From positions 1 to 46,058 of the IMG/VR virus record IMGVR_UViG_3300021479_000029: a stretch of 46,058 nt of DNA, one strand, 5' to 3'. Positions 1 through 46,058 of the stretch are shown piece after piece. The notes under the pieces are model-generated. The model saw only the letters and a program-made list of their open reading frames with translations. It had not been told where the DNA came from and ran no database searches. The position numbers and the translations under genes were made by a program. Positions within the stretch are counted from its first letter, which is position 1; the number at the start of each line of letters is the position of its first letter. Source of the DNA: a virus.

Positions 1-127
1 AAGTTCTGGATCTGCTCCTTGCCCCAGCCATAGGTGATGATGTTGGTCGCCAGCTTCTGCTGCTGCGCGGTCGTCAGGATCGCACCCATCTGGTTGGCCG
101 ACTGCTGCACGGCGGCCCTGGCCGCCC
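1..127. repeat. Terminal direct repeat, left copy
   Basis: These 127 bases are identical to 45932-46058. The repeat lies inside a coding sequence whose reading frame continues correctly when the two copies are merged. That is what a circular or circularly permuted genome gives when an assembler leaves one k-mer of overlap at both contig ends. A true 127-bp terminal redundancy in the virion cannot be excluded, but 127 is a common assembly k-mer length, so an assembly overlap is the simpler reading. Confidence 0.95.
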
Positions 128-803
128 CCAGGTCCGCCTGCCAGGTGGCCGGGTCCTCCTTCTGGAGGATCTGGGCCTGGCGCATCGTGCCGGAGTTGTT
201 GGCCCACCACTGAGTGCTCTTGAGGTGGGCGGTGAAGACGTCGGGTGTCCAGGTGTTGGACACGGCCGTCTGGAACAGCTTCTTCAGCTCCGGGTCGGCC
301 GACTGGAAGAAGGCGTAGGACATGCCGTAGTTGGAGGCCAGTGTCTCCTTGTCAGGAGGCGGCACCGACTGGGCGAAGGCCCCCACGTTGGCCGTCTGGG
401 TGTCCACCACACCGCTGTTCTGGATGCCCGGGATGCGCCGGGCACCAGCGAAGCGCTGCTGGTAGTAGCTGTCGGTCAGCGAGGCGATCTGGACGTTCTG
501 GCCCGGCCTGGGAGCGGCGATGAACTTGCCGCCGCCGATGTAGATGCCGACGTGGTCAGGCCCCTTCTTCGAGGCGTCCGTCTCGAAGAAGATGAGGTCA
601 CCCGGCTGCAGCTGCTGGATGCCGACAGACGCGCCCACGTTGATCTGGTTGTAGGTGGTACGCGGCAGGTTGATGCCCAGCTTGCCGTAGACGTACTGGA
701 CCAGGCCGGAGCAGTCGAAGCCCTGGGGTGTCGATCCACCCCAGACGTAGGGCACTCCCTGGAAGCTGGAAGCCAGGTTGACGACGTCTGCTCCAGTGGT
801 CAC
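1..803 (-). CDS. NlpC/P60-domain virion peptidoglycan hydrolase, N-terminal part
   Basis: Starts at GTG 803, overlapping the previous stop as GTGA. The frame runs off position 1 and continues from 45931 to a stop at 45427, giving a 435-residue protein on the circle. Residues 5-125 form an NlpC/P60 fold: WGGSTPQGFDCSGLVQYVYG with Cys31 as nucleophile, QPGDLIFF, and HVGIYIGGGKF with His84. The usual third catalytic residue, His/Asn/Gln twelve residues after His84, is Ala96. Residues from about 150 onward belong to a repeat region shared with the next gene (WTPDVF..HLK..WWA.NS.TMRQ). It lies among large virion genes far from the lysis genes, so I infer an ejected or tail-tip enzyme that locally opens the wall during DNA entry. 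Catalytic activity is uncertain because of Ala96. Confidence 0.88.
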   Translation of the reverse strand, partial: MTTGADVVNLASSFQGVPYVWGGSTPQGFDCSGLVQYVYGKLGINLPRTTYNQINVGASVGIQQLQPGDLIFFETDASKKGPDHVGIYIGGGKFIAAPRPGQNVQIASLTDSYYQQRFAGARRIPGIQNSGVVDTQTANVGAFAQSVPPPDKETLASNYGMSYAFFQSADPELKKLFQTAVSNTWTPDVFTAHLKSTQWWANNSGTMRQAQILQKEDPATWQADLGAARAAVQQSANQMGAILTTAQQQKLATNIITYGWGKEQIQN

Positions 804-1714
804 TTGGGCGCTCCGAAGACTGCATTCTCGAATGCGTTCTCGTAGGTCGTCGCGGCCTGGGTCGCGCCGTACTCAGGCAGAGCCTTGGCCTGCTGGGCGG
901 CCAGGAAGTTCTTGGCGTCGGCCGAGTAACCGCCCTGGGCGGTCTGCTTGGTCGTGGCGATGACGTTGCCCATCGCGTCGTACTGGTTGGTCGTGGCGAT
1001 CTGGGTCGGGTTGCTCTGCTCGGCGGTCTGCAGGGCCGAGGCGTAGGCGTTCATCTCGCCGGGCAGCGGGTCGCGGCCCAGCAGCTGGTGGAAGATGTTG
1101 GTCGCGATCGCCTTGGCGGTGGTGGGGTCGGTCAGGTTCACCTGCGTGGTGTTGATCGTCCTGAACTCGGGGCCGATGTAGCGGCGTTCACCCGTGATCG
1201 TGTTGGTCTCGAAGTAGCCGTTGGCGTCCTTCTTCCACACGCCCGCCGTGGTCGAGTTGGTCACGTAGGTGTTGAGCACGTCGAACGGGCTGACCTGCTG
1301 ACCCTGTGCCCCGAAGATGGACGCCTGCTTGACCAGCTTGGACCACAGGGCGGCAGCCTCGATCTGCCCGTCGCCCACCTTCAGCTGGCCCGACATGATG
1401 CCGACGGCGGTGAAGTCGTTGATCTGCTTCTGGGTCCAGGTGCCGAAGTTCGCCTCGGCCGCCTGGATCGACAGCCAGGTGGGCATGACGCGCGTGCCGG
1501 AGTAGTCATGACTCTGACCCTGGCCGCCACCGGCCGGGGTCAGGTTGCCGAAGTAGACCTGGCCGGAGCTGGACGAGGTCTGCATGCTGGCCTGGATCTG
1601 CGCCAGCGCGGCCGACTCACCGGGCGACAGGGCGGTGCTGCTGGCCCCGGGCACCGTGGGAGCGAAGGCTGGCGTGTAGACCGGGGGGGTGGTGACGTCA
1701 CCGATGAGAGCCAT
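800..1714 (-). CDS. Virion structural protein, 304 aa, function unknown
   Basis: Encodes 304 residues from ATG 1714, which overlaps the upstream stop as TAATG; its own stop overlaps the NlpC/P60 start. The N-terminal 60 residues are low-complexity Pro/Ala/Ser/Thr. The centre is Gln/Asn/Thr-rich, and a segment around residues 195-240 contains IFHQLLGRDPLPGEMNAYAS. No enzymatic motif is visible. It sits between a giant virion protein and two peptidoglycan-cleaving virion proteins, so an internal or ejection protein, or a tail-tip partner, is the likely role. This is inferred from position and composition only. Confidence 0.75.
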   Translation of the reverse strand: MALIGDVTTPPVYTPAFAPTVPGASSTALSPGESAALAQIQASMQTSSSSGQVYFGNLTPAGGGQGQSHDYSGTRVMPTWLSIQAAEANFGTWTQKQINDFTAVGIMSGQLKVGDGQIEAAALWSKLVKQASIFGAQGQQVSPFDVLNTYVTNSTTAGVWKKDANGYFETNTITGERRYIGPEFRTINTTQVNLTDPTTAKAIATNIFHQLLGRDPLPGEMNAYASALQTAEQSNPTQIATTNQYDAMGNVIATTKQTAQGGYSADAKNFLAAQQAKALPEYGATQAATTYENAFENAVFGAPK

Positions 1715-4700
1715 TACGCACCTGCCTGCGGGTTAGTCGGCTGCGGGGCACCCGCAGCCAGCGCTGCCGCTGCGGCGATAGCCGTGGCCTCAGCGGTGTC
1801 CATGCCCATGTCTCGCGACAGGTATCGGTGGTAGAGGTTGCCGAAGTTCACATCGCCCTCCACGAAGCCCTGGACCGCCCCGGTCCAGGTGGACAGGAGG
1901 TCCGAGTTGGCGGGTGAGTTCAGCAGGTTGCTGCCGCCGCCCAGCTTGCGCTGGTCCAGCATCTGCTGGATCACCTGTCGCTGCTGAAGATAGTCCCGTA
2001 GGACCCGCAGGTCACTGCGGTTCGGGTTCTGGGCCAGCGGGCCGTTGGCCAGCGACTCAAGACCCGGGATCAGCCGGTCGTACTTCAGCTTGTCGTAGGT
2101 GGTGTAAGCCTTCGACCAGGCGTCGTTGTAGTACGGGTTGCTGGTGCCGTCGGGCAGCAGCGGCTGCTGCAGCATCTGGGTGTAAGCCTTCTTCATGGAG
2201 TTCAGGTCTTCAGCGCCCTTGTCCTGGAAGGTCTTGAGTCCACGGGAGAACAGCTGGGCGTTGAGGTCGTTCATCACGCCCGTGTACTTGGCCCAGCCCA
2301 GGCGTGCCTGGTTGTCGGTCATCGCCTGCTCGGCCGTCATCTTGGTGCGCATCATCTCGCTGGACCCCGGCGAGACCGGGGTGTTCAGCTCATAGCTGTA
2401 AGCCTCCGGCGAGAAGGGGCCGTTGCCCTCCGGGCCGATGATGAGCGCCGCCAGGTCGGGATTCTGGGCGATCAGGTCCCGGTACTTCTGCTCCAGCCTG
2501 ACCGCGTTGACGGTCGCCCCCGCGCCCGAGACGTTCTTGGAGATCGACTGGGCGAAGACGAAGTAGCTCTCGCCGTAGCGGCTCAGGAACTGCTGGTCGG
2601 CGGTCTTCGGGTCGGTGCGCAGCAGGTTGTTGTACTGGTTGCGATAGAAGGCGAAGGGGTCGGGCCGCTGGCCCGCCACCGGGCCGAGGAAGGCGGAGGC
2701 TGCCGAGAACCGCCAGTAGTCCTTGACCTGGTTGGCGATGTCTGTGGCGGAGGGCATCGGCGTACCCGTGGTGGCGTGCCGGTAGTAGGCGTCCTGCATG
2801 ATCTGCAGCTTCACCTGCTGGTAGCGACTGTCCGAGGTGTTGTAGCTGATCAGGAAGTCTCGGATGGTCCTGGGCAGTACCTGGTCCACCACGCGACCAG
2901 CGAGGCCGCCAGGGGCCGTGGAGACGCCGAAGGGAAGCGCGCCGATCTGGCGCGCCACCAGGGCGTCTGTCGGCTTGTCCTTGACGAACTCGTTGAGCGG
3001 GATGGTGACGATCGGGCCCTCACCCGGGTTGAACCAGGGGTCGCCCGACAGCACCAGGTTCATCGAGTCCTGGGACAGGTTGATGTTGCCCTTGGAGCTG
3101 GCGCTGGTCAGCAGGCCGAAAGGCGACAGCAGGCCGTTGGCCAGGCCGAAGGGCACCCGGGCCACGATGCGCCGGTTGCTCAGCGGCACCATCGACCAGG
3201 TGTTGGTGGTGGGGTCATAAGCCTTGCCGTCAGGCTGGACCGTGTTGCCGTTGCCATCCTGGATGATGCCGACCGACAGCGGTGCGTTGAAGAAGCGCGT
3301 GGCATATCCGGCCACCTCGGGCCGGTCCACGATGATCCGACTCCAACGCTGCCACCCCTCGAGGGTGGCAGCGAAGAAGGGGGCGATGATGCGCATGCCG
3401 CTCATCGCGTCCGACTTGTGGGCGATGGTGAAGACCAGGTTGCGGGTGTCCTTGAGCGCCAGTCGGCGCGCGGTCTCCGCGATGCGCTCCGCGTCGGCCA
3501 CGGTGTGGACCACGCCCTGCTTGGCCTCGCTGGCCATGATGGTCTGGGCGTGACCCTCGTAGAGCTGGTTGTACAGCGGGTGCACCGACCAGCGCTCGGA
3601 GGGCAGGGTGGCTACGGTGTCGAACCAGTGCTGCATGACCCGGTCCAGCACGCGGTGGTAGCGCAGACCGGCGATCATGTTCTCCCCGAGCGCCGGGGAG
3701 ATCGCGTCGGGCCGGTTGTTCGGGTTGGGGATCGCCTGACCCAGGAAGGACTGGCTCACGCCTTCAGGCGTGAGTGCCTGACCGGCGATCTCCGGCAGGG
3801 GGGCCATCTCATGCGCGTCATGGGCGATCGAGTTGGCGACCTCCTCGACCGGAACCAGCGGCATGCCGAGACGCTTGCGGTAGATGGACCCCTCGGCGGT
3901 CTTGAACCAGTCCAGCAGATTCTGTGCGGACTCCTCAACCGAAGTGCCCTGGGTGATCTCGCCCAGCACCCGCCTGGAAGCGGTGTCCTGGGCCATCTGG
4001 GCATTGAGGACGTGCATCCAAGAGGTGAGATGCAGCTCCGGGTTGTCCAGCGCCCTGACGGGCACTGCACCATTGCCGAAGGACCGCATGATGTTGCCCT
4101 GGATCAGCTGCTTGTTGGTGTTGAAGACGTTGCGCAGCGACTCATCCTGGCTGAGCAGCTTCATGAAGTACTGGCCGCGCTCGCCGTTGAACGCGCCGGG
4201 GATCGGCACGCCGTTCATGACCTTCATCTGCGAGCCCTGGATGACCTTGGCCTGCCGGGCGTCCGCCTCTTCGGCGGCGCGCTGCGACAGGTCGCGGAAT
4301 CGCTGCAGGTGACCCTGCTGCAGCAGCATGTCGTTGAGCTGGATGGTCTTGCCGGGCGACGTCTTGGTCAGGCGCATCTGCGCCTGGCTGAGCGCCAGCT
4401 GACGCTTGTCGAGAAGCTTCTGCATGGCGTTCAGCCGGGAGGTCGGGGTGGTGGCGTCAGCCTGCAGCGCCACCATCTTGTCGCTGGCCGCGAGGTGGAG
4501 CTTCTGGGCCCTGGCGAACTCGTTGGCCCGCAGGCGGGCGTCCCCCTCAAGCAGTTGCTGGGACTGCTTGATCTGCGGCTCCAGTCTGGCCAATTCATCG
4601 TTGGCGTAGTCCACGCCGACCCGCTTGGTCGCGGCGGCTGCCTGCCAGTAGGGCTTCTCCAGCATCATGGCGGCATTGGTCGCCAGATTCTTCACGCCGT

Positions 4701-6843
4701 ATCCGGCGCGCAGTGCCATCGAGGCCATGCCCAGTCGGGCGATCTGGCCGCCCAGGTCGTCACCGAGGACACGGGGGATGTACCCGAGTCGGAACAGGGT
4801 GCCGAACTTCCACGCCTGCTGCAGGAACTCGGTTCCTGCGAGTGTCGCGTCGTAGGCGTCGCCAGCCTTGACGTGCAGCGCCTGCAGCGCTCCACTGTGC
4901 CGGTTGAGCACTTGGTCATAGGTGTGCAGGTCGGGCAGGATGTGGTCGTTGATCAGCCTGGAAACCAGGTTGGGATGGATCGACAGGGCGGTTCCGTCGA
5001 CATGGAAGGCGTCGATCGGGACCGGGTTCTCCTCGCCCGGCATCGACAGCTTGCCGGTGGCGTACTGCCGCATCTTGTCGATCTCAGCGCCCTTGCGCTT
5101 CTGCGCCTCCCTGTACAGCGCCTCGCCGAAGTCGGGGGTCATACCGTTCTTGACGGCGATCTTCCCCATGGCCAGCTTGCTGACGCTCTGCAGCACGTCC
5201 AGCCGCTCACCCGAGTCGGCAGCCTTGAGGTACTGGTTGATCATGTTCTGGCGCACCTGCGGACTGATCATCGGGATGCGCGCGACGAAGCCGCGCAGCT
5301 CATTGATCGAGTCCTGGGTGACGTCGTCCAGGCTGATGAAACCGTGCGGGGTGAAGTTGCTGAAGGAGCGCAGCAGGGTGACCGGGGTGGAGAAGAAGTT
5401 GGTGGCGATCCTGCTCTTGATGATGCCGCTGCTGACGTTGGGCGCGTCCAGCCACTTGGCGGGACCGGCGATACCGACGCCCGGCGTGATGGTGGCCCGA
5501 TAGAAGCCGCCCTTGGCGGGGCCCACCGCATAGGCGTTCTGGGCCTCCTGCGTCGCCGCTGCGCGGGCGAAGGCCATGCGGCCCATCTTGACGTTGTCCA
5601 TCTCGCCCGCATGGGCCAGGATGCCCTTGTAGCGCGTGACGAGACCCTTGTCGGCAGCGACCCCTGCTTCGATCTGCGCCATGCGGTCGGTGACCAGCTT
5701 CATGGCCATGGGGTTGGACCCCATGCCGCTCACCGTCAGGTCGAGACTGGACAGCCGGTTGGTGTCCGTCTCGATGCGGGCGGCGGCAGCCGCGTTCTGC
5801 GACTCCAGTAGGGCCTTGGCCGCCTGGTCTCCCATGGAGACGCGCATGAAGAGGTTGACCTCGTCGGGGCTCTTCAGTGTGGAGACGATCGCGCCCAGGC
5901 GAGGGCCCATCGCCGACTTGCTGGCGATGGGCAGCTGGTTGATCAGCTGCGGGTTGTCCTTGTTCTGCCAGAGAAACTGCTGCGCCTTGGCCATCGTGGA
6001 GTTGTTGACCAGCGCGTTGATGTCCTGCCCGGACCAGCCGATGTCCTGCGGCCTGCCGGTCAGCCTGCTGAGTATCTTGCCGCCCACGGTCGGCATGGGG
6101 GCGACCTTGGGAATGACGTTCAGCGAGTTGCCGGTGAAGGGATGAGCCAGCAGGTCCGAGAAGGAGGCGGGAGCCTCCACCTGCGTGGCGCGGATGTGGC
6201 CGATGCCCTTGCCCAGCAGGACGGTCGGGTCGATCTCCCAGCCCGCCACGAAGTCCAGGGAGCCGGAGCCGTACTTGAAGGTGTTCGAGTCGCGCCTCAG
6301 CGACTCGATGTACTGGTTGCCCACGGCGGGCATGCCTGCCTGCTTGAGCATCTGGTTCTGCTGGTCCTGGGGCAGGGTGTTGAAGCCCTGCGGCAGGATC
6401 GCGTCGGCAGGCTTGTAGTACTGAAGCGGGCTCGCCTCAGCCAGGGACGCCTGTCCCTGGTCCGGGTTGAGCATGAACGCCTGACCGGGCGAGATGTGCT
6501 GCGCGGCAGTCCACGCCTGGCCCCAGTTGTGGCTGTTGAAGAAGAAGCCCGGGTTGCCCGCGTACTGCTTCTCCGAGCCCTTGCTCGCCACCAGCAGGGC
6601 GGTCGCCAGGGGCTGGCTGATCGCCTTCTCGCGGAACCAGTTGGTCGCCGCCATGGCCGATTCCAGCTCGGGGGCGAGTACACCCTGACTGGGGCCACCG
6701 GTCTGCCCGGTGGTGCCGGGGGCGTTGGGGAACTGGCTGGCAGCCTTCGCCGGTTCGTCGAACGGGTTGATCGCCTTGTTGATCGCGGCGGCACCGGAGT
6801 AGACCGCCGCGATGCCCTCGGCGATGATGTCGCCGATGCCCAT
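1714..6843 (-). CDS. Giant virion protein, 1,709 aa
   Basis: The largest gene of the genome, starting at ATG 6843 four bases after the previous stop. The N-terminus (IIAEGIAAVYSGAAAINKAI) is small-residue-rich and weakly hydrophobic. Residues of roughly 745-865 are Gln/Ala/Leu/Arg-rich and look alpha-helical or coiled-coil. The C-terminal 15 residues are Ala/Pro/Gln-rich. I see no Walker motif, no convincing RNA polymerase motifs of the N4 virion-polymerase type, and no glycosidase signature. Size, helical composition and its place before peptidoglycan hydrolase genes resemble the large internal ejection proteins of podoviruses. That role is inferred; it could also be a tail-hub or injection-tube component. 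Confidence 0.8.
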   Translation of the reverse strand: MGIGDIIAEGIAAVYSGAAAINKAINPFDEPAKAASQFPNAPGTTGQTGGPSQGVLAPELESAMAATNWFREKAISQPLATALLVASKGSEKQYAGNPGFFFNSHNWGQAWTAAQHISPGQAFMLNPDQGQASLAEASPLQYYKPADAILPQGFNTLPQDQQNQMLKQAGMPAVGNQYIESLRRDSNTFKYGSGSLDFVAGWEIDPTVLLGKGIGHIRATQVEAPASFSDLLAHPFTGNSLNVIPKVAPMPTVGGKILSRLTGRPQDIGWSGQDINALVNNSTMAKAQQFLWQNKDNPQLINQLPIASKSAMGPRLGAIVSTLKSPDEVNLFMRVSMGDQAAKALLESQNAAAAARIETDTNRLSSLDLTVSGMGSNPMAMKLVTDRMAQIEAGVAADKGLVTRYKGILAHAGEMDNVKMGRMAFARAAATQEAQNAYAVGPAKGGFYRATITPGVGIAGPAKWLDAPNVSSGIIKSRIATNFFSTPVTLLRSFSNFTPHGFISLDDVTQDSINELRGFVARIPMISPQVRQNMINQYLKAADSGERLDVLQSVSKLAMGKIAVKNGMTPDFGEALYREAQKRKGAEIDKMRQYATGKLSMPGEENPVPIDAFHVDGTALSIHPNLVSRLINDHILPDLHTYDQVLNRHSGALQALHVKAGDAYDATLAGTEFLQQAWKFGTLFRLGYIPRVLGDDLGGQIARLGMASMALRAGYGVKNLATNAAMMLEKPYWQAAAATKRVGVDYANDELARLEPQIKQSQQLLEGDARLRANEFARAQKLHLAASDKMVALQADATTPTSRLNAMQKLLDKRQLALSQAQMRLTKTSPGKTIQLNDMLLQQGHLQRFRDLSQRAAEEADARQAKVIQGSQMKVMNGVPIPGAFNGERGQYFMKLLSQDESLRNVFNTNKQLIQGNIMRSFGNGAVPVRALDNPELHLTSWMHVLNAQMAQDTASRRVLGEITQGTSVEESAQNLLDWFKTAEGSIYRKRLGMPLVPVEEVANSIAHDAHEMAPLPEIAGQALTPEGVSQSFLGQAIPNPNNRPDAISPALGENMIAGLRYHRVLDRVMQHWFDTVATLPSERWSVHPLYNQLYEGHAQTIMASEAKQGVVHTVADAERIAETARRLALKDTRNLVFTIAHKSDAMSGMRIIAPFFAATLEGWQRWSRIIVDRPEVAGYATRFFNAPLSVGIIQDGNGNTVQPDGKAYDPTTNTWSMVPLSNRRIVARVPFGLANGLLSPFGLLTSASSKGNINLSQDSMNLVLSGDPWFNPGEGPIVTIPLNEFVKDKPTDALVARQIGALPFGVSTAPGGLAGRVVDQVLPRTIRDFLISYNTSDSRYQQVKLQIMQDAYYRHATTGTPMPSATDIANQVKDYWRFSAASAFLGPVAGQRPDPFAFYRNQYNNLLRTDPKTADQQFLSRYGESYFVFAQSISKNVSGAGATVNAVRLEQKYRDLIAQNPDLAALIIGPEGNGPFSPEAYSYELNTPVSPGSSEMMRTKMTAEQAMTDNQARLGWAKYTGVMNDLNAQLFSRGLKTFQDKGAEDLNSMKKAYTQMLQQPLLPDGTSNPYYNDAWSKAYTTYDKLKYDRLIPGLESLANGPLAQNPNRSDLRVLRDYLQQRQVIQQMLDQRKLGGGSNLLNSPANSDLLSTWTGAVQGFVEGDVNFGNLYHRYLSRDMGMDTAEATAIAAAAALAAGAPQPTNPQAGA

Positions 6844-6846
6844 GGC

Positions 6847-7014
6847 TCAGCCCTCCGGGTAGAGCGAGATGGGCTGCGGGGTCGCCTGCAGCCCATAGGC
6901 GAGGTCGTAGCCCATCATGTCCGGGTTGGGCCCGTTGGTCGCCATGTCGACGGCCAGCGCCGGGGCACCCGGCATGAAGGCGGCGAAGTTGCCGATCTGG
7001 TCCCAGAACTCCAT
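6847..7014 (-). CDS. Small protein, 55 aa, in the late operon
   Basis: ATG 7014 overlaps the previous stop as TAATG, and the stop lies three bases before the giant virion gene. The product begins MEFWDQIGNFAAFMPGAPAL and ends QPISLYPEG. It has a weak hydrophobic centre but no clear membrane helix. The tight coupling on both sides and GC-rich third positions support a real gene. Function unknown; probably a small virion or assembly protein. Confidence 0.7.
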   Translation of the reverse strand: MEFWDQIGNFAAFMPGAPALAVDMATNGPNPDMMGYDLAYGLQATPQPISLYPEG

Positions 7015-7517
7015 TACCGCCCCCCTGCGTTCGGTGCACTGGTCGCGAAGGCCATCAGCGAGCGGGTCAGGTTGCGGGCGGCGGCAGAGCTGCCCGGCTG
7101 GTTGGCCATGTGCTGGAAGACCGGCAGGTAGGCGAGCAGTGCCTGCATATCCTGCTGGGACTGCTGTGGGATGCCCAGGGCCGACTGGTCGGGACCGGGG
7201 CCTGCATTGGCCCCGGCGGTGACCGGGGTGTTGGGCTGGGCGGTGGCTGCGCCGAAGGGGGTTCGCTGCGCGGGAGCGCCCCCTCCACCACCGCCCAGCA
7301 GCCCCGCCAGGGCCGACTGGGGGACCGGCCCACCGGGCGAGGCCGACATGGGCGCAGCGGCCTGGGTCTGCTGCAACTGCTGGCCCTGCCCGTAGGGCAG
7401 CCCTGTGACAGGGCGGACCGGCTGCTTGCCCGGTCCGCCGTCCGTGCGCTGACTCAGTGCGCCCGGTCCACTAACAGGGGCCGGGTGCGCTGGCTGGCGG
7501 TATCCGCCACTTGCCAT
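7014..7517 (-). CDS. Low-complexity protein downstream of portal, 167 aa
   Basis: Starts at ATG 7517 behind an AGGAGGGG ribosome-binding site. The sequence is rich in Gly, Pro, Gln and Ala with a polyglycine run near residue 75. The C-terminal 50 residues (QQSQQDMQALLAYLPVFQHMANQ..ARNLTRSLMAF) look helical. No enzymatic motif. A disordered N-terminal part with a short helical tail suggests a virion or assembly linker protein. Function not recognised. Confidence 0.7.
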   Translation of the reverse strand: MASGGYRQPAHPAPVSGPGALSQRTDGGPGKQPVRPVTGLPYGQGQQLQQTQAAAPMSASPGGPVPQSALAGLLGGGGGGAPAQRTPFGAATAQPNTPVTAGANAGPGPDQSALGIPQQSQQDMQALLAYLPVFQHMANQPGSSAAARNLTRSLMAFATSAPNAGGR

Positions 7518-7532
7518 GGCCCCTCCTAGGGA

Positions 7533-7781
7533 TTACGCCGGGTTCGGCTCGGGACGCATCCCGTTGCTGCTGGTGTCGCGGTTGGGAGTGTCGCCGCCCT
7601 TGTTGCCGCCGGCGATGACAGTCGCGTCCCACATCTGGGCGGGCATGTCGTCACTCTGCGGGCGCGCGTTCATCTGGTTCTCGGACTCCATGGGAGCCTG
7701 GGTGAAGACCGGCCCGGTGCCGCCCTGCAGCGACATCATCGGCTGGCTGCCACCTTCGTGGCCCTGGTTGGGAGTGCTCAT
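7533..7781 (-). CDS. Hydrophilic protein, 82 aa
   Basis: ATG 7781 overlaps the upstream stop as TAATG. The product is Gly/Asn/Pro/Met/Asp-rich and predicted disordered, with no recognisable motif. It belongs to a run of four small genes between the portal and the giant virion protein. Function unknown. Confidence 0.65.
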   Translation of the reverse strand: MSTPNQGHEGGSQPMMSLQGGTGPVFTQAPMESENQMNARPQSDDMPAQMWDATVIAGGNKGGDTPNRDTSSNGMRPEPNPA

Positions 7782-8071
7782 TACTCACTTACCTTCCTGG
7801 TCGTGCCGTGCGCCGCGCAGTAGCGCGGCCTCGGCCCACGGCCACCCCACGGCTTGGGGGCGTCCTGGCAACCCTCCTGGCGGCAGGATGCCTGCTCCTG
7901 GTCGAAGGGAGTGGCGTCCTCCTCCTCGGCCTCCTCTTCGAGGGGTTCCTCGACGTGCTTGACCTTGGCCTTGTGGGCGTTCCTGCATCCGAGGTGGTGG
8001 CCCTCTTCGCGGCCACACCGGGGGCACTCGTGCACCTCCGGCTCCACGGGCAAGTCGTAGTAGACGGTCAT
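7781..8071 (-). CDS. Zinc-finger-like small protein, 96 aa
   Basis: ATG 8071 overlaps the portal stop as ATGA, so the two are probably translationally coupled. The N-terminus has CPRCGREEGHHLGC, the C-terminal half a second cluster (SCRQEGC, then YCAAH), and an acidic Glu-run lies between (EEPLEEEAEEED). Two likely zinc sites flanking an acidic linker suggest a small nucleic-acid- or protein-binding factor. No known family was recognised. Confidence 0.7.
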   Translation of the reverse strand: MTVYYDLPVEPEVHECPRCGREEGHHLGCRNAHKAKVKHVEEPLEEEAEEEDATPFDQEQASCRQEGCQDAPKPWGGRGPRPRYCAAHGTTRKVSE

Positions 8072-9924
8072 CCTGTCGGCTGCCTTCGCATCACTGCTGC
8101 ACGGAGATCCGGCTTACCGCTGGAGCTGAGTCCGGCGAGAAGCGTCTGGAGGTCGGGTCGGCCTCCAGGGCCCATAGTTGCCTGCCCGGGGGCGATGCCC
8201 ATCGGCTCGCCCGTCTCGGGGTTGATACCGGACGGCCCCCCCGGACCGCCGGGGCCACCGGGCCCGCCAGGGCCCGGCTGTCCAGGTGCACCAGGTGGAC
8301 CCTGCTGCTGGCCGGGTGGCGGAGCCACCGGCTTGAAGGCGTCCAGGATGGCCGTGTGCATCGGCGTCCCCTTCTCGCGCTTCTCGATGATCATGGCGGC
8401 CTTGGACAGGATCTCGGTGGGGTCCTGCCCCTGCTGGGCCAGGATGCCGATCGAGGACAGCATGGCGAAGACGCCCTGCTTGAGGGCGTCGGTCACCTGC
8501 TCCGTGTCCACCTGTCGCTGGAGGGCGGTCACGTCCACGTCCATGGGCAGCTGCCGCTGCACGAAGTCGCGCGGGACCAGCTGGTCACCACGCAGCTGCA
8601 GCAGGAAGACCAGGGCCTGGTTCGGGTTCATCCCCGCCGCGAACCCGTAGGAGACCGAGACCGTGTAGTCCTTGGCGATGTCCCGGGCAGGCCGGTAGGT
8701 CTCCTCGAAGGGTTCGCCGTTGACGATCCCCCGGATCTCCTTGGTGTGGTCCGGCCAGAACTTCTCATCCATCTCGAAGCAGAGCTGCAGGGCTTCGCGC
8801 AGTGCCTCGCCGATCAGCAGCTGGCCGGTGGCCACCTGGATGTCGTAGCCGCCATTGAGGGCGTCCACGCCCTTGCCGGTGATGACCGACGCCTGGAGGT
8901 TGCCGGTGGAGGCCGGAGGGGTCCGGCTGCCCATCATCATGTCCTGCTGCAGAACCTGCTCCTGCTGCCAGGCGACCGAGGGCACGTCCGTGCCCACCCG
9001 GCGGATCTTCTCCGGGCTGTTGGTCCTGATGATGGCGTCGTCGCCGAAGGGGATGCGCTGCACGTCGGTGGGGATCGCGAGCGGTGCTCGCACCGTCTGC
9101 TGGGTGGCCTGCAGCCCGAGCAGGGCCATGCGGGCCCTGGCCATGTGCACCCAGATCACGTCGTCGAACTGGCCGCGCGTCTCGTGGTCGTAGGACGGCT
9201 TGAAGCCGATGACGACCGGCACCTTGCCGAACTGGTTGGCCGACCACATGAGGAGCAGGTTGGAGCGCTCCGGCATGTAGAGCAGGTACTGGTCCTTGTC
9301 GAAGTACTTGACCACTTCGAGCAGGGTGTCGGGGGCCGTCTCGTTCATCGGGCCACGGTCGTAGCCCATGATCTGCGGAGCGAACTCGGGGAACTTGTCG
9401 GCCAGCTTCCAGGCCGGTTCCCGCCAGACCTTGGTGTAGCTGATGACCCGGCCCTGCAGATCCACCTGGGGGTAGGTGTTCATCGGGTTGTCGAACCGCA
9501 TGACCGGGCGACCGGCCTTGAAGTCGGGCTCCACGATGATCGGCAGCATGCCGTAGGAGATGTAGTGGTCGCAGCCGACCGGCATCTTCTTGCGCAGGTC
9601 GCTGTGCAGGATGTAGCTGTAGGCGATCTTCGTGCGCTTGGCCGAGAAGTTCTTGGCCCGCGCGCTGGTCTCGATGCCGGACGCGCAGTTGATCGAGGGC
9701 AGCGGGGCCAGGTTCTCCGCCAGCTGGCGGGCGGCCACGTCGATCCAGTTGGCGACGATGGGCTTGGGCCAGGCGTCCGGGAAGGAGCCGGGCATGACCT
9801 CGTCGGTCTTGTTGGACCGCACGTTGTAGACCTGCTGCATGCGCCCGTCGCGCTCGGAGGCGTCACGGCGCAGCGCCTGCACCTTGCGTGCGATCGCGGT
9901 GATGTTGACGGCGACAGCTTCCAT
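8068..9924 (-). CDS. Portal protein, 618 aa
   Basis: Start chosen at ATG 9924 because GGAGGT precedes it by four bases; a TTG 15 bases upstream lacks a site. Length, position after terminase, and alpha/beta content around MPVGCDHYISYGMLPIIVEP and ARMALLGLQATQQTVRAP fit a dodecameric portal, the DNA gate at the head vertex. After residue 535 the protein becomes collagen-like Gly-X-Y (PGAPGQPGPGGPGGPGG) before a short Gln/Leu-rich end. Such a tail is unusual for portals. A lysin gene lies between terminase and portal. Portal identity is by overall resemblance and context rather than one diagnostic motif. Confidence 0.8.
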   Translation of the reverse strand: MEAVAVNITAIARKVQALRRDASERDGRMQQVYNVRSNKTDEVMPGSFPDAWPKPIVANWIDVAARQLAENLAPLPSINCASGIETSARAKNFSAKRTKIAYSYILHSDLRKKMPVGCDHYISYGMLPIIVEPDFKAGRPVMRFDNPMNTYPQVDLQGRVISYTKVWREPAWKLADKFPEFAPQIMGYDRGPMNETAPDTLLEVVKYFDKDQYLLYMPERSNLLLMWSANQFGKVPVVIGFKPSYDHETRGQFDDVIWVHMARARMALLGLQATQQTVRAPLAIPTDVQRIPFGDDAIIRTNSPEKIRRVGTDVPSVAWQQEQVLQQDMMMGSRTPPASTGNLQASVITGKGVDALNGGYDIQVATGQLLIGEALREALQLCFEMDEKFWPDHTKEIRGIVNGEPFEETYRPARDIAKDYTVSVSYGFAAGMNPNQALVFLLQLRGDQLVPRDFVQRQLPMDVDVTALQRQVDTEQVTDALKQGVFAMLSSIGILAQQGQDPTEILSKAAMIIEKREKGTPMHTAILDAFKPVAPPPGQQQGPPGAPGQPGPGGPGGPGGPGGPSGINPETGEPMGIAPGQATMGPGGRPDLQTLLAGLSSSGKPDLRAAVMRRQPTG

Positions 9925-9955
9925 GGCACCTCCGTTCAATGGATCACTGTAGGGG

Positions 9956-10786
9956 TCAGACCTTGAGCGGCACAGTGGCCAGGACGTTGTGGGCCTGGGG
10001 CCACAGCGCCTTCATGTCCGCACTGGCCCAACTGGGGGGCGTCGCGGTGGTCATCATCTGCGCCAGGTACCAGAGCACCGAGTAGGCGACCTCCTCGCGG
10101 CCGGTGCCCGAGAAGATCTTGTTGTACACGCCGTCGATGATGTCCTGCTTGTCCTGCGGGGTCACGATGTCCTCCACTGTCTGGTCGGGGTACCACTGGC
10201 CGAAGTCGGGCACCACGGCGATATCCACGTCGCACTGCACACCATTGATGTCGGTGGTCGCCAGCTGCTGCCTGATCTGGGCCACCGGGGACCAGCCCCG
10301 GTTGCCCACGTCCGACCAGGCGTATGCCTGCCACAGCCAGCGGTAACCGGCCGCGTAGGCGGCGTCGATGATGTTCCTGCCGCCGTAGACGCCCACCCGC
10401 TGCTTGCCGATGGCCAGGCCCGCGCCTGCCAGGTAGTCACTCACCTGGGTCCAGGTGGCGTCGAAGTCGACGGCGAAGAAGATGGGCCGATCCTGGGGCA
10501 TCGCCAGGTCGGTGTAGCCGGGCAGCTGCCCCTTGGTCATCTTGAGCGCGTTGAGGGCGTCGGTGACGCCCGCCTGATGGCCATCAGAGGCCCTGGTGGC
10601 CGTGTCCTCGTAGACCACGCCCATGGCGATCCCATGGGCGTGCAGGTCGTCAGCCTCAGGGCGCTGAAGCGTCTTGGGGGCGTCATGGCTCAGGTAGCGC
10701 AGAGCCGCCTTCACGCCTGCCGCCTGGAGGGCGGCACCACCCGGGTGGGACCAGGGGTAGTCCACGCAATAGATTGACATGCTCAT
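9956..10786 (-). CDS. DUF1906-type glycoside-hydrolase-like endolysin, 276 aa
   Basis: ATG 10786 overlaps the DUF1003 gene stop as ATGA; a second ATG at 10780 has better spacing from AGGAG. Residues 5-200 resemble the DUF1906/Rv2525c-like TIM-barrel glycosidase group: YCVDYPWSHPGGAALQAAGVKAALRYLS at the start, FFAVDFDAT in the middle with acidic candidates for catalysis, then VGVYGGRNIIDAA and WLWQAYAWSD. The last 75 residues are helical and may target the wall. No signal peptide is evident, so a holin or holin-like protein would be needed. The membrane protein immediately upstream is a natural candidate. Confidence 0.82.
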   Translation of the reverse strand: MSMSIYCVDYPWSHPGGAALQAAGVKAALRYLSHDAPKTLQRPEADDLHAHGIAMGVVYEDTATRASDGHQAGVTDALNALKMTKGQLPGYTDLAMPQDRPIFFAVDFDATWTQVSDYLAGAGLAIGKQRVGVYGGRNIIDAAYAAGYRWLWQAYAWSDVGNRGWSPVAQIRQQLATTDINGVQCDVDIAVVPDFGQWYPDQTVEDIVTPQDKQDIIDGVYNKIFSGTGREEVAYSVLWYLAQMMTTATPPSWASADMKALWPQAHNVLATVPLKV

Positions 10787-11157
10787 GACTCCTCTTGGCA
10801 CTCCGGGTGGTCGCAGATCCCCAGCCGCTCGCAGATGCGGGTCAGCAGCAGGTGATCATGCTTGGCGAGTTCAGAACTGATCTGGTCGGACCGCTTGGCC
10901 GCGATCAGCAGGATCGCGCCCTGGAGGCCCGCGATCGTGGAAAGGATCAGGTTGAGCAGGATGTACGGATAAGGGTCCCAGTGCTTCACCATGATGACGC
11001 CGTTGAGAACCATCCAGGCGGCCATCACGGCCATGAAGAGGCCGACGAAGCACCAACTGCCCATGGCGTTGCGCATGAAGTCGGCAGCCCGCTCACCGGT
11101 CGTCAGTTCGCTACCGGAGCGAACTCCCGGGTGGTCGTGCCACTTGGCCTTGGCCAT
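10783..11157 (-). CDS. DUF1003-family membrane protein, possible holin partner, 124 aa
   Basis: Start chosen at ATG 11157 because GGAGAG lies just upstream; an in-frame start further upstream has no site. The product matches the DUF1003 pattern: GSW-F--F near residue 50, a first membrane segment (GLFMAVMAAWMVLNGVIM), DPYPYILLNLILS, and a second segment (TIAGLQGAILLIAAKRSDQ). It ends in a cytoplasmic tail with CERLGICDHPEC. DUF1003 proteins are common in bacterial chromosomes. Here the gene overlaps an endolysin gene by four bases, so a holin-like role is plausible but inferred. A metal-transport-like or envelope role remains possible. Confidence 0.8.
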   Translation of the reverse strand: MAKAKWHDHPGVRSGSELTTGERAADFMRNAMGSWCFVGLFMAVMAAWMVLNGVIMVKHWDPYPYILLNLILSTIAGLQGAILLIAAKRSDQISSELAKHDHLLLTRICERLGICDHPECQEES

Positions 11158-11170
11158 CTTCTCTCCTGAG

Positions 11171-13060
11171 CTACCAGCGTCCACCCCAGCCATATGAGCC
11201 CCCCTGGGCAACTACGAAGTCCATGTCAATGGTGATTTGATCTTCAGTGTCCCTCAGTGACGTGAACTCGTTGCCCAGGTGGTATCCGTCGTGCTCGACC
11301 TCAAGCAGTTCCCGGCAGCGAATCTCGGCGAACCACAGGGCCATGACGGTGTCCGTCTTGCCCTTGGTCGCAGGGAACCATGAGCACAGCTGCTCCACAA
11401 GGTTGCGGACACCCTCGCTCTGGTACCGGCTCGGCAGCTCGATCAGGTTGCGGCCCAGCTCGTGATCGGAGAAGAGGAGGGCCATCGAGGCGACGCCGAA
11501 GTCGGAGTCCCACTTGTTGCCGTTGGTGAAGTGGCCGGTGATCAGGCAGCCACGGCTGTTGCAGAAGGTCCGCAGGTCTTGGTCCTGGATGATCGAGCCC
11601 TGGAAGGCGTTCTTCTCGATCCGCCACTCCTGGATGCCGTACCGCTCGGTCCAGGTCTTGATCAGGTCCCTCAGCTCATGAGGGAGAGTCCCTGCGCGAT
11701 TGAAGACGTCAAGGACATAGCGGCGGCCCGTTGAACGGTCCAGGCCAATGACCACAGCGGCCGTGTGACCTGTGGTCGCAGGGTCGAGACCCGCGACGAC
11801 ATACAGCCCGTCCATACCGTACTTCCGGTGGCCCATCTGGCCGCCGAACATCCGTCCGGCGTACCTGCGGGACTCGACACAGCCGATCACGTCCTTGGTG
11901 GGGAAGATTGCGTCATCGCTGACCTGCTGCTGCATGTAGACGAGCGTCCAGTTGCGCGGGCTCATCTTCTTGCGCTTGCGGGCCAGCGCCTCGCCCGACC
12001 ACATCGGCCAGGTGCCGTCCTCGTTCTGCTGGACCACCTTGCGGGCCTGCACCGAGACGGGGGGCCGGTTGGTGGCGGGCCACAGGGTCACCCAGTCCTT
12101 CGGGTCCTCGGCGTACTCCAGGACGGCAGGCTGGGTCAGGTAGGTCCAGGGGGAGGTGTCCTCCGGGTAGTACTCGGGCTTCAGGATCTCCGAGTACAGG
12201 TCGGTGGTCTCCATGCGGGTGCCGATGAGCAGCATGCGCCCGCCGCCGTCGGCGACGCGCGAGCCGACCTGCTTCTGAATCCAGTCGATCTGCTTGGCGT
12301 ACTCCTGGTGGTTGGTGTGGTCCACGCAGTCGTCCATGATGGCCAGGTCACAGCGGGAGCCGTAGATGTGCCCCTTGATGCCGACCGCCTGCACGGTCGG
12401 GTCCTTCTCGCCAGAGTCGCGGCCGGAGACGTAGATGCGGTCTGCCGACCAGCTGGTCGCCTCGGCGGCGAAGCCGCCCGAGGGCCCGAAGTCGGTCTGC
12501 AGCTTGTAGTAGGTGTCCGACTCGGCGAGTCGGTCCTTGATGGAGACCAGGAACTTCTTGGCCATGTCCTGGGTCTTGGAGACGATCAGGATGCGGACGT
12601 TGGGGTCCTGGCAGATCCGCCATACCACGTAGTTCACGGTCAGCACGGTGGACTTGGCGTGCTCTGGGGGGGTGTTCACCATCAGGGAGTCCCAGTCCCC
12701 CTGGATGTACTGCTGGGCCTCGTGCAGGCCCCTGGGGGGCCTTCCCTCCAGCAGGTCGTACCACTGCAGGTGGTGGTGGAACAGGACGGTGTCCAGGTAT
12801 TGGGCGCTGAACTCGGGGAAGTCGGGGATGTCCCGCCGGTTCTCCGCCGTCTTGGCCATCAGCCCGTGCCTGGCCTCATCGGCCAGCTGGCGGAAGTTCG
12901 GGTCCTTGCGGCGGTAGATGTCGTAGGAGCTGCGGCTGCGGCCTGCCGACTTGCAGGCCGCCTCCACCGAGAAGCCTGACCGCAGAGCGGCCAGGATGGT
13001 CTTCTTGCTGTTCTCGGCGCTCTGGCGGTCGCCCTGCCCGCCCAGGTAGATCTTGGCCAT
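11171..13060 (-). CDS. terL: Terminase large subunit, 629 aa
   Basis: DNA-packaging motor. ATG 13060 overlaps the previous stop as TGATG. The ATPase half shows a Walker-A-like TPPEHAKST at 130-138, a Walker B CDLAIMDD at 237-244 and a coupling-type LLIGTRMETTD at 278-287. The nuclease half shows AGLDPATTG with Asp426 and DTVMALWFAEIR near the C-terminus, as in RNase-H-fold terminase nucleases. Residues 16-65 carry an extra helix-turn-helix-like segment (ILAALRSGFSVEAACKSAGR) resembling small-terminase or homeodomain-like DNA binding. No separate small terminase gene was recognised upstream, so the N-terminal extension may supply DNA recognition. Confidence 0.95.
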   Translation of the reverse strand: MAKIYLGGQGDRQSAENSKKTILAALRSGFSVEAACKSAGRSRSSYDIYRRKDPNFRQLADEARHGLMAKTAENRRDIPDFPEFSAQYLDTVLFHHHLQWYDLLEGRPPRGLHEAQQYIQGDWDSLMVNTPPEHAKSTVLTVNYVVWRICQDPNVRILIVSKTQDMAKKFLVSIKDRLAESDTYYKLQTDFGPSGGFAAEATSWSADRIYVSGRDSGEKDPTVQAVGIKGHIYGSRCDLAIMDDCVDHTNHQEYAKQIDWIQKQVGSRVADGGGRMLLIGTRMETTDLYSEILKPEYYPEDTSPWTYLTQPAVLEYAEDPKDWVTLWPATNRPPVSVQARKVVQQNEDGTWPMWSGEALARKRKKMSPRNWTLVYMQQQVSDDAIFPTKDVIGCVESRRYAGRMFGGQMGHRKYGMDGLYVVAGLDPATTGHTAAVVIGLDRSTGRRYVLDVFNRAGTLPHELRDLIKTWTERYGIQEWRIEKNAFQGSIIQDQDLRTFCNSRGCLITGHFTNGNKWDSDFGVASMALLFSDHELGRNLIELPSRYQSEGVRNLVEQLCSWFPATKGKTDTVMALWFAEIRCRELLEVEHDGYHLGNEFTSLRDTEDQITIDMDFVVAQGGSYGWGGRW

Positions 13061-13236
13061 CAGATCCCGTCCTCCAGATAGGAGCCCTCGACCTCAGCCT
13101 GCGTGCTGTCAGCCCGCTGCGGGTCGCAGAGGCGACCCATGCCGATGTGCAGCCACCGAACGGGCGGGCCACCGTCCATGTACACGGTGGAGCAGTCGGG
13201 GCGGATCTCCCCACTGCAGTGCTTGCAGGTCGTCAT
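13060..13236 (-). CDS. Small Cys-containing protein, 58 aa
   Basis: A short gene immediately before terminase, whose ATG overlaps its TGA. The product starts MTTCKHCSGEIRPDCSTV and has a later Cys (GRLCDPQ), giving a possible zinc site, and ends in an acidic tail. No strong ribosome-binding site is visible before ATG 13236, so the start is less certain than the frame. The operon position is where some phages carry a small terminase or HNH gene, but it resembles neither. Function unknown. Confidence 0.65.
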   Translation of the reverse strand: MTTCKHCSGEIRPDCSTVYMDGGPPVRWLHIGMGRLCDPQRADSTQAEVEGSYLEDGI

Positions 13237-13284
13237 GCCCGCAGTGTGGGGCAGGGGGCGGGTCTGGGGCTAGTAGGGAGGTCC

Positions 13285-13560
13285 CTACATCACCTTGCGG
13301 GCTTTCCCACTAAAGGACGGGTATGCGAAGCGCCTGACTTTTCGGGGGGCCTTGCTGGCAGGCTTCCTCTTCCAGTCGGAAGGCTTATGCCCGGCGAAGG
13401 TCTGCCCGCTGAGGATCTTGAGCTGGTTGGACTCAAACTGCCTCCAGCCCTCTACGCAGGCCCGGTGGGCCCAGGAGCCCATCCACCTGCCGATCGGGTC
13501 GCCAGGGGCGACCTGGGCATTGCACAGGGGGCAGGTCCCGGGGAACTTAGCCGACAACAC
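13285..13560 (-). CDS. Zinc-ribbon-like basic protein, 91 aa
   Basis: Starts at GTG 13560 inside the end of the upstream ribbon-helix-helix gene (14-base overlap). Residues 8-37 hold CPLCNAQVAPGDPIGRWMG followed by AHRACVEGW, a Cys2-His-Cys zinc-binding arrangement. The C-terminal 40 residues are Lys/Arg-rich (WKRKPASKAPRKVRRFAYPS), suggesting nucleic acid binding. It lies in a position where a packaging or regulatory DNA-binding protein would be expected. Function not recognised. Confidence 0.75.
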   Translation of the reverse strand: MLSAKFPGTCPLCNAQVAPGDPIGRWMGSWAHRACVEGWRQFESNQLKILSGQTFAGHKPSDWKRKPASKAPRKVRRFAYPSFSGKARKVM

Positions 13561-13723
13561 GCTTCATCTCCTGGTCGATCAGGCTCTTGATGTATCCGGA
13601 CATGCTCATCTTGTGGGCGGCGGCCAGGACCCTTAGCTTGTCCCGCTGAGTCGGGTACATGTGGACAGGCACCCTGACCAGCGCCTCGACCTTGGTCTCG
13701 GCTTGAAGCTTGTTGATTCTCAT
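13547..13723 (-). CDS. Ribbon-helix-helix DNA-binding protein, 58 aa
   Basis: ATG 13723 chosen because the product then has exactly the size and order of a ribbon-helix-helix protein: a short N-terminal strand (ALVRVPVHMYPTQ), a helix (RDKLRVLAAAHK), and a second helix after MSMSG (YIKSLIDQEMKRV). Upstream residues in the same frame look non-coding. This first gene of the leftward unit faces a region with two small inverted repeats just upstream, so autoregulation at 13742-13786 is a reasonable inference. It could also be a partition-type or plasmid-copy-type regulator. Confidence 0.8.
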   Translation of the reverse strand: MRINKLQAETKVEALVRVPVHMYPTQRDKLRVLAAAHKMSMSGYIKSLIDQEMKRVVG

Positions 13724-13741
13724 AAGGCGTAACCTATCACG

Positions 13742-13786
13742 GTGGGTACAGTAGACCCACTGCCGACCTTGCCAGTAAACACTGGC
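13742..13786 (-). promoter_or_regulatory. Candidate operator/promoter of the leftward unit
   Basis: Two inverted repeats lie 19-64 bases upstream of the ribbon-helix-helix start: GTGGGT/ACCCAC at 13742-13760 (7-base loop) and GCCAGT/ACTGGC at 13771-13786 (4-base loop). On the minus strand a TAGGTT lies further downstream and resembles an actinobacterial -10, but no good -35 is evident. The most likely function is an operator for the first gene product. Confidence 0.4.
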
Positions 13787-13851
13787 AGCTTCAGGGGTTG
13801 ACTTCATTAGGTGGCATCATGTGGAATGAGGGCGCAGTCGCGCGCGCTGTT

Positions 13852-14486
13852 GCGCCGACCGCAGGAGAGATAGGTCGGCGCGCTGGCCGAGGAGCGGGCC
13901 ACAAGGGCCCGCGAGCGAGGGGCGAGGCCGGAATCCCGGTAGGGGATTCCGATACGCGCTCGGCTCGGTATCAGCCGAGCCGAGCAGGCCGGGGTTTAAC
14001 AACCCCGGGTCAAAGCAAGGCCCAGCGGCCTCCAGGGCCGCTGGATGCAAGGCAGATGAGGCCATCTGCCTTCGGATGCCAGGTTGGGAGCCTGCCCGGC
14101 TCCCAACTCAGCGGACTGACCATGCAGTGGTCAGTCCCAAGCGGTGAGGCCATAAGCGGACTCACCATCAAGGGTGAGTCCAGCAGTGAGCAGCCATAAA
14201 GGCTGCTCACGCAAGCGTGAACGGCAGGCTTAGCCTGCCTGCCTGCACTGGAGTGCAGGCAGGCAGAGCAGCGTTACTCCGTAACGCGTGACGCAGTCAC
14301 GCTGCTGCTGCACACCTGCGGTGTGCAGCAGCGCACAGCGTGAGAGCTGCGCTCTCACACAGCCTGAGGCTGTGCTTGCAGCACAGCCTCAGAGGCAAAG
14401 ACAGCTGAAGATCCTTCGGATCTTCAGGCTTGCGTGCATGCGCGCGTTGCACGCGCACACGCACGCGCGTGAGGCTGCGCCTCACG
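13852..14486. repeat. Tandem array of about 20 perfect hairpins (non-coding)
   Basis: Consecutive perfect inverted repeats fill 635 bp almost without gaps. Stem outer limits and lengths: 13852-13881 (9 bp), 13894-13912 (7), 13930-13950 (8), 13958-13985 (11), 13989-14008 (8), 14022-14044 (9), 14049-14072 (10), 14083-14107 (10), 14113-14137 (10), 14158-14181 (9), 14186-14210 (10), 14223-14239 (7), 14236-14265 (13), 14271-14287 (7), 14286-14302 (7), 14304-14332 (13), 14340-14358 (8), 14364-14392 (12), 14405-14427 (10), 14432-14454 (7), 14468-14486 (8). Loops are mostly 3-6 bases. Stem sequences differ from one another, and the stems listed are Watson-Crick without G-T pairs. No convincing gene overlaps it. 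Inferred roles: replication origin, transcription insulator, packaging element or structured RNA. Confidence 0.92.
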
Positions 14487-14591
14487 GCAGGTGGGTGGGT
14501 GGTTGGGCTTTGACGGAGCCCTCTACAGAGAATTCCGTGACATGTGCACACCACTGACAGAACAACCCACCGACCGCACCCCCCAGTTCGC

Positions 14592-14653
14592 CACAGGGCG
14601 AGCTGTCCCCTTGGCAGGCCCTGTGTGCCTCTCTGCGGCCCTGAGGGGGCCGC
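14592..14653. other. Two further inverted repeats beyond the hairpin array
   Basis: CACAGGGC at 14592-14599 pairs with GCCCTGTG at 14618-14625 (18-base loop), and GCGGCCC at 14635-14641 pairs with GGGCCGC at 14647-14653 (5-base loop). They are more widely spaced than the main array. The bases between 14487 and 14591 contain nothing I can name. Confidence 0.55.
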
Positions 14654-14718
14654 TCTGGTCTCTCAGTCCGTCCAGCCTGCCGATAGGCCGTTAGACGGGC
14701 ACACAGGGCCAGGGCATG

Positions 14719-14749
14719 CAAAAGGTCCCCATCGGGGTGATGGGGACCT
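14719..14749 (-). terminator. Leftward-facing rho-independent-type terminator
   Basis: An 11-bp perfect stem, AGGTCCCCATC/GATGGGGACCT at 14723-14733 and 14739-14749, has a GGGGT loop. Read on the minus strand the hairpin is followed by TTTTGC, a short U-run; on the plus strand no U-run follows. It would stop transcripts coming from the right before they enter the hairpin array. No minus-strand gene lies to its right, which suggests a short untranslated transcript starting near 14.95 kb or protection from antisense readthrough. Confidence 0.55.
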
Positions 14750-14789
14750 GCGGGGTGAGTCGGTCAGCTGTGCAGCCGAGCCGACTCGG

Positions 14790-14885
14790 CCATGATCCAC
14801 AGGCCTCTCAGGCACCCCTATGGATCATGGAAAAGCCATGATCCAAGAGAGCCGCAAGGCCATGATCCAGCTGTCTCTGATCATG
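14790..14885. repeat. CCATGATCCA repeat cluster (iteron/operator-like)
   Basis: The 10-mer CCATGATCCA occurs at 14790-14799, 14836-14845 and 14860-14869, and inverted as TGGATCATGG at 14821-14830. The inverted copy and the second direct copy form a 10-bp hairpin with loop AAAAG. A partial inverted core GATCATG follows at 14879-14885, and a one-mismatch copy (CGTGATCCAC) at 14948-14957. A small GCCGAG/CTCGGC hairpin precedes at 14775-14790. Repeated short sites near a structured region fit a replication-initiator or repressor binding array; the binding protein is unknown. Confidence 0.65.
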
Positions 14886-14959
14886 CTCTGTACCGTTAAT
14901 GGCCGTTCACATGTGAGTTAGTCCGTGCCGAAAAGGCCAGGTCAGAGCGTGATCCACAT

Positions 14960-14977
14960 AGCTTTACCAAGTCTTTG
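14960..14977 (-). promoter_or_regulatory. 18-bp shared control element, copy 1
   Basis: On the minus strand this reads CAAAGACTTGGTAAAGCT. The only other copy I found, CAAAGACTTGGCAAAGCT, is at 43065-43082 in the same orientation, upstream of the scaffold-capsid genes. It could be a phage promoter core or an activator site. Transcription from this copy would run left toward the terminator at 14719-14749. Confidence 0.5.
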
Positions 14978-15404
14978 CACTGTACCCCTCTTGACACGGT
15001 CACCCCCCCAAAGGAGAGTCATCCCCAGCACCACAACTGAACAGCCCAGCAGCACCGGCCGGTACCACCCGCTGAAGCGGGATCGGGAAGGGCATCGGGA
15101 GCAGCGGAGAGCTTGAGGCATCTGCCTCGCACCGCAGGAACGCAGGGCGACGGGGATGGACGGGAGATCGTGGGGACACCTGCGGTTGAACGGACCGAGC
15201 GTGCTGATGCCTTTGACAACTGCAGAGTGAAGCCAATGACTGCCATGCCCCTACGGGGGCATGTGCGGGGGCAGGAGGGCTCTCTACCCTCCTACCCCCA
15301 TCAGTCGCCAGGGGCGGGCCGGGTGTCCCAGTCTCCTCCCCAGTCCCTGGCGGCCGATGGGGGCACCCGTACCGGGTGCCCACAGGTGATCGGAGAGGAT
15401 CATC
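14978..15404. other. Non-coding leader of the rightward early unit
   Basis: No convincing gene is present. A TTGACA at 14991-14996 followed 17 bases later by GAGAGT could be a rightward promoter of actinobacterial type, but GAGAGT is also part of a GGAGAG ribosome-site-like string with no start codon after it. A second TTGACA is at 15213-15218 without a good -10. Hairpins occur at 15244-15263 (CATGCCCC, loop TACG), 15267-15299 (13-bp stem with one mismatch) and 15361-15381 (GGGCACCCG, loop TAC). Open frames here have unlikely amino-acid composition. Confidence 0.5.
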
Positions 15405-15515
15405 ATGAGCAACATCATCGACGCATGGCGTACCGCGTCCATATGGGACCGGATCACCGCCAGCGTGCAGAGCGCCATTGCACTGGTCGTGCTCTGCTGC
15501 ATTGTCCCGTTCTGA
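15405..15515 (+). CDS. Small membrane protein, 36 aa, first early gene
   Basis: Begins MSNIIDAWRTASIWDRI and ends with one hydrophobic segment (VQSAIALVVLCCIVPF). A GGAGAGG site lies six bases before ATG 15405, the same ribosome-site form as most other early genes here, which supports this short frame. A strong hairpin (15361-15381) precedes it. As the first rightward gene it would be made early; small single-span phage proteins often alter the host envelope or block superinfection, but nothing shows that here. Confidence 0.65.
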   Translation: MSNIIDAWRTASIWDRITASVQSAIALVVLCCIVPF

Positions 15516-15599
15516 CTCACCATCGGGCACACACGCTGTGCGTGCCCCCTTGGCCGGTCAGGCCAACACGTACATGAGTCTTCGGAGAGGGAGATCATC

Positions 15600-15965
15600 A
15601 TGTCCAGCACCCTGCACAAGCTGATCCATGCCGTCACCGCCGCAGACATCCCCACGGGGACGCTGCTGAGGTGCGAGTCCGGCCCGCTGGCCGGACAGAC
15701 GTGGAAGTACGAGGACATCCACGTCACCCGTGAGGGTGAGCCGTCGGGCGTCCACTGCTCCCGTGGTGACGGAGCACGCCGTGCGCACCGGGTCTTCCCG
15801 GACCACGCGCTGAACACCAAGATCGTCCCGGTCGTGGACATCGCCCTGCACGCCAAAATCGCACTCAGTGCGCGGCAGGCGTGGGTGGGGTTCGTGACCA
15901 TGTTCATGGCTGCCGTCGTCGCCTACGTGGTGACGGTCGCAGGGCAGGCCATGTTCCACGTCTGA
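15600..15965 (+). CDS. Early protein with C-terminal membrane helix, 121 aa
   Basis: ATG 15600 follows GGAGAGG. The first 95 residues are soluble (TGTLLRCESGPLAGQTWKYE ... KIVPVVDIALHAKI), followed by one C-terminal membrane segment (VGFVTMFMAAVVAYVVTVAG), giving a tail-anchored topology. It is flanked by hairpins at 15525-15547 and 15974-16003 and so may be processed or terminated separately. No family recognised. Confidence 0.75.
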   Translation: MSSTLHKLIHAVTAADIPTGTLLRCESGPLAGQTWKYEDIHVTREGEPSGVHCSRGDGARRAHRVFPDHALNTKIVPVVDIALHAKIALSARQAWVGFVTMFMAAVVAYVVTVAGQAMFHV

Positions 15966-15973
15966 TCTCCGCT

Positions 15974-16003
15974 CGGACACACGACCTACGGGTCGTGTGT
16001 CCG
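15974..16003. other. Intergenic 13-bp hairpin with TACG loop
   Basis: CGGACACACGACC at 15974-15986 pairs perfectly with GGTCGTGTGTCCG at 15991-16003, closing a C(UACG)G tetraloop, an unusually stable loop in RNA. There is no U-run. It lies between two early genes and may act in RNA processing, stability or partial termination. Similar hairpins precede several neighbouring genes. Confidence 0.7.
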
Positions 16004-16049
16004 GTGAGGCTGATCAGCCTTGATTCACCCGTGTCGGAGAGGACACACC

Positions 16050-16565
16050 ATGTTCAACACACTGGAAGACGCCATCGCGGCGAACGAAGCTGCAGGCATG
16101 TTCTTCTTTACCCCGGACACCATGTCGTTCTTCGACAGCAAGGTCGAGGGGTTCTACCCGTCCCCGGACGGGGCCTACTTCACCACGTCCGAGCAGTTCG
16201 ACGACCAGTCGCCGCGCCTGTGGACCGTGCGTCACATCACGGACAACGGGAAGACGGACACCATCGGGGAATTCCAGGAGTACACCACCCCGACGGCGGC
16301 GAACGTCATCGCCGCCGGTCTGGCGTCCGCACCGGTCGTGCGCTCCCTGCACGACATCGCCACGGAGATCATGACCGACTGGGCGAAGCCCTACTTCGGG
16401 GCCACCCCCTACGTGCGGGCCATGATCACGCTGGACCGGATCACGGACCAGTACGGTGCCGACTCGGCCGACTCGATCGTCCGCTACTTCCTGGCCAACG
16501 CCGGTACGTGGCGCGGCGAGACTGCTCGCCGGGTCAAGGCGGAGCTGAAGGGCATGCTCGCCTGA
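16050..16565 (+). CDS. Early protein of unknown function, 171 aa
   Basis: Start set at ATG 16050, seven bases after GGAGAGG, rather than an earlier in-frame ATG without a site. The N-terminal half is aromatic-rich (AAGMFFFTPDTMSFFDSKVEGF) and looks like a beta-rich fold; the C-terminal half is helical (AMITLDRITDQYGADSADS). No catalytic pattern is visible. It is preceded by the 15974-16003 hairpin and followed by another at 16583-16608. Function unknown. Confidence 0.75.
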   Translation: MFNTLEDAIAANEAAGMFFFTPDTMSFFDSKVEGFYPSPDGAYFTTSEQFDDQSPRLWTVRHITDNGKTDTIGEFQEYTTPTAANVIAAGLASAPVVRSLHDIATEIMTDWAKPYFGATPYVRAMITLDRITDQYGADSADSIVRYFLANAGTWRGETARRVKAELKGMLA

Positions 16566-16582
16566 GTCACCAGCACGTGCCC

Positions 16583-16608
16583 CCCTGCCCTCTTCCTACG
16601 GGGCAGGG
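16583..16608. other. Intergenic 8-bp hairpin
   Basis: CCCTGCCC (16583-16590) pairs with GGGCAGGG (16601-16608) across a 10-base loop ending TACG. It follows a gene stop by about 20 bases and no U-run follows. Another member of the early-region hairpin series. Confidence 0.5.
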
Positions 16609-16676
16609 TGGCGCTTCTGGCTACTCAGCCAACCGCCCCGGCCGGTAGCCGGGCGCATGGGTCGGAGAGGACCAAC

Positions 16677-17105
16677 ATGCAAGCACAGCAAGCAATCGAC
16701 GTGATCAACAACCTGGCCTACAAGCCTGGTTGGGAGTTCAGTGCGCGCCCGGTCCCCACGTGGTTCCGGGACGCGTACGCGAACGTGCGGGGCGAGTCCT
16801 TGCCCGAGCAGATGATCGTCTTCAGCTACAAGATCGAGACGGTCAACACGGACCGGGACAACGCCCGGTCGGGCTACCCCGAAGGGCGCACGCTCGACGC
16901 GGACGACCCCATGGACGTGACCGTCTTCAACGGCGAAGACGACCTCATGTTCCACCTGTTCCAGCTGATCATGGAGCTGGAGTTGCACGAATCCCGGGAG
17001 TTCTTCCGGCGCAAGGATCAGGGCTGGGAGGCCCCGTTCCACCCCCACAAGGACGACGCGAACGAACTGTGGGAAGCGTGCATGACACGCGCAGAGACCA
17101 ACTGA
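16677..17105 (+). CDS. Conserved-looking actinophage early protein, 142 aa
   Basis: ATG 16677 follows GGAGAGG by six bases. The product begins QQAIDVINNLAYKPGWEFSA, which recalls a family of small actinophage proteins starting with a helix and a YKPGW motif, followed by a beta-rich body. The C-terminal 45 residues are acidic and helical (LMFHLFQLIMELELHESREF). The family has no established function that I can name, and the resemblance is from memory of sequence pattern only. Confidence 0.75.
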   Translation: MQAQQAIDVINNLAYKPGWEFSARPVPTWFRDAYANVRGESLPEQMIVFSYKIETVNTDRDNARSGYPEGRTLDADDPMDVTVFNGEDDLMFHLFQLIMELELHESREFFRRKDQGWEAPFHPHKDDANELWEACMTRAETN

Positions 17106-17143
17106 CGGGCGGTCAAGCGACCTCTCCCGTAGGGCCGCCGGTC

Positions 17144-17167
17144 GTGCAGGGGCGCAAGTCCCTGCAC
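17144..17167. other. Intergenic 8-bp hairpin
   Basis: GTGCAGGG (17144-17151) pairs with CCCTGCAC (17160-17167) with an 8-base loop, about 50 bases before the next start codon. It belongs to the series of intergenic early hairpins. Confidence 0.45.
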
Positions 17168-17219
17168 TTCCGTGGCTTGGCAGGAGCCAAGACCAACACC
17201 ACCATGACAGGAGAGGGTC

Positions 17220-17888
17220 ATGACCGAGTTGAAGCCCATCCCGCTGGCGGAGATGGAGCGGCACCGCAACGTCTACGTGGCCAACATCGTGGCTGCGTTC
17301 GAGGCAGTGATCGACGACCACCAGCGCAGGGGTGGGGGCACCACACTGGAGCGTGGTCGCGCCTGGTACCAGACCGCTCATGAGCTGGCGCTCATGATGT
17401 CCCCTGACGACGTCAGGACGGGCGCTGGAGTCATCGCGGCACTGTCCACGCAGAAGCGGTGGTCCGAGAACGTGAAACTCGCCCAGAACGCCTTCCGGGG
17501 CGTTCTGGGGGGCCATGTGGGCAACGCCCTGCGCAAGGCCGCGCAAATCCTTGACGGCATTGACCCGTCGGACGTCCTGCCGATGGACATGAAGACGGGC
17601 ATGTTCTACCGGTGCATCGTCGACCCGGACGACCCGGATGCGGTCGTCATCGACCGGCACGCCCACGACATCGCTGTGGGCGTGACCTACGGCAGTGCCG
17701 ACCGGGGGCTGAGCAGCGCGAAGCGTTACGCGCTGCTGGCCCACTGCTACCGGGAGGCGGCTCACCGGCTCGGCGTGCTGCCGAGTACCGTGCAGGCCGT
17801 GACGTGGGTGGCGCACACAGAGAGGATCGCGGGCACCGGTAATCGCGATGCCCGGAAGGACCCTCCGAGTCGGGCCGACTCGGAGTGA
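17220..17888 (+). CDS. Helix-hairpin-helix / DNA-glycosylase-like protein, 222 aa
   Basis: ATG 17220 follows GGAGAGG. The order of conserved-looking pieces (AGVIAALSTQKRWSENVKLA, then a KA-IL helix, MKTGMFYRCI, VVIDRHAHDIAVGV, RYALLAHCYREAAHRLG, PSTVQAVTWVA) matches a widespread actinophage protein that resembles the HhH-GPD/endonuclease-III-like fold. The Asp in VVIDRHAHD would be the candidate catalytic or structural acid. A role in base excision or binding of modified DNA is inferred; no enzymatic proof exists in the sequence. A 12-bp hairpin follows directly. Confidence 0.72.
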   Translation: MTELKPIPLAEMERHRNVYVANIVAAFEAVIDDHQRRGGGTTLERGRAWYQTAHELALMMSPDDVRTGAGVIAALSTQKRWSENVKLAQNAFRGVLGGHVGNALRKAAQILDGIDPSDVLPMDMKTGMFYRCIVDPDDPDAVVIDRHAHDIAVGVTYGSADRGLSSAKRYALLAHCYREAAHRLGVLPSTVQAVTWVAHTERIAGTGNRDARKDPPSRADSE

Positions 17889-17891
17889 CAA

Positions 17892-17920
17892 ACGTGGCCG
17901 GTCGTCGGGACCGGCCACGT
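17892..17920 (+). terminator. Strong 12-bp hairpin after the glycosylase-like gene
   Basis: ACGTGGCCGGTC (17892-17903) and GACCGGCCACGT (17909-17920) form a perfect stem with a 5-base loop, starting four bases after the stop codon. No U-run follows, so it may be an intrinsic terminator of GC-rich type or a processing site. Confidence 0.5.
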
Positions 17921-17924
17921 CCAT

Positions 17925-18034
17925 GCCGATGTGTTGGCGCACGCGAAGGGGGCGAGGCCCCCTGTGTAGCACTATCCGGTCGCTGTCCATGGATCAGCGG
18001 CGCGGTGAGCCGGGTTCGATCCCCGGCGTCGGCC
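17925..18034 (+). other. tRNA-like element (acceptor and T-arm intact, body abnormal)
   Basis: A perfect T-arm, CCGGG-TTCGATC-CCCGG, lies at 18010-18026, followed by CGTCGGC, which pairs over seven positions (one G-T) with GCCGATG at 17925-17931. The total length, 110 bases, is too long for a normal tRNA, and I cannot fold proper D and anticodon arms between. A TGTAGC...GGT D-arm-like string and a GGGGGC-GAG-GCCCCC hairpin (17947-17963) lie inside. It may be a tRNA pseudogene or a fragment retained from recombination with a host tRNA gene. Confidence 0.35.
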
Positions 18035-18111
18035 CTGCTTCCCCGTGCCTTCTGGGCATGGTGGGTACGGGGAAGCGCACATTCCAAGCCAGCTGGAGAG
18101 GTGGCACCACC

Positions 18112-18690
18112 ATGATGATCAGAGTTCCGGTCGTCTACGACGAGGGCCTACGCGTTCCCGGGTGGCTCACCACCCGGGAGATCAGCAAGATCCTCACCGA
18201 GTTGCGGGATCACCGCTATCCCGCCCTGTGGTTCAAGGTCACGCTGATCCGGCGCAGCCGGAACGGCACGACCGTGCGGATCTCGACAGAGATCCACTCG
18301 GAGCTGAGTACGCACTACGGCCACTTTGGCGCTGCGCAGACACGCGGGGGCGCGTACAGCAGGTCGCGGCCTTGTCGGCACGTGCACACGGACCTGGCGC
18401 AGGCCCTGAACGAGACTTGGCCGGGCTTCGCCTACGTGGGGCCAAGGCCGCAGCTCAGGACCTACTGCGCGTGCGTGCTCTGGCGTGATCGCCGCTGGTC
18501 GCGCAATTTGGTCGCCGCTCCGCCACGGGCGAAGCGGCCGCCGGTCGCGCTGAACGACGGCGAGGGGGCGCTCTACTCGCTCGCCTACCTGGCCCACAAG
18601 GCCGGTCGGGACCATGTCGGCCTGCACGAACCGGCTCCGATGTTCGAGGTGCGAGCCCTGCTCGCCCTGAAAGACTCCGCAGGCGCATAG
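18112..18690 (+). CDS. Early protein of unknown function, 192 aa
   Basis: ATG 18112 (or 18115) follows GGAGAGG by about eleven bases. The product begins MMIRVPVVYDEGLRVPGWLT. It is basic, with Arg-rich segments (FKVTLIRRSRNGTTVRI, GPRPQLRTYCACVLWRDRRW) and a helical C-terminus. No recognised domain. It lies between the tRNA-like element and tRNA-Ile. Basic composition would allow nucleic acid binding, but that is only a guess. Confidence 0.7.
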   Translation: MMIRVPVVYDEGLRVPGWLTTREISKILTELRDHRYPALWFKVTLIRRSRNGTTVRISTEIHSELSTHYGHFGAAQTRGGAYSRSRPCRHVHTDLAQALNETWPGFAYVGPRPQLRTYCACVLWRDRRWSRNLVAAPPRAKRPPVALNDGEGALYSLAYLAHKAGRDHVGLHEPAPMFEVRALLALKDSAGA

Positions 18691-18723
18691 GGACTCCCTG
18701 GCCCGCCGCGTCTGCGGACAAGT

Positions 18724-18754
18724 CCTCCTACGGGCTGTGAGGGACCGTAGGAGG
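18724..18754 (+). terminator. 10-bp hairpin upstream of tRNA-Ile
   Basis: CCTCCTACGG (18724-18733) pairs with CCGTAGGAGG (18745-18754) with an 11-base loop, ending four bases before the tRNA 5' end. It could terminate the preceding transcript or guide 5' processing of the tRNA. Confidence 0.45.
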
Positions 18755-18757
18755 CGC

Positions 18758-18831
18758 TCCGGTGTAGCTCAGCTGGTCAGAGCACCGTCCTGATAAGGCG
18801 GGGGTCACAGGTTCAAGTCCTGTCACCGGAA
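18758..18831 (+). tRNA. tRNA-Ile (anticodon GAT)
   Basis: A 74-base canonical cloverleaf. Acceptor TCCGGTG pairs with CACCGGA; D-arm GCTC/GAGC with loop AGCTGGTCA; anticodon stem CCGTC/GGCGG with loop CTGATAA (anticodon GAT); T-arm ACAGG-TTCAAGT-CCTGT; discriminator A at 18831. CCA is not encoded. It stands alone among early protein genes and would decode ATC, the dominant Ile codon expected in such GC-rich DNA. Confidence 0.95.
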
Positions 18832-18856
18832 CGCACCAACAACGCAAGGAGACAGC

Positions 18857-19033
18857 ATGATCCAGCACGGCGACATCGTCACCATCGACGGCTATGACAC
18901 CGACTTCACCGTCGAGTTCACGGGGAGGTCGGTCGTGGTCTGCGTGCCGGTCGACGAGACCGGCTACCCGTTCCCGGCCGTCTACAGCCGGGCGGGCTGG
19001 GACTTCCAGGTCGCCGCAGGACACATTGCCTGA
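18857..19033 (+). CDS. Small beta-rich protein, 58 aa
   Basis: ATG 18857 follows AAGGAGA. The product begins MIQHGDIVTIDGYDTDFTVE and reads as alternating strands (HGDIVTID, FTVEFTG, SVVVCVPVDE), like a small SH3- or KOW-type barrel. Its stop codon is the first base-paired triplet of the 19031-19055 hairpin. It resembles in style the larger barrel-like proteins that follow. Function unknown. Confidence 0.65.
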   Translation: MIQHGDIVTIDGYDTDFTVEFTGRSVVVCVPVDETGYPFPAVYSRAGWDFQVAAGHIA

Positions 19034-19055
19034 GTCCACCTCAAAGGTGGACTCA
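19031..19055 (+). terminator. Hairpin that includes a stop codon
   Basis: TGAGTCCACC (19031-19040) pairs perfectly with GGTGGACTCA (19046-19055), loop TCAAA. The stem begins with the TGA of the preceding gene. The next gene's ribosome-binding site follows immediately, so it may separate translation or stabilise the transcript end. Confidence 0.5.
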
Positions 19056-19071
19056 GCAGGAGAGGAGAGGC

Positions 19072-19434
19072 ATGACATTCATCAAGGGCCAGAAGGTGGT
19101 GCGGCGCGTCACCCCAGACGCGCACCGGGTGCTGAGCCGGGAGATCGTTTCCGGTCCGCACCGGACCAGCGGTGACGTGATCTTCAGCTACCTCATCAAG
19201 GCGGGCGACGGTACCCACTGGCTGGTCCCGGAGTCCGAGCTGTCCCTGGCAGAGCCGCAGGTGGGCGATCAGGGCCGGTTCGACGCGGCATACACGCACT
19301 CCCATAAGCGCGTCATCGTGGAGATCAATCCCAACTACGTGGTGGTGCTGACCGTCTCGTCGAGGCCCCCCGCATACACCCTGACCCCGCGCGGCGAGTT
19401 CGACCAGTACTGGCGGCCGGAGCCCACCTCATGA
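19072..19434 (+). CDS. Barrel-like early protein, 120 aa (paralog of next gene)
   Basis: ATG 19072 follows two GGAGAGG-like sites. The N-terminus IKGQKVVRRVTPDAHRVLSREIVSGPHR and the repeated strand-turn pattern suggest two small SH3/KOW-like barrels. The next gene shows the same order (a G-X-VVR segment, -ISGPH-, a Gly-Asp turn, then QxGDxGR), so the two are probably tandem duplicates. No catalytic residues are evident. The pair is coupled by an ATGA overlap. Confidence 0.72.
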   Translation: MTFIKGQKVVRRVTPDAHRVLSREIVSGPHRTSGDVIFSYLIKAGDGTHWLVPESELSLAEPQVGDQGRFDAAYTHSHKRVIVEINPNYVVVLTVSSRPPAYTLTPRGEFDQYWRPEPTS

Positions 19435-19772
19435 GCCGGGTCTACCGACCCGGCGAGGTAGTCCGGGGCGTGCGCAGCAAGCACCTGTACACCGTGATCA
19501 GCGGTCCGCACCACGAAGAGGATGCGGCGCGGTACCTGCTTCGCCAGCATGATGGCGACCGCAGGCACTTCCTGCTGGAGCAGGGCCTCATCACCCCCCC
19601 CACGCCGCCCCAGAAGGGCGACCGGGGACGGATGGGCCCCGGCAGTGACCCGATGGAGATCCACTACATCGACAACGAGGTGGCGCTGCTGCGCTGGTAC
19701 GCAGGCAGCCGCGATTTCATCAACTTCACCCGGCCCGCCTTCGATGGCAGGTGGCGGCCGGATGCTGACTGA
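19431..19772 (+). CDS. Barrel-like early protein, 113 aa (paralog of previous gene)
   Basis: ATG overlaps the previous stop as ATGA. It shares with its upstream neighbour the pieces GEVVRGV, TVISGPHHEEDAARYLL, LLEQGLI and KGDRGRMGP, at similar spacing. Both are likely beta-barrel adaptor proteins. The function is not recognised; paralogous early proteins of this size in phages often inhibit different host targets, but that is conjecture. Confidence 0.72.
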   Translation: MSRVYRPGEVVRGVRSKHLYTVISGPHHEEDAARYLLRQHDGDRRHFLLEQGLITPPTPPQKGDRGRMGPGSDPMEIHYIDNEVALLRWYAGSRDFINFTRPAFDGRWRPDAD

Positions 19773-20028
19773 CACGACCGTCATGCGCGACATCTACGGG
19801 GCGCGCCTGGTCTGCGGTGACACGGTCACCGCTCTGAAGCCGAAGAAGACCGGGCACGTTCCGGCCTTCGTCGGCTGTGTCGCCGCCCTGGGGCACCTCA
19901 ACGGGCGCATGAGCGCCCTTGTGCAGCCCCACGGGGGCGGGCAGGCCCAATGGGTCGGCAGCGAGCTGCTGGAGGCCGTGACGGTCATTCCAGCGGTTCT
20001 GGACGGCGTGCTGGCGGAGTGGATGTGA
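19762..20028 (+). CDS. Small early protein, 88 aa
   Basis: ATG 19762 overlaps the previous gene by 11 bases; an alternative ATG is at 19783. The product has the same strand-rich character as its neighbours (ARLVCGDTVTALKPKKTGHV ... MSALVQPHGGGQAQWVGS), suggesting another small barrel. It ends GVLAEWM, with a GTGA overlap into the next gene. Function unknown. Confidence 0.65.
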   Translation: MLTDTTVMRDIYGARLVCGDTVTALKPKKTGHVPAFVGCVAALGHLNGRMSALVQPHGGGQAQWVGSELLEAVTVIPAVLDGVLAEWM

Positions 20029-20132
20029 GTCTCATGCACGCACTGGCGGATGCCCTGGGCATCCTGCTGGTCTGCGCAGGCATCGCCTGCATCATCGCGA
20101 TCTACATGACGAGAGGAGGTCCAAGGCAGTGA
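20025..20132 (+). CDS. Single-span membrane micro-protein, 35 aa
   Basis: GTG 20025 overlaps the previous stop as GTGA; an in-frame ATG lies at 20034. The sequence MSLMHALADALGILLVCAGI continues through one hydrophobic helix to a short basic end (MTRGGPRQ). It overlaps the next gene by another GTGA. Small, but the coupled overlaps on both sides and the GC-rich third positions support it. Confidence 0.6.
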   Translation: MSLMHALADALGILLVCAGIACIIAIYMTRGGPRQ

Positions 20133-20467
20133 GCGGGAGAGGCAATGGTGTGCGCACCTGGGTCAAGGTGCGCGGCGAAGAGGTCAAGGTCGTCGACACC
20201 GAGTGGGTGGTGTGGCACGGCAAGGAGCCGGTCGGCTCCATGACCAACGACACCGAGATCAAGGACGACGCGGCCAAGGCGGCACGCCGGTTCTGGGTCG
20301 ACGACAGCGACACCGAGATCATGAACAAGCTCAACCAGGGCTACCGGTTCGAGCTGATGACCCGGGAGCAGTACCGACTGGAGGCGCACCCGCAGATGTT
20401 GGGCGGGTACCGCACCCAGATCGACGGCGTGAAGGGCATCTTCATGCCGGACAGGCCGGAGCGCTGA
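20129..20467 (+). CDS. Soluble early protein, 112 aa
   Basis: GTG 20129 lies behind GAGAGGAGG and overlaps the previous stop. The product has strands at the start (VRTWVKVRGEEVKVVDTEWV) and helical segments containing DDAAKAARRFWVDDSDTEIM and a C-terminal GGYRTQIDGVKGIFMPD. No known domain was recognised. It is coupled to the next gene by TGATG. Confidence 0.7.
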   Translation: MSGRGNGVRTWVKVRGEEVKVVDTEWVVWHGKEPVGSMTNDTEIKDDAAKAARRFWVDDSDTEIMNKLNQGYRFELMTREQYRLEAHPQMLGGYRTQIDGVKGIFMPDRPER

Positions 20468-20643
20468 TGGCCAAGCAGGGCAAGGGGTCCAAGGCTGGCC
20501 GCAACAAGGACAAGTGCGCGTCCTACCGCTCTCGCGGCCAGCGCGAGAAGAACAAGGCGCGCCGTGCGGCGCGCATCCAGCGGGGATTCCGCTGGATCAC
20601 GGTGGACGGCAAGCAGGTTCTGAGGAGCCTGGCAGGCCGCTGA
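20467..20643 (+). CDS. Very basic small protein, 58 aa
   Basis: ATG 20467 overlaps the previous stop as TGATG. The product starts MAKQGKGSKAGRNKDKCASY and is about one third Lys/Arg, with no acidic patch, typical of RNA- or DNA-binding micro-proteins. It precedes a terminator-like hairpin and the AAA+ ATPase. No family named. Confidence 0.68.
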   Translation: MAKQGKGSKAGRNKDKCASYRSRGQREKNKARRAARIQRGFRWITVDGKQVLRSLAGR

Positions 20644-20661
20644 ACCGCCGGACCAACAGTG

Positions 20662-20692
20662 AAGGCCACCCGCCCTGCCAGGGGGTGGCCTT
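20662..20692 (+). terminator. Terminator-like 10-bp hairpin
   Basis: AAGGCCACCC (20662-20671) pairs with GGGTGGCCTT (20683-20692), loop 11 bases. It lies 18 bases after a stop codon and about 70 bases before the AAA+ gene. Only two T residues end the stem, so termination would be partial. Confidence 0.5.
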
Positions 20693-20760
20693 GCGCTGTG
20701 GCCCTACGGCCAGCCGGGTGATCAGACCCGGTGATCCCACAGGAGAGGACAACCAACATC

Positions 20761-22332
20761 ATGGCAGACCGCAGCAACATGGATCGCGAGCTGGCTCGCC
20801 TGATCCAGGCCGCCGAGCACGCGGAGTCGGGCCGCCTCCCGTCCACCGCCAAGCAGGACAAGAACGCGCAGACCAAGGCGGCCATCCTGGAGGCGATGGC
20901 CAAGCTGGGCGGCAACCTCGTCCAGGAGGACGCCCTGCACTTCCGGGGCACCGAGTTCATCCTGCCGGAGCAGTACAACGGCAACACGGCCGGGGCCATC
21001 AAGTTCCTCCAGGACCAGATGGAGCAGCAGGAGAAGGTCCATCAGATCCAGCGGATCTTCAAGTACCGGCCCAACGACGTGGCCAACGCCATCCAGTCGG
21101 TCATGAAGACGATGTACGGCACGACCGGCCTGGGCAAGGACACCATGACCATGTTCGGTCCGGTGCCGCCCACCTTCCGCACCATCAACGTGGGCCTGGA
21201 CCGGACCGCCCAGGTCCCGGCCGGGCTGATCGAGTTCCCCCCGATCGACGGCACCTTCAACGTGACTGCCACCCGTGACCGGGAGCTGGGCATGCTGGGC
21301 GCGCTGGTCGTGGAGTGCCCGCGCAAGTACCGGGGGCACGTGGAGGGCTTCTTCACGGCGGTGGAGGCATACCTGGCCGAACACTCCATCTACCGGGGCC
21401 AGGCCATCGACGGGGCCGAGGACCCGTCCTTCCTGGACACCTCCAAGGTGGACCCGACGGCCGTCGTCTACTCGGACGCCGTCCTGGAGGAGCTGAAGGT
21501 CCACCTGTGGGCCCCGATCGAGCACACCGACCTGCTGCGCTCGCTGGGCCAGCCCATCAAGCGGGCCGGGCTGCTCTACGGCAACTACGGCACCGGCAAG
21601 TCGCTGGCGGGCTACCTGACCGCCCAGATCGCCCAGCGCAACGGCTGGACCTTCCTGTTCGTCCGGCCCACGGACGACCTGGACGCGGCCCTCAAGACCG
21701 CCCAGCTGTACAGCCCGGCCGTGGTGTTCTTCGAGGACATCGACGTGGTGGCGGAGCAGGGCAGCCCGCAGAAGATCAGCCAGCTGCTGGACTCCTTCGA
21801 CGGTGTGACGTCGAAGGGCAAGGAGATCATCGCGATCCTGACCACGAACCACGTGGACCGCATCCACAAGGGGATGCTGCGGCCCGGCCGCATGGACGCG
21901 ATCATCGAGATCGGGGAGCTGGACGCCAGCGGCGTCCGCAAGCTGATCCGCAGCAAGATCCCGGCCGACATGCTGGCGGCCGACGTCGACTTCGCCGCAG
22001 TGGCCGAGTCGGTCAAGGGCTACATGCCCGCCTTCACCTCCGAGGTGGTCAACCGTGCCTTCCGGTACGCGATGGTCCGCAACGGCGGGCGGCCGAAGGC
22101 CAAGCTGGTGACGGACGACTTCGTGACGGCCGCCAAGGGGCTGCGCCCCCACTTCGAGCTGATGAACGATGCTCACGAGGGCAAGCAGCCGCCCAGCCTG
22201 GACGCCGCGCTGCGGCGTGTGATGAAGGACGTCACGGAGGCGACCAAGGTCTACGACAGTGCCGGCGACCGGCACTACAGGGTGCACACCTTCGAGGTGG
22301 GCGACGAGAAGGCGACTCGCGGCAGCGAGTAG
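20761..22332 (+). CDS. AAA+ ATPase, 523 aa
   Basis: A P-loop ATPase of the FtsH/CDC48-like AAA type. Walker A GNYGTGKS is at 274-281, Walker B VVFFEDID at 321-328, a sensor-1-like ILTTNHVDRI near 357, then GMLRPGRMD with a candidate arginine finger and the C-terminal helical lid. The first 250 residues are a separate N-terminal domain, helical at first (MDRELARLIQAAEHAES) and then mixed. Phage AAA+ proteins of this form act as remodelling or helicase-loading factors; the substrate is unknown. The start is ATG 20761, about 12 bases after GGAGAGG. A 12-bp inverted repeat follows the gene. Confidence 0.9.
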   Translation: MADRSNMDRELARLIQAAEHAESGRLPSTAKQDKNAQTKAAILEAMAKLGGNLVQEDALHFRGTEFILPEQYNGNTAGAIKFLQDQMEQQEKVHQIQRIFKYRPNDVANAIQSVMKTMYGTTGLGKDTMTMFGPVPPTFRTINVGLDRTAQVPAGLIEFPPIDGTFNVTATRDRELGMLGALVVECPRKYRGHVEGFFTAVEAYLAEHSIYRGQAIDGAEDPSFLDTSKVDPTAVVYSDAVLEELKVHLWAPIEHTDLLRSLGQPIKRAGLLYGNYGTGKSLAGYLTAQIAQRNGWTFLFVRPTDDLDAALKTAQLYSPAVVFFEDIDVVAEQGSPQKISQLLDSFDGVTSKGKEIIAILTTNHVDRIHKGMLRPGRMDAIIEIGELDASGVRKLIRSKIPADMLAADVDFAAVAESVKGYMPAFTSEVVNRAFRYAMVRNGGRPKAKLVTDDFVTAAKGLRPHFELMNDAHEGKQPPSLDAALRRVMKDVTEATKVYDSAGDRHYRVHTFEVGDEKATRGSE

Positions 22333-22365
22333 GTAGGCAACCGGCTTAACCGCCGGGTCAGACGT

Positions 22366-22431
22366 CCGACAGGGGCGGTAAGTGGGTGGGTTTGCCTGAC
22401 CTGCGCCCGCTTTGTAGCACGCCCCTGTCGG
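22366..22431. other. Widely spaced perfect inverted repeat
   Basis: CCGACAGGGGCG (22366-22377) and CGCCCCTGTCGG (22420-22431) are exact complements separated by 42 bases. It sits in the 179-base gap between the AAA+ and DGQHR genes. It could be a large stem-loop terminator or a protein-binding operator pair. Nothing else in this gap is recognisable apart from the AAGGAGAGGG ribosome-binding site at its end. Confidence 0.6.
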
Positions 22432-22511
22432 GCTCCGGCCTTACGGTCGAACGAGGGAAAGAGGGACATACGCGGACAAATTGACCGCGAATGGCAACCG
22501 AAGGAGAGGGC

Positions 22512-23408
22512 ATGGCCAATCTCAAGATGAGTCCCACAGGGATAAGCACACCCAGGGACAGCAAGTTCCGGCTGCCGACCTACGCGCAGCCCATGGAGGT
22601 CACGCAGGAGATGGCCCGCGACTGGCTGGCCAACCGCAACACCCAGCTGAAGAACCGGTCTCTGGCACCGGCCATGGTCCTCAAGTACGCCGGTGCCATG
22701 AGGCGCGGCGAGTGGGACCTGATCCACCAGGGCATCGCCTTCGACACCGACGGGTGGGTGCTGGACGGCCAGCACCGGCTGGCTGCGGTCGCCCTGAGCG
22801 GGGTGACCTGCAAGTTCTGGGTGTTCCCGGACACCCCGCGCGACACCTTCGACAAGCTGGACGCCGGGCGCAAGCGCCAGGCCGGTCAGCTGCTGCACGT
22901 TCCCAACAGGAACGTGCTGGCGTCCACCGTGCGCGTCCTGGCGGTGGCCGACGGAGCCGACCCCCGCTACATGGACGGCGCGTTCGCGGAGCTGTCCACA
23001 CCGCAGATCATGAGCGCGGTGCGCCACTACGGCGCTGACCTGGAGCATGCCGCCAGGATGGCGATGGGCGTCAAGAACAAGACGACCATCCCGCCCAGCC
23101 CGCACGCTGCGGTGCTCTACCAGGCACTGCACTCCCCGCACAGCCACCTGGTCCCCGACTGGATCGAGGCGCTGAGCTACGGCGCTGACATCAGCAAGAC
23201 GGACCCGCGCCTCAAGCTGCGGACCGCCTTCATGGCCCCCGCTGCCACGCGTGCGGCTGCCATGCGGACCAGCTCCCACCCGTACGCGCTCATCGTCAAG
23301 GCGTGGAACGCGTACGTGACCCACAAGCCGGTGCAGCAGCTGGCCTGGAAGGATGCCGAGTCGATGCCGAAGGTCATCGGCTACACCAAGGTCCCGAAGG
23401 AGAGCTGA
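22512..23408 (+). CDS. DGQHR / ParB-like protein, 298 aa
   Basis: Start set at ATG 22512, directly after AAGGAGAGGG; an upstream in-frame ATG would place the ribosome site inside the gene. The early part carries MRRGEWDLIHQGIAFDTDG and the signature LDGQHRLAAVALSG at about residues 82-95, found in ParB-N-like and DGQHR-domain phage proteins. FDKLDAGRKRQAGQLL and a helical C-terminal half follow. Relatives are annotated as ParB-like nuclease or DNA-binding proteins in phages. Involvement in replication or segregation is inferred. An ordinary stop lies five bases before the next gene. Confidence 0.82.
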   Translation: MANLKMSPTGISTPRDSKFRLPTYAQPMEVTQEMARDWLANRNTQLKNRSLAPAMVLKYAGAMRRGEWDLIHQGIAFDTDGWVLDGQHRLAAVALSGVTCKFWVFPDTPRDTFDKLDAGRKRQAGQLLHVPNRNVLASTVRVLAVADGADPRYMDGAFAELSTPQIMSAVRHYGADLEHAARMAMGVKNKTTIPPSPHAAVLYQALHSPHSHLVPDWIEALSYGADISKTDPRLKLRTAFMAPAATRAAAMRTSSHPYALIVKAWNAYVTHKPVQQLAWKDAESMPKVIGYTKVPKES

Positions 23409-23413
23409 GCGCC

Positions 23414-23677
23414 ATGCCCGCCGACCTACTCACGCCAGGCCGAGGAGTCTGGGTCACAGTAGGCCACGGGCACATCCGTGCCCGTGTAGTGGAGAGCTAC
23501 AAGCCCCGCACGGGCGGGGTCAGAGTCGTCGTCCGGATGGCTGAGGACGGCGGCATCCACCGTGCGGGCGACCTTGTTGCCGTAGCTGTGCGCCATGTCC
23601 ATCTGCGCGTACCGCAACACCGTCGCCCCTCGGTGATCAGTCGCTTGGCTGCACTGGTGAAGGGACTGCTGCGATGA
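23414..23677 (+). CDS. Small barrel-like protein, 87 aa
   Basis: ATG 23414 lies five bases after the DGQHR gene stop. The sequence runs in strand-like pieces (RGVWVTVGHGHIRARVVESY, GGVRVVVRMAEDGG, GDLVAVAVRHVHL) with a short basic helix at the end. It resembles the barrel-like proteins encoded near 19 kb in style. Its stop overlaps the next gene as ATGA. Function unknown. Confidence 0.68.
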   Translation: MPADLLTPGRGVWVTVGHGHIRARVVESYKPRTGGVRVVVRMAEDGGIHRAGDLVAVAVRHVHLRVPQHRRPSVISRLAALVKGLLR

Positions 23678-24021
23678 CCGTCAAGACGATCTCGCCGGAG
23701 CTGATGGAGGCCCACCGCAACAGGATCATCCTGCTGCTGGCCCAGATCAGACTCACTGAGGAGGAGTTGTACCTGGAGGTGGCGCAGGCTTTCGACAGCG
23801 GGGTGAGCCTGCGCAGGCTGGCCCCCATCTGCGACACCTCCTTCAACACCATCTACCGATGGAAGGAGAAGGGGCTTGAAGCACGCCATCGCCGCAGTGG
23901 CGGACCTGCTGACCCGACCGGGGAACGAGGAGAAGTCGGCGGAGGAACTGGCGGCGGAGATCATCGAAGGCATGCTGCGCGCCTACCGCGCTCAGGCCCG
24001 CGAAGCACTGCCGGTTCTTAA
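23674..24021 (+). CDS. Helix-turn-helix protein with run-on tail, 115 aa
   Basis: ATG overlaps the previous stop as ATGA. Residues 1-70 are a coherent helical protein ending in a helix-turn-helix (SLRRLAPICDTSFNTIYRWK). From about residue 68 the frame overlaps the next gene and becomes Gly/Arg-rich (GGPADPTGERGEVGGGTGGG), looking like an unselected tail reading through a +1-shifted neighbour. A stop comes only at 24021. Either a long overlap is real or a base was lost near 23870. Likely an early transcription regulator. Confidence 0.65.
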   Translation: MTVKTISPELMEAHRNRIILLLAQIRLTEEELYLEVAQAFDSGVSLRRLAPICDTSFNTIYRWKEKGLEARHRRSGGPADPTGERGEVGGGTGGGDHRRHAARLPRSGPRSTAGS

Positions 24022-24373
24022 GGTCGGCGGGGTCTACCGATTCCCGTGGATCTCCTCCACGCTGCATGTGGTGTACCGCACCCCATCGGGTCAGCTGTGG
24101 CTGACCAACTCCACCTCCAACTACGGCCTGCTCATCTCAGAGAAGGCGCAGGCGCTCACCCTGCGGGTCGCCTCACGGGCGACCCGTGGGGGCAGTGCTG
24201 AGTCCCCCACCGGCTACGCCGTGGGGGACTGGCTGTCCATCAAGGGCGCTGCCCGGCAGCGCTACAAGGTGGTGGCCACCACCGAGACGTGCGCTCTGCT
24301 GGAGGGCCCGAAGGGCTGCTTCATGGCGGAGCCCAACGACTCGCTTCTGAAGTACTTCGTCCGACGCACGTGA
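23876..24373 (+). CDS. Early protein, 165 aa, TTG start
   Basis: Start set at TTG 23876 because AAGGAG lies seven bases upstream. The N-terminal 45 residues are helical and acidic (NEEKSAEELAAEIIEGMLRA). The rest alternates strands (VLKVGGVYRFPWISSTLHVV, LWLTNSTSNYGLLI, GDWLSIKGAARQRYKVVATT), again a barrel-like composition. It overlaps the helix-turn-helix frame by 146 bases, and the two could be one protein interrupted by a frameshift. Function unknown. Confidence 0.7.
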   Translation: MKHAIAAVADLLTRPGNEEKSAEELAAEIIEGMLRAYRAQAREALPVLKVGGVYRFPWISSTLHVVYRTPSGQLWLTNSTSNYGLLISEKAQALTLRVASRATRGGSAESPTGYAVGDWLSIKGAARQRYKVVATTETCALLEGPKGCFMAEPNDSLLKYFVRRT

Positions 24374-24387
24374 AGGAGAGGAAACAC

Positions 24388-24975
24388 ATGATCGAGAAGC
24401 ACGGGTACGCATCCCTGCCGGACCGTCCGGAGGGTGGCGGCAAGCCCACCATGGGGCCCGACGGCCCCCCGCTCGGCTGCCTCAGCCGCGACGAGGTCAA
24501 CACCATCAACGGCCTGACCAGCTCGATCGCCGTGGCGCAGATGATGGGCAGCCACAGCATGCTGGAGATGGTCCTGGACCAGATGACCGATGCGGGTAGT
24601 CACGTCGCCGGTCATACGCTGGAGGTGCTGGTCCAGGGGGCCGGGCAGGTGGCGGCCGACAAGGCCGGACTGCCGAAGGGCATGCTGGGTGACACCTTCG
24701 TGGCGGCCATGCCGAAAGACCCGAACCTGCCGCCCGACGACCTGCACCAGAACGCGGCCGACTGGGCCGTGGAGTTCGCCAGCCGGGTGCTCAACCGGCA
24801 GTTCAACGAGGCGATGGACCACTGGGGTGAGCTAGTCAACAGCCAGCCCAGCTGGGACGAGTACTCCCACGCGGTGATGGCGGTGCTCAACATCGTGGAG
24901 ATGCTGGTCACTGGCGAGCTGGTGCCCGGCGACGTCATCCCCGGGATCGGCCAGACCTTCACGCTGAAGGTGTGA
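24388..24975 (+). CDS. Helical early protein, 195 aa
   Basis: ATG 24388 follows AAGGAGAGG. The N-terminal 35 residues are Gly/Pro-rich; the remainder is helical (SSIAVAQMMGSHSMLEMVLD, NAADWAVEFASRVLNRQFNE, YSHAVMAVLNIVEMLVTGEL). No domain recognised. It immediately precedes the WhiB gene and may be cotranscribed with it. Confidence 0.72.
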   Translation: MIEKHGYASLPDRPEGGGKPTMGPDGPPLGCLSRDEVNTINGLTSSIAVAQMMGSHSMLEMVLDQMTDAGSHVAGHTLEVLVQGAGQVAADKAGLPKGMLGDTFVAAMPKDPNLPPDDLHQNAADWAVEFASRVLNRQFNEAMDHWGELVNSQPSWDEYSHAVMAVLNIVEMLVTGELVPGDVIPGIGQTFTLKV

Positions 24976-24979
24976 TCCC

Positions 24980-25915
24980 ATGCCCTCACCCAGCCACCCG
25001 CCGCACACTTCGATCAATGTGCGCCGCTTCCAGGACGGCCTGGCCAACCTGGGCCGCATCCCCGACTGGGTGGAGCGGGCACTGTGCCGCACGGCCGACC
25101 CGGAGTTGTTCTTCGACCACGGCGACCTGGTGGGCAGCCCCAGCAAGGGCAACCTGATGCGCAGGCAGGCGGCCAAGCAGTGGTGTGCCCGCTGCCCGGT
25201 CATCATGCAGTGCCGTGAGTCCTTTCTGTATGAGGACCACGGGGTGTACGGGGGGCTGGACGCCAATGAGCGCAAGGCTCTGCGCCCCCTGTACGCCCGT
25301 GACCATGAGCTGGGCGGGGCCACCATGTCGCTCGGCAAGCAGGTCTATGAGGGCCGTCAGGAGGGCCAGTCCTGGCACCAGCTGACGCAGGTCTACGGGT
25401 GCCGCAAGGCCACCCTGATGGCCCTGTACGACCAGTACGTGACCACCGAGGAAGGACTGGAGGCGGCAGCCCTGGCGGCTGCCGAGCACCTGCTCAAGCA
25501 GGGCATGACCAACATCCAGATCGCCCGGATGACGGCCCTGTCCATCCGCAAGGTGGACAGGCTGCGGGTCAAGCTGGGACAGGAGTCCGAGTTCAGGTCC
25601 GGCACACCCGGACCGGGTGTGGGTGAGATGGAGCTGCCCGCCCCCGCATGGGGGGACGGATGGGTCATCTACCTGGGCCGGAAGTATCCCGCCACCTATC
25701 TGGGGGAGTCGGCTGACAGTCCTGCGTGGTACTTCATGCAGGTAGCACTTCCCGCCGGGCACACCCGCAAGTGGGTACCGCAGGAGGTGGTCCAGCTCAC
25801 CAAGACGATCACCCACCATGTGATCCACCGCAAGGGAGTCGCCACCCGTGCCCCGCAAGAACATCCCAGTGAAGAGCATCACGCCGACGAGTCCGCTGGA
25901 TCGTCGGCAGCTTGA
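24980..25915 (+). CDS. WhiB-like iron-sulfur regulator with extra domains, 311 aa
   Basis: Residues 30-100 are a WhiB domain. Cys36, Cys69, Cys72 and Cys78 give the C-Xn-C-X2-C-X5-C ligand set of a [4Fe-4S] cluster, followed by GVYGGLDANERKAL, the WhiB G(V/I)WGG-turn equivalent with Tyr for Trp. WhiB proteins bind sigma-A region 4 and steer host RNA polymerase. At 311 residues this is about three times the usual length. Residues 110-200 contain two helix-turn-helix-like segments (QSWHQLTQVYGCRKATLMA; MTNIQIARMTALSIRKVDR), and the end is barrel-like. The ribosome site before ATG 24980 is weak. The end overlaps the nuclease gene by 68 bases. Confidence 0.9.
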   Translation: MPSPSHPPHTSINVRRFQDGLANLGRIPDWVERALCRTADPELFFDHGDLVGSPSKGNLMRRQAAKQWCARCPVIMQCRESFLYEDHGVYGGLDANERKALRPLYARDHELGGATMSLGKQVYEGRQEGQSWHQLTQVYGCRKATLMALYDQYVTTEEGLEAAALAAAEHLLKQGMTNIQIARMTALSIRKVDRLRVKLGQESEFRSGTPGPGVGEMELPAPAWGDGWVIYLGRKYPATYLGESADSPAWYFMQVALPAGHTRKWVPQEVVQLTKTITHHVIHRKGVATRAPQEHPSEEHHADESAGSSAA

Positions 25916-26729
25916 GCACCTGTCCTACTCGTCCCTGTCCACGCTGCTCACCTGCGGCAAGCAGTTCGAGTTGACCAGGCTGGTGCGCGCACCCAAGAGG
26001 CCGTCCGTCTGGCTGGCGGGCGGCCTCGGTGTGCACGGCTGCACCGAAGACTTCGACCGGGCCCTGCTGGAGCGGCGGCGGTTCGACCCGGCCGAGTCCT
26101 GGCGGCGCAACTTCCAGGAGGCCATCGACCGGCTGAAGCAGGACGATCCTGACATTTCGACCTGGCGGCAGAAGGAGAGCGTGGCCGAGTGGATGACGCT
26201 CGGCCCCCAGCTGTGCGTGGCCTACTTCAAGTGGCGTACCGGTTCGCCCTGGTCCATCTGGGTGACCCCGGACGGGGAGCCCGCCATCGAGCTGGATACC
26301 TCCGGGCTGCTGCCCGGCTGCCCGGTGGAGATCAAGCAGTATGTGGACCGGGTGTTCGTCAACAACCTGACCGGCACCCCCTTCCTGGTGGACCTCAAGA
26401 CGGGCACCAGGCAGCCCGAGAACAGCCTGCAGTTCGGCGTCTACCGGGCGGGCATCGAGGCCAAGTACGGGGTGGTGGTGCCGCAGGGTGCCGCCTTCAT
26501 GAACCGCAAGGGTCAGCTCGGCCGCGTGCATGAGCTGAGCATGTACACCCCCACCTACATCGGGGCGCAGATGGGCAGGGCCGTCGACATCATCAGGGGC
26601 GGCAGCCTGATCGCCAACCCGGGCGGGCACTGCTTCTTCTGCGACGTCTCGACCAGCTGTCACGCCAAGGGCGGGGCGCTGGCCGTCACCTACGACCGGG
26701 ACCACCCGGCGAACATCACACCATTCTGA
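25848..26729 (+). CDS. PD-(D/E)XK exonuclease with iron-sulfur cysteines (Cas4/RecB-like), 293 aa
   Basis: GTG 25848 overlaps the WhiB gene. LSYSSLSTLLTCGKQFELTR near residues 25-44 is the typical RecB/Cas4 entry with Cys36. Asp167 (VDRVF), Asp182 and Lys184 (LVDLKTG), and Gln195 with Tyr199 (QFGVYRAG) form the nuclease core. Cys262, Cys265 and Cys271 (HCFFCDVSTSC) complete, with Cys36, the four ligands of an AddB/Cas4-type [4Fe-4S] cluster. It likely resects DNA ends in phage recombination. No CRISPR locus or cas1/cas2 is present, so a role in adaptation is not supported. Confidence 0.88.
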   Translation: MPRKNIPVKSITPTSPLDRRQLEHLSYSSLSTLLTCGKQFELTRLVRAPKRPSVWLAGGLGVHGCTEDFDRALLERRRFDPAESWRRNFQEAIDRLKQDDPDISTWRQKESVAEWMTLGPQLCVAYFKWRTGSPWSIWVTPDGEPAIELDTSGLLPGCPVEIKQYVDRVFVNNLTGTPFLVDLKTGTRQPENSLQFGVYRAGIEAKYGVVVPQGAAFMNRKGQLGRVHELSMYTPTYIGAQMGRAVDIIRGGSLIANPGGHCFFCDVSTSCHAKGGALAVTYDRDHPANITPF

Positions 26730-26738
26730 GGAGAGGGC

Positions 26739-26960
26739 ATGGCGAAGTTCGGCAAGGGCAAGAACGGGGACACCCACCGGCAGGGCATCAAGGGCGGCAA
26801 TGAGCGGGGCAAGGTGAGGCCGTCCACCGACGAGGAGAGGGTGACCGGGCAGATCGAGCGCGGCGAGGTCGTGGCCGGTGCCGAGGGCGCGAAGAAGATC
26901 GCCGAGAGGACGGACCGGGACGGCGGCACCGCCGGGCTGGGGAGGGGCAGGAAGAAGTGA
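26739..26960 (+). CDS. Gly/Lys/Arg-rich small protein, 73 aa
   Basis: ATG 26739 follows GAGGAGAGGG. The product starts MAKFGKGKNGDTHRQGIKGG and ends LGRGRKK; it is charged, Gly-rich and probably disordered. Its stop overlaps the next micro-gene as GTGA. Function unknown, possibly nucleic-acid associated by composition. Confidence 0.65.
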   Translation: MAKFGKGKNGDTHRQGIKGGNERGKVRPSTDEERVTGQIERGEVVAGAEGAKKIAERTDRDGGTAGLGRGRKK

Positions 26961-27070
26961 CCCGTCATCCGGAGACCTTCTGGGTCTCCGTCTGGCGCTG
27001 GCGCTGCTATGTCTGCAGCGCCCTGAACTGGTTCTTCCGCCACAACTGCAAGGAGTGCGCGAAGCGATGA
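26957..27070 (+). CDS. Trp/Cys-rich micro-protein, 37 aa
   Basis: GTG 26957 overlaps the previous stop as GTGA, and its own stop overlaps the next start as ATGA. The sequence contains FWVSVWRWRCYVCSALNWFF and ends HNCKECAKR, giving a short amphipathic membrane-active-looking part and a C-X2-C followed later by a second Cys pair. Its small size makes it uncertain, but both coupled overlaps match the style of this operon. Confidence 0.5.
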   Translation: MTRHPETFWVSVWRWRCYVCSALNWFFRHNCKECAKR

Positions 27071-27123
27071 CAGTCGACCCCGATACGCTGCCGGAGCCTG
27101 AAGACCGAGAGGACTGCGAATGA
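27067..27123 (+). CDS. Acidic micro-peptide, 18 aa, translational bridge
   Basis: ATG 27067 overlaps the previous stop, and TGA 27121-27123 overlaps the next ATG at 27120, both as ATGA. The peptide is MTVDPDTLPEPEDREDCE. It may exist only to carry ribosomes from one cistron to the next, or may be an artefact between two coupled genes. Confidence 0.4.
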   Translation: MTVDPDTLPEPEDREDCE

Positions 27124-27800
27124 CCGACGTACCCGAGAACACCGACCCCACCGCAGCAGACAGCGAGTGGGGTCGGTGGGGAGCGGGCGAGGCTGCGACC
27201 CAGCCGCAGGCCACCACCCACCAGCGTGCCGACCACCGCTTCACCCTGTCGATCACCCCGGACAAGGCACCCTTCATGGTGATCCGGGGCGAGACCGCGC
27301 AGGAGATCAACCAGGCACTGACCGAGCTGGAGATGCACGGCACCTGGGCCAACGTGGCGGCGGCCAACGCCACCATGCGCAGCCACGGCACCATCGGTGC
27401 CGGACTGGGGCCGGTCACCGTGGTCCCGCAGGGGCCGCCGACCATGCCGCAGGACCACTACCAGCAGCAGGTCCAGCACCAGGCCCAGCAGGCCCCCCAG
27501 TGGGGCCCTCCGCTGGGCGCGGGCGGCCAGCCGGGCACTGCCCCCGCCGCCTGGCAGAACGCGGGCGCACCGCCCGCACAGCAGGGCTGGGGAGGGCAGC
27601 AGCAGACCACCTGCCCGCCCGGCTGGTTCGTGGTGGACATCCCCTTCAGTTCCAAGATGGCCGGGGACGCCATCAAGAACGACCTCAAGGCCCGGGGCAT
27701 GTACCAGGGCAACGTCAAGTGGGACGGCACCGCGAAGAAGTGGTACGTCTCGCCCGCCGTGGCCGGCGCCTTCGCGGCCTTCAGTCCGGTGCCCGGGTGA
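27120..27800 (+). CDS. Two-domain protein with Gln/Pro-rich linker, 226 aa
   Basis: ATG 27120 is coupled by ATGA. Residues 35-95 form a small domain (RFTLSITPDKAPFMVIRG, then a helix). Residues 105-155 are a Gln/Gly/Pro/Ala linker. Residues 165-220 (WFVVDIPFSSKMAGDAIKND ... VKWDGTAKKWYVSP) resemble the DUF5710-like fold, in which a strand-helix-strand unit ends in WD...KKWYV. The architecture, a structured N-domain with a flexible tail, recalls single-stranded-DNA-binding accessory proteins, but no OB fold is recognisable. Role unknown. Confidence 0.7.
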   Translation: MTDVPENTDPTAADSEWGRWGAGEAATQPQATTHQRADHRFTLSITPDKAPFMVIRGETAQEINQALTELEMHGTWANVAAANATMRSHGTIGAGLGPVTVVPQGPPTMPQDHYQQQVQHQAQQAPQWGPPLGAGGQPGTAPAAWQNAGAPPAQQGWGGQQQTTCPPGWFVVDIPFSSKMAGDAIKNDLKARGMYQGNVKWDGTAKKWYVSPAVAGAFAAFSPVPG

Positions 27801-28195
27801 TCACAGAGTTCGTCGCGTTTCCGGACCGCCGCGAGGCGGTCCGGTTGCCCGGCGCAGAAGCCAACGCCTGGCTGGTCGGCACCGGCCGGATCATGGGCGA
27901 TGGAGTGGAGCTACTGAAGCAGCTGCATGAGCAGGACTGGGACTACCCGGTACTGGTTGTCTTCCGCGAGGAGGGCGACCATCGCTGGTCCCACCAACTG
28001 ATCGTTCCGCGATTCAACGAAGGAGGTGATGACGATGACCCTGCGCGAGATGGTGGCCAACCTAGCCCTGTCCTTCCTGGCCTTCCTGGCGATCTTCTGG
28101 CTGTTCGAGGGAGTGAACCTGCTCCTGATGGGCCAGCTGTCCCACGGCTTCATGGGGGAGCTGAACTTCCTGACGGCATTCCTGCTGTCGGCTGA
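27797..28195 (+). CDS. Early protein with run-on tail, 132 aa
   Basis: GTG 27797 overlaps the previous stop as GTGA. The first 75 residues look like a real small domain (FVAFPDRREAVRLPGAEANA, LLKQLHEQDWDYPVLVVF). After EGGDDDDPARD the frame runs for 160 bases opposite phase through the next gene and is Pro/Gly-rich, probably an unselected extension. A -1 or +1 change near 28025 would shorten it. Function unknown. Confidence 0.55.
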   Translation: MITEFVAFPDRREAVRLPGAEANAWLVGTGRIMGDGVELLKQLHEQDWDYPVLVVFREEGDHRWSHQLIVPRFNEGGDDDDPARDGGQPSPVLPGLPGDLLAVRGSEPAPDGPAVPRLHGGAELPDGIPAVG

Positions 28196-28250
28196 CATCT
28201 ACTGGCAGCTACTGACGGGAGCGAGCCATGTCCACGGCGAGCGGCGGTGA
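28035..28250 (+). CDS. Membrane protein, two helices, 71 aa
   Basis: ATG 28035 chosen because AGGAGGT lies seven bases upstream; in-frame GTG and ATG codons just before overlap that site. The product begins MTLREMVANLALSFLAFLAI, has a second hydrophobic stretch (GELNFLTAFLLSADIYWQLL), and ends basic. It may be an early envelope-acting protein. No family recognised. Confidence 0.7.
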   Translation: MTLREMVANLALSFLAFLAIFWLFEGVNLLLMGQLSHGFMGELNFLTAFLLSADIYWQLLTGASHVHGERR

Positions 28251-28377
28251 GCAGGAGGGTGGGCAGTGCCCCTTCGGGGGCCCGCACACCGGCATGACGA
28301 TCAGCAGCACCGACCCGTTCAGCGGGGAGACGATCACCATGCGGGTGTGCAGCAGGTGCGGGACACCCCTGTCGTGA
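28228..28377 (+). CDS. Zinc-finger-like micro-protein, 49 aa
   Basis: ATG 28228 overlaps the membrane protein end by 23 bases. The product has CPFGGPHTG early and VCSRCGTPLS at the end, a plausible Cys/His-Cys-Cys zinc site. Its stop overlaps the next GTG as GTGA. Confidence 0.6.
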   Translation: MSTASGGEQEGGQCPFGGPHTGMTISSTDPFSGETITMRVCSRCGTPLS

Positions 28378-29228
28378 GCGGGCTCTCCAGGCGCATGCTG
28401 TTGCAGACCCTGCTGGGTCTGCCAGCAGCCCGCCTGCCCCAGAGGAGCACCACCACCATGACCTATGACGCCAGCAGTCAGAGAGCCGGGGCGATCGGTG
28501 CCTCCTACGACGGCTACGTGGACCAGAACCCCGACCCCAATGACGACGACCTGGCGACCCACAACAGGAAGCGCAGCGAGGAGCGCGTCATGTGGATGCT
28601 GCGGGACGTGATGGCCAACATCGCGGCCCTGCGCCAGGACATGGCGATCACCAGCAAGGGCACCGTCAAGGTGCTCACGCTGGGCGACTCCATCACGGTG
28701 GGGTACGCCAGCCAGGACGGCCTGGGCTTCCGGTCCTTCCTGCCCGACCTGCTCAAGCGCCAGCACATCGTGCCGGTGATGAGCACCTGGTCCGGCCCCG
28801 GCTGGACCATCGGCAATCTGCAGCCGGGCGTGGCCGCCGCACTGACCGCCAGCAGCCCTGACATCGTGCTGCTGAACATCGGCACCAATGACGCCAGCCA
28901 GGGCCTCCTGTCCACCTTCCAGGCCGCTTACGGCAGCCTGGTGGACCAGATCCTGGCGTCCTCCACCACCGTCAAGGTGGTGTGCGCCAGGGTGGCCACC
29001 TCGCGGGGCTCTGCGGGCAACAACACCCTGCCCAACAACGAGGCGACGATCAACGGCTACATCGACGCCGTGGTCTCCGCGCGTACCAGTGGCGGCCGGG
29101 TCGCCTCGGCCGACATGACCCCAGTGCCCTCGCAGTGGACCGACAACGGCATCCACCCGTTGGATGCCGGTTACCTGCGCATGGCGCAGATCTACCTGGC
29201 CGCCATGCAAGCCTGGCTGCCAGCGTGA
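28374..29228 (+). CDS. SGNH/GDSL hydrolase with possible Tat-like N-terminus, 284 aa
   Basis: Block I is LTLGDSIT with nucleophile Ser106, block III NIGTNDAS (170-173), and block V TDNGIHPLDAGY with His261; the residue three before His is Asn258 and an Asp is at 257. This is an esterase/lipase or deacetylase fold. From GTG 28374 (GTGA overlap) the N-terminus reads LSRRMLLQTLLGLPAARL, resembling a twin-arginine signal with a short hydrophobic core. ATG 28458 behind AGAGGAG would instead give a 256-residue protein without it. Its location among replication genes suggests accessory cargo acting on host envelope or surface sugars, which is inferred. Confidence 0.85.
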   Translation: MSGLSRRMLLQTLLGLPAARLPQRSTTTMTYDASSQRAGAIGASYDGYVDQNPDPNDDDLATHNRKRSEERVMWMLRDVMANIAALRQDMAITSKGTVKVLTLGDSITVGYASQDGLGFRSFLPDLLKRQHIVPVMSTWSGPGWTIGNLQPGVAAALTASSPDIVLLNIGTNDASQGLLSTFQAAYGSLVDQILASSTTVKVVCARVATSRGSAGNNTLPNNEATINGYIDAVVSARTSGGRVASADMTPVPSQWTDNGIHPLDAGYLRMAQIYLAAMQAWLPA

Positions 29229-29473
29229 ACGACAGGCTCCGAGACCTGGTCGCCAGGGGCCTGCGCAAGCAGGCCCGGGATCGGGCGATACACACCGCAG
29301 CCGGTGGCTACCTGGCCACCAGCTGCCTGCACGGTCAGCACGGCTACTGCCAGGGTGACACCGGCTGCGCCGGTACCAAGATCCCTGCCCAATGCAAGTT
29401 CTGTGGGCTGCCCTGCAGCTGCCCCTGCCACAAGGAGAGGAACAATGAAGGAGAGCACGAAGACCCTGTATGA
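29225..29473 (+). CDS. Cys-rich protein, 82 aa
   Basis: GTG 29225 overlaps the hydrolase stop as GTGA. After a basic helical N-terminus (RLRDLVARGLRKQARDRA) the product carries Cys/His pairs: CLHGQHGYC, GC, CKFCGLPCSCPCH. This is enough for one or two zinc sites. It overlaps the next gene by 29 bases, which carries its own AAGGAGAGG site. Function unknown. Confidence 0.7.
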   Translation: MNDRLRDLVARGLRKQARDRAIHTAAGGYLATSCLHGQHGYCQGDTGCAGTKIPAQCKFCGLPCSCPCHKERNNEGEHEDPV

Positions 29474-29840
29474 GGCCGTGGCCAAGGCCATCGGCATGGA
29501 GGACGGGGTGGCCCCCGGCCCCAGGGAGAAGGAGTTCCTGGACGACATCAAGGCGGAGCACTACAACGACTTCCTCAGCGGGATCTTCCCCAACCCGATC
29601 TCCATCCTGATTGTCGCCCTGAAGATATTCGGCCTGCACGAGCTGGCCGAGCGGGCGATGGCTGGCGACTTCGACGGCACGTCCGCCGAGGCCAGGGAGT
29701 ACCTGCTGTCGGACGAAGGCCGCTCGACTGCGAAGAGGCTGGGCGTCACCCCCGACCAGGTGAGGCGGGCGGTGCTCCGCAAGGACAGGGGCACCTCGGC
29801 CGACATCGAGGCCGACAACCCGTTCCGCGAGTCCGCCTGA
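29445..29840 (+). CDS. Helical protein preceding the RecA-fold ATPase, 131 aa
   Basis: ATG 29445 follows AAGGAGAGG. It starts KESTKTLYEAVAKAIGMEDG, has a hydrophobic central segment (GIFPNPISILIVALKIFGLH), and ends in a helix-turn-helix-like part (TAKRLGVTPDQVRRAVLRKD). It is coupled to the following ATPase by TGATG and may be its partner, for example a loader or DNA-binding subunit. That is inferred from position. Confidence 0.72.
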   Translation: MKESTKTLYEAVAKAIGMEDGVAPGPREKEFLDDIKAEHYNDFLSGIFPNPISILIVALKIFGLHELAERAMAGDFDGTSAEAREYLLSDEGRSTAKRLGVTPDQVRRAVLRKDRGTSADIEADNPFRESA

Positions 29841-30667
29841 TGCAGACCCTGTCCCGGCTGGTCGCGCGGGGCTCCATCGCCCCGCCGCCACTGCCCCCGA
29901 TGTTCCCCTCCTGGGGGGCGCGGGGGCTTGTCCTTCGGGAGCAGTCGGTGCACATGATCGCCGGGGTGGCGGGCACCTTCAAGACAATGGTCCTGCTCTC
30001 CGGGCTGGCCAACATGAAGGTGCCCACCCTGGTCTTCTCCACCGACTCGGACGACGCCACGGTGGCGTCGAGGCTGCTGGGTATCGCCACCGGCAAGCCG
30101 ACCAAGGAGACGGAGGACTGGCTGCGCACGCAGCCGCAGCGCTGCACCGAGCTGCTGAGCCGCTACGACTTCCTGCAGTGGCAGTTCCTGCCCAACCCCA
30201 GCCTGGACGACATCTGGCTGGAGACGTACGCCTACGGCGAACGCTACGGCAGGTGGCCGACCCTGATCTGCATCGACATCCTCATGGACATCTCGCACGG
30301 CGAGGGTGGCGAGTGGGAGGTCTTGCGGCTGGTCATCAAGGAGGCGAAAGTCTTGGCCAGGGAGACCAGGGCGGCAGTCCTGATCATCCACCACGCATCC
30401 GAGGGGATGCGGGGCAAGCCCTGCCCTTCTCGCGGAGAGATCATGGGCAAGGCTGCCGCCTCCCCCTCGCTGATGGTGACCCTGGGCAAGGACGAAGAGG
30501 ACGGCCTGTGGGCCGCCTGCGTCAAGAACCGGCACGGCCCCTCCGACATCACCGGACGGACCGCCTTCCGGATGGGCATCGACCCTGCGTCCAGCAGGGT
30601 CTTCGACTGGCAGGGGTACAACCCCTACGCCAAGGCCGTGGAGGGGGGCAAGGAGTGGTGGCAATAG
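29840..30667 (+). CDS. RecA-fold ATPase, RepA/DnaB-type, 275 aa
   Basis: Walker A GVAGTFKT is at 42-49, Walker B TLICIDIL ends in Asp146, and AAVLIIHHASEG near 178-188 is the H3/sensor strand with the paired His of RepA/AAA_25-type hexameric helicases. At 275 residues it is a bare ATPase domain without the DnaB N-terminal domain. It probably unwinds or remodels DNA at the phage fork or acts in recombination. ATG 29840 overlaps the previous stop as TGATG; the end overlaps the next gene by ten bases. Confidence 0.87.
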   Translation: MQTLSRLVARGSIAPPPLPPMFPSWGARGLVLREQSVHMIAGVAGTFKTMVLLSGLANMKVPTLVFSTDSDDATVASRLLGIATGKPTKETEDWLRTQPQRCTELLSRYDFLQWQFLPNPSLDDIWLETYAYGERYGRWPTLICIDILMDISHGEGGEWEVLRLVIKEAKVLARETRAAVLIIHHASEGMRGKPCPSRGEIMGKAAASPSLMVTLGKDEEDGLWAACVKNRHGPSDITGRTAFRMGIDPASSRVFDWQGYNPYAKAVEGGKEWWQ

Positions 30668-30888
30668 AGTTCTTCATCCCCACCCACCCGAAGCGGGTCA
30701 CCAACCGCAAGGCCAAGGTCTACCAGGTCGGCGTGGACGGCCGGTGGACCTGGCACCACGGGGAGTGCGCCAAGAAGATCGCCGGTAGTGACTGGGATGC
30801 CCTGGGCACCACCTACGGCGAGTACCACGACACCCAACCGGCGGCCTTCCGGGCCGCCATGGAGCACATGAAGGAGAGGCATGTCTGA
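30658..30888 (+). CDS. Small protein, 76 aa
   Basis: GTG 30658 (or 30655) lies inside the end of the ATPase gene. The product reads VAIEFFIPTHPKRVTNRKAK, then WTWHHGECAKKI, and ends in AAMEHMKERHV. It is basic at first and helical later. No family recognised. Its end overlaps the next ATG by eight bases. Confidence 0.65.
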   Translation: MAIEFFIPTHPKRVTNRKAKVYQVGVDGRWTWHHGECAKKIAGSDWDALGTTYGEYHDTQPAAFRAAMEHMKERHV

Positions 30889-31252
30889 CAGTTGCGACAG
30901 CGCCACCGGGGCCACCTGCCCGGCGGTGGTGGAGACCCTGACGGGTGACTTCCTGGCGGTGGGCAGCTTCCGCGCCCCCAATGAGGCGAAGCTGCTGACG
31001 ACCGAGAAGATCAACGTCGGCTTCGACGAGGCGGCCGTGGTCATCCCGCGCGAGGTGATGCTGAAGTTCCTCGGGGACTTCAGCGAGAAGGTGCTGAAGG
31101 AGAGGATCGCCGAGGCCACCCCCGGCGTGCGGGCCCGGCTGGCCGAGAAGGTCAAGACTGACGGCGAGCGCCTGCTCGGCGAGGTCGAGGCCGACATGGC
31201 CAACCCCCACCCGCACTCCCGCTGGGTCACCCGCAGGGAGGTCGGCGAGTGA
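30881..31252 (+). CDS. Helical early protein, 123 aa
   Basis: ATG 30881 follows AAGGAGAGG. After a short N-terminal strand region (TLTGDFLAVGSF), most of the product is amphipathic helix (VMLKFLGDFSEKVLKERIAE, EKVKTDGERLLGEVEADMAN). No recognised domain. GTGA overlap to the next micro-gene. Confidence 0.7.
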   Translation: MSDSCDSATGATCPAVVETLTGDFLAVGSFRAPNEAKLLTTEKINVGFDEAAVVIPREVMLKFLGDFSEKVLKERIAEATPGVRARLAEKVKTDGERLLGEVEADMANPHPHSRWVTRREVGE

Positions 31253-31314
31253 GGCTCGGCATCTGGTGCTGGGAGCACATGTGCCTGCGGGTCAAGTGCA
31301 GGTGCACGCGATGA
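31249..31314 (+). CDS. Cys-rich micro-peptide, 21 aa
   Basis: GTG 31249 overlaps the previous stop as GTGA, and the stop overlaps the next ATG as ATGA. The sequence has four Cys among 21 residues (IWCWEHMCLRVKCRCTR). It may be a small zinc-binding peptide or only a translational link. Confidence 0.4.
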   Translation: MRLGIWCWEHMCLRVKCRCTR

Positions 31315-31430
31315 GCGGGCGTGAGGGCCCGGAGCCCACGCCCAGCGTGTGGAACAGCTGCTTCATGATGTGCCTGGGCATCGCCCTGATCATCGTGGCG
31401 CTGACCTATGCCACCAGGCGGTGGGGATGA
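31311..31430 (+). CDS. Single-span membrane micro-protein, 39 aa
   Basis: ATG 31311 overlaps the previous stop as ATGA. A Pro/Glu-rich N-terminus is followed by one helix (FMMCLGIALIIVALTYA) and a basic end. It overlaps the next gene by another ATGA. One of several micro-membrane proteins in this unit. Confidence 0.55.
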   Translation: MSGREGPEPTPSVWNSCFMMCLGIALIIVALTYATRRWG

Positions 31431-31654
31431 ACAAGGCCACCCGCCGCAAGCGGGCGACACTGAGGTGGCGTGCCGCCATCGGTCGTGGTCGCCACTACCG
31501 CGAGGTGTGGCGCAAGGGCGACGAGGGCTGGCGCTGCTACGGCTGCATCAGCGTTCCGTTCCATCCCTGGGAATACCCCACGCAGGAGCAGGCCGAGCAC
31601 GCGTACAGCATGGCGCTGCGCTCCTGGGAGATGGGGCTGCTGCGTGGTCAATAA
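31427..31654 (+). CDS. Basic small protein, 75 aa
   Basis: ATG 31427 overlaps the previous stop as ATGA. The N-terminus is very basic (MNKATRRKRATLRWRAAIGR); the rest carries WRCYGCISVPFHPWEYPT and a short helix (AEHAYSMALRSWEMGLLRG). It may bind nucleic acid. It overlaps the next GTG start by eleven bases. Confidence 0.68.
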   Translation: MNKATRRKRATLRWRAAIGRGRHYREVWRKGDEGWRCYGCISVPFHPWEYPTQEQAEHAYSMALRSWEMGLLRGQ

Positions 31655-32072
31655 GGGCAAGGCCAGGGGCACCGCCACCGAGACCATGGTCGTGAAGTAC
31701 CTGCGCACCTGGTGGCCGCTGGCGGAGCGCCGTGTGCAGCACGGCGACCACGACATGGGGGACGTCATCAACGTCCCCCGTACCTGCCTTGAAATCAAAG
31801 GCGCGAAGGACATCAGGCTCCCTGTTTGGAAGGAGCAGACCCTCGCTGAGCTTCAGAACAGCGGCGAGGACTTCTGCGCCCTGGTGATCCGGGTGGAGCG
31901 CAAGCCGGTGGAGCAGTGGGACTGCCTGATGCCGCTGTGGCAGCTGGGCATCCCGGTACTTGGGGAGGATGCATGGGTGCGTATGCCTCTGGTTACCGGC
32001 GTGGAGGTGCTGAGGCACCTCCAAGCGGTGGAGCCGACCTACTTCCATGCGTCCTCCGCCATTACGGCGTAG
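31644..32072 (+). CDS. Holliday-junction-resolvase-like PD-(D/E)XK nuclease, 142 aa
   Basis: GTG 31644 begins VVNKGKARGTATETMVVKYL, then ERRVQHGDHDMGDVI with Asp40 and TCLEIKGAK with Glu50 and Lys52, the D...EXK core of archaeal-Hjc-like and phage resolvase folds. The C-terminal half is a mixed strand-helix domain. It would cut recombination or branched intermediates before packaging. Its end overlaps the primase zinc-finger gene by 100 bases, and its neighbours are replication genes. Confidence 0.78.
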   Translation: MVNKGKARGTATETMVVKYLRTWWPLAERRVQHGDHDMGDVINVPRTCLEIKGAKDIRLPVWKEQTLAELQNSGEDFCALVIRVERKPVEQWDCLMPLWQLGIPVLGEDAWVRMPLVTGVEVLRHLQAVEPTYFHASSAITA

Positions 32073-32413
32073 ACGCCGACGACGCTGGTCGGGACTGGCA
32101 GGTGATCCTGTGCCCGTTCCATGGGGACAGGGTGCCCTCCGCCTCGGTCAGCTGGAGCAGGGGCTACTTCTACTGCTTCGCCTGCGACATGAAGGGCACG
32201 GCCCTGACTCTCATCATGCTCAAGGAGGGCCTGGACCGTGCAGCTGCCATCACCAGAGCAGAGGATCTTCTACGAGCAGGCGGTCACCCGGTACCAAGCG
32301 GACCTCGCTGGCGACGCCCGGACTCAGGCGTACCTGCTCAGCCGGGGCTTCAGTCAGGAGGTCGCCGCTACAGCCCGCCTGGGCGTGGTGGCACATCCCT
32401 TGCGGGGGCATGA
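31973..32413 (+). CDS. Primase zinc-binding (CHC2) subunit, 146 aa
   Basis: ATG 31973 lies four bases after GGGGAGG. After about 20 poorly structured residues the CHC2-type finger follows: LCPFHGDRVPSASV with Cys47 and His50, then YFYCFACDMKG with Cys68 and Cys71, and the helix LIMLKEGLDRAAAITRAEDL. This is the template-recognition part of DnaG-type primases. The final 50 residues overlap the TOPRIM gene out of phase and look like run-on. The zinc and catalytic parts are thus separate polypeptides here, or one gene broken by a frameshift near 32240. Confidence 0.8.
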   Translation: MGAYASGYRRGGAEAPPSGGADLLPCVLRHYGVDADDAGRDWQVILCPFHGDRVPSASVSWSRGYFYCFACDMKGTALTLIMLKEGLDRAAAITRAEDLLRAGGHPVPSGPRWRRPDSGVPAQPGLQSGGRRYSPPGRGGTSLAGA

Positions 32414-32879
32414 GCAGCTGCGCGGCAGGCTGTGCATCCCCTACCTGACGGCAGCGGGGCCGGTGAACTTCAGCTTCCGCTGCCTGAAGGACCATGACTG
32501 CAAGACGGTGAGGTGCCCCAAGTACCTGCCGATGCAGTCGGGCATCGAGAAGAACATGTACAACGTCCAGGACACCTTCAAGACGGCCCCGGCCATCTGC
32601 GTGACCGAGGGCGAGCTGGACGCGCTGACGCTGTCGACCGCAGGGTTCCCTGCGGTCGGCCTGCCCGGCGTCAAGAGCTGGAAGAAGCACTACTCCAGGG
32701 TCCTGGAGGACTTCCCCGTGATCTATGTCGTCGGCGACGGCGACACCGCAGGCTCGGGGCTCAACGACTTCCTGTCCCGGGAGGTCCAAGCACGGCAGAT
32801 CCTTCTGCCCAAGGGGATGGACGTCAATGACATCTGGATCAAGCAAGGCCAAGAAGGGATCAGTCGACTCTTCGCCTGA
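32238..32879 (+). CDS. Primase TOPRIM subunit, 213 aa
   Basis: GTG 32238 lies eight bases after AGGAGGG. The protein resembles the catalytic half of phage primases: a helical N-terminus, RGRLCIPYLTAAGPVNFSFR, then the TOPRIM fold with AICVTEGELDALTL (Glu124) and VIYVVGDGDTAGSGLNDF (Asp167 and Asp169), and finally LLPKGMDVNDIWIKQG. It should make RNA primers with the zinc-finger protein encoded just upstream. The RecA-fold ATPase upstream is a plausible helicase partner. The start overlaps the zinc-finger frame by 176 bases. Confidence 0.88.
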   Translation: MQLPSPEQRIFYEQAVTRYQADLAGDARTQAYLLSRGFSQEVAATARLGVVAHPLRGHEQLRGRLCIPYLTAAGPVNFSFRCLKDHDCKTVRCPKYLPMQSGIEKNMYNVQDTFKTAPAICVTEGELDALTLSTAGFPAVGLPGVKSWKKHYSRVLEDFPVIYVVGDGDTAGSGLNDFLSREVQARQILLPKGMDVNDIWIKQGQEGISRLFA

Positions 32880-33366
32880 CCCGGACCCGAACTGCTCGCA
32901 CGAGGTCTACGAGATCCTCCAGGAGTTCCAGACCAGCGAACGGCGTCGCTGCACCGGATGCGGCACCGAGTGGTGGGAGGGGGCCAACGACCTGTGCGAG
33001 CACATCGCCTACGAGGACGGCAGCGTCGTCTACGACGACGGGGCACACCGCCTGCAGCATCGCACCTGCAGCGACTGCGGCCACACCTGGGACGTACCGC
33101 TGGACCGGAGTGACTTCGCCCTGGCTCCGCCCTACGGCGAGCACCCCGTCATCAAGGCGTACAACGCCCTGGTCTACTCGGTCGGCGGAGTCCTGCACCA
33201 CGTGGTCGTGGAGCAGGGCGTGACCGTCATCGCGGAGGACGGTCACCTGCGGATCTCGCACCCGACGCCGGTCCATGGCATTGTGGCCCTGCGTCCAGTC
33301 CACCTGGACATGCCTGCTGGAGAGGAGCAGAGCGTTGAGCCTCACGCTGAAGAGCCTGAAGGGTAA
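32827..33366 (+). CDS. Zinc-ribbon protein, 179 aa
   Basis: ATG 32827 lies inside the TOPRIM gene end; residues encoded upstream in this frame look non-coding. The product has CSHEVYEILQEFQTSERRRC-TGC and a second pair RTCSDCGHTWDVP, with a further Cys between (NDLCEH), consistent with two zinc ribbons. The C-terminal third is strand-rich (GVLHHVVVEQGVTVIAEDGH). The exact start is uncertain. Function unknown; its position suggests replication or transcription. Confidence 0.68.
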   Translation: MTSGSSKAKKGSVDSSPDPDPNCSHEVYEILQEFQTSERRRCTGCGTEWWEGANDLCEHIAYEDGSVVYDDGAHRLQHRTCSDCGHTWDVPLDRSDFALAPPYGEHPVIKAYNALVYSVGGVLHHVVVEQGVTVIAEDGHLRISHPTPVHGIVALRPVHLDMPAGEEQSVEPHAEEPEG

Positions 33367-33706
33367 GGCGGTCTTCGCCTGGACCGACGGCCCCATGTCC
33401 GCCACCTGGACGATCTCGGACTCCATGTCGGAGGGCGAGATCATGGAAGCACTGCTGGCCATGGTCAAGTTCGTGCGGGTACAGCCGGGGGAGGCGAACG
33501 TCATCCCGCTGCGGGCGGTGGACAGCACCGTCTCGATCTTCGAGCCAGCGCCCACGCCCCCAGCGTGGTCGAGGAATCTCGAACCGGCCGACAGGGGCAC
33601 GATGGGCTGGACCCCGGCCGTGCAGCCTCCGCCGCTGGCGGATCTGCACGAGAAGATCCAGGGCACCGGCTTCGAGCTGATCGGGGATGACGATGAGCTC
33701 GCTTGA
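33335..33706 (+). CDS. Early protein, 123 aa, TTG start
   Basis: Start set at TTG 33335 because GGAGAGGAG precedes it. The product has strands (LKGKAVFAWTDGPMSATWTI), a helix (EGEIMEALLAMVKFV), then strands and a Pro-rich tail (PAPTPPAWSRNLEPADRG). No recognised domain. Confidence 0.68.
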   Translation: MSLTLKSLKGKAVFAWTDGPMSATWTISDSMSEGEIMEALLAMVKFVRVQPGEANVIPLRAVDSTVSIFEPAPTPPAWSRNLEPADRGTMGWTPAVQPPPLADLHEKIQGTGFELIGDDDELA

Positions 33707-33971
33707 TGAGAAGTACAAGCAGCTGGAAGCCCTCATCGAGGACATCGACCGACTGGAGTCGGAGGCCGACAACGCCGACTACGACGCCGACACGATGGTG
33801 CTCACCGACTGGTTCGTGGTGATCGCCAAGCGCGGCTTCTCCGACAAGGGCCAGGGGGCCTCCGCCGTCGGCTACATCAGCAACGGCAACGTGGCCATCC
33901 ACAGCATCCTGGGGATGCTGGACTTCCTGCGGGTCAGGTACCACGCACGGGTCGCGTCCGACGACGACTGA
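33687..33971 (+). CDS. Last early gene, acidic protein, 94 aa
   Basis: ATG 33687 (or 33693) overlaps the previous gene by 20 bases. The first 45 residues form an acidic helix or coiled coil (DEKYKQLEALIEDIDRLESE), followed by TDWFVVIAKRG and a short helical end. It precedes the convergent terminator. Function unknown. Confidence 0.7.
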   Translation: MTMSSLDEKYKQLEALIEDIDRLESEADNADYDADTMVLTDWFVVIAKRGFSDKGQGASAVGYISNGNVAIHSILGMLDFLRVRYHARVASDDD

Positions 33972-34069
33972 CCCCATAGACGCCCTGCTGTGGGGTCGAG
34001 GCTCCTCTCCGCCTCCCCTGCAGCAGGGCCCCAACCTCCTGCAGCCCGTCCTGGCCCCGCAGGAGTACG

Positions 34070-34120
34070 CGAAGACCCCCCGGGTGGTGTGGAAACCACC
34101 GGAAGACCGGGGGGTCTTCG
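34070..34120. terminator. Bidirectional terminator between converging units
   Basis: CGAAGACCCCCC (34070-34081) and GGGGGGTCTTCG (34109-34120) form a perfect 12-bp stem. Nested inside is GGTGGT/ACCACC (34083-34088, 34095-34100). It sits between the last rightward gene (ends 33971) and the last leftward gene (ends 34256), where both transcripts should stop. The palindrome works equally on both strands; U-runs are weak. Bases 33972-34069 hold nothing else recognisable. Confidence 0.7.
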
Positions 34121-34256
34121 TTGCGGACCGAGTGGAACGTAAGCCCGTTCGAGTCGGGCGGCCCCTAGGGAGGGGGTGGGGTTCGATTCCCCTTCACCAT
34201 GGTGGCGAATAGGGCGACGGCCCGCGTAGGCAGGTTCGACTCCTGTCCGGTCCACT
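34121..34256 (+). other. tRNA-derived fragments (three T-arm-like motifs)
   Basis: Three TTCGA-containing stem-loops lie in tandem: GCCCG-TTCGAGT-CGGGC (34143-34159), GGGG-TTCGATT-CCCC (34178-34192) followed by TTCACCA, and GCAGG-TTCGACT-CCTGT (34230-34246) followed by CCGGTCC-A. The stretch ACCGAGTGGAACGTAAGC resembles a tRNA-Ser D-arm, and the first stem-loop read as an anticodon arm would be CGA (Ser). GGACCGA at 34125 could pair with the final CCGGTCC in six of seven positions, but the span is 130 bases. No complete cloverleaf can be drawn. Probably decayed or rearranged tRNA genes. Confidence 0.35.
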
Positions 34257-34522
34257 TACTTCTTTACATCCGGTGGCACGGAAGGCGGTTGCACATCGCC
34301 ACTGCCACCCAGCATCCTGTCGAACAGGCGCTCGACGCCGGGTACCTGCATGAGTTGGGTCACTGCTGTGGCGACCGACACGATGACGGCCCCGGCTCCC
34401 ACCGCCGTGCTGACCCCGCTGCCCGCTAGCAGCAGCGGGGTGGCGGCGGCCACACCCGCCAGCACCTGCACTGCGGTGTCGATGTTCTTACGGCCCTTCG
34501 GGCCGAACCTGTGGTGGTGCAT
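34256..34522 (-). CDS. Holin-like protein, 88 aa
   Basis: ATG 34522 follows GGAGAGG. A basic N-terminus (HHHRFGPKGRKN) precedes two hydrophobic segments (TAVQVLAGVAAATPLLLAGS and VGAGAVIVSVATAVTQLM) and a charged tail, a topology seen in small phage holins. It follows a peptidoglycan-binding-like gene, which fits lysis, although the recognisable endolysin is 23 kb away. Other small two-span membrane proteins are possible. Confidence 0.65.
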   Translation of the reverse strand: MHHHRFGPKGRKNIDTAVQVLAGVAAATPLLLAGSGVSTAVGAGAVIVSVATAVTQLMQVPGVERLFDRMLGGSGDVQPPSVPPDVKK

Positions 34523-34757
34523 CAGCCTCTCCGTTCGCCCTCATGGCGTCCACACGGGCTGCTGTGGCCCGGTCCAGAGTCCCGTGGACCTGGAGGCCGA
34601 AGAAGCGCTGAACGCCCCGTAGCGCGGCCTGTGTGGCCGCGTCCATCTCACCCGTGGGGGTGAGCCTCATCTTGCGCTGGACGTGCTTGACGACCTCATG
34701 CTCGGCCTCGGTGGTCGGGGCGATGATGTCGCGCTCGAACCAGTCAGTCAGTGCCAC
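34488..34757 (-). CDS. Peptidoglycan-binding-domain-like protein, 89 aa
   Basis: Start set at GTG 34757, placed well behind AGGAGAAGG; an ATG at 34778 lacks a site. Residues 20-70 (VVKHVQRKMRLTPTGEMDAA, then ALRGVQRFFGLQVHGTLDRA) follow the helix pattern of PG_binding_1 domains (VQ--L-L---G--D--T--A---FQ---GL--DG--D--T). There is no catalytic domain, so it may be a wall-targeting helper for lysis or a virion tail component. Confidence 0.7.
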   Translation of the reverse strand: MALTDWFERDIIAPTTEAEHEVVKHVQRKMRLTPTGEMDAATQAALRGVQRFFGLQVHGTLDRATAARVDAMRANGEADAPPQVRPEGP

Positions 34758-34908
34758 TCGCTGCCTTCTCCTGTGCATCGCCGATGACGATGCGCATGTG
34801 CTTCTTGTTGGACCTGGTCACATGGACCATTGTCGCCGGAATCCACAGGATGGAGGCGGCGATGTTGGGCCACACGTCATTCCAGAAGTGATGCAGCAGG
34901 GTCCACAT
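34744..34908 (-). CDS. Small membrane-associated protein, 54 aa
   Basis: ATG 34908 follows GGAGGTGGGAG. The product MWTLLHHFWNDVWPNIAASI continues with ILWIPATMVHV, a single hydrophobic, Trp-rich segment, and a basic tail. It overlaps both neighbours (14 and 32 bases). It may be an antiholin-like or spanin-like piece of the lysis group, but this is conjecture. Confidence 0.6.
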   Translation of the reverse strand: MWTLLHHFWNDVWPNIAASILWIPATMVHVTRSNKKHMRIVIGDAQEKAASGTD

Positions 34909-35056
34909 CTCCCACCTCCGGCTCTTCGCCCACCCCCGTGTAGGTGGGCGTGGGTTCCTTGTGCGGCCAGTTGCGCCCGGCCGTGGACCAGTCGAGTTCG
35001 ACGTCCGGCGGCAGTACAGCCCAGGTCTCCCGGCTGTTCGGATCGAGGTCAACCAT
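34877..35056 (-). CDS. Small hydrophilic protein, 59 aa
   Basis: ATG 35056 follows GGAGAG. The product begins MVDLDPNSRETWAVLPPDVE and is acidic and Pro-rich, ending SLLE. It overlaps the next membrane micro-gene by 32 bases and lies directly after the 648-residue tail protein. Function unknown. Confidence 0.6.
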   Translation of the reverse strand: MVDLDPNSRETWAVLPPDVELDWSTAGRNWPHKEPTPTYTGVGEEPEVGDVDPAASLLE

Positions 35057-35064
35057 GATCTCTC

Positions 35065-37011
35065 CTAGAAGGTGATGACGTCCGCGATGGTGCGCAGCTT
35101 CATCGTCAGAATGCCGCCGTACCCGGCGGTGTTGGGTCCCGGCTCCGCCTTCTGCACGAACTGGAACTCGTCAATGATGACCAGGTAGGACTTGTTCTGC
35201 TGCAGATCCTGGAAGGTGACCGAGTCGCCCTTCTGGGCGATCTGCTCGAACTGCTCCAGCCTGGCCAGCGATCGGTTCTCGTAGCCGACGTTCTGCCCGT
35301 TCTTGTCGCGCTCGATGTCGAAGCAGTAGACGGGCACGGTGAAGATGCGCTGGCGCACCGAGCCCGGGATCACCTTGAACTGCCAGCCGTTGACCACCAT
35401 GCCCTTGGTGGTGTCGTTCACCGACCGGCCGAAGTCGAGCCGCAGCTTGACCCACTCGCTGGCCGAGGGGGGCACCGACAGCAGGACGTTCTCGATCTGC
35501 ACCGCACTGCCCTCGGTCACCGACACCACGGAAGTGGTGCCGCCACCCGTGTCCTCGATGGAGCAGCCCAGCGTCCCGAAGAAGGAGGCGGGGGTCTTGA
35601 CCGACAGGAACTTGAAGATCTTCGGTTCCTGGGTGTTGAACCTGATGCGGGCCGTCTCGAAGTAGCCGGTCGGCTCCAGCACGGTGGCCGACTCCAGGTA
35701 GGCCCCCTGGCCCACCACCGCGAAGACCATGCGGTCCGAGTTGCCGAAGTTGGTCACGCCCGTGGTGTTGCCGGTGGCGTGCGCCTGCAGATCGGTGGCG
35801 TACGCGAAGCGTGCGCCCGAGATCTGACCGGCCGAGGAGTTGTCGGCGATCGGCATGCCCAGGTCGATCCGCCACAGACCCGAGTTGCCGTCGATGTTGT
35901 TGGTCGCGCCCACGAAGAAGAAGCGGTCGTAGGCACCGCAGGAGTAGGTGGGCCCGGTGATCAGCAGCGGCCCGTAGGCGATGTCCCCGTTGGTGTCGAT
36001 CTGCCCGACCCGGAAGCCACGGTTGGTGGAGATCCCCACGAAGGAGCCCAGGTAGGTCACCAGGTTGTTGACGAACTCCCCGTTGGGCAGCTCGCAGGTG
36101 ATGGTGCCGCCGTTGCTCAGCGTGGGGACCACGCCGCTGGAGTTCAGCACGAACTTGTAGATCGACGACTTGGACCCGGCGAACCCTGCCGCATAGATGG
36201 CGTTGGGTCCGTCCGAGATGGACGTCCAGACCCAGCTGGGGTTCAGGTGCGTGAAGCGCAGATCGCCAGGGGCCAGCGCCGGGCCTGCCGTCACCAGCTC
36301 GTAGAGCTTGTTGTCGATGCCCGCCATCAGGCGGCCCTTGGTCCAGTCGATCACCACGTTGGTGGTGCCGGTGTTGTAGATCTTCGCTCCGGCACCGGAC
36401 CCGGTGCCCTGCCAGATGCCGACGTTGTCAGCCACCAGGTAGTGGGTGCCGTCGGTGGTCAGGGACCTTATGACGGCGCTGCCGCCCCAGGTGACGGCGG
36501 TCGCCGTGGTGCCGTCGTCGCTCTTCAGGTTGGCGTTGACCGCCGACCAGTAGCGGTCAGCGCCGTCGTTGTAGCCCTGGACGAAGTGGGTGTTGGCCGA
36601 CCCGTCGGCGATGCGCTGCGTGGTGGAGCGCAGCATGGACAGCTGGCCGTCGACCCAGGGGTTGAGCCCCACACTGTGCCCGTAGCGGATGGTGTGCCGG
36701 TTCTGCAGGTTGGCAGCGCCCACCTGGTCCGGGTCCTGGTACAGCAGGCCCTCGCCGCCGATGAAGGTGGGCTGGCTGCGCAGCCACCAGTCGACCAGCG
36801 ACTGCTCGCCCGCCTCGCGGGCGTTGTCGAACTGCTGCTTACGGATCGGGGCCAGCTCCCTGGCCATCGGGTTCTGGTCACTGCTGGCCGACAGCCAGGG
36901 CATGCCGCCGATGGCGAAGTCATAGGCCACGTCCTTGAGGACGAAGGTCTTGGACTGCGCTGACGTCCTTCCCGAGAACGGGAAGGGCAGCCGCTGGGTG
37001 ATGCCCGTCAT
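35065..37011 (-). CDS. Tail/nozzle-like beta-propeller virion protein, 648 aa
   Basis: ATG 37011 begins three bases after the fibre-like gene. The N-terminus includes the pattern QPTFIGGEGLLYQDPDQVGA. The middle 300 residues are repeated strand units (GTHYLVADNVGIWQG, RLMAGIDNKLYELV, AIYAAGFAGSKSSIYKFV, RFFFVGATNNIDGNSGLWRI) like blades of a beta-propeller. A jelly-roll-like region (LSVKTPASFFGTLGCSIEDT) follows, and the C-terminus is EQFEQIAQKGDSVTFQDLQ. Propeller tail-hub or nozzle proteins occur in podoviruses and some siphoviruses. The assignment is by strand pattern and location next to connector and fibre-like genes. Confidence 0.68.
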   Translation of the reverse strand: MTGITQRLPFPFSGRTSAQSKTFVLKDVAYDFAIGGMPWLSASSDQNPMARELAPIRKQQFDNAREAGEQSLVDWWLRSQPTFIGGEGLLYQDPDQVGAANLQNRHTIRYGHSVGLNPWVDGQLSMLRSTTQRIADGSANTHFVQGYNDGADRYWSAVNANLKSDDGTTATAVTWGGSAVIRSLTTDGTHYLVADNVGIWQGTGSGAGAKIYNTGTTNVVIDWTKGRLMAGIDNKLYELVTAGPALAPGDLRFTHLNPSWVWTSISDGPNAIYAAGFAGSKSSIYKFVLNSSGVVPTLSNGGTITCELPNGEFVNNLVTYLGSFVGISTNRGFRVGQIDTNGDIAYGPLLITGPTYSCGAYDRFFFVGATNNIDGNSGLWRIDLGMPIADNSSAGQISGARFAYATDLQAHATGNTTGVTNFGNSDRMVFAVVGQGAYLESATVLEPTGYFETARIRFNTQEPKIFKFLSVKTPASFFGTLGCSIEDTGGGTTSVVSVTEGSAVQIENVLLSVPPSASEWVKLRLDFGRSVNDTTKGMVVNGWQFKVIPGSVRQRIFTVPVYCFDIERDKNGQNVGYENRSLARLEQFEQIAQKGDSVTFQDLQQNKSYLVIIDEFQFVQKAEPGPNTAGYGGILTMKLRTIADVITF

Positions 37012-37014
37012 GGA

Positions 37015-38379
37015 TCACACCCCGATGGCGGTAGCGGTCATGTAGGCGTAGAGACGGGTGAGCGTGGAGGCCGAGGACACCCGCCCCTTCGGGGTGAAGG
37101 TGACCGTCTCGCCCGCCACCGCGCCCGTGATCACCTTCTCGATGAAGCTGATCACCTCGGTGGTGCTGGTGACGAACCCGGCCCCGGTGTCGGTGGCCGT
37201 GAACAGCGTGCCCGAGCTGGAGCCCACCGCGTCGAAGGAGATCAGTCCGGTAGCCGCGACCGACTCGGTCAGGTAGGAGCGCATCGTGAAGTGCAGCTTG
37301 CCCGAAGGCGGCACCACGGCCGCCAGCGTGGTGCCCGACGCGAAGGCGGCATAGGTGCCGCTGGAGGTGGTGCGACTGGAGGTGTCCTCCGCCACGGTCA
37401 CCGCCAGGTTGGCGTAGGTGCCCGCCGTGGTGATGCTGCCGGTGGCCCCCACCGCGAACAGCGTGGTGTTGTTGGCCGCGTTGTTGACGTGGATGATGTC
37501 GTTGACCGGCGCGCTGTCGGTACCCCGGAAGACGGCCAGCTGGGTGGTGTCAGCGCCATTGCCGCCGATGAAGCCGCGCAGGAAGACGCCCTCGCCCAGC
37601 GAGTTGATACGCGACTGGGTGACCCCGTTGATCTGCCAGCGCTCCAGGTCCACTGATACGGCAGTGGGGGCGTTGATCAGGAAGGGCACCGTGGCCGTGT
37701 CCACCGGAGCCACCGTGACCGCGCCCTTGGCCCCCACGGTGAACAGTGGGGTGGGCGTGCTGTTGTTCAGCACCAGCAGGTTGCCGGTGGCCGCAGCAGC
37801 GGCCTGCAGCGTGATGCCCACATTCCCGGCGGCGGCCAGCGGCAGGCTGATGGCCGGGTTGCCGCTGAAGGTGGGCGAACCGGTGAAGCTGGGGTTGACG
37901 CTGAAGACGGGCGATCCCGTGAAGGGGATCGCCCCGGAGAAGGTGGGCGTACCGGCCATGGTGCCGGTCCAGGCACCCGAGAAGATGCCAGCGTTGTAGG
38001 TCTTGTTGGTCAGCGTCTGGCTGTCGCTGGTGCCCACGATGGTGCCCGCCACGCCGTGGACGGTCGCTGTGGCGACCTCATGGGTCCGGAAGTCGGTGGC
38101 GTCCTGTGCGCAGTAGACGTGCCGTGCGACAGCGCCCAGGCTGTGCGAGGCGGCGCTGGTGCCGTTGAAGGCACGCACGATCGTCAGGGTGTTGGCCGAG
38201 TTGTTGGTGACCTTGACCAGCTCTTCGCCCGCCACGCCGTAGTCCAGCGCCACGATGAACGGGTAGCTGACCGGCCAGCCGGTGGTGTCGCCCACCGTAA
38301 CGCTGGTCGCGCCCGCCGAGATGGAGCCGGACAGGGCGGTCTGCACGGCGGTTGAACTGTAATAGTAGTTGTTCGCCAT
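37015..38379 (-). CDS. Tail fibre/spike-like protein, 454 aa
   Basis: ATG 38379. The N-terminal 100 residues resemble a tail-attachment domain (GATSVTVGDTTGWPVSYPFI). Residues 135-180 contain short repeats (GTPTFSGAIPFTGSPVFSVN, FTGSPTFSGNP), followed by Ala/Gly/Thr-rich strand segments (LFTVGAKGAVTV, LFAVGATGSITT) typical of trimeric beta-structured fibres. The last 90 residues look like a globular beta domain (LHFTMRSYLTESVAATGLIS). It should bind the host surface, and the receptor is unknown. Confidence 0.75.
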   Translation of the reverse strand: MANNYYYSSTAVQTALSGSISAGATSVTVGDTTGWPVSYPFIVALDYGVAGEELVKVTNNSANTLTIVRAFNGTSAASHSLGAVARHVYCAQDATDFRTHEVATATVHGVAGTIVGTSDSQTLTNKTYNAGIFSGAWTGTMAGTPTFSGAIPFTGSPVFSVNPSFTGSPTFSGNPAISLPLAAAGNVGITLQAAAAATGNLLVLNNSTPTPLFTVGAKGAVTVAPVDTATVPFLINAPTAVSVDLERWQINGVTQSRINSLGEGVFLRGFIGGNGADTTQLAVFRGTDSAPVNDIIHVNNAANNTTLFAVGATGSITTAGTYANLAVTVAEDTSSRTTSSGTYAAFASGTTLAAVVPPSGKLHFTMRSYLTESVAATGLISFDAVGSSSGTLFTATDTGAGFVTSTTEVISFIEKVITGAVAGETVTFTPKGRVSSASTLTRLYAYMTATAIGV

Positions 38380-38382
38380 GGC

Positions 38383-39303
38383 TCAGCTCCCCTGGAAGGT
38401 GGCGAAGTTGGGGATCTCCTCCATCATGCGGGCGCGCTCGGCGTCCAGGCGCTGCTGGTAGAGAGCCATGTAGTACTGCGCCGCTTTGGCCGCCGACCCG
38501 GCAGGCACCAGCGGGCTGCGCTCGGTCGCCTCGATCGAGTGCTGCTGCAGGCGTGCGGCCTCATAGGTGGGCAGCAGGCGCGAGATCGCGCCGAACACCA
38601 CGATGTCCACCGTGCGCTCCGGAAAGCCGGTGGTGGTCGCGTAGTCGTCCGAGTTGTTCACCAGCGGCGTGGGGGTGGTCGAGTAGACCACCTTCATCTG
38701 CCGACCAGGGGTGACGAAGTCGAAGATCTGGATCGACTTCCCCGAAGGGAAGTCGGTGGTGGCCTGAGTGTCGGCCATCGGGTTGTAGCGCCAATTGGGC
38801 AGCGGCTGCCAGATCTTGGTGGGGCCCACCAGCTGACCCACCACATACCAGACGTCGTCCACGGCAGCGGGCAGCGGGTACTCGTAGACGGGTGCCAGCT
38901 TGGTGATCTCGGTGGAACCGAAGACCACCAGCTGCGGGTACATCGCCAGGATGGTGTCGTTGATGGCGTCCTTGAGCCGCTGGCGCGGGAACTTGGGGGC
39001 CATCGTGATCAGCACACCCGAGTTGTGCGCAGCCGCGACCGTGTTGTCACGGCCGCGCCCGTTGAGTCCTGCCATCACCTGCACGATGCCGGTGGTCCGG
39101 TCGATCGAGTTGATGAGGATCAACTCGTCCTCGATCTCCAGCGTGCCCCGGAAGACGTTCTGGTCGGTGCCGGTGTCGATGGTGAAGCTGGTGTCGGTGC
39201 TGAGCATGGACTGGGCCAGCGAGGAGTACTGCTCCTGGTCCTGGGTGAAGCCCAGGATCGCGGTGCGCACCCTGCCCATGATCTGCTCGAAGCTGGTTGC
39301 CAT
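38383..39303 (-). CDS. Head-tail adaptor-like protein, 306 aa
   Basis: ATG 39303. The product begins MATSFEQIMGRVRTAILGFT, has strand segments (RGTLEIEDELILINSIDRTT, MAGLNGRGRDNTV) and a helical C-terminal third ending QQRLDAERARMMEEIPNFAT. The DAINDTILAMYPQLVVFGST region resembles podoviral adaptor proteins that join portal to tail. This is a tentative match supported by its place between small head proteins and tail fibre and nozzle genes. Confidence 0.62.
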   Translation of the reverse strand: MATSFEQIMGRVRTAILGFTQDQEQYSSLAQSMLSTDTSFTIDTGTDQNVFRGTLEIEDELILINSIDRTTGIVQVMAGLNGRGRDNTVAAAHNSGVLITMAPKFPRQRLKDAINDTILAMYPQLVVFGSTEITKLAPVYEYPLPAAVDDVWYVVGQLVGPTKIWQPLPNWRYNPMADTQATTDFPSGKSIQIFDFVTPGRQMKVVYSTTPTPLVNNSDDYATTTGFPERTVDIVVFGAISRLLPTYEAARLQQHSIEATERSPLVPAGSAAKAAQYYMALYQQRLDAERARMMEEIPNFATFQGS

Positions 39304-39318
39304 GCTCAGCCACCTCCC

Positions 39319-39699
39319 TCAGTAGCTTGCGCGGTTGCAGGTGATGAGGGCCGCGTACACCGCTCCGGTGGTTGCGGTGCCCACAGCGGTCACCGTAAGG
39401 GCTGTGGCGTTGTCGCACAGCACCCGCAGCTTGTAGGGGCCGGGGCCGTTGGTGGTGCCCACGGCGGTGGACGCATAGGGCAGCCGAGCGATGACCGTGG
39501 TCGTCCCGAACTTCACGTTCATGTTGTTGGAGTCGGTGGCGACAGCGGCCGTGCCGCTGATCGACACCCAGATCTCCACGTCCCACATGCCGACCGCAGG
39601 GGTCACGGAAGCGATGACAGTGCCAGCCGTGGGCGTAGTGACAGGCGCAGTCTGCGATGCGACCGAGGTCTGCGCGAAAAGTACTGCTCCATCAGGCAT
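39319..39699 (-). CDS. Beta-rich small virion protein, 126 aa (paralog of next upstream gene)
   Basis: ATG 39699 follows AAGGGGAGG. The product shows TPTAGTVIASVTPAVGMWDV, then VSISGTAAVATDSNNMNVKF and further strands. The preceding gene product carries the same order (TPTAGTAVATLAAPAAGNYK ... VAVTGTATTAAADSNNMNL), so the two are tandem paralogs. A jelly-roll-like virion decoration or collar role is plausible. Confidence 0.72.
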   Translation of the reverse strand: MPDGAVLFAQTSVASQTAPVTTPTAGTVIASVTPAVGMWDVEIWVSISGTAAVATDSNNMNVKFGTTTVIARLPYASTAVGTTNGPGPYKLRVLCDNATALTVTAVGTATTGAVYAALITCNRASY

Positions 39700-40079
39700 G
39701 GCTGCCTCCCCTTACTGGAAGTAACCGACGGCCGTACCCACTGCCGAGGTGCATCCGTGGAAGTTGAGCTGAAGTGTGACGGGATGCGTCCCGTCAGGTT
39801 CATGTTGTTGCTGTCGGCTGCTGCCGTGGTGGCCGTGCCGGTCACGGCCACCGACACCTGGATCTTGTAGTTGCCTGCGGCGGGAGCCGCCAGCGTGGCA
39901 ACCGCAGTGCCTGCGGTGGGGGTGGCTGCGGTGGCGCTCGACGCCACCAGCGTGTTGTGGGTCGTGGGAGCGATGAAGGTGGGGGTGGCGGATGTGCCGC
40001 CATTGCCGATCAGCGTGCCGTCAGGGTTGACTGCTACGACGACCTGCTCCCCCACCTGGTTGATGACACTGACGGCCAC
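39603..40079 (-). CDS. Small virion protein with apparent frameshift, 158 aa as read
   Basis: ATG 40079. Residues 1-94 are good beta-rich sequence (VVVAVNPDGTLIGNGGTSAT ... AADSNNMNL). After that the frame becomes Ser/Arg/Pro-rich and overlaps the next gene by 97 bases. Re-reading from base 39795 in the other phase gives DGTHPVTLQLNFHGCTSAVG and then TAVGYFQ with a stop at 39712, just before the next ribosome-binding site; this is the more natural end. The phase change coincides with a hairpin at 39778-39795 (GACGGGA/TCCCGTC, loop TGCG). A lost base, an assembly error or a programmed shift are all possible. Confidence 0.65.
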   Translation of the reverse strand: MAVSVINQVGEQVVVAVNPDGTLIGNGGTSATPTFIAPTTHNTLVASSATAATPTAGTAVATLAAPAAGNYKIQVSVAVTGTATTAAADSNNMNLTGRIPSHFSSTSTDAPRQWVRPSVTSSKGRQPCLMEQYFSRRPRSHRRLRLSLRPRLALSSLP

Positions 40080-40082
40080 TGG

Positions 40083-40364
40083 TCACCCCGGCATCGGGTC
40101 GGCTCGGCTGAAGTCTCGCCCGTAGGCGGCCCCCGCCTTGTCGGACTCGCGCATCGCGTGCACGATCTTGGGCATGGTGGTGCCGTCAGGCTGGATGCCC
40201 TCCTTGCGGACCTGCCGGTAGAGGTTGAGTTCCTTGTCCCACAGCTTCTGGGTGGTGGCGTCCCCGCCACCCTGGCCGCAGAAGGCCACCTTGGTGCCTG
40301 CGGCTCGCAGGCACTCGTGATAGCTGCCGTGGTCCTGGCTCTTGCAGCCAGACCGGCAGGCCAT
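40083..40364 (-). CDS. Cys-rich small protein, 93 aa
   Basis: ATG 40364 overlaps the previous stop as TGATG. The N-terminus MACRSGCKSQDHGSYHECLR with a further Cys (AFCGQGG) recalls small actinophage head-region proteins that begin with a CR-GC--DH motif. The remainder is helical (TTQKLWDKELNLYRQVRKEG). Likely structural or assembly function; the metal-binding part is inferred. Confidence 0.7.
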   Translation of the reverse strand: MACRSGCKSQDHGSYHECLRAAGTKVAFCGQGGGDATTQKLWDKELNLYRQVRKEGIQPDGTTMPKIVHAMRESDKAGAAYGRDFSRADPMPG

Positions 40365-40612
40365 CAGAGGTCGTCCGCATCGCGGTAGACGCCCTGCACG
40401 TTGCTGTCGTCGCAGGAGACCACGCTGTACGGGCTGCCGCCCGCTCCACGGATCGGCACGACCTCGGCAGCCTGCGCGATGGTCAGCGCCTCATTGCCGT
40501 TGACCAGGATGGTCGCACCACCGGGTGTGCAGGGGCAGTTGTCGCTGTGCCCCGCATGCGGGCAGTCCGGGTGTGCCGCCGGGCTGTACATCTGGATGTT
40601 GAGGTCACTCAT
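40364..40612 (-). CDS. Cys/His-containing small head-region protein, 82 aa
   Basis: ATG 40612 overlaps the previous stop as TGATG. The sequence has YSPAAHPDCPHAGHSDNCPC early, then strands (GATILVNGNEALTIAQAAEV) and a C-terminal CDDSNVQGVYRDADD. The early Cys/His cluster could bind zinc. It lies between two other small head-region genes. Function unknown. Confidence 0.68.
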   Translation of the reverse strand: MSDLNIQMYSPAAHPDCPHAGHSDNCPCTPGGATILVNGNEALTIAQAAEVVPIRGAGGSPYSVVSCDDSNVQGVYRDADDL

Positions 40613-40797
40613 CACTTGCCGCCCTTCTTGGCGTTGCCCTTGACCTTGCTCAGGTTGGGATTCGCCTTCTTGGCCGCAGGGGATGCCTTGCGTGCACCGG
40701 CGGCCAAGATGGCCCCCGCGCGGTCCTGGCTGACGCCCTGCTTCGCGGCGACCTGCTTGCTCGCAGCCGCGAAGCCCATGCCCTTCTTAGCCGCCAT
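40612..40797 (-). CDS. Lys/Ala-rich small protein, 61 aa
   Basis: ATG 40797 follows AGGAGAG. The product MAAKKGMGFAAASKQVAAKQ continues GVSQDRAGAILAAGARKASP and ends in a Lys-rich tail. Similar short proteins accompany structural genes in many actinophages; the helical, positively charged nature would suit DNA or capsid interior binding. No function is established. Confidence 0.7.
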   Translation of the reverse strand: MAAKKGMGFAAASKQVAAKQGVSQDRAGAILAAGARKASPAAKKANPNLSKVKGNAKKGGK

Positions 40798-40805
40798 GAT
40801 CTCTC

Positions 40806-41084
40806 CTACGCGGGTACGAAGTTCGCGGAGGTGACATTCACGCCGCCCGCGATCAGGTTGGCCTTGGTGGTGTCGTCCACCGTGTACTGATGGCCGCCCT
40901 GGTAGAAGTTGGCGGCCGTAGCGATGTCGTCCTGCGTGGGAAACCGCAGGGCACGGAAGGTGCCCTGCGGTCGTTCCACGATGGAGATGCCCTGCGCCAG
41001 CTTGAGGCGGCGCAGAAGGGGGTCGTAGTTCCACTGGGGCAGCCCCTCGTCCACATGGTTGAGAGTGAAGATCCAGCTGGCCAC
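40806..41084 (-). CDS. Small head-region protein, 92 aa
   Basis: Start set at GTG 41084 because AGGAGG lies four bases upstream. The product reads ASWIFTLNHVDEGLPQWNYD, LRRLKLAQGISIVERPQGTF, then a helix and DTTKANLIAGGVNVTSANFV. It is mixed alpha/beta with no motif. Position after the capsid genes suggests a head completion or decoration protein. Confidence 0.7.
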   Translation of the reverse strand: MASWIFTLNHVDEGLPQWNYDPLLRRLKLAQGISIVERPQGTFRALRFPTQDDIATAANFYQGGHQYTVDDTTKANLIAGGVNVTSANFVPA

Positions 41085-41095
41085 GACCCCTCCTG

Positions 41096-41413
41096 TCAGC
41101 TCTTGACGATGCTGAAGTAGTTCGTGCCGTCGGACACGAACATGACCCCGTGGACCGCGCCGGAGGCGAGGACCAGGGTCGCGCCGCCATCGATGGTGCT
41201 GGTGGTCGGCGTGATGGTGACCGAGTTCGTCGTGCCGGTGGTGCGCACGAAGAAGGGCCGGCCCGACTGCCAGTCGGCACCGGCCTGCGGCACCGTGATG
41301 GTGATCGCACCACCGGACGGGTCGCAGAGCAGGACCGAGTCGTTGGTGGTCATGGTGTAAGCCGCAGCCGTGACCTTGGTGATGGTGTACGAGGTGTTGT
41401 CCATACCAGACAT
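41096..41413 (-). CDS. Candidate capsid decoration/fibre-like protein, 105 aa
   Basis: ATG 41413 follows AGGAGGT. Almost the whole product is beta-strand with Thr/Ser/Gly turns (TYTMTTNDSVLLCDPSGGAI-type segments, TVPQAGADWQSGRPFFVRTT, VTITPTTSTIDGGATLVLA). It comes directly after the major capsid gene, the usual place for decoration proteins. The assignment rests on fold pattern and place. Confidence 0.66.
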   Translation of the reverse strand: MSGMDNTSYTITKVTAAAYTMTTNDSVLLCDPSGGAITITVPQAGADWQSGRPFFVRTTGTTNSVTITPTTSTIDGGATLVLASGAVHGVMFVSDGTNYFSIVKS

Positions 41414-41428
41414 GCCTGGTACCTCCTA

Positions 41429-42397
41429 TCAGCTCTGGTCGATCGTGGAGCTGGTCTCCACGCGGATGAGGGACTCCTGGCGGTAGATGCTCCAACCGGC
41501 CACGCCGTACCAGCCGATGGGCCGGAACCGCATCAGCTTGTCGGTGATGGGGCCGGGGATGACGTGGAACTCGTCCGCGCACGCCTCGGACAGCGCCTGC
41601 TGTCCGGCGAAGTAGGTGCGGAAGCGTCGCACGGTGCCACCAGCGCCAGCGTCCGCCGCGTTGAAGCAGCGGGGGGACTCGACGTAGTAGGCACCCTCGT
41701 AGGAGCCGATCTCGCCAGCCCAGATGTTGCCTGCAGCCGAGTAGTTGTGCGGATCACGCCACGCGGCAGCGCCGGTGTCGGAGCGGAGGTCGTAGGAGAC
41801 CTCGGGGTGGATCGCCGCCCAGTAGAGCGAACCCTTGCGGGGCACCGCCTTGTTGGTGCGCAGCTTGACCACAGCCAGGCGACCGAGGCTGGACTTGAAG
41901 CCGTCGGTGCCGACCAGGGTGGTCGCCGTGGTGTTCACGGTCGCGTTGGTGACGTAGGTGGTCGTACCGGCCTGCAGCTGGATCAGGTTCGATCCGCCAC
42001 GGATGACGTTCTGGACCACCAGGTCGACGGAGTCGGCCATGTTGTACGCCACGATGTTGGCGACGGCCGGGTCGACGTCGGTCAGCGAGAACAGGTACAG
42101 CTTGCGGGTGCGGAGCACCGGGTTGCCGTACTCGTTCAGGGTGATCGTGACGGTGGTGGGGTTACCCAGCGCCACCGAGTCAGGGTCGACGTTCTCGGTC
42201 AGGGTCGCAGTCTGCTGCGCCAGGTCCTGGAAGCGCTCCAGCACGACCGACCCACCGGGGGCGGTCTGCTGAGCAGGACGCTTGTCCGCCACCTGGCGGA
42301 ACATGGGCTGCGAACGGAGAGCGAACTCGAACAGCTTGTCGTACGCGGTCTGGACCGCGTTGGACATAGCCGTGGTATCGGTATACGCGTTAGCCAT
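41429..42397 (-). CDS. Major capsid protein, N4-gp56-like, 322 aa
   Basis: ATG 42397 behind GGGAGGTGAG. Residues show the N4-gp56-family order: AVQTAYDKLFEFALRSQPMF at the start, TVTITLNEYGNPVLRTRKLY, YWAAIHPEVSYDLRSDTGAA, WAGEIGSYEGAYYVESPRCF, and DKLMRFRPIGWYGVAGWSIY. This is an HK97-fold shell protein, expected at about 415 copies if the head is T=7. The scaffold gene precedes it, as usual. The 48-base gap between the two contains a CCCCC/GGGGG hairpin. Confidence 0.9.
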   Translation of the reverse strand: MANAYTDTTAMSNAVQTAYDKLFEFALRSQPMFRQVADKRPAQQTAPGGSVVLERFQDLAQQTATLTENVDPDSVALGNPTTVTITLNEYGNPVLRTRKLYLFSLTDVDPAVANIVAYNMADSVDLVVQNVIRGGSNLIQLQAGTTTYVTNATVNTTATTLVGTDGFKSSLGRLAVVKLRTNKAVPRKGSLYWAAIHPEVSYDLRSDTGAAAWRDPHNYSAAGNIWAGEIGSYEGAYYVESPRCFNAADAGAGGTVRRFRTYFAGQQALSEACADEFHVIPGPITDKLMRFRPIGWYGVAGWSIYRQESLIRVETSSTIDQS

Positions 42398-42410
42398 GCG
42401 GGACTCACCT

Positions 42411-42424
42411 CCCCCTTCAGGGGG
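42411..42424. other. Hairpin between scaffold and capsid genes
   Basis: CCCCC (42411-42415) and GGGGG (42420-42424) with loop TTCA lie just upstream of the capsid ribosome-binding site on the minus strand. Such a small hairpin could set the relative yield of scaffold and capsid transcripts or shield the ribosome-binding site; nothing more is visible. Confidence 0.4.
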
Positions 42425-42446
42425 CCTCTAGACGGTCGAGGGCGAG

Positions 42447-42977
42447 TCAGGAGAGCATGTCGTAGTTCCAGCCATGGGCGCGAGCCACCTGCTGGAATTC
42501 CTCCGGGGTGTTGGTTGCCCGCAGCGCCGCTGCGATGGCGTCATCCCCCGACAGCACCTGCCCGTTGCCGTCCACACCGGCCGCGTTCATGCGCTGCTGA
42601 GTCTCCTGACTGTTGGTGGAGACCGTCGAAGCCGGAGCACCGCCCTGCGCAGTCTGCTGCGCGTAGGACTGAGGCTCCGTCTTGACCAGGTAGGCGGCGT
42701 TAGCCGTCAGCCAGTCCTCCACCTTGTCGGGGTCGCCGTTGTAGAGCGCTGCCGCTCCCGGGGCGTACCCCCGGGCCACCAGCTCCTGAGTCACCTTGCT
42801 CTGCCGACTCTCGGCTCGCAGAGCGTCAATCTCTGCTCGCATGTCCGCTAGCGCCTTGGAGTCCTTCTCCATCTTGTCCCGGTACCAACCGGGTGCCTTG
42901 GATGGGTCAGGCTCTTGCGTCTGCGCGGGGTCGTCCTGCGGAGGGTAACCGTTGTAGCTGAAGCCCATGTCGCTCAT
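42447..42977 (-). CDS. Scaffolding protein, 176 aa
   Basis: ATG 42977. The product is hydrophilic with a Pro/Asp/Gln-rich start (YPPQDDPAQTQEPDPSKAPG), a charged coiled-coil helix at residues 35-65 (YRDKMEKDSKALADMRAEID), a helical centre (GDPDKVEDWLTANAAYLV), a Gln/Asn/Ser-rich linker and a C-terminal helix (TPEEFQQVARAHGWNYDML). Length, composition and place directly before the capsid gene are typical of scaffolds. It is the first gene downstream of the second 18-bp control element. Confidence 0.85.
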   Translation of the reverse strand: MSDMGFSYNGYPPQDDPAQTQEPDPSKAPGWYRDKMEKDSKALADMRAEIDALRAESRQSKVTQELVARGYAPGAAALYNGDPDKVEDWLTANAAYLVKTEPQSYAQQTAQGGAPASTVSTNSQETQQRMNAAGVDGNGQVLSGDDAIAAALRATNTPEEFQQVARAHGWNYDMLS

Positions 42978-43064
42978 TCGAGCCGTCTCCCTAGTTGAGT
43001 CCGCCGCTGGCCAGCGCCCCAGATGGGGGACTGAGGCGCGCTCCAGCGATCACTGCATGTGTAC

Positions 43065-43082
43065 AGCTTTGCCAAGTCTTTG
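43065..43082 (-). promoter_or_regulatory. 18-bp shared control element, copy 2 (late promoter region)
   Basis: Reads CAAAGACTTGGCAAAGCT on the minus strand, 17/18 identical to 14960-14977. It begins two bases after the 337-residue gene ends and lies in the 106-base gap before scaffold. A TAGACA overlaps its start and TACACA follows at 17-base spacing, a fair promoter by actinobacterial standards. This is likely the start of strong transcription for scaffold, capsid and tail genes. Confidence 0.55.
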
Positions 43083-43083
43083 T

Positions 43084-44097
43084 CTACTGCTGCTGACTTC
43101 CTGCACTGAGACCGACGTAACTTACAGCCGCAGTGTTGCCGGAGAACAACGCCTTCTCCTGGTCTTGCAGCTTCGCTGCCTTCTGCGTGACATCCACGCC
43201 GCCCACCTTCGAGCCGGGCTCGAAGACTCCCTGCTCAGCCTCGCCCTGGGTCCAGTCGGTGCCGAACCGCTGGGCGATCGCCTGCATCGGGTGGAAGGTC
43301 TCGGCCAGCTGGGCGTATCCGGCCTGCGCCTGCGAGGTGGTGACACCCTCGCGGGCGAACTGCTCGGCGAGTCCGGCCGGGGTGAAGCCGTGCTCGATGG
43401 CGGCCCCGCCGATCTGGGCGGCCTGGGCCTGGATCTGCAGAGTGGGCAGCGAGCGGGACCGGTCCAGGAAGTAGGCGGTCACCGCCCCCTGGTCGATGCC
43501 GTACATCTCCTTGAGCGCCTGCTTGACCTCATCGGGTGCCTGGGTGGTGTCGGAGACCGCAAGGTCGACGCGACCCTTCAGCTCGGTCGGCGACACGTCG
43601 CCGCCGATCCAGTTGGTGAAGTCGCTCGGCTGGTCGTAGAAGCCCTTCGGCAGTCCGGCGTCCTGCATGATCGCCCGATAGGAGGACTCGGTTGCCAGGT
43701 ACTGGGCCGGGCTGAGTACGGGCAGCCCGGCCTTCAGGCGTGCCGCGTTGCCCGCGAAGCGCTGCTTGTACTCGGGGGTGTCCTGCAGCAGCAGCGTGAT
43801 GGTGTCAGCGCCGTAGCCCTGCTTGATGAAGTTGAAGATGGTGGGGGCCAGGGTGCCCAGCCCATAGGAGTTGAACAGGTCCACCAGTGCCGCATAGGCG
43901 TCCCTGTTGGCCCCGGTCAGATCCTTGATGGGGTCCCCGGTGGAACCGGGCGTGCCGGGCGGGGCGGGGGGTGGAGTGGGCGAGGAGCCGGAGGTGATCG
44001 GCGGCGGATTGAAGGGACCCGGCAGGCGGGGCGGCGACACGATGGGGGCGCTCGCCCCCTTGCTGGGGCTGCCTGGGGTTGTTCCGGTCACTGCCAC
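43084..44097 (-). CDS. Virion/ejection-like protein, 337 aa
   Basis: GTG 44097 follows AAGGAGG. A Pro/Gly/Ser-rich N-terminus (residues 1-55) precedes a helical body (YAALVDLFNSYGLGTLAPTI, TPEYKQRFAGNAARLKAG, AQYLATESSYRAIMQDAGLP) and a Gln/Ala-rich C-terminus. No enzymatic motif. It follows two peptidoglycan-cleaving virion protein genes and may be another internal or tail-tip protein. The 106-base gap after it contains the promoter-like element. Confidence 0.72.
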   Translation of the reverse strand: MAVTGTTPGSPSKGASAPIVSPPRLPGPFNPPPITSGSSPTPPPAPPGTPGSTGDPIKDLTGANRDAYAALVDLFNSYGLGTLAPTIFNFIKQGYGADTITLLLQDTPEYKQRFAGNAARLKAGLPVLSPAQYLATESSYRAIMQDAGLPKGFYDQPSDFTNWIGGDVSPTELKGRVDLAVSDTTQAPDEVKQALKEMYGIDQGAVTAYFLDRSRSLPTLQIQAQAAQIGGAAIEHGFTPAGLAEQFAREGVTTSQAQAGYAQLAETFHPMQAIAQRFGTDWTQGEAEQGVFEPGSKVGGVDVTQKAAKLQDQEKALFSGNTAAVSYVGLSAGSQQQ

Positions 44098-44107
44098 GGG
44101 TCCTCCT

Positions 44108-45427
44108 TCAGAATGCGACGCCGAAGTCCACGGCGATCTGGTGGGCTGCGGTCATGGTGGACTCGCGGGCGTTGTTGGTCTTGGCCCACAGCGGGTCGGC
44201 CCGTACGTCATTCTCCAGCTGCCACAGCGGATACTGCGAACCGGGCAGGCCGTTGGTCGGCAGCGGAGCCTGCATCGCCTTGGAGATGTACTTGTTGGTC
44301 AGGTCCACCGATCCCTGCGGGATCTCCAGCAGGGTGGAGACGGCCTGGACGTAGGGGGCCGCCAGGTCCAGGACGTTCTGCCCGGCCAGGATCTGCGGGG
44401 CATAGGCCGCGTACTTCGCGGCAGCACCCTGCCGCATCTGGGCGATCACCGAGTCGATGGTGGAGCTGCCGCCCTCGATGGCGCGCACCGCATTGAGGTA
44501 CCAGGCGGAGGAGCCGTTGCCGCCATTGGCGTAGGCGTAGGTGTGCAGCTTGTCGAAGTCGATCCCGGCCTGCCCCGAGAGCAGGCCGCCATGGAAGTTG
44601 ACGGCAGCGCCCAGCCAACTGCTGACCCGGGCATCGCTCCAGCCGTCCTGGAGGATGTGCATGGCGGCAGCCTGCAGTGTCGGGTCCATCTTGCCGATGC
44701 CCGCGCCCTTGGCCGTCAGATTGCCGAAGCCCACCGTCACCGCCAGGGCGTTGGCGTGCATGACGGTCTCGACCCACTTCTGGCTGAAGGTCGCCGGGTC
44801 GGTGTACTTCAGCGTCAGGTACTGGCGCATGGTGTCGGAGTTCTTCGCCCACCAGCTGGTGTTCTTCAGGTGGGCCAGGAAGACGTCAGGGGTCCACTGG
44901 CCGGTGACGGCCTGGGAGAAGAGGGACTTGAGGCCCTTGTCCGAGTTGATCAGGTTGGCCGACAGGCCGTACATCGCGGCCAGGGTGGTGGGGTCGAGCA
45001 CTGGTGTGGTCACGGCTGGGGCCGCCCCTCCTCCGGTCGTCGTGGTGGTCGTGGTCGTGGCGTTGACCGGTGCGCCACCGACCCGGCCCAGCACCTCATT
45101 GACATAGGTAGAGACCGGCGGATTGCCGTACCCCTTGGTGGGGTCCGGCTGGCCGGAGTACCACATGGCTGCGGCACCGGCCGCTCCGTAGGAGCGGAAG
45201 TATCCGCCCAGGATGCCATTGGCGATGGCCTCCTGAATCGAGGGACTGGACAGGAACTGCGAGACGCTGACCGAGTAGCCGAGCACCTGGCGCGACCAGG
45301 AGGGCAGGTTGGACGGCATGATCTGGTACTTGCCCAGCGCACCGGAGCCGGAGTTGACCGAACCGTAGTTGCCCCCCGACTCCTGCTGGCCGATGGCCCA
45401 GAGGAACTGGGCCAGCGTGATCGCCAC
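44108..45427 (-). CDS. Transglycosylase-like virion protein, 439 aa
   Basis: GTG 45427 overlaps the stop of the NlpC/P60 gene by one base (TAGTG). Residues 5-100 resemble a lysozyme/transglycosylase fold: LWAIGQQESGGNYGSVN with catalytic-type Glu16, GALGKYQIMPSNLPSWS, and a second half ending AAMWYSGQPD. A Thr-rich linker follows (about 125-135). From about residue 140 onward it is homologous to the C-terminal part of the NlpC/P60 protein (LFSQAVTGQWTPDVFLAHLK, SWWAKNSDTMRQ, and DLAAPYVQ and TMTAAHQ near the end). Together they could cut glycan and peptide bonds during DNA entry. Confidence 0.85.
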   Translation of the reverse strand: MAITLAQFLWAIGQQESGGNYGSVNSGSGALGKYQIMPSNLPSWSRQVLGYSVSVSQFLSSPSIQEAIANGILGGYFRSYGAAGAAAMWYSGQPDPTKGYGNPPVSTYVNEVLGRVGGAPVNATTTTTTTTGGGAAPAVTTPVLDPTTLAAMYGLSANLINSDKGLKSLFSQAVTGQWTPDVFLAHLKNTSWWAKNSDTMRQYLTLKYTDPATFSQKWVETVMHANALAVTVGFGNLTAKGAGIGKMDPTLQAAAMHILQDGWSDARVSSWLGAAVNFHGGLLSGQAGIDFDKLHTYAYANGGNGSSAWYLNAVRAIEGGSSTIDSVIAQMRQGAAAKYAAYAPQILAGQNVLDLAAPYVQAVSTLLEIPQGSVDLTNKYISKAMQAPLPTNGLPGSQYPLWQLENDVRADPLWAKTNNARESTMTAAHQIAVDFGVAF

Positions 45428-46058
45428 TAGCCGCCCACCCCCATGTTCTGCAGCACCTGCTTGGCCGTGGTCATCGTGCTGCCGATGGCGGCGGGGGTGG
45501 AGTTCCACCCCTTCTGGCTGCGCACCAGCTGCTGGAAGTCGGTGAGTGTCATCGGGGCGGGCTTGCCGTCAGGGCCCATCTTGTTGATGGCCTGCTTGAT
45601 CAGCGGAGTGTTGACCGACAGCGACTTCGGGTCGAGGTTCAACTCCTGCGCCATCATCTGCACGTAGGGGTCGGCCAGATCCTTGACCGAGGCCCCGGCC
45701 TGGAGCTGCTGCGAGAAAGCCGGGAAGGCCCCTGCTGCGGTCTGCCGGATGTGGCTGAGCACTCCGGTCAGGTCGCTGACTCCCTGGGCGATGTAGGCCG
45801 CATAGGTCTTGATCGTGGCATCCGACAGGCTGACGCCCATGTCGTAGGCGTAGGAGCGGACCTGGTTGTAGACCTGGCCCGCCTGGCCACCGATGACGTG
45901 CTGCTTGTTGAAGTCGACGAACTGGCCCAGGAAGTTCTGGATCTGCTCCTTGCCCCAGCCATAGGTGATGATGTTGGTCGCCAGCTTCTGCTGCTGCGCG
46001 GTCGTCAGGATCGCACCCATCTGGTTGGCCGACTGCTGCACGGCGGCCCTGGCCGCCC
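45427..46058 (-). CDS. NlpC/P60 virion protein, C-terminal part (partial at window end)
   Basis: Continuation of the gene that begins at 803; its first 298 bases on the circle lie at 803 down to the left end. Here the visible residues include NIITYGWGKEQIQNFLGQFV, GGQAGQVYNQVRSYAYDMGV, VLSHIRQTAAGAFPAFSQQL, KDLADPYVQMMAQEL and STMTTAKQVLQNMGVGG. These align by eye with the same segments of the downstream transglycosylase-like protein. It is truncated only because the circle was cut here. Confidence 0.9.
   Translation of the reverse strand, partial: AARAAVQQSANQMGAILTTAQQQKLATNIITYGWGKEQIQNFLGQFVDFNKQHVIGGQAGQVYNQVRSYAYDMGVSLSDATIKTYAAYIAQGVSDLTGVLSHIRQTAAGAFPAFSQQLQAGASVKDLADPYVQMMAQELNLDPKSLSVNTPLIKQAINKMGPDGKPAPMTLTDFQQLVRSQKGWNSTPAAIGSTMTTAKQVLQNMGVGG
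45932..46058. repeat. Terminal direct repeat, right copy
   Basis: Exact copy of positions 1-127. Merging the copies places position 128 directly after 46058 and joins the two halves of the NlpC/P60 virion protein gene without a frame change, giving a unique genome length of 45,931 bp. Confidence 0.95.

Follow-up and report, generated by a model that had tools for sequence, protein, structure and literature searches.

Described genome ends and the phage under study

Cultured Streptomyces podoviruses of cluster BF have linear genomes, with a direct terminal repeat (DTR) of 253 bp that was determined from reads in five phages (PMC9753666) and one of 265 bp in Destructrice (PMC13097060); the DTRs in the BF records that we examined measure 253-276 bp. 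In the linear replicons of Streptomyces itself, 3′ overhangs fold up as densely packed palindromes whose loops are GCA (PMC4513846). Phage N4 is reported to use hairpin priming at the 3′ terminus and to have 3′ single-stranded extensions (PMC3896407, PMC3670811). N4 is a podovirus with direct terminal repeats, as is proposed below for the phage studied here. We know of no description of N4 ends that bear an array of ~17 unrelated hairpins.

The locus that we compare with these systems is a hairpin array at 13852-14486 of a viral contig of 46,058 bp, the whole of which we call the window (coordinates below carry a strand only where one was assigned). On one side of the array, a structural unit with the genes for terminase, portal and capsid runs leftward; on the other, an early unit runs rightward, and its genes include a WhiB-like regulator, a PD-(D/E)XK exonuclease, a DnaB-like helicase and a RusA-like resolvase. 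The gene calls thus agree with a preliminary description of this DNA that had placed the block between divergent early and late units. No polymerase was found in the window. The terminase large subunit (11171-13060, minus strand; PHROG 38, E 4e-74) served as the landmark for finding relatives, the portal gene lies at 8068-9939 (minus strand), and a ribbon-helix-helix protein gene (13547-13807, minus strand; Pfam RHH_10 PF23807, E 4e-6) adjoins the array. Elsewhere in the window, 1714-6843 (minus strand) encodes a virion protein of 1709 aa that belongs to PHROG 10618 (unknown function); its PDB matches are only designed Kelch-like repeat proteins, and searches of Pfam, PHROGs and PDB sequences matched it to no polymerase. 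N4-type hairpin promoters were considered, but a virion RNA polymerase was not recognised in the window. Also encoded, at 20731-22332 (plus strand), is an AAA ATPase like proteasome-activating or CDC48-type ATPases, which is unusual at this phage size.

The window shares 55-57% identity in terminase and 52-54% in portal with the cultured BF podoviruses. As judged from these sequences, the window phage is a relative of Beephvirinae / cluster BF, in a distant lineage whose DNA is hardly alignable. Closer relatives occur in Streptomyces isolate assemblies (S. composti, S. himalayensis, S. hoynatensis and two other strains). One of these lies within a scaffold of 7.9 Mb, and integrases are encoded by several relatives, which makes it probable that part of the clade is temperate. 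Serine recombinases are found in six array-bearing relatives (G003, G009, G010, G014, G016 and G018) and a tyrosine integrase in G012; there is no serine recombinase in the window or in G001, and no tyrosine integrase in the window.

The window ends in an exact repeat of 127 nt, which looks like a k-mer overlap from assembly. The preliminary description had taken the genome to be circular, and had counted this against ends at the array. That argument does not hold: a linear genome with direct terminal repeats would assemble in the same way, the sequenced relatives are linear with such repeats (PMC9753666), and apparent circularity is compatible with ends here. Likewise, no long terminal repeats were found in full-length contigs with arrays, whose ends show a short overlap, a k-mer overlap or no repeat.

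Composition and conservation of the hairpin array

A strict scan, which accepts perfect stems of at least 7 bp with loops of 2-8 nt, found 17 non-overlapping hairpins in the block, with 334 of 635 bases paired; dinucleotide shuffles of the block (n=200) gave 0.5 ± 0.7 hairpins and a maximum of 3. The reported array is thus real, although the earlier count of ~20 becomes 17 plus one stem with a 12-nt loop, and the earlier ranges (stems of 7-13 bp, loops of mostly 3-6 bases) become stems of 7-15 bp and, apart from that one loop, loops of 2-6 nt. To say that almost every base belongs to a hairpin was an overstatement, as 64% of the block is spanned by perfect hairpins and 53% is paired. The stems are mostly unlike one another, as had been noted, but a few are similar (e.g. 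GGACTGACCA / GGACTCACC).

At its terminase-side edge, the block opens with the 9-bp stem that has the 12-nt loop (13852-13881), followed in the strict scan by hairpins at 13894-13912 (stem 7 bp, loop 5 nt) and 13929-13951 (stem 9 bp, loop 5 nt). A hairpin at 13958-13985 (minus strand), with an 11-bp stem and the loop CTGATA on that strand, occupies a position conserved among relatives, discussed below as the 'terminus' position. Next to it, the hairpin CCGGGGTT-loop-AACCCCGG (13989-14008, strict scan) overlaps a core motif, TTTGACCCGGGGTTGTTAAAC (13994-14014, minus strand), whose 3′ part lies inside this hairpin. Six hairpins with stems of 9-10 bp and loops of 4-6 nt follow (14022-14044, 14049-14072, 14083-14107, 14113-14137, 14158-14181 and 14186-14210), and then the longest one, with a 15-bp stem and a 2-nt loop (14235-14266, strict scan). 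The early side, 14271-14486, consists of triloop hairpins that, on the minus strand, have mostly GNA loops (GGA, GCA, GAA) closed by C-G.

Folded as single-stranded DNA, the block reaches -247.7 kcal/mol (z = -20.6 against shuffles), and its RNA fold is also strong (z -15.8). A search with Rfam covariance models (GOLLD, ROOL and others) returned only a tRNA and no family matching the block. A nucleotide search of the block against the phage collection gave no match, which is expected if the sequence is free. Our literature search on tandem hairpin arrays in phages, whose coverage did not extend to subscription papers, found nothing relevant.

We therefore turn to relatives, which came from two collection scans and whose terminase-upstream regions were each scanned. 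About 30 distinct phages (terminase identity 57-83%) have an array upstream of the terminase; all are of one viral clade, so that these counts are not independent events. Contigs from Streptomyces isolates also carry arrays. Full-length loci have 10-19 perfect stems at -500 to +250 of the motif, versus 0.2-0.9 in shuffles. A terminase tree groups 28 array phages in one well-supported clade; L073, which bears a weaker array, is on a separate long branch. By the scan criterion, a strong array is absent from the cultured BF phages, from L008, L077 and L078, and from a group at ~48%; L082 has a short array run only. The termini of cultured BF phages have a mild excess of short palindromes (z 2.4-5.0 for stems of 5 bp or more). 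Where the block lies, relatives carry their own arrays and no protein gene. As arrays recur across many independent assemblies and isolate genomes, a misassembly is implausible, and we rejected this explanation.

The level at which selection acts

Among 162 different homologous hairpin pairs, taken from alignments with identities of 75% or more, 60 stem positions had changed on both sides and yet remained Watson-Crick, 15-24 with the partner slid by 1-3 columns; single changes gave 40 G.T and 39 A.C pairs (these counts include related sequences and are descriptive). Since G.T equals A.C and neither strand is favoured, the pattern speaks against RNA, in which one strand would tolerate G.U. Hairpins with one mismatch have 11 G.T versus 8 A.C, and five of the 11 G.T cases are one conserved hairpin at the array edge. 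Together with the absence of an Rfam match, these results from sequence comparison argue for selection on DNA folding, or on both strands, and not on RNA. They also support the idea that it is being palindromic, and not the sequence, that is selected. On both points the preliminary description had anticipated what the compensatory changes in relatives suggest.

The loops carry a signature of their own. Loops are closed by C-G in 73% of cases and by G-C in 9%. No such preference is left at the third pair, and the outermost pair shows the opposite one; in hairpins from other parts of these genomes, C-G closing is much weaker (Fisher p 2e-25). Like those above, these counts are descriptive and draw in part on related sequences. 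Because duplex sites that bind dimers would be indifferent to the loop-closing pair, the selected unit appears to be the folded strand, and the signature thus points to hairpins that fold as single strands rather than to dimer-binding sites. GNA triloops, which form very stable DNA minihairpins, occur more often on the terminase-sense strand than on the other (35:16, p 0.011). This bias is modest, and a left/right contrast in it is not significant (p 0.12).

Relation to genome termini and competing explanations

Nearly all arrays contain the motif TTTGACCC..GG.TGTTAAAC. In six of the seven cultured BF phages that we examined (Dennebes, Manuel, Zeigle, FlowerPower, ZooBear and Stella), the motif lies exactly 38 bp inside the right edge of the DTR, as measured from the start of the motif to the final base of the left DTR (...GGGGAGTG|AGTCCCC). 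The seventh record, Abafar, has an end repeat of 396 bp, which means that its record ends are placed differently. The terminal repeat region of the cultured BF phages and the window share their gene order, the motif GACCC..GGGTTGTTAA upstream of the terminase and a hairpin at about +38 of the motif, and short palindromes are weakly enriched in BF; unlike the window, the BF phages are without a strong array. The BF cut, GGGGA-GTG|AG-TCCCC, falls in a hairpin loop.

The arrays are anchored to this motif. Across 27 loci, the paired fraction is 0.28-0.52 at -400 to +200 of the motif and falls to a background of ~0.06 beyond about -500/+250, so the borders are sharp, with hairpins from about -500 to +250. 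A hairpin occupies the 'terminus' position in 24 of 28 array loci, with loops mostly at +36 to +47 that pile up at +41 to +45 (11 of 20 loci vs a mean of 2), close to the place of the BF cut, and its stems belong to several unrelated sequence families. In the window, the cut-equivalent position (motif +38, between 13972 and 13971) is inside the loop CTGATA, which spans +36 to +41. The BF cut-site letters GAGTG|AGTCCC are not kept in the window, where the equivalent place reads GCTG|ATACC. Scanning the viral collection with the motif only revealed two new contigs, both with arrays: one has 21 hairpins and the other, which is truncated, has 11. The distance from motif to terminase varies from ~0.5 to 1.7 kb. 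In cultured relatives, the motif is 38 bp from one DTR edge and about 215-237 bp from the other, which places the predicted DTR-equivalent stretch of the window at 13972-14236 (minus strand).

These observations suggest that the block is a genome-terminus region, whose hairpins would fold as strands become exposed at ends that are made, resected or copied. We give this reading as a whole roughly an even chance. Its parts differ in strength: the predicted location at a terminus is well supported by relatives, and a packaging start had been among the candidates of the preliminary description, whereas the mechanism, and the placement of the window phage's own ends at the array, are what we infer from sequence comparisons. 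The phage would be a linear, terminally repetitive podovirus with the array built around its packaging junction, where the 21-bp motif and the adjacent hairpin may mark the terminase cut. The tight palindromes, which reach about 500 bp towards the early genes and 250 bp towards the terminase, would fold whenever a strand is exposed, as we think happens at the ends when these are formed, when the DTR is copied or when the phage exonuclease resects 5′ strands. Folded ends could protect 3′ strands from nucleases and SSB, and the hairpins could offer fold-back 3′ ends or structure-specific sites, in a way similar to Streptomyces telomeres and to what is reported for the ends of N4. Opposite strands bear the 3′ tail at the left and right ends, so a region that folds on both strands could serve both, and a need for both strands to fold would leave wobble pairs untolerated. 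We count the encoded PD-(D/E)XK exonuclease and RusA-like resolvase in favour of the terminus reading. Against it, the array reaches ~200 bp past the expected DTR edge on the terminase side; the altered cut-site letters in the window, the modest GNA strand bias and the contig ends without long repeats count on the same side. As the cultured BF phages keep the motif without a strong array, the array is not essential for DTR formation as such.

A more specific version of the terminus reading, which we put forward tentatively, is a telomere-like phage end set by structure and not by sequence, in which ~15-20 DNA hairpins on both strands, free to evolve but covarying, would protect the ends, prime them or do both, alongside an ordinary terminase. 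The likeness to Streptomyces telomere palindromes with GCA loops, raised in the preliminary description, is borne out, as array and telomeres share packed palindromes, GCA/GNA loops, the host genus and a scale of a few hundred nt. The telomeres differ from the array in their terminal protein Tpg with Tap and in their conserved palindrome sequences. An exact search with a 13-mer that we take to be palindrome I of Streptomyces telomeres found it in none of the fetched loci, and no Tpg/Tap-like gene was matched among the ORFs scanned, a subset of those in the window.

If the terminus reading is true, the arrays would offer a clear example from nature of DNA that is selected for its secondary structure while its primary sequence is almost free. 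The evidence would be DNA stems that evolve by compensatory changes and do not tolerate wobble pairs, and the structure would be tied to a packaging terminus. It is still poorly understood how DTR phages duplicate and protect their ends; with array phages present in Streptomyces isolates, the question is testable in culturable strains.

We rank the terminus first, an origin of replication second and a purely mutational cause third. As an origin, the hairpins would load primase, helicase or an initiator in melted or lagging-strand DNA. The intergenic position between divergent units, the apparent folding of the hairpins as single strands and the encoded DnaB-like helicase would all suit this role, and CATGATCCA repeats beside the array (14786-14869 and beyond) could be iterons. 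However, these repeats are absent from most array relatives, GC skew shows no switch apart from the change in gene orientation, and the fixed distance of 38 bp from motif to DTR edge would go unexplained. An origin, also proposed in the preliminary description, is thus still a candidate, but a rather doubtful one. The early-side repeats themselves (GGCCATGATCCA / TGATCCACA; 14786-14869 and 14950-14958) are possible operators or iterons and partly occur in the nearest relative. We rejected an origin based on iterons, as the CATGATC cluster is limited to the window, partly the nearest relative and a few others.

Alternatively, the hairpins could be functionless, if fold-back or template-switch synthesis at ends or stalled forks perfects palindromes. 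Perfect stems, fast turnover, lack of wobble and C-G closing are all expected of copied fold-backs, and the array is at the predicted terminus. We nevertheless think this unlikely, because selection is suggested by the retention of 10-19 hairpins per 750 bp across the clade, by the sharp borders of the array and by a hairpin whose position is conserved, and because terminal fold-back would give long inverted repeats rather than discrete short stems.

It is very unlikely that the array is a topological or transcription element, whether as cruciforms that absorb negative supercoils or as bidirectional terminators or insulators. Its position exactly between divergent units and weak terminator-like tails on two hairpins would fit, but terminator-like sites are near chance (2 vs 0.9), which led us to reject a terminator array, and the array is anchored to the motif rather than to gene starts. 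GC-rich stems also extrude slowly, which counts against cruciforms. A large structured RNA is highly improbable despite the strong RNA fold and a neighbouring hairpin that keeps a G-U pair in some relatives, given the lack of an Rfam match, the equal G.T and A.C departures and an architecture of mostly simple tandem hairpins; neither this nor the insulator proposed earlier found specific support.

Two further hairpins were seen in relatives. The first, GACCGGGAGGCGTTCTTCCTTCCGGTC, is located about 235-535 bp upstream of the terminase in L034, L027, L033, L059, L054 and L069. It keeps a G-U pair in several relatives, is followed by GAGCTTCGCTGGGTCGAGCTTAGCT in most, and looks like an RNA-level leader element beside the array. 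The second has a near-invariant 8-nt loop, GCATTACT, and occurs in L022, L015, L044, L028, L070, L051 and L006. It is found on the terminase side of some arrays (e.g. GACCAGG-GCATTACT-CCTGGTC), with compensatory changes in its stem.
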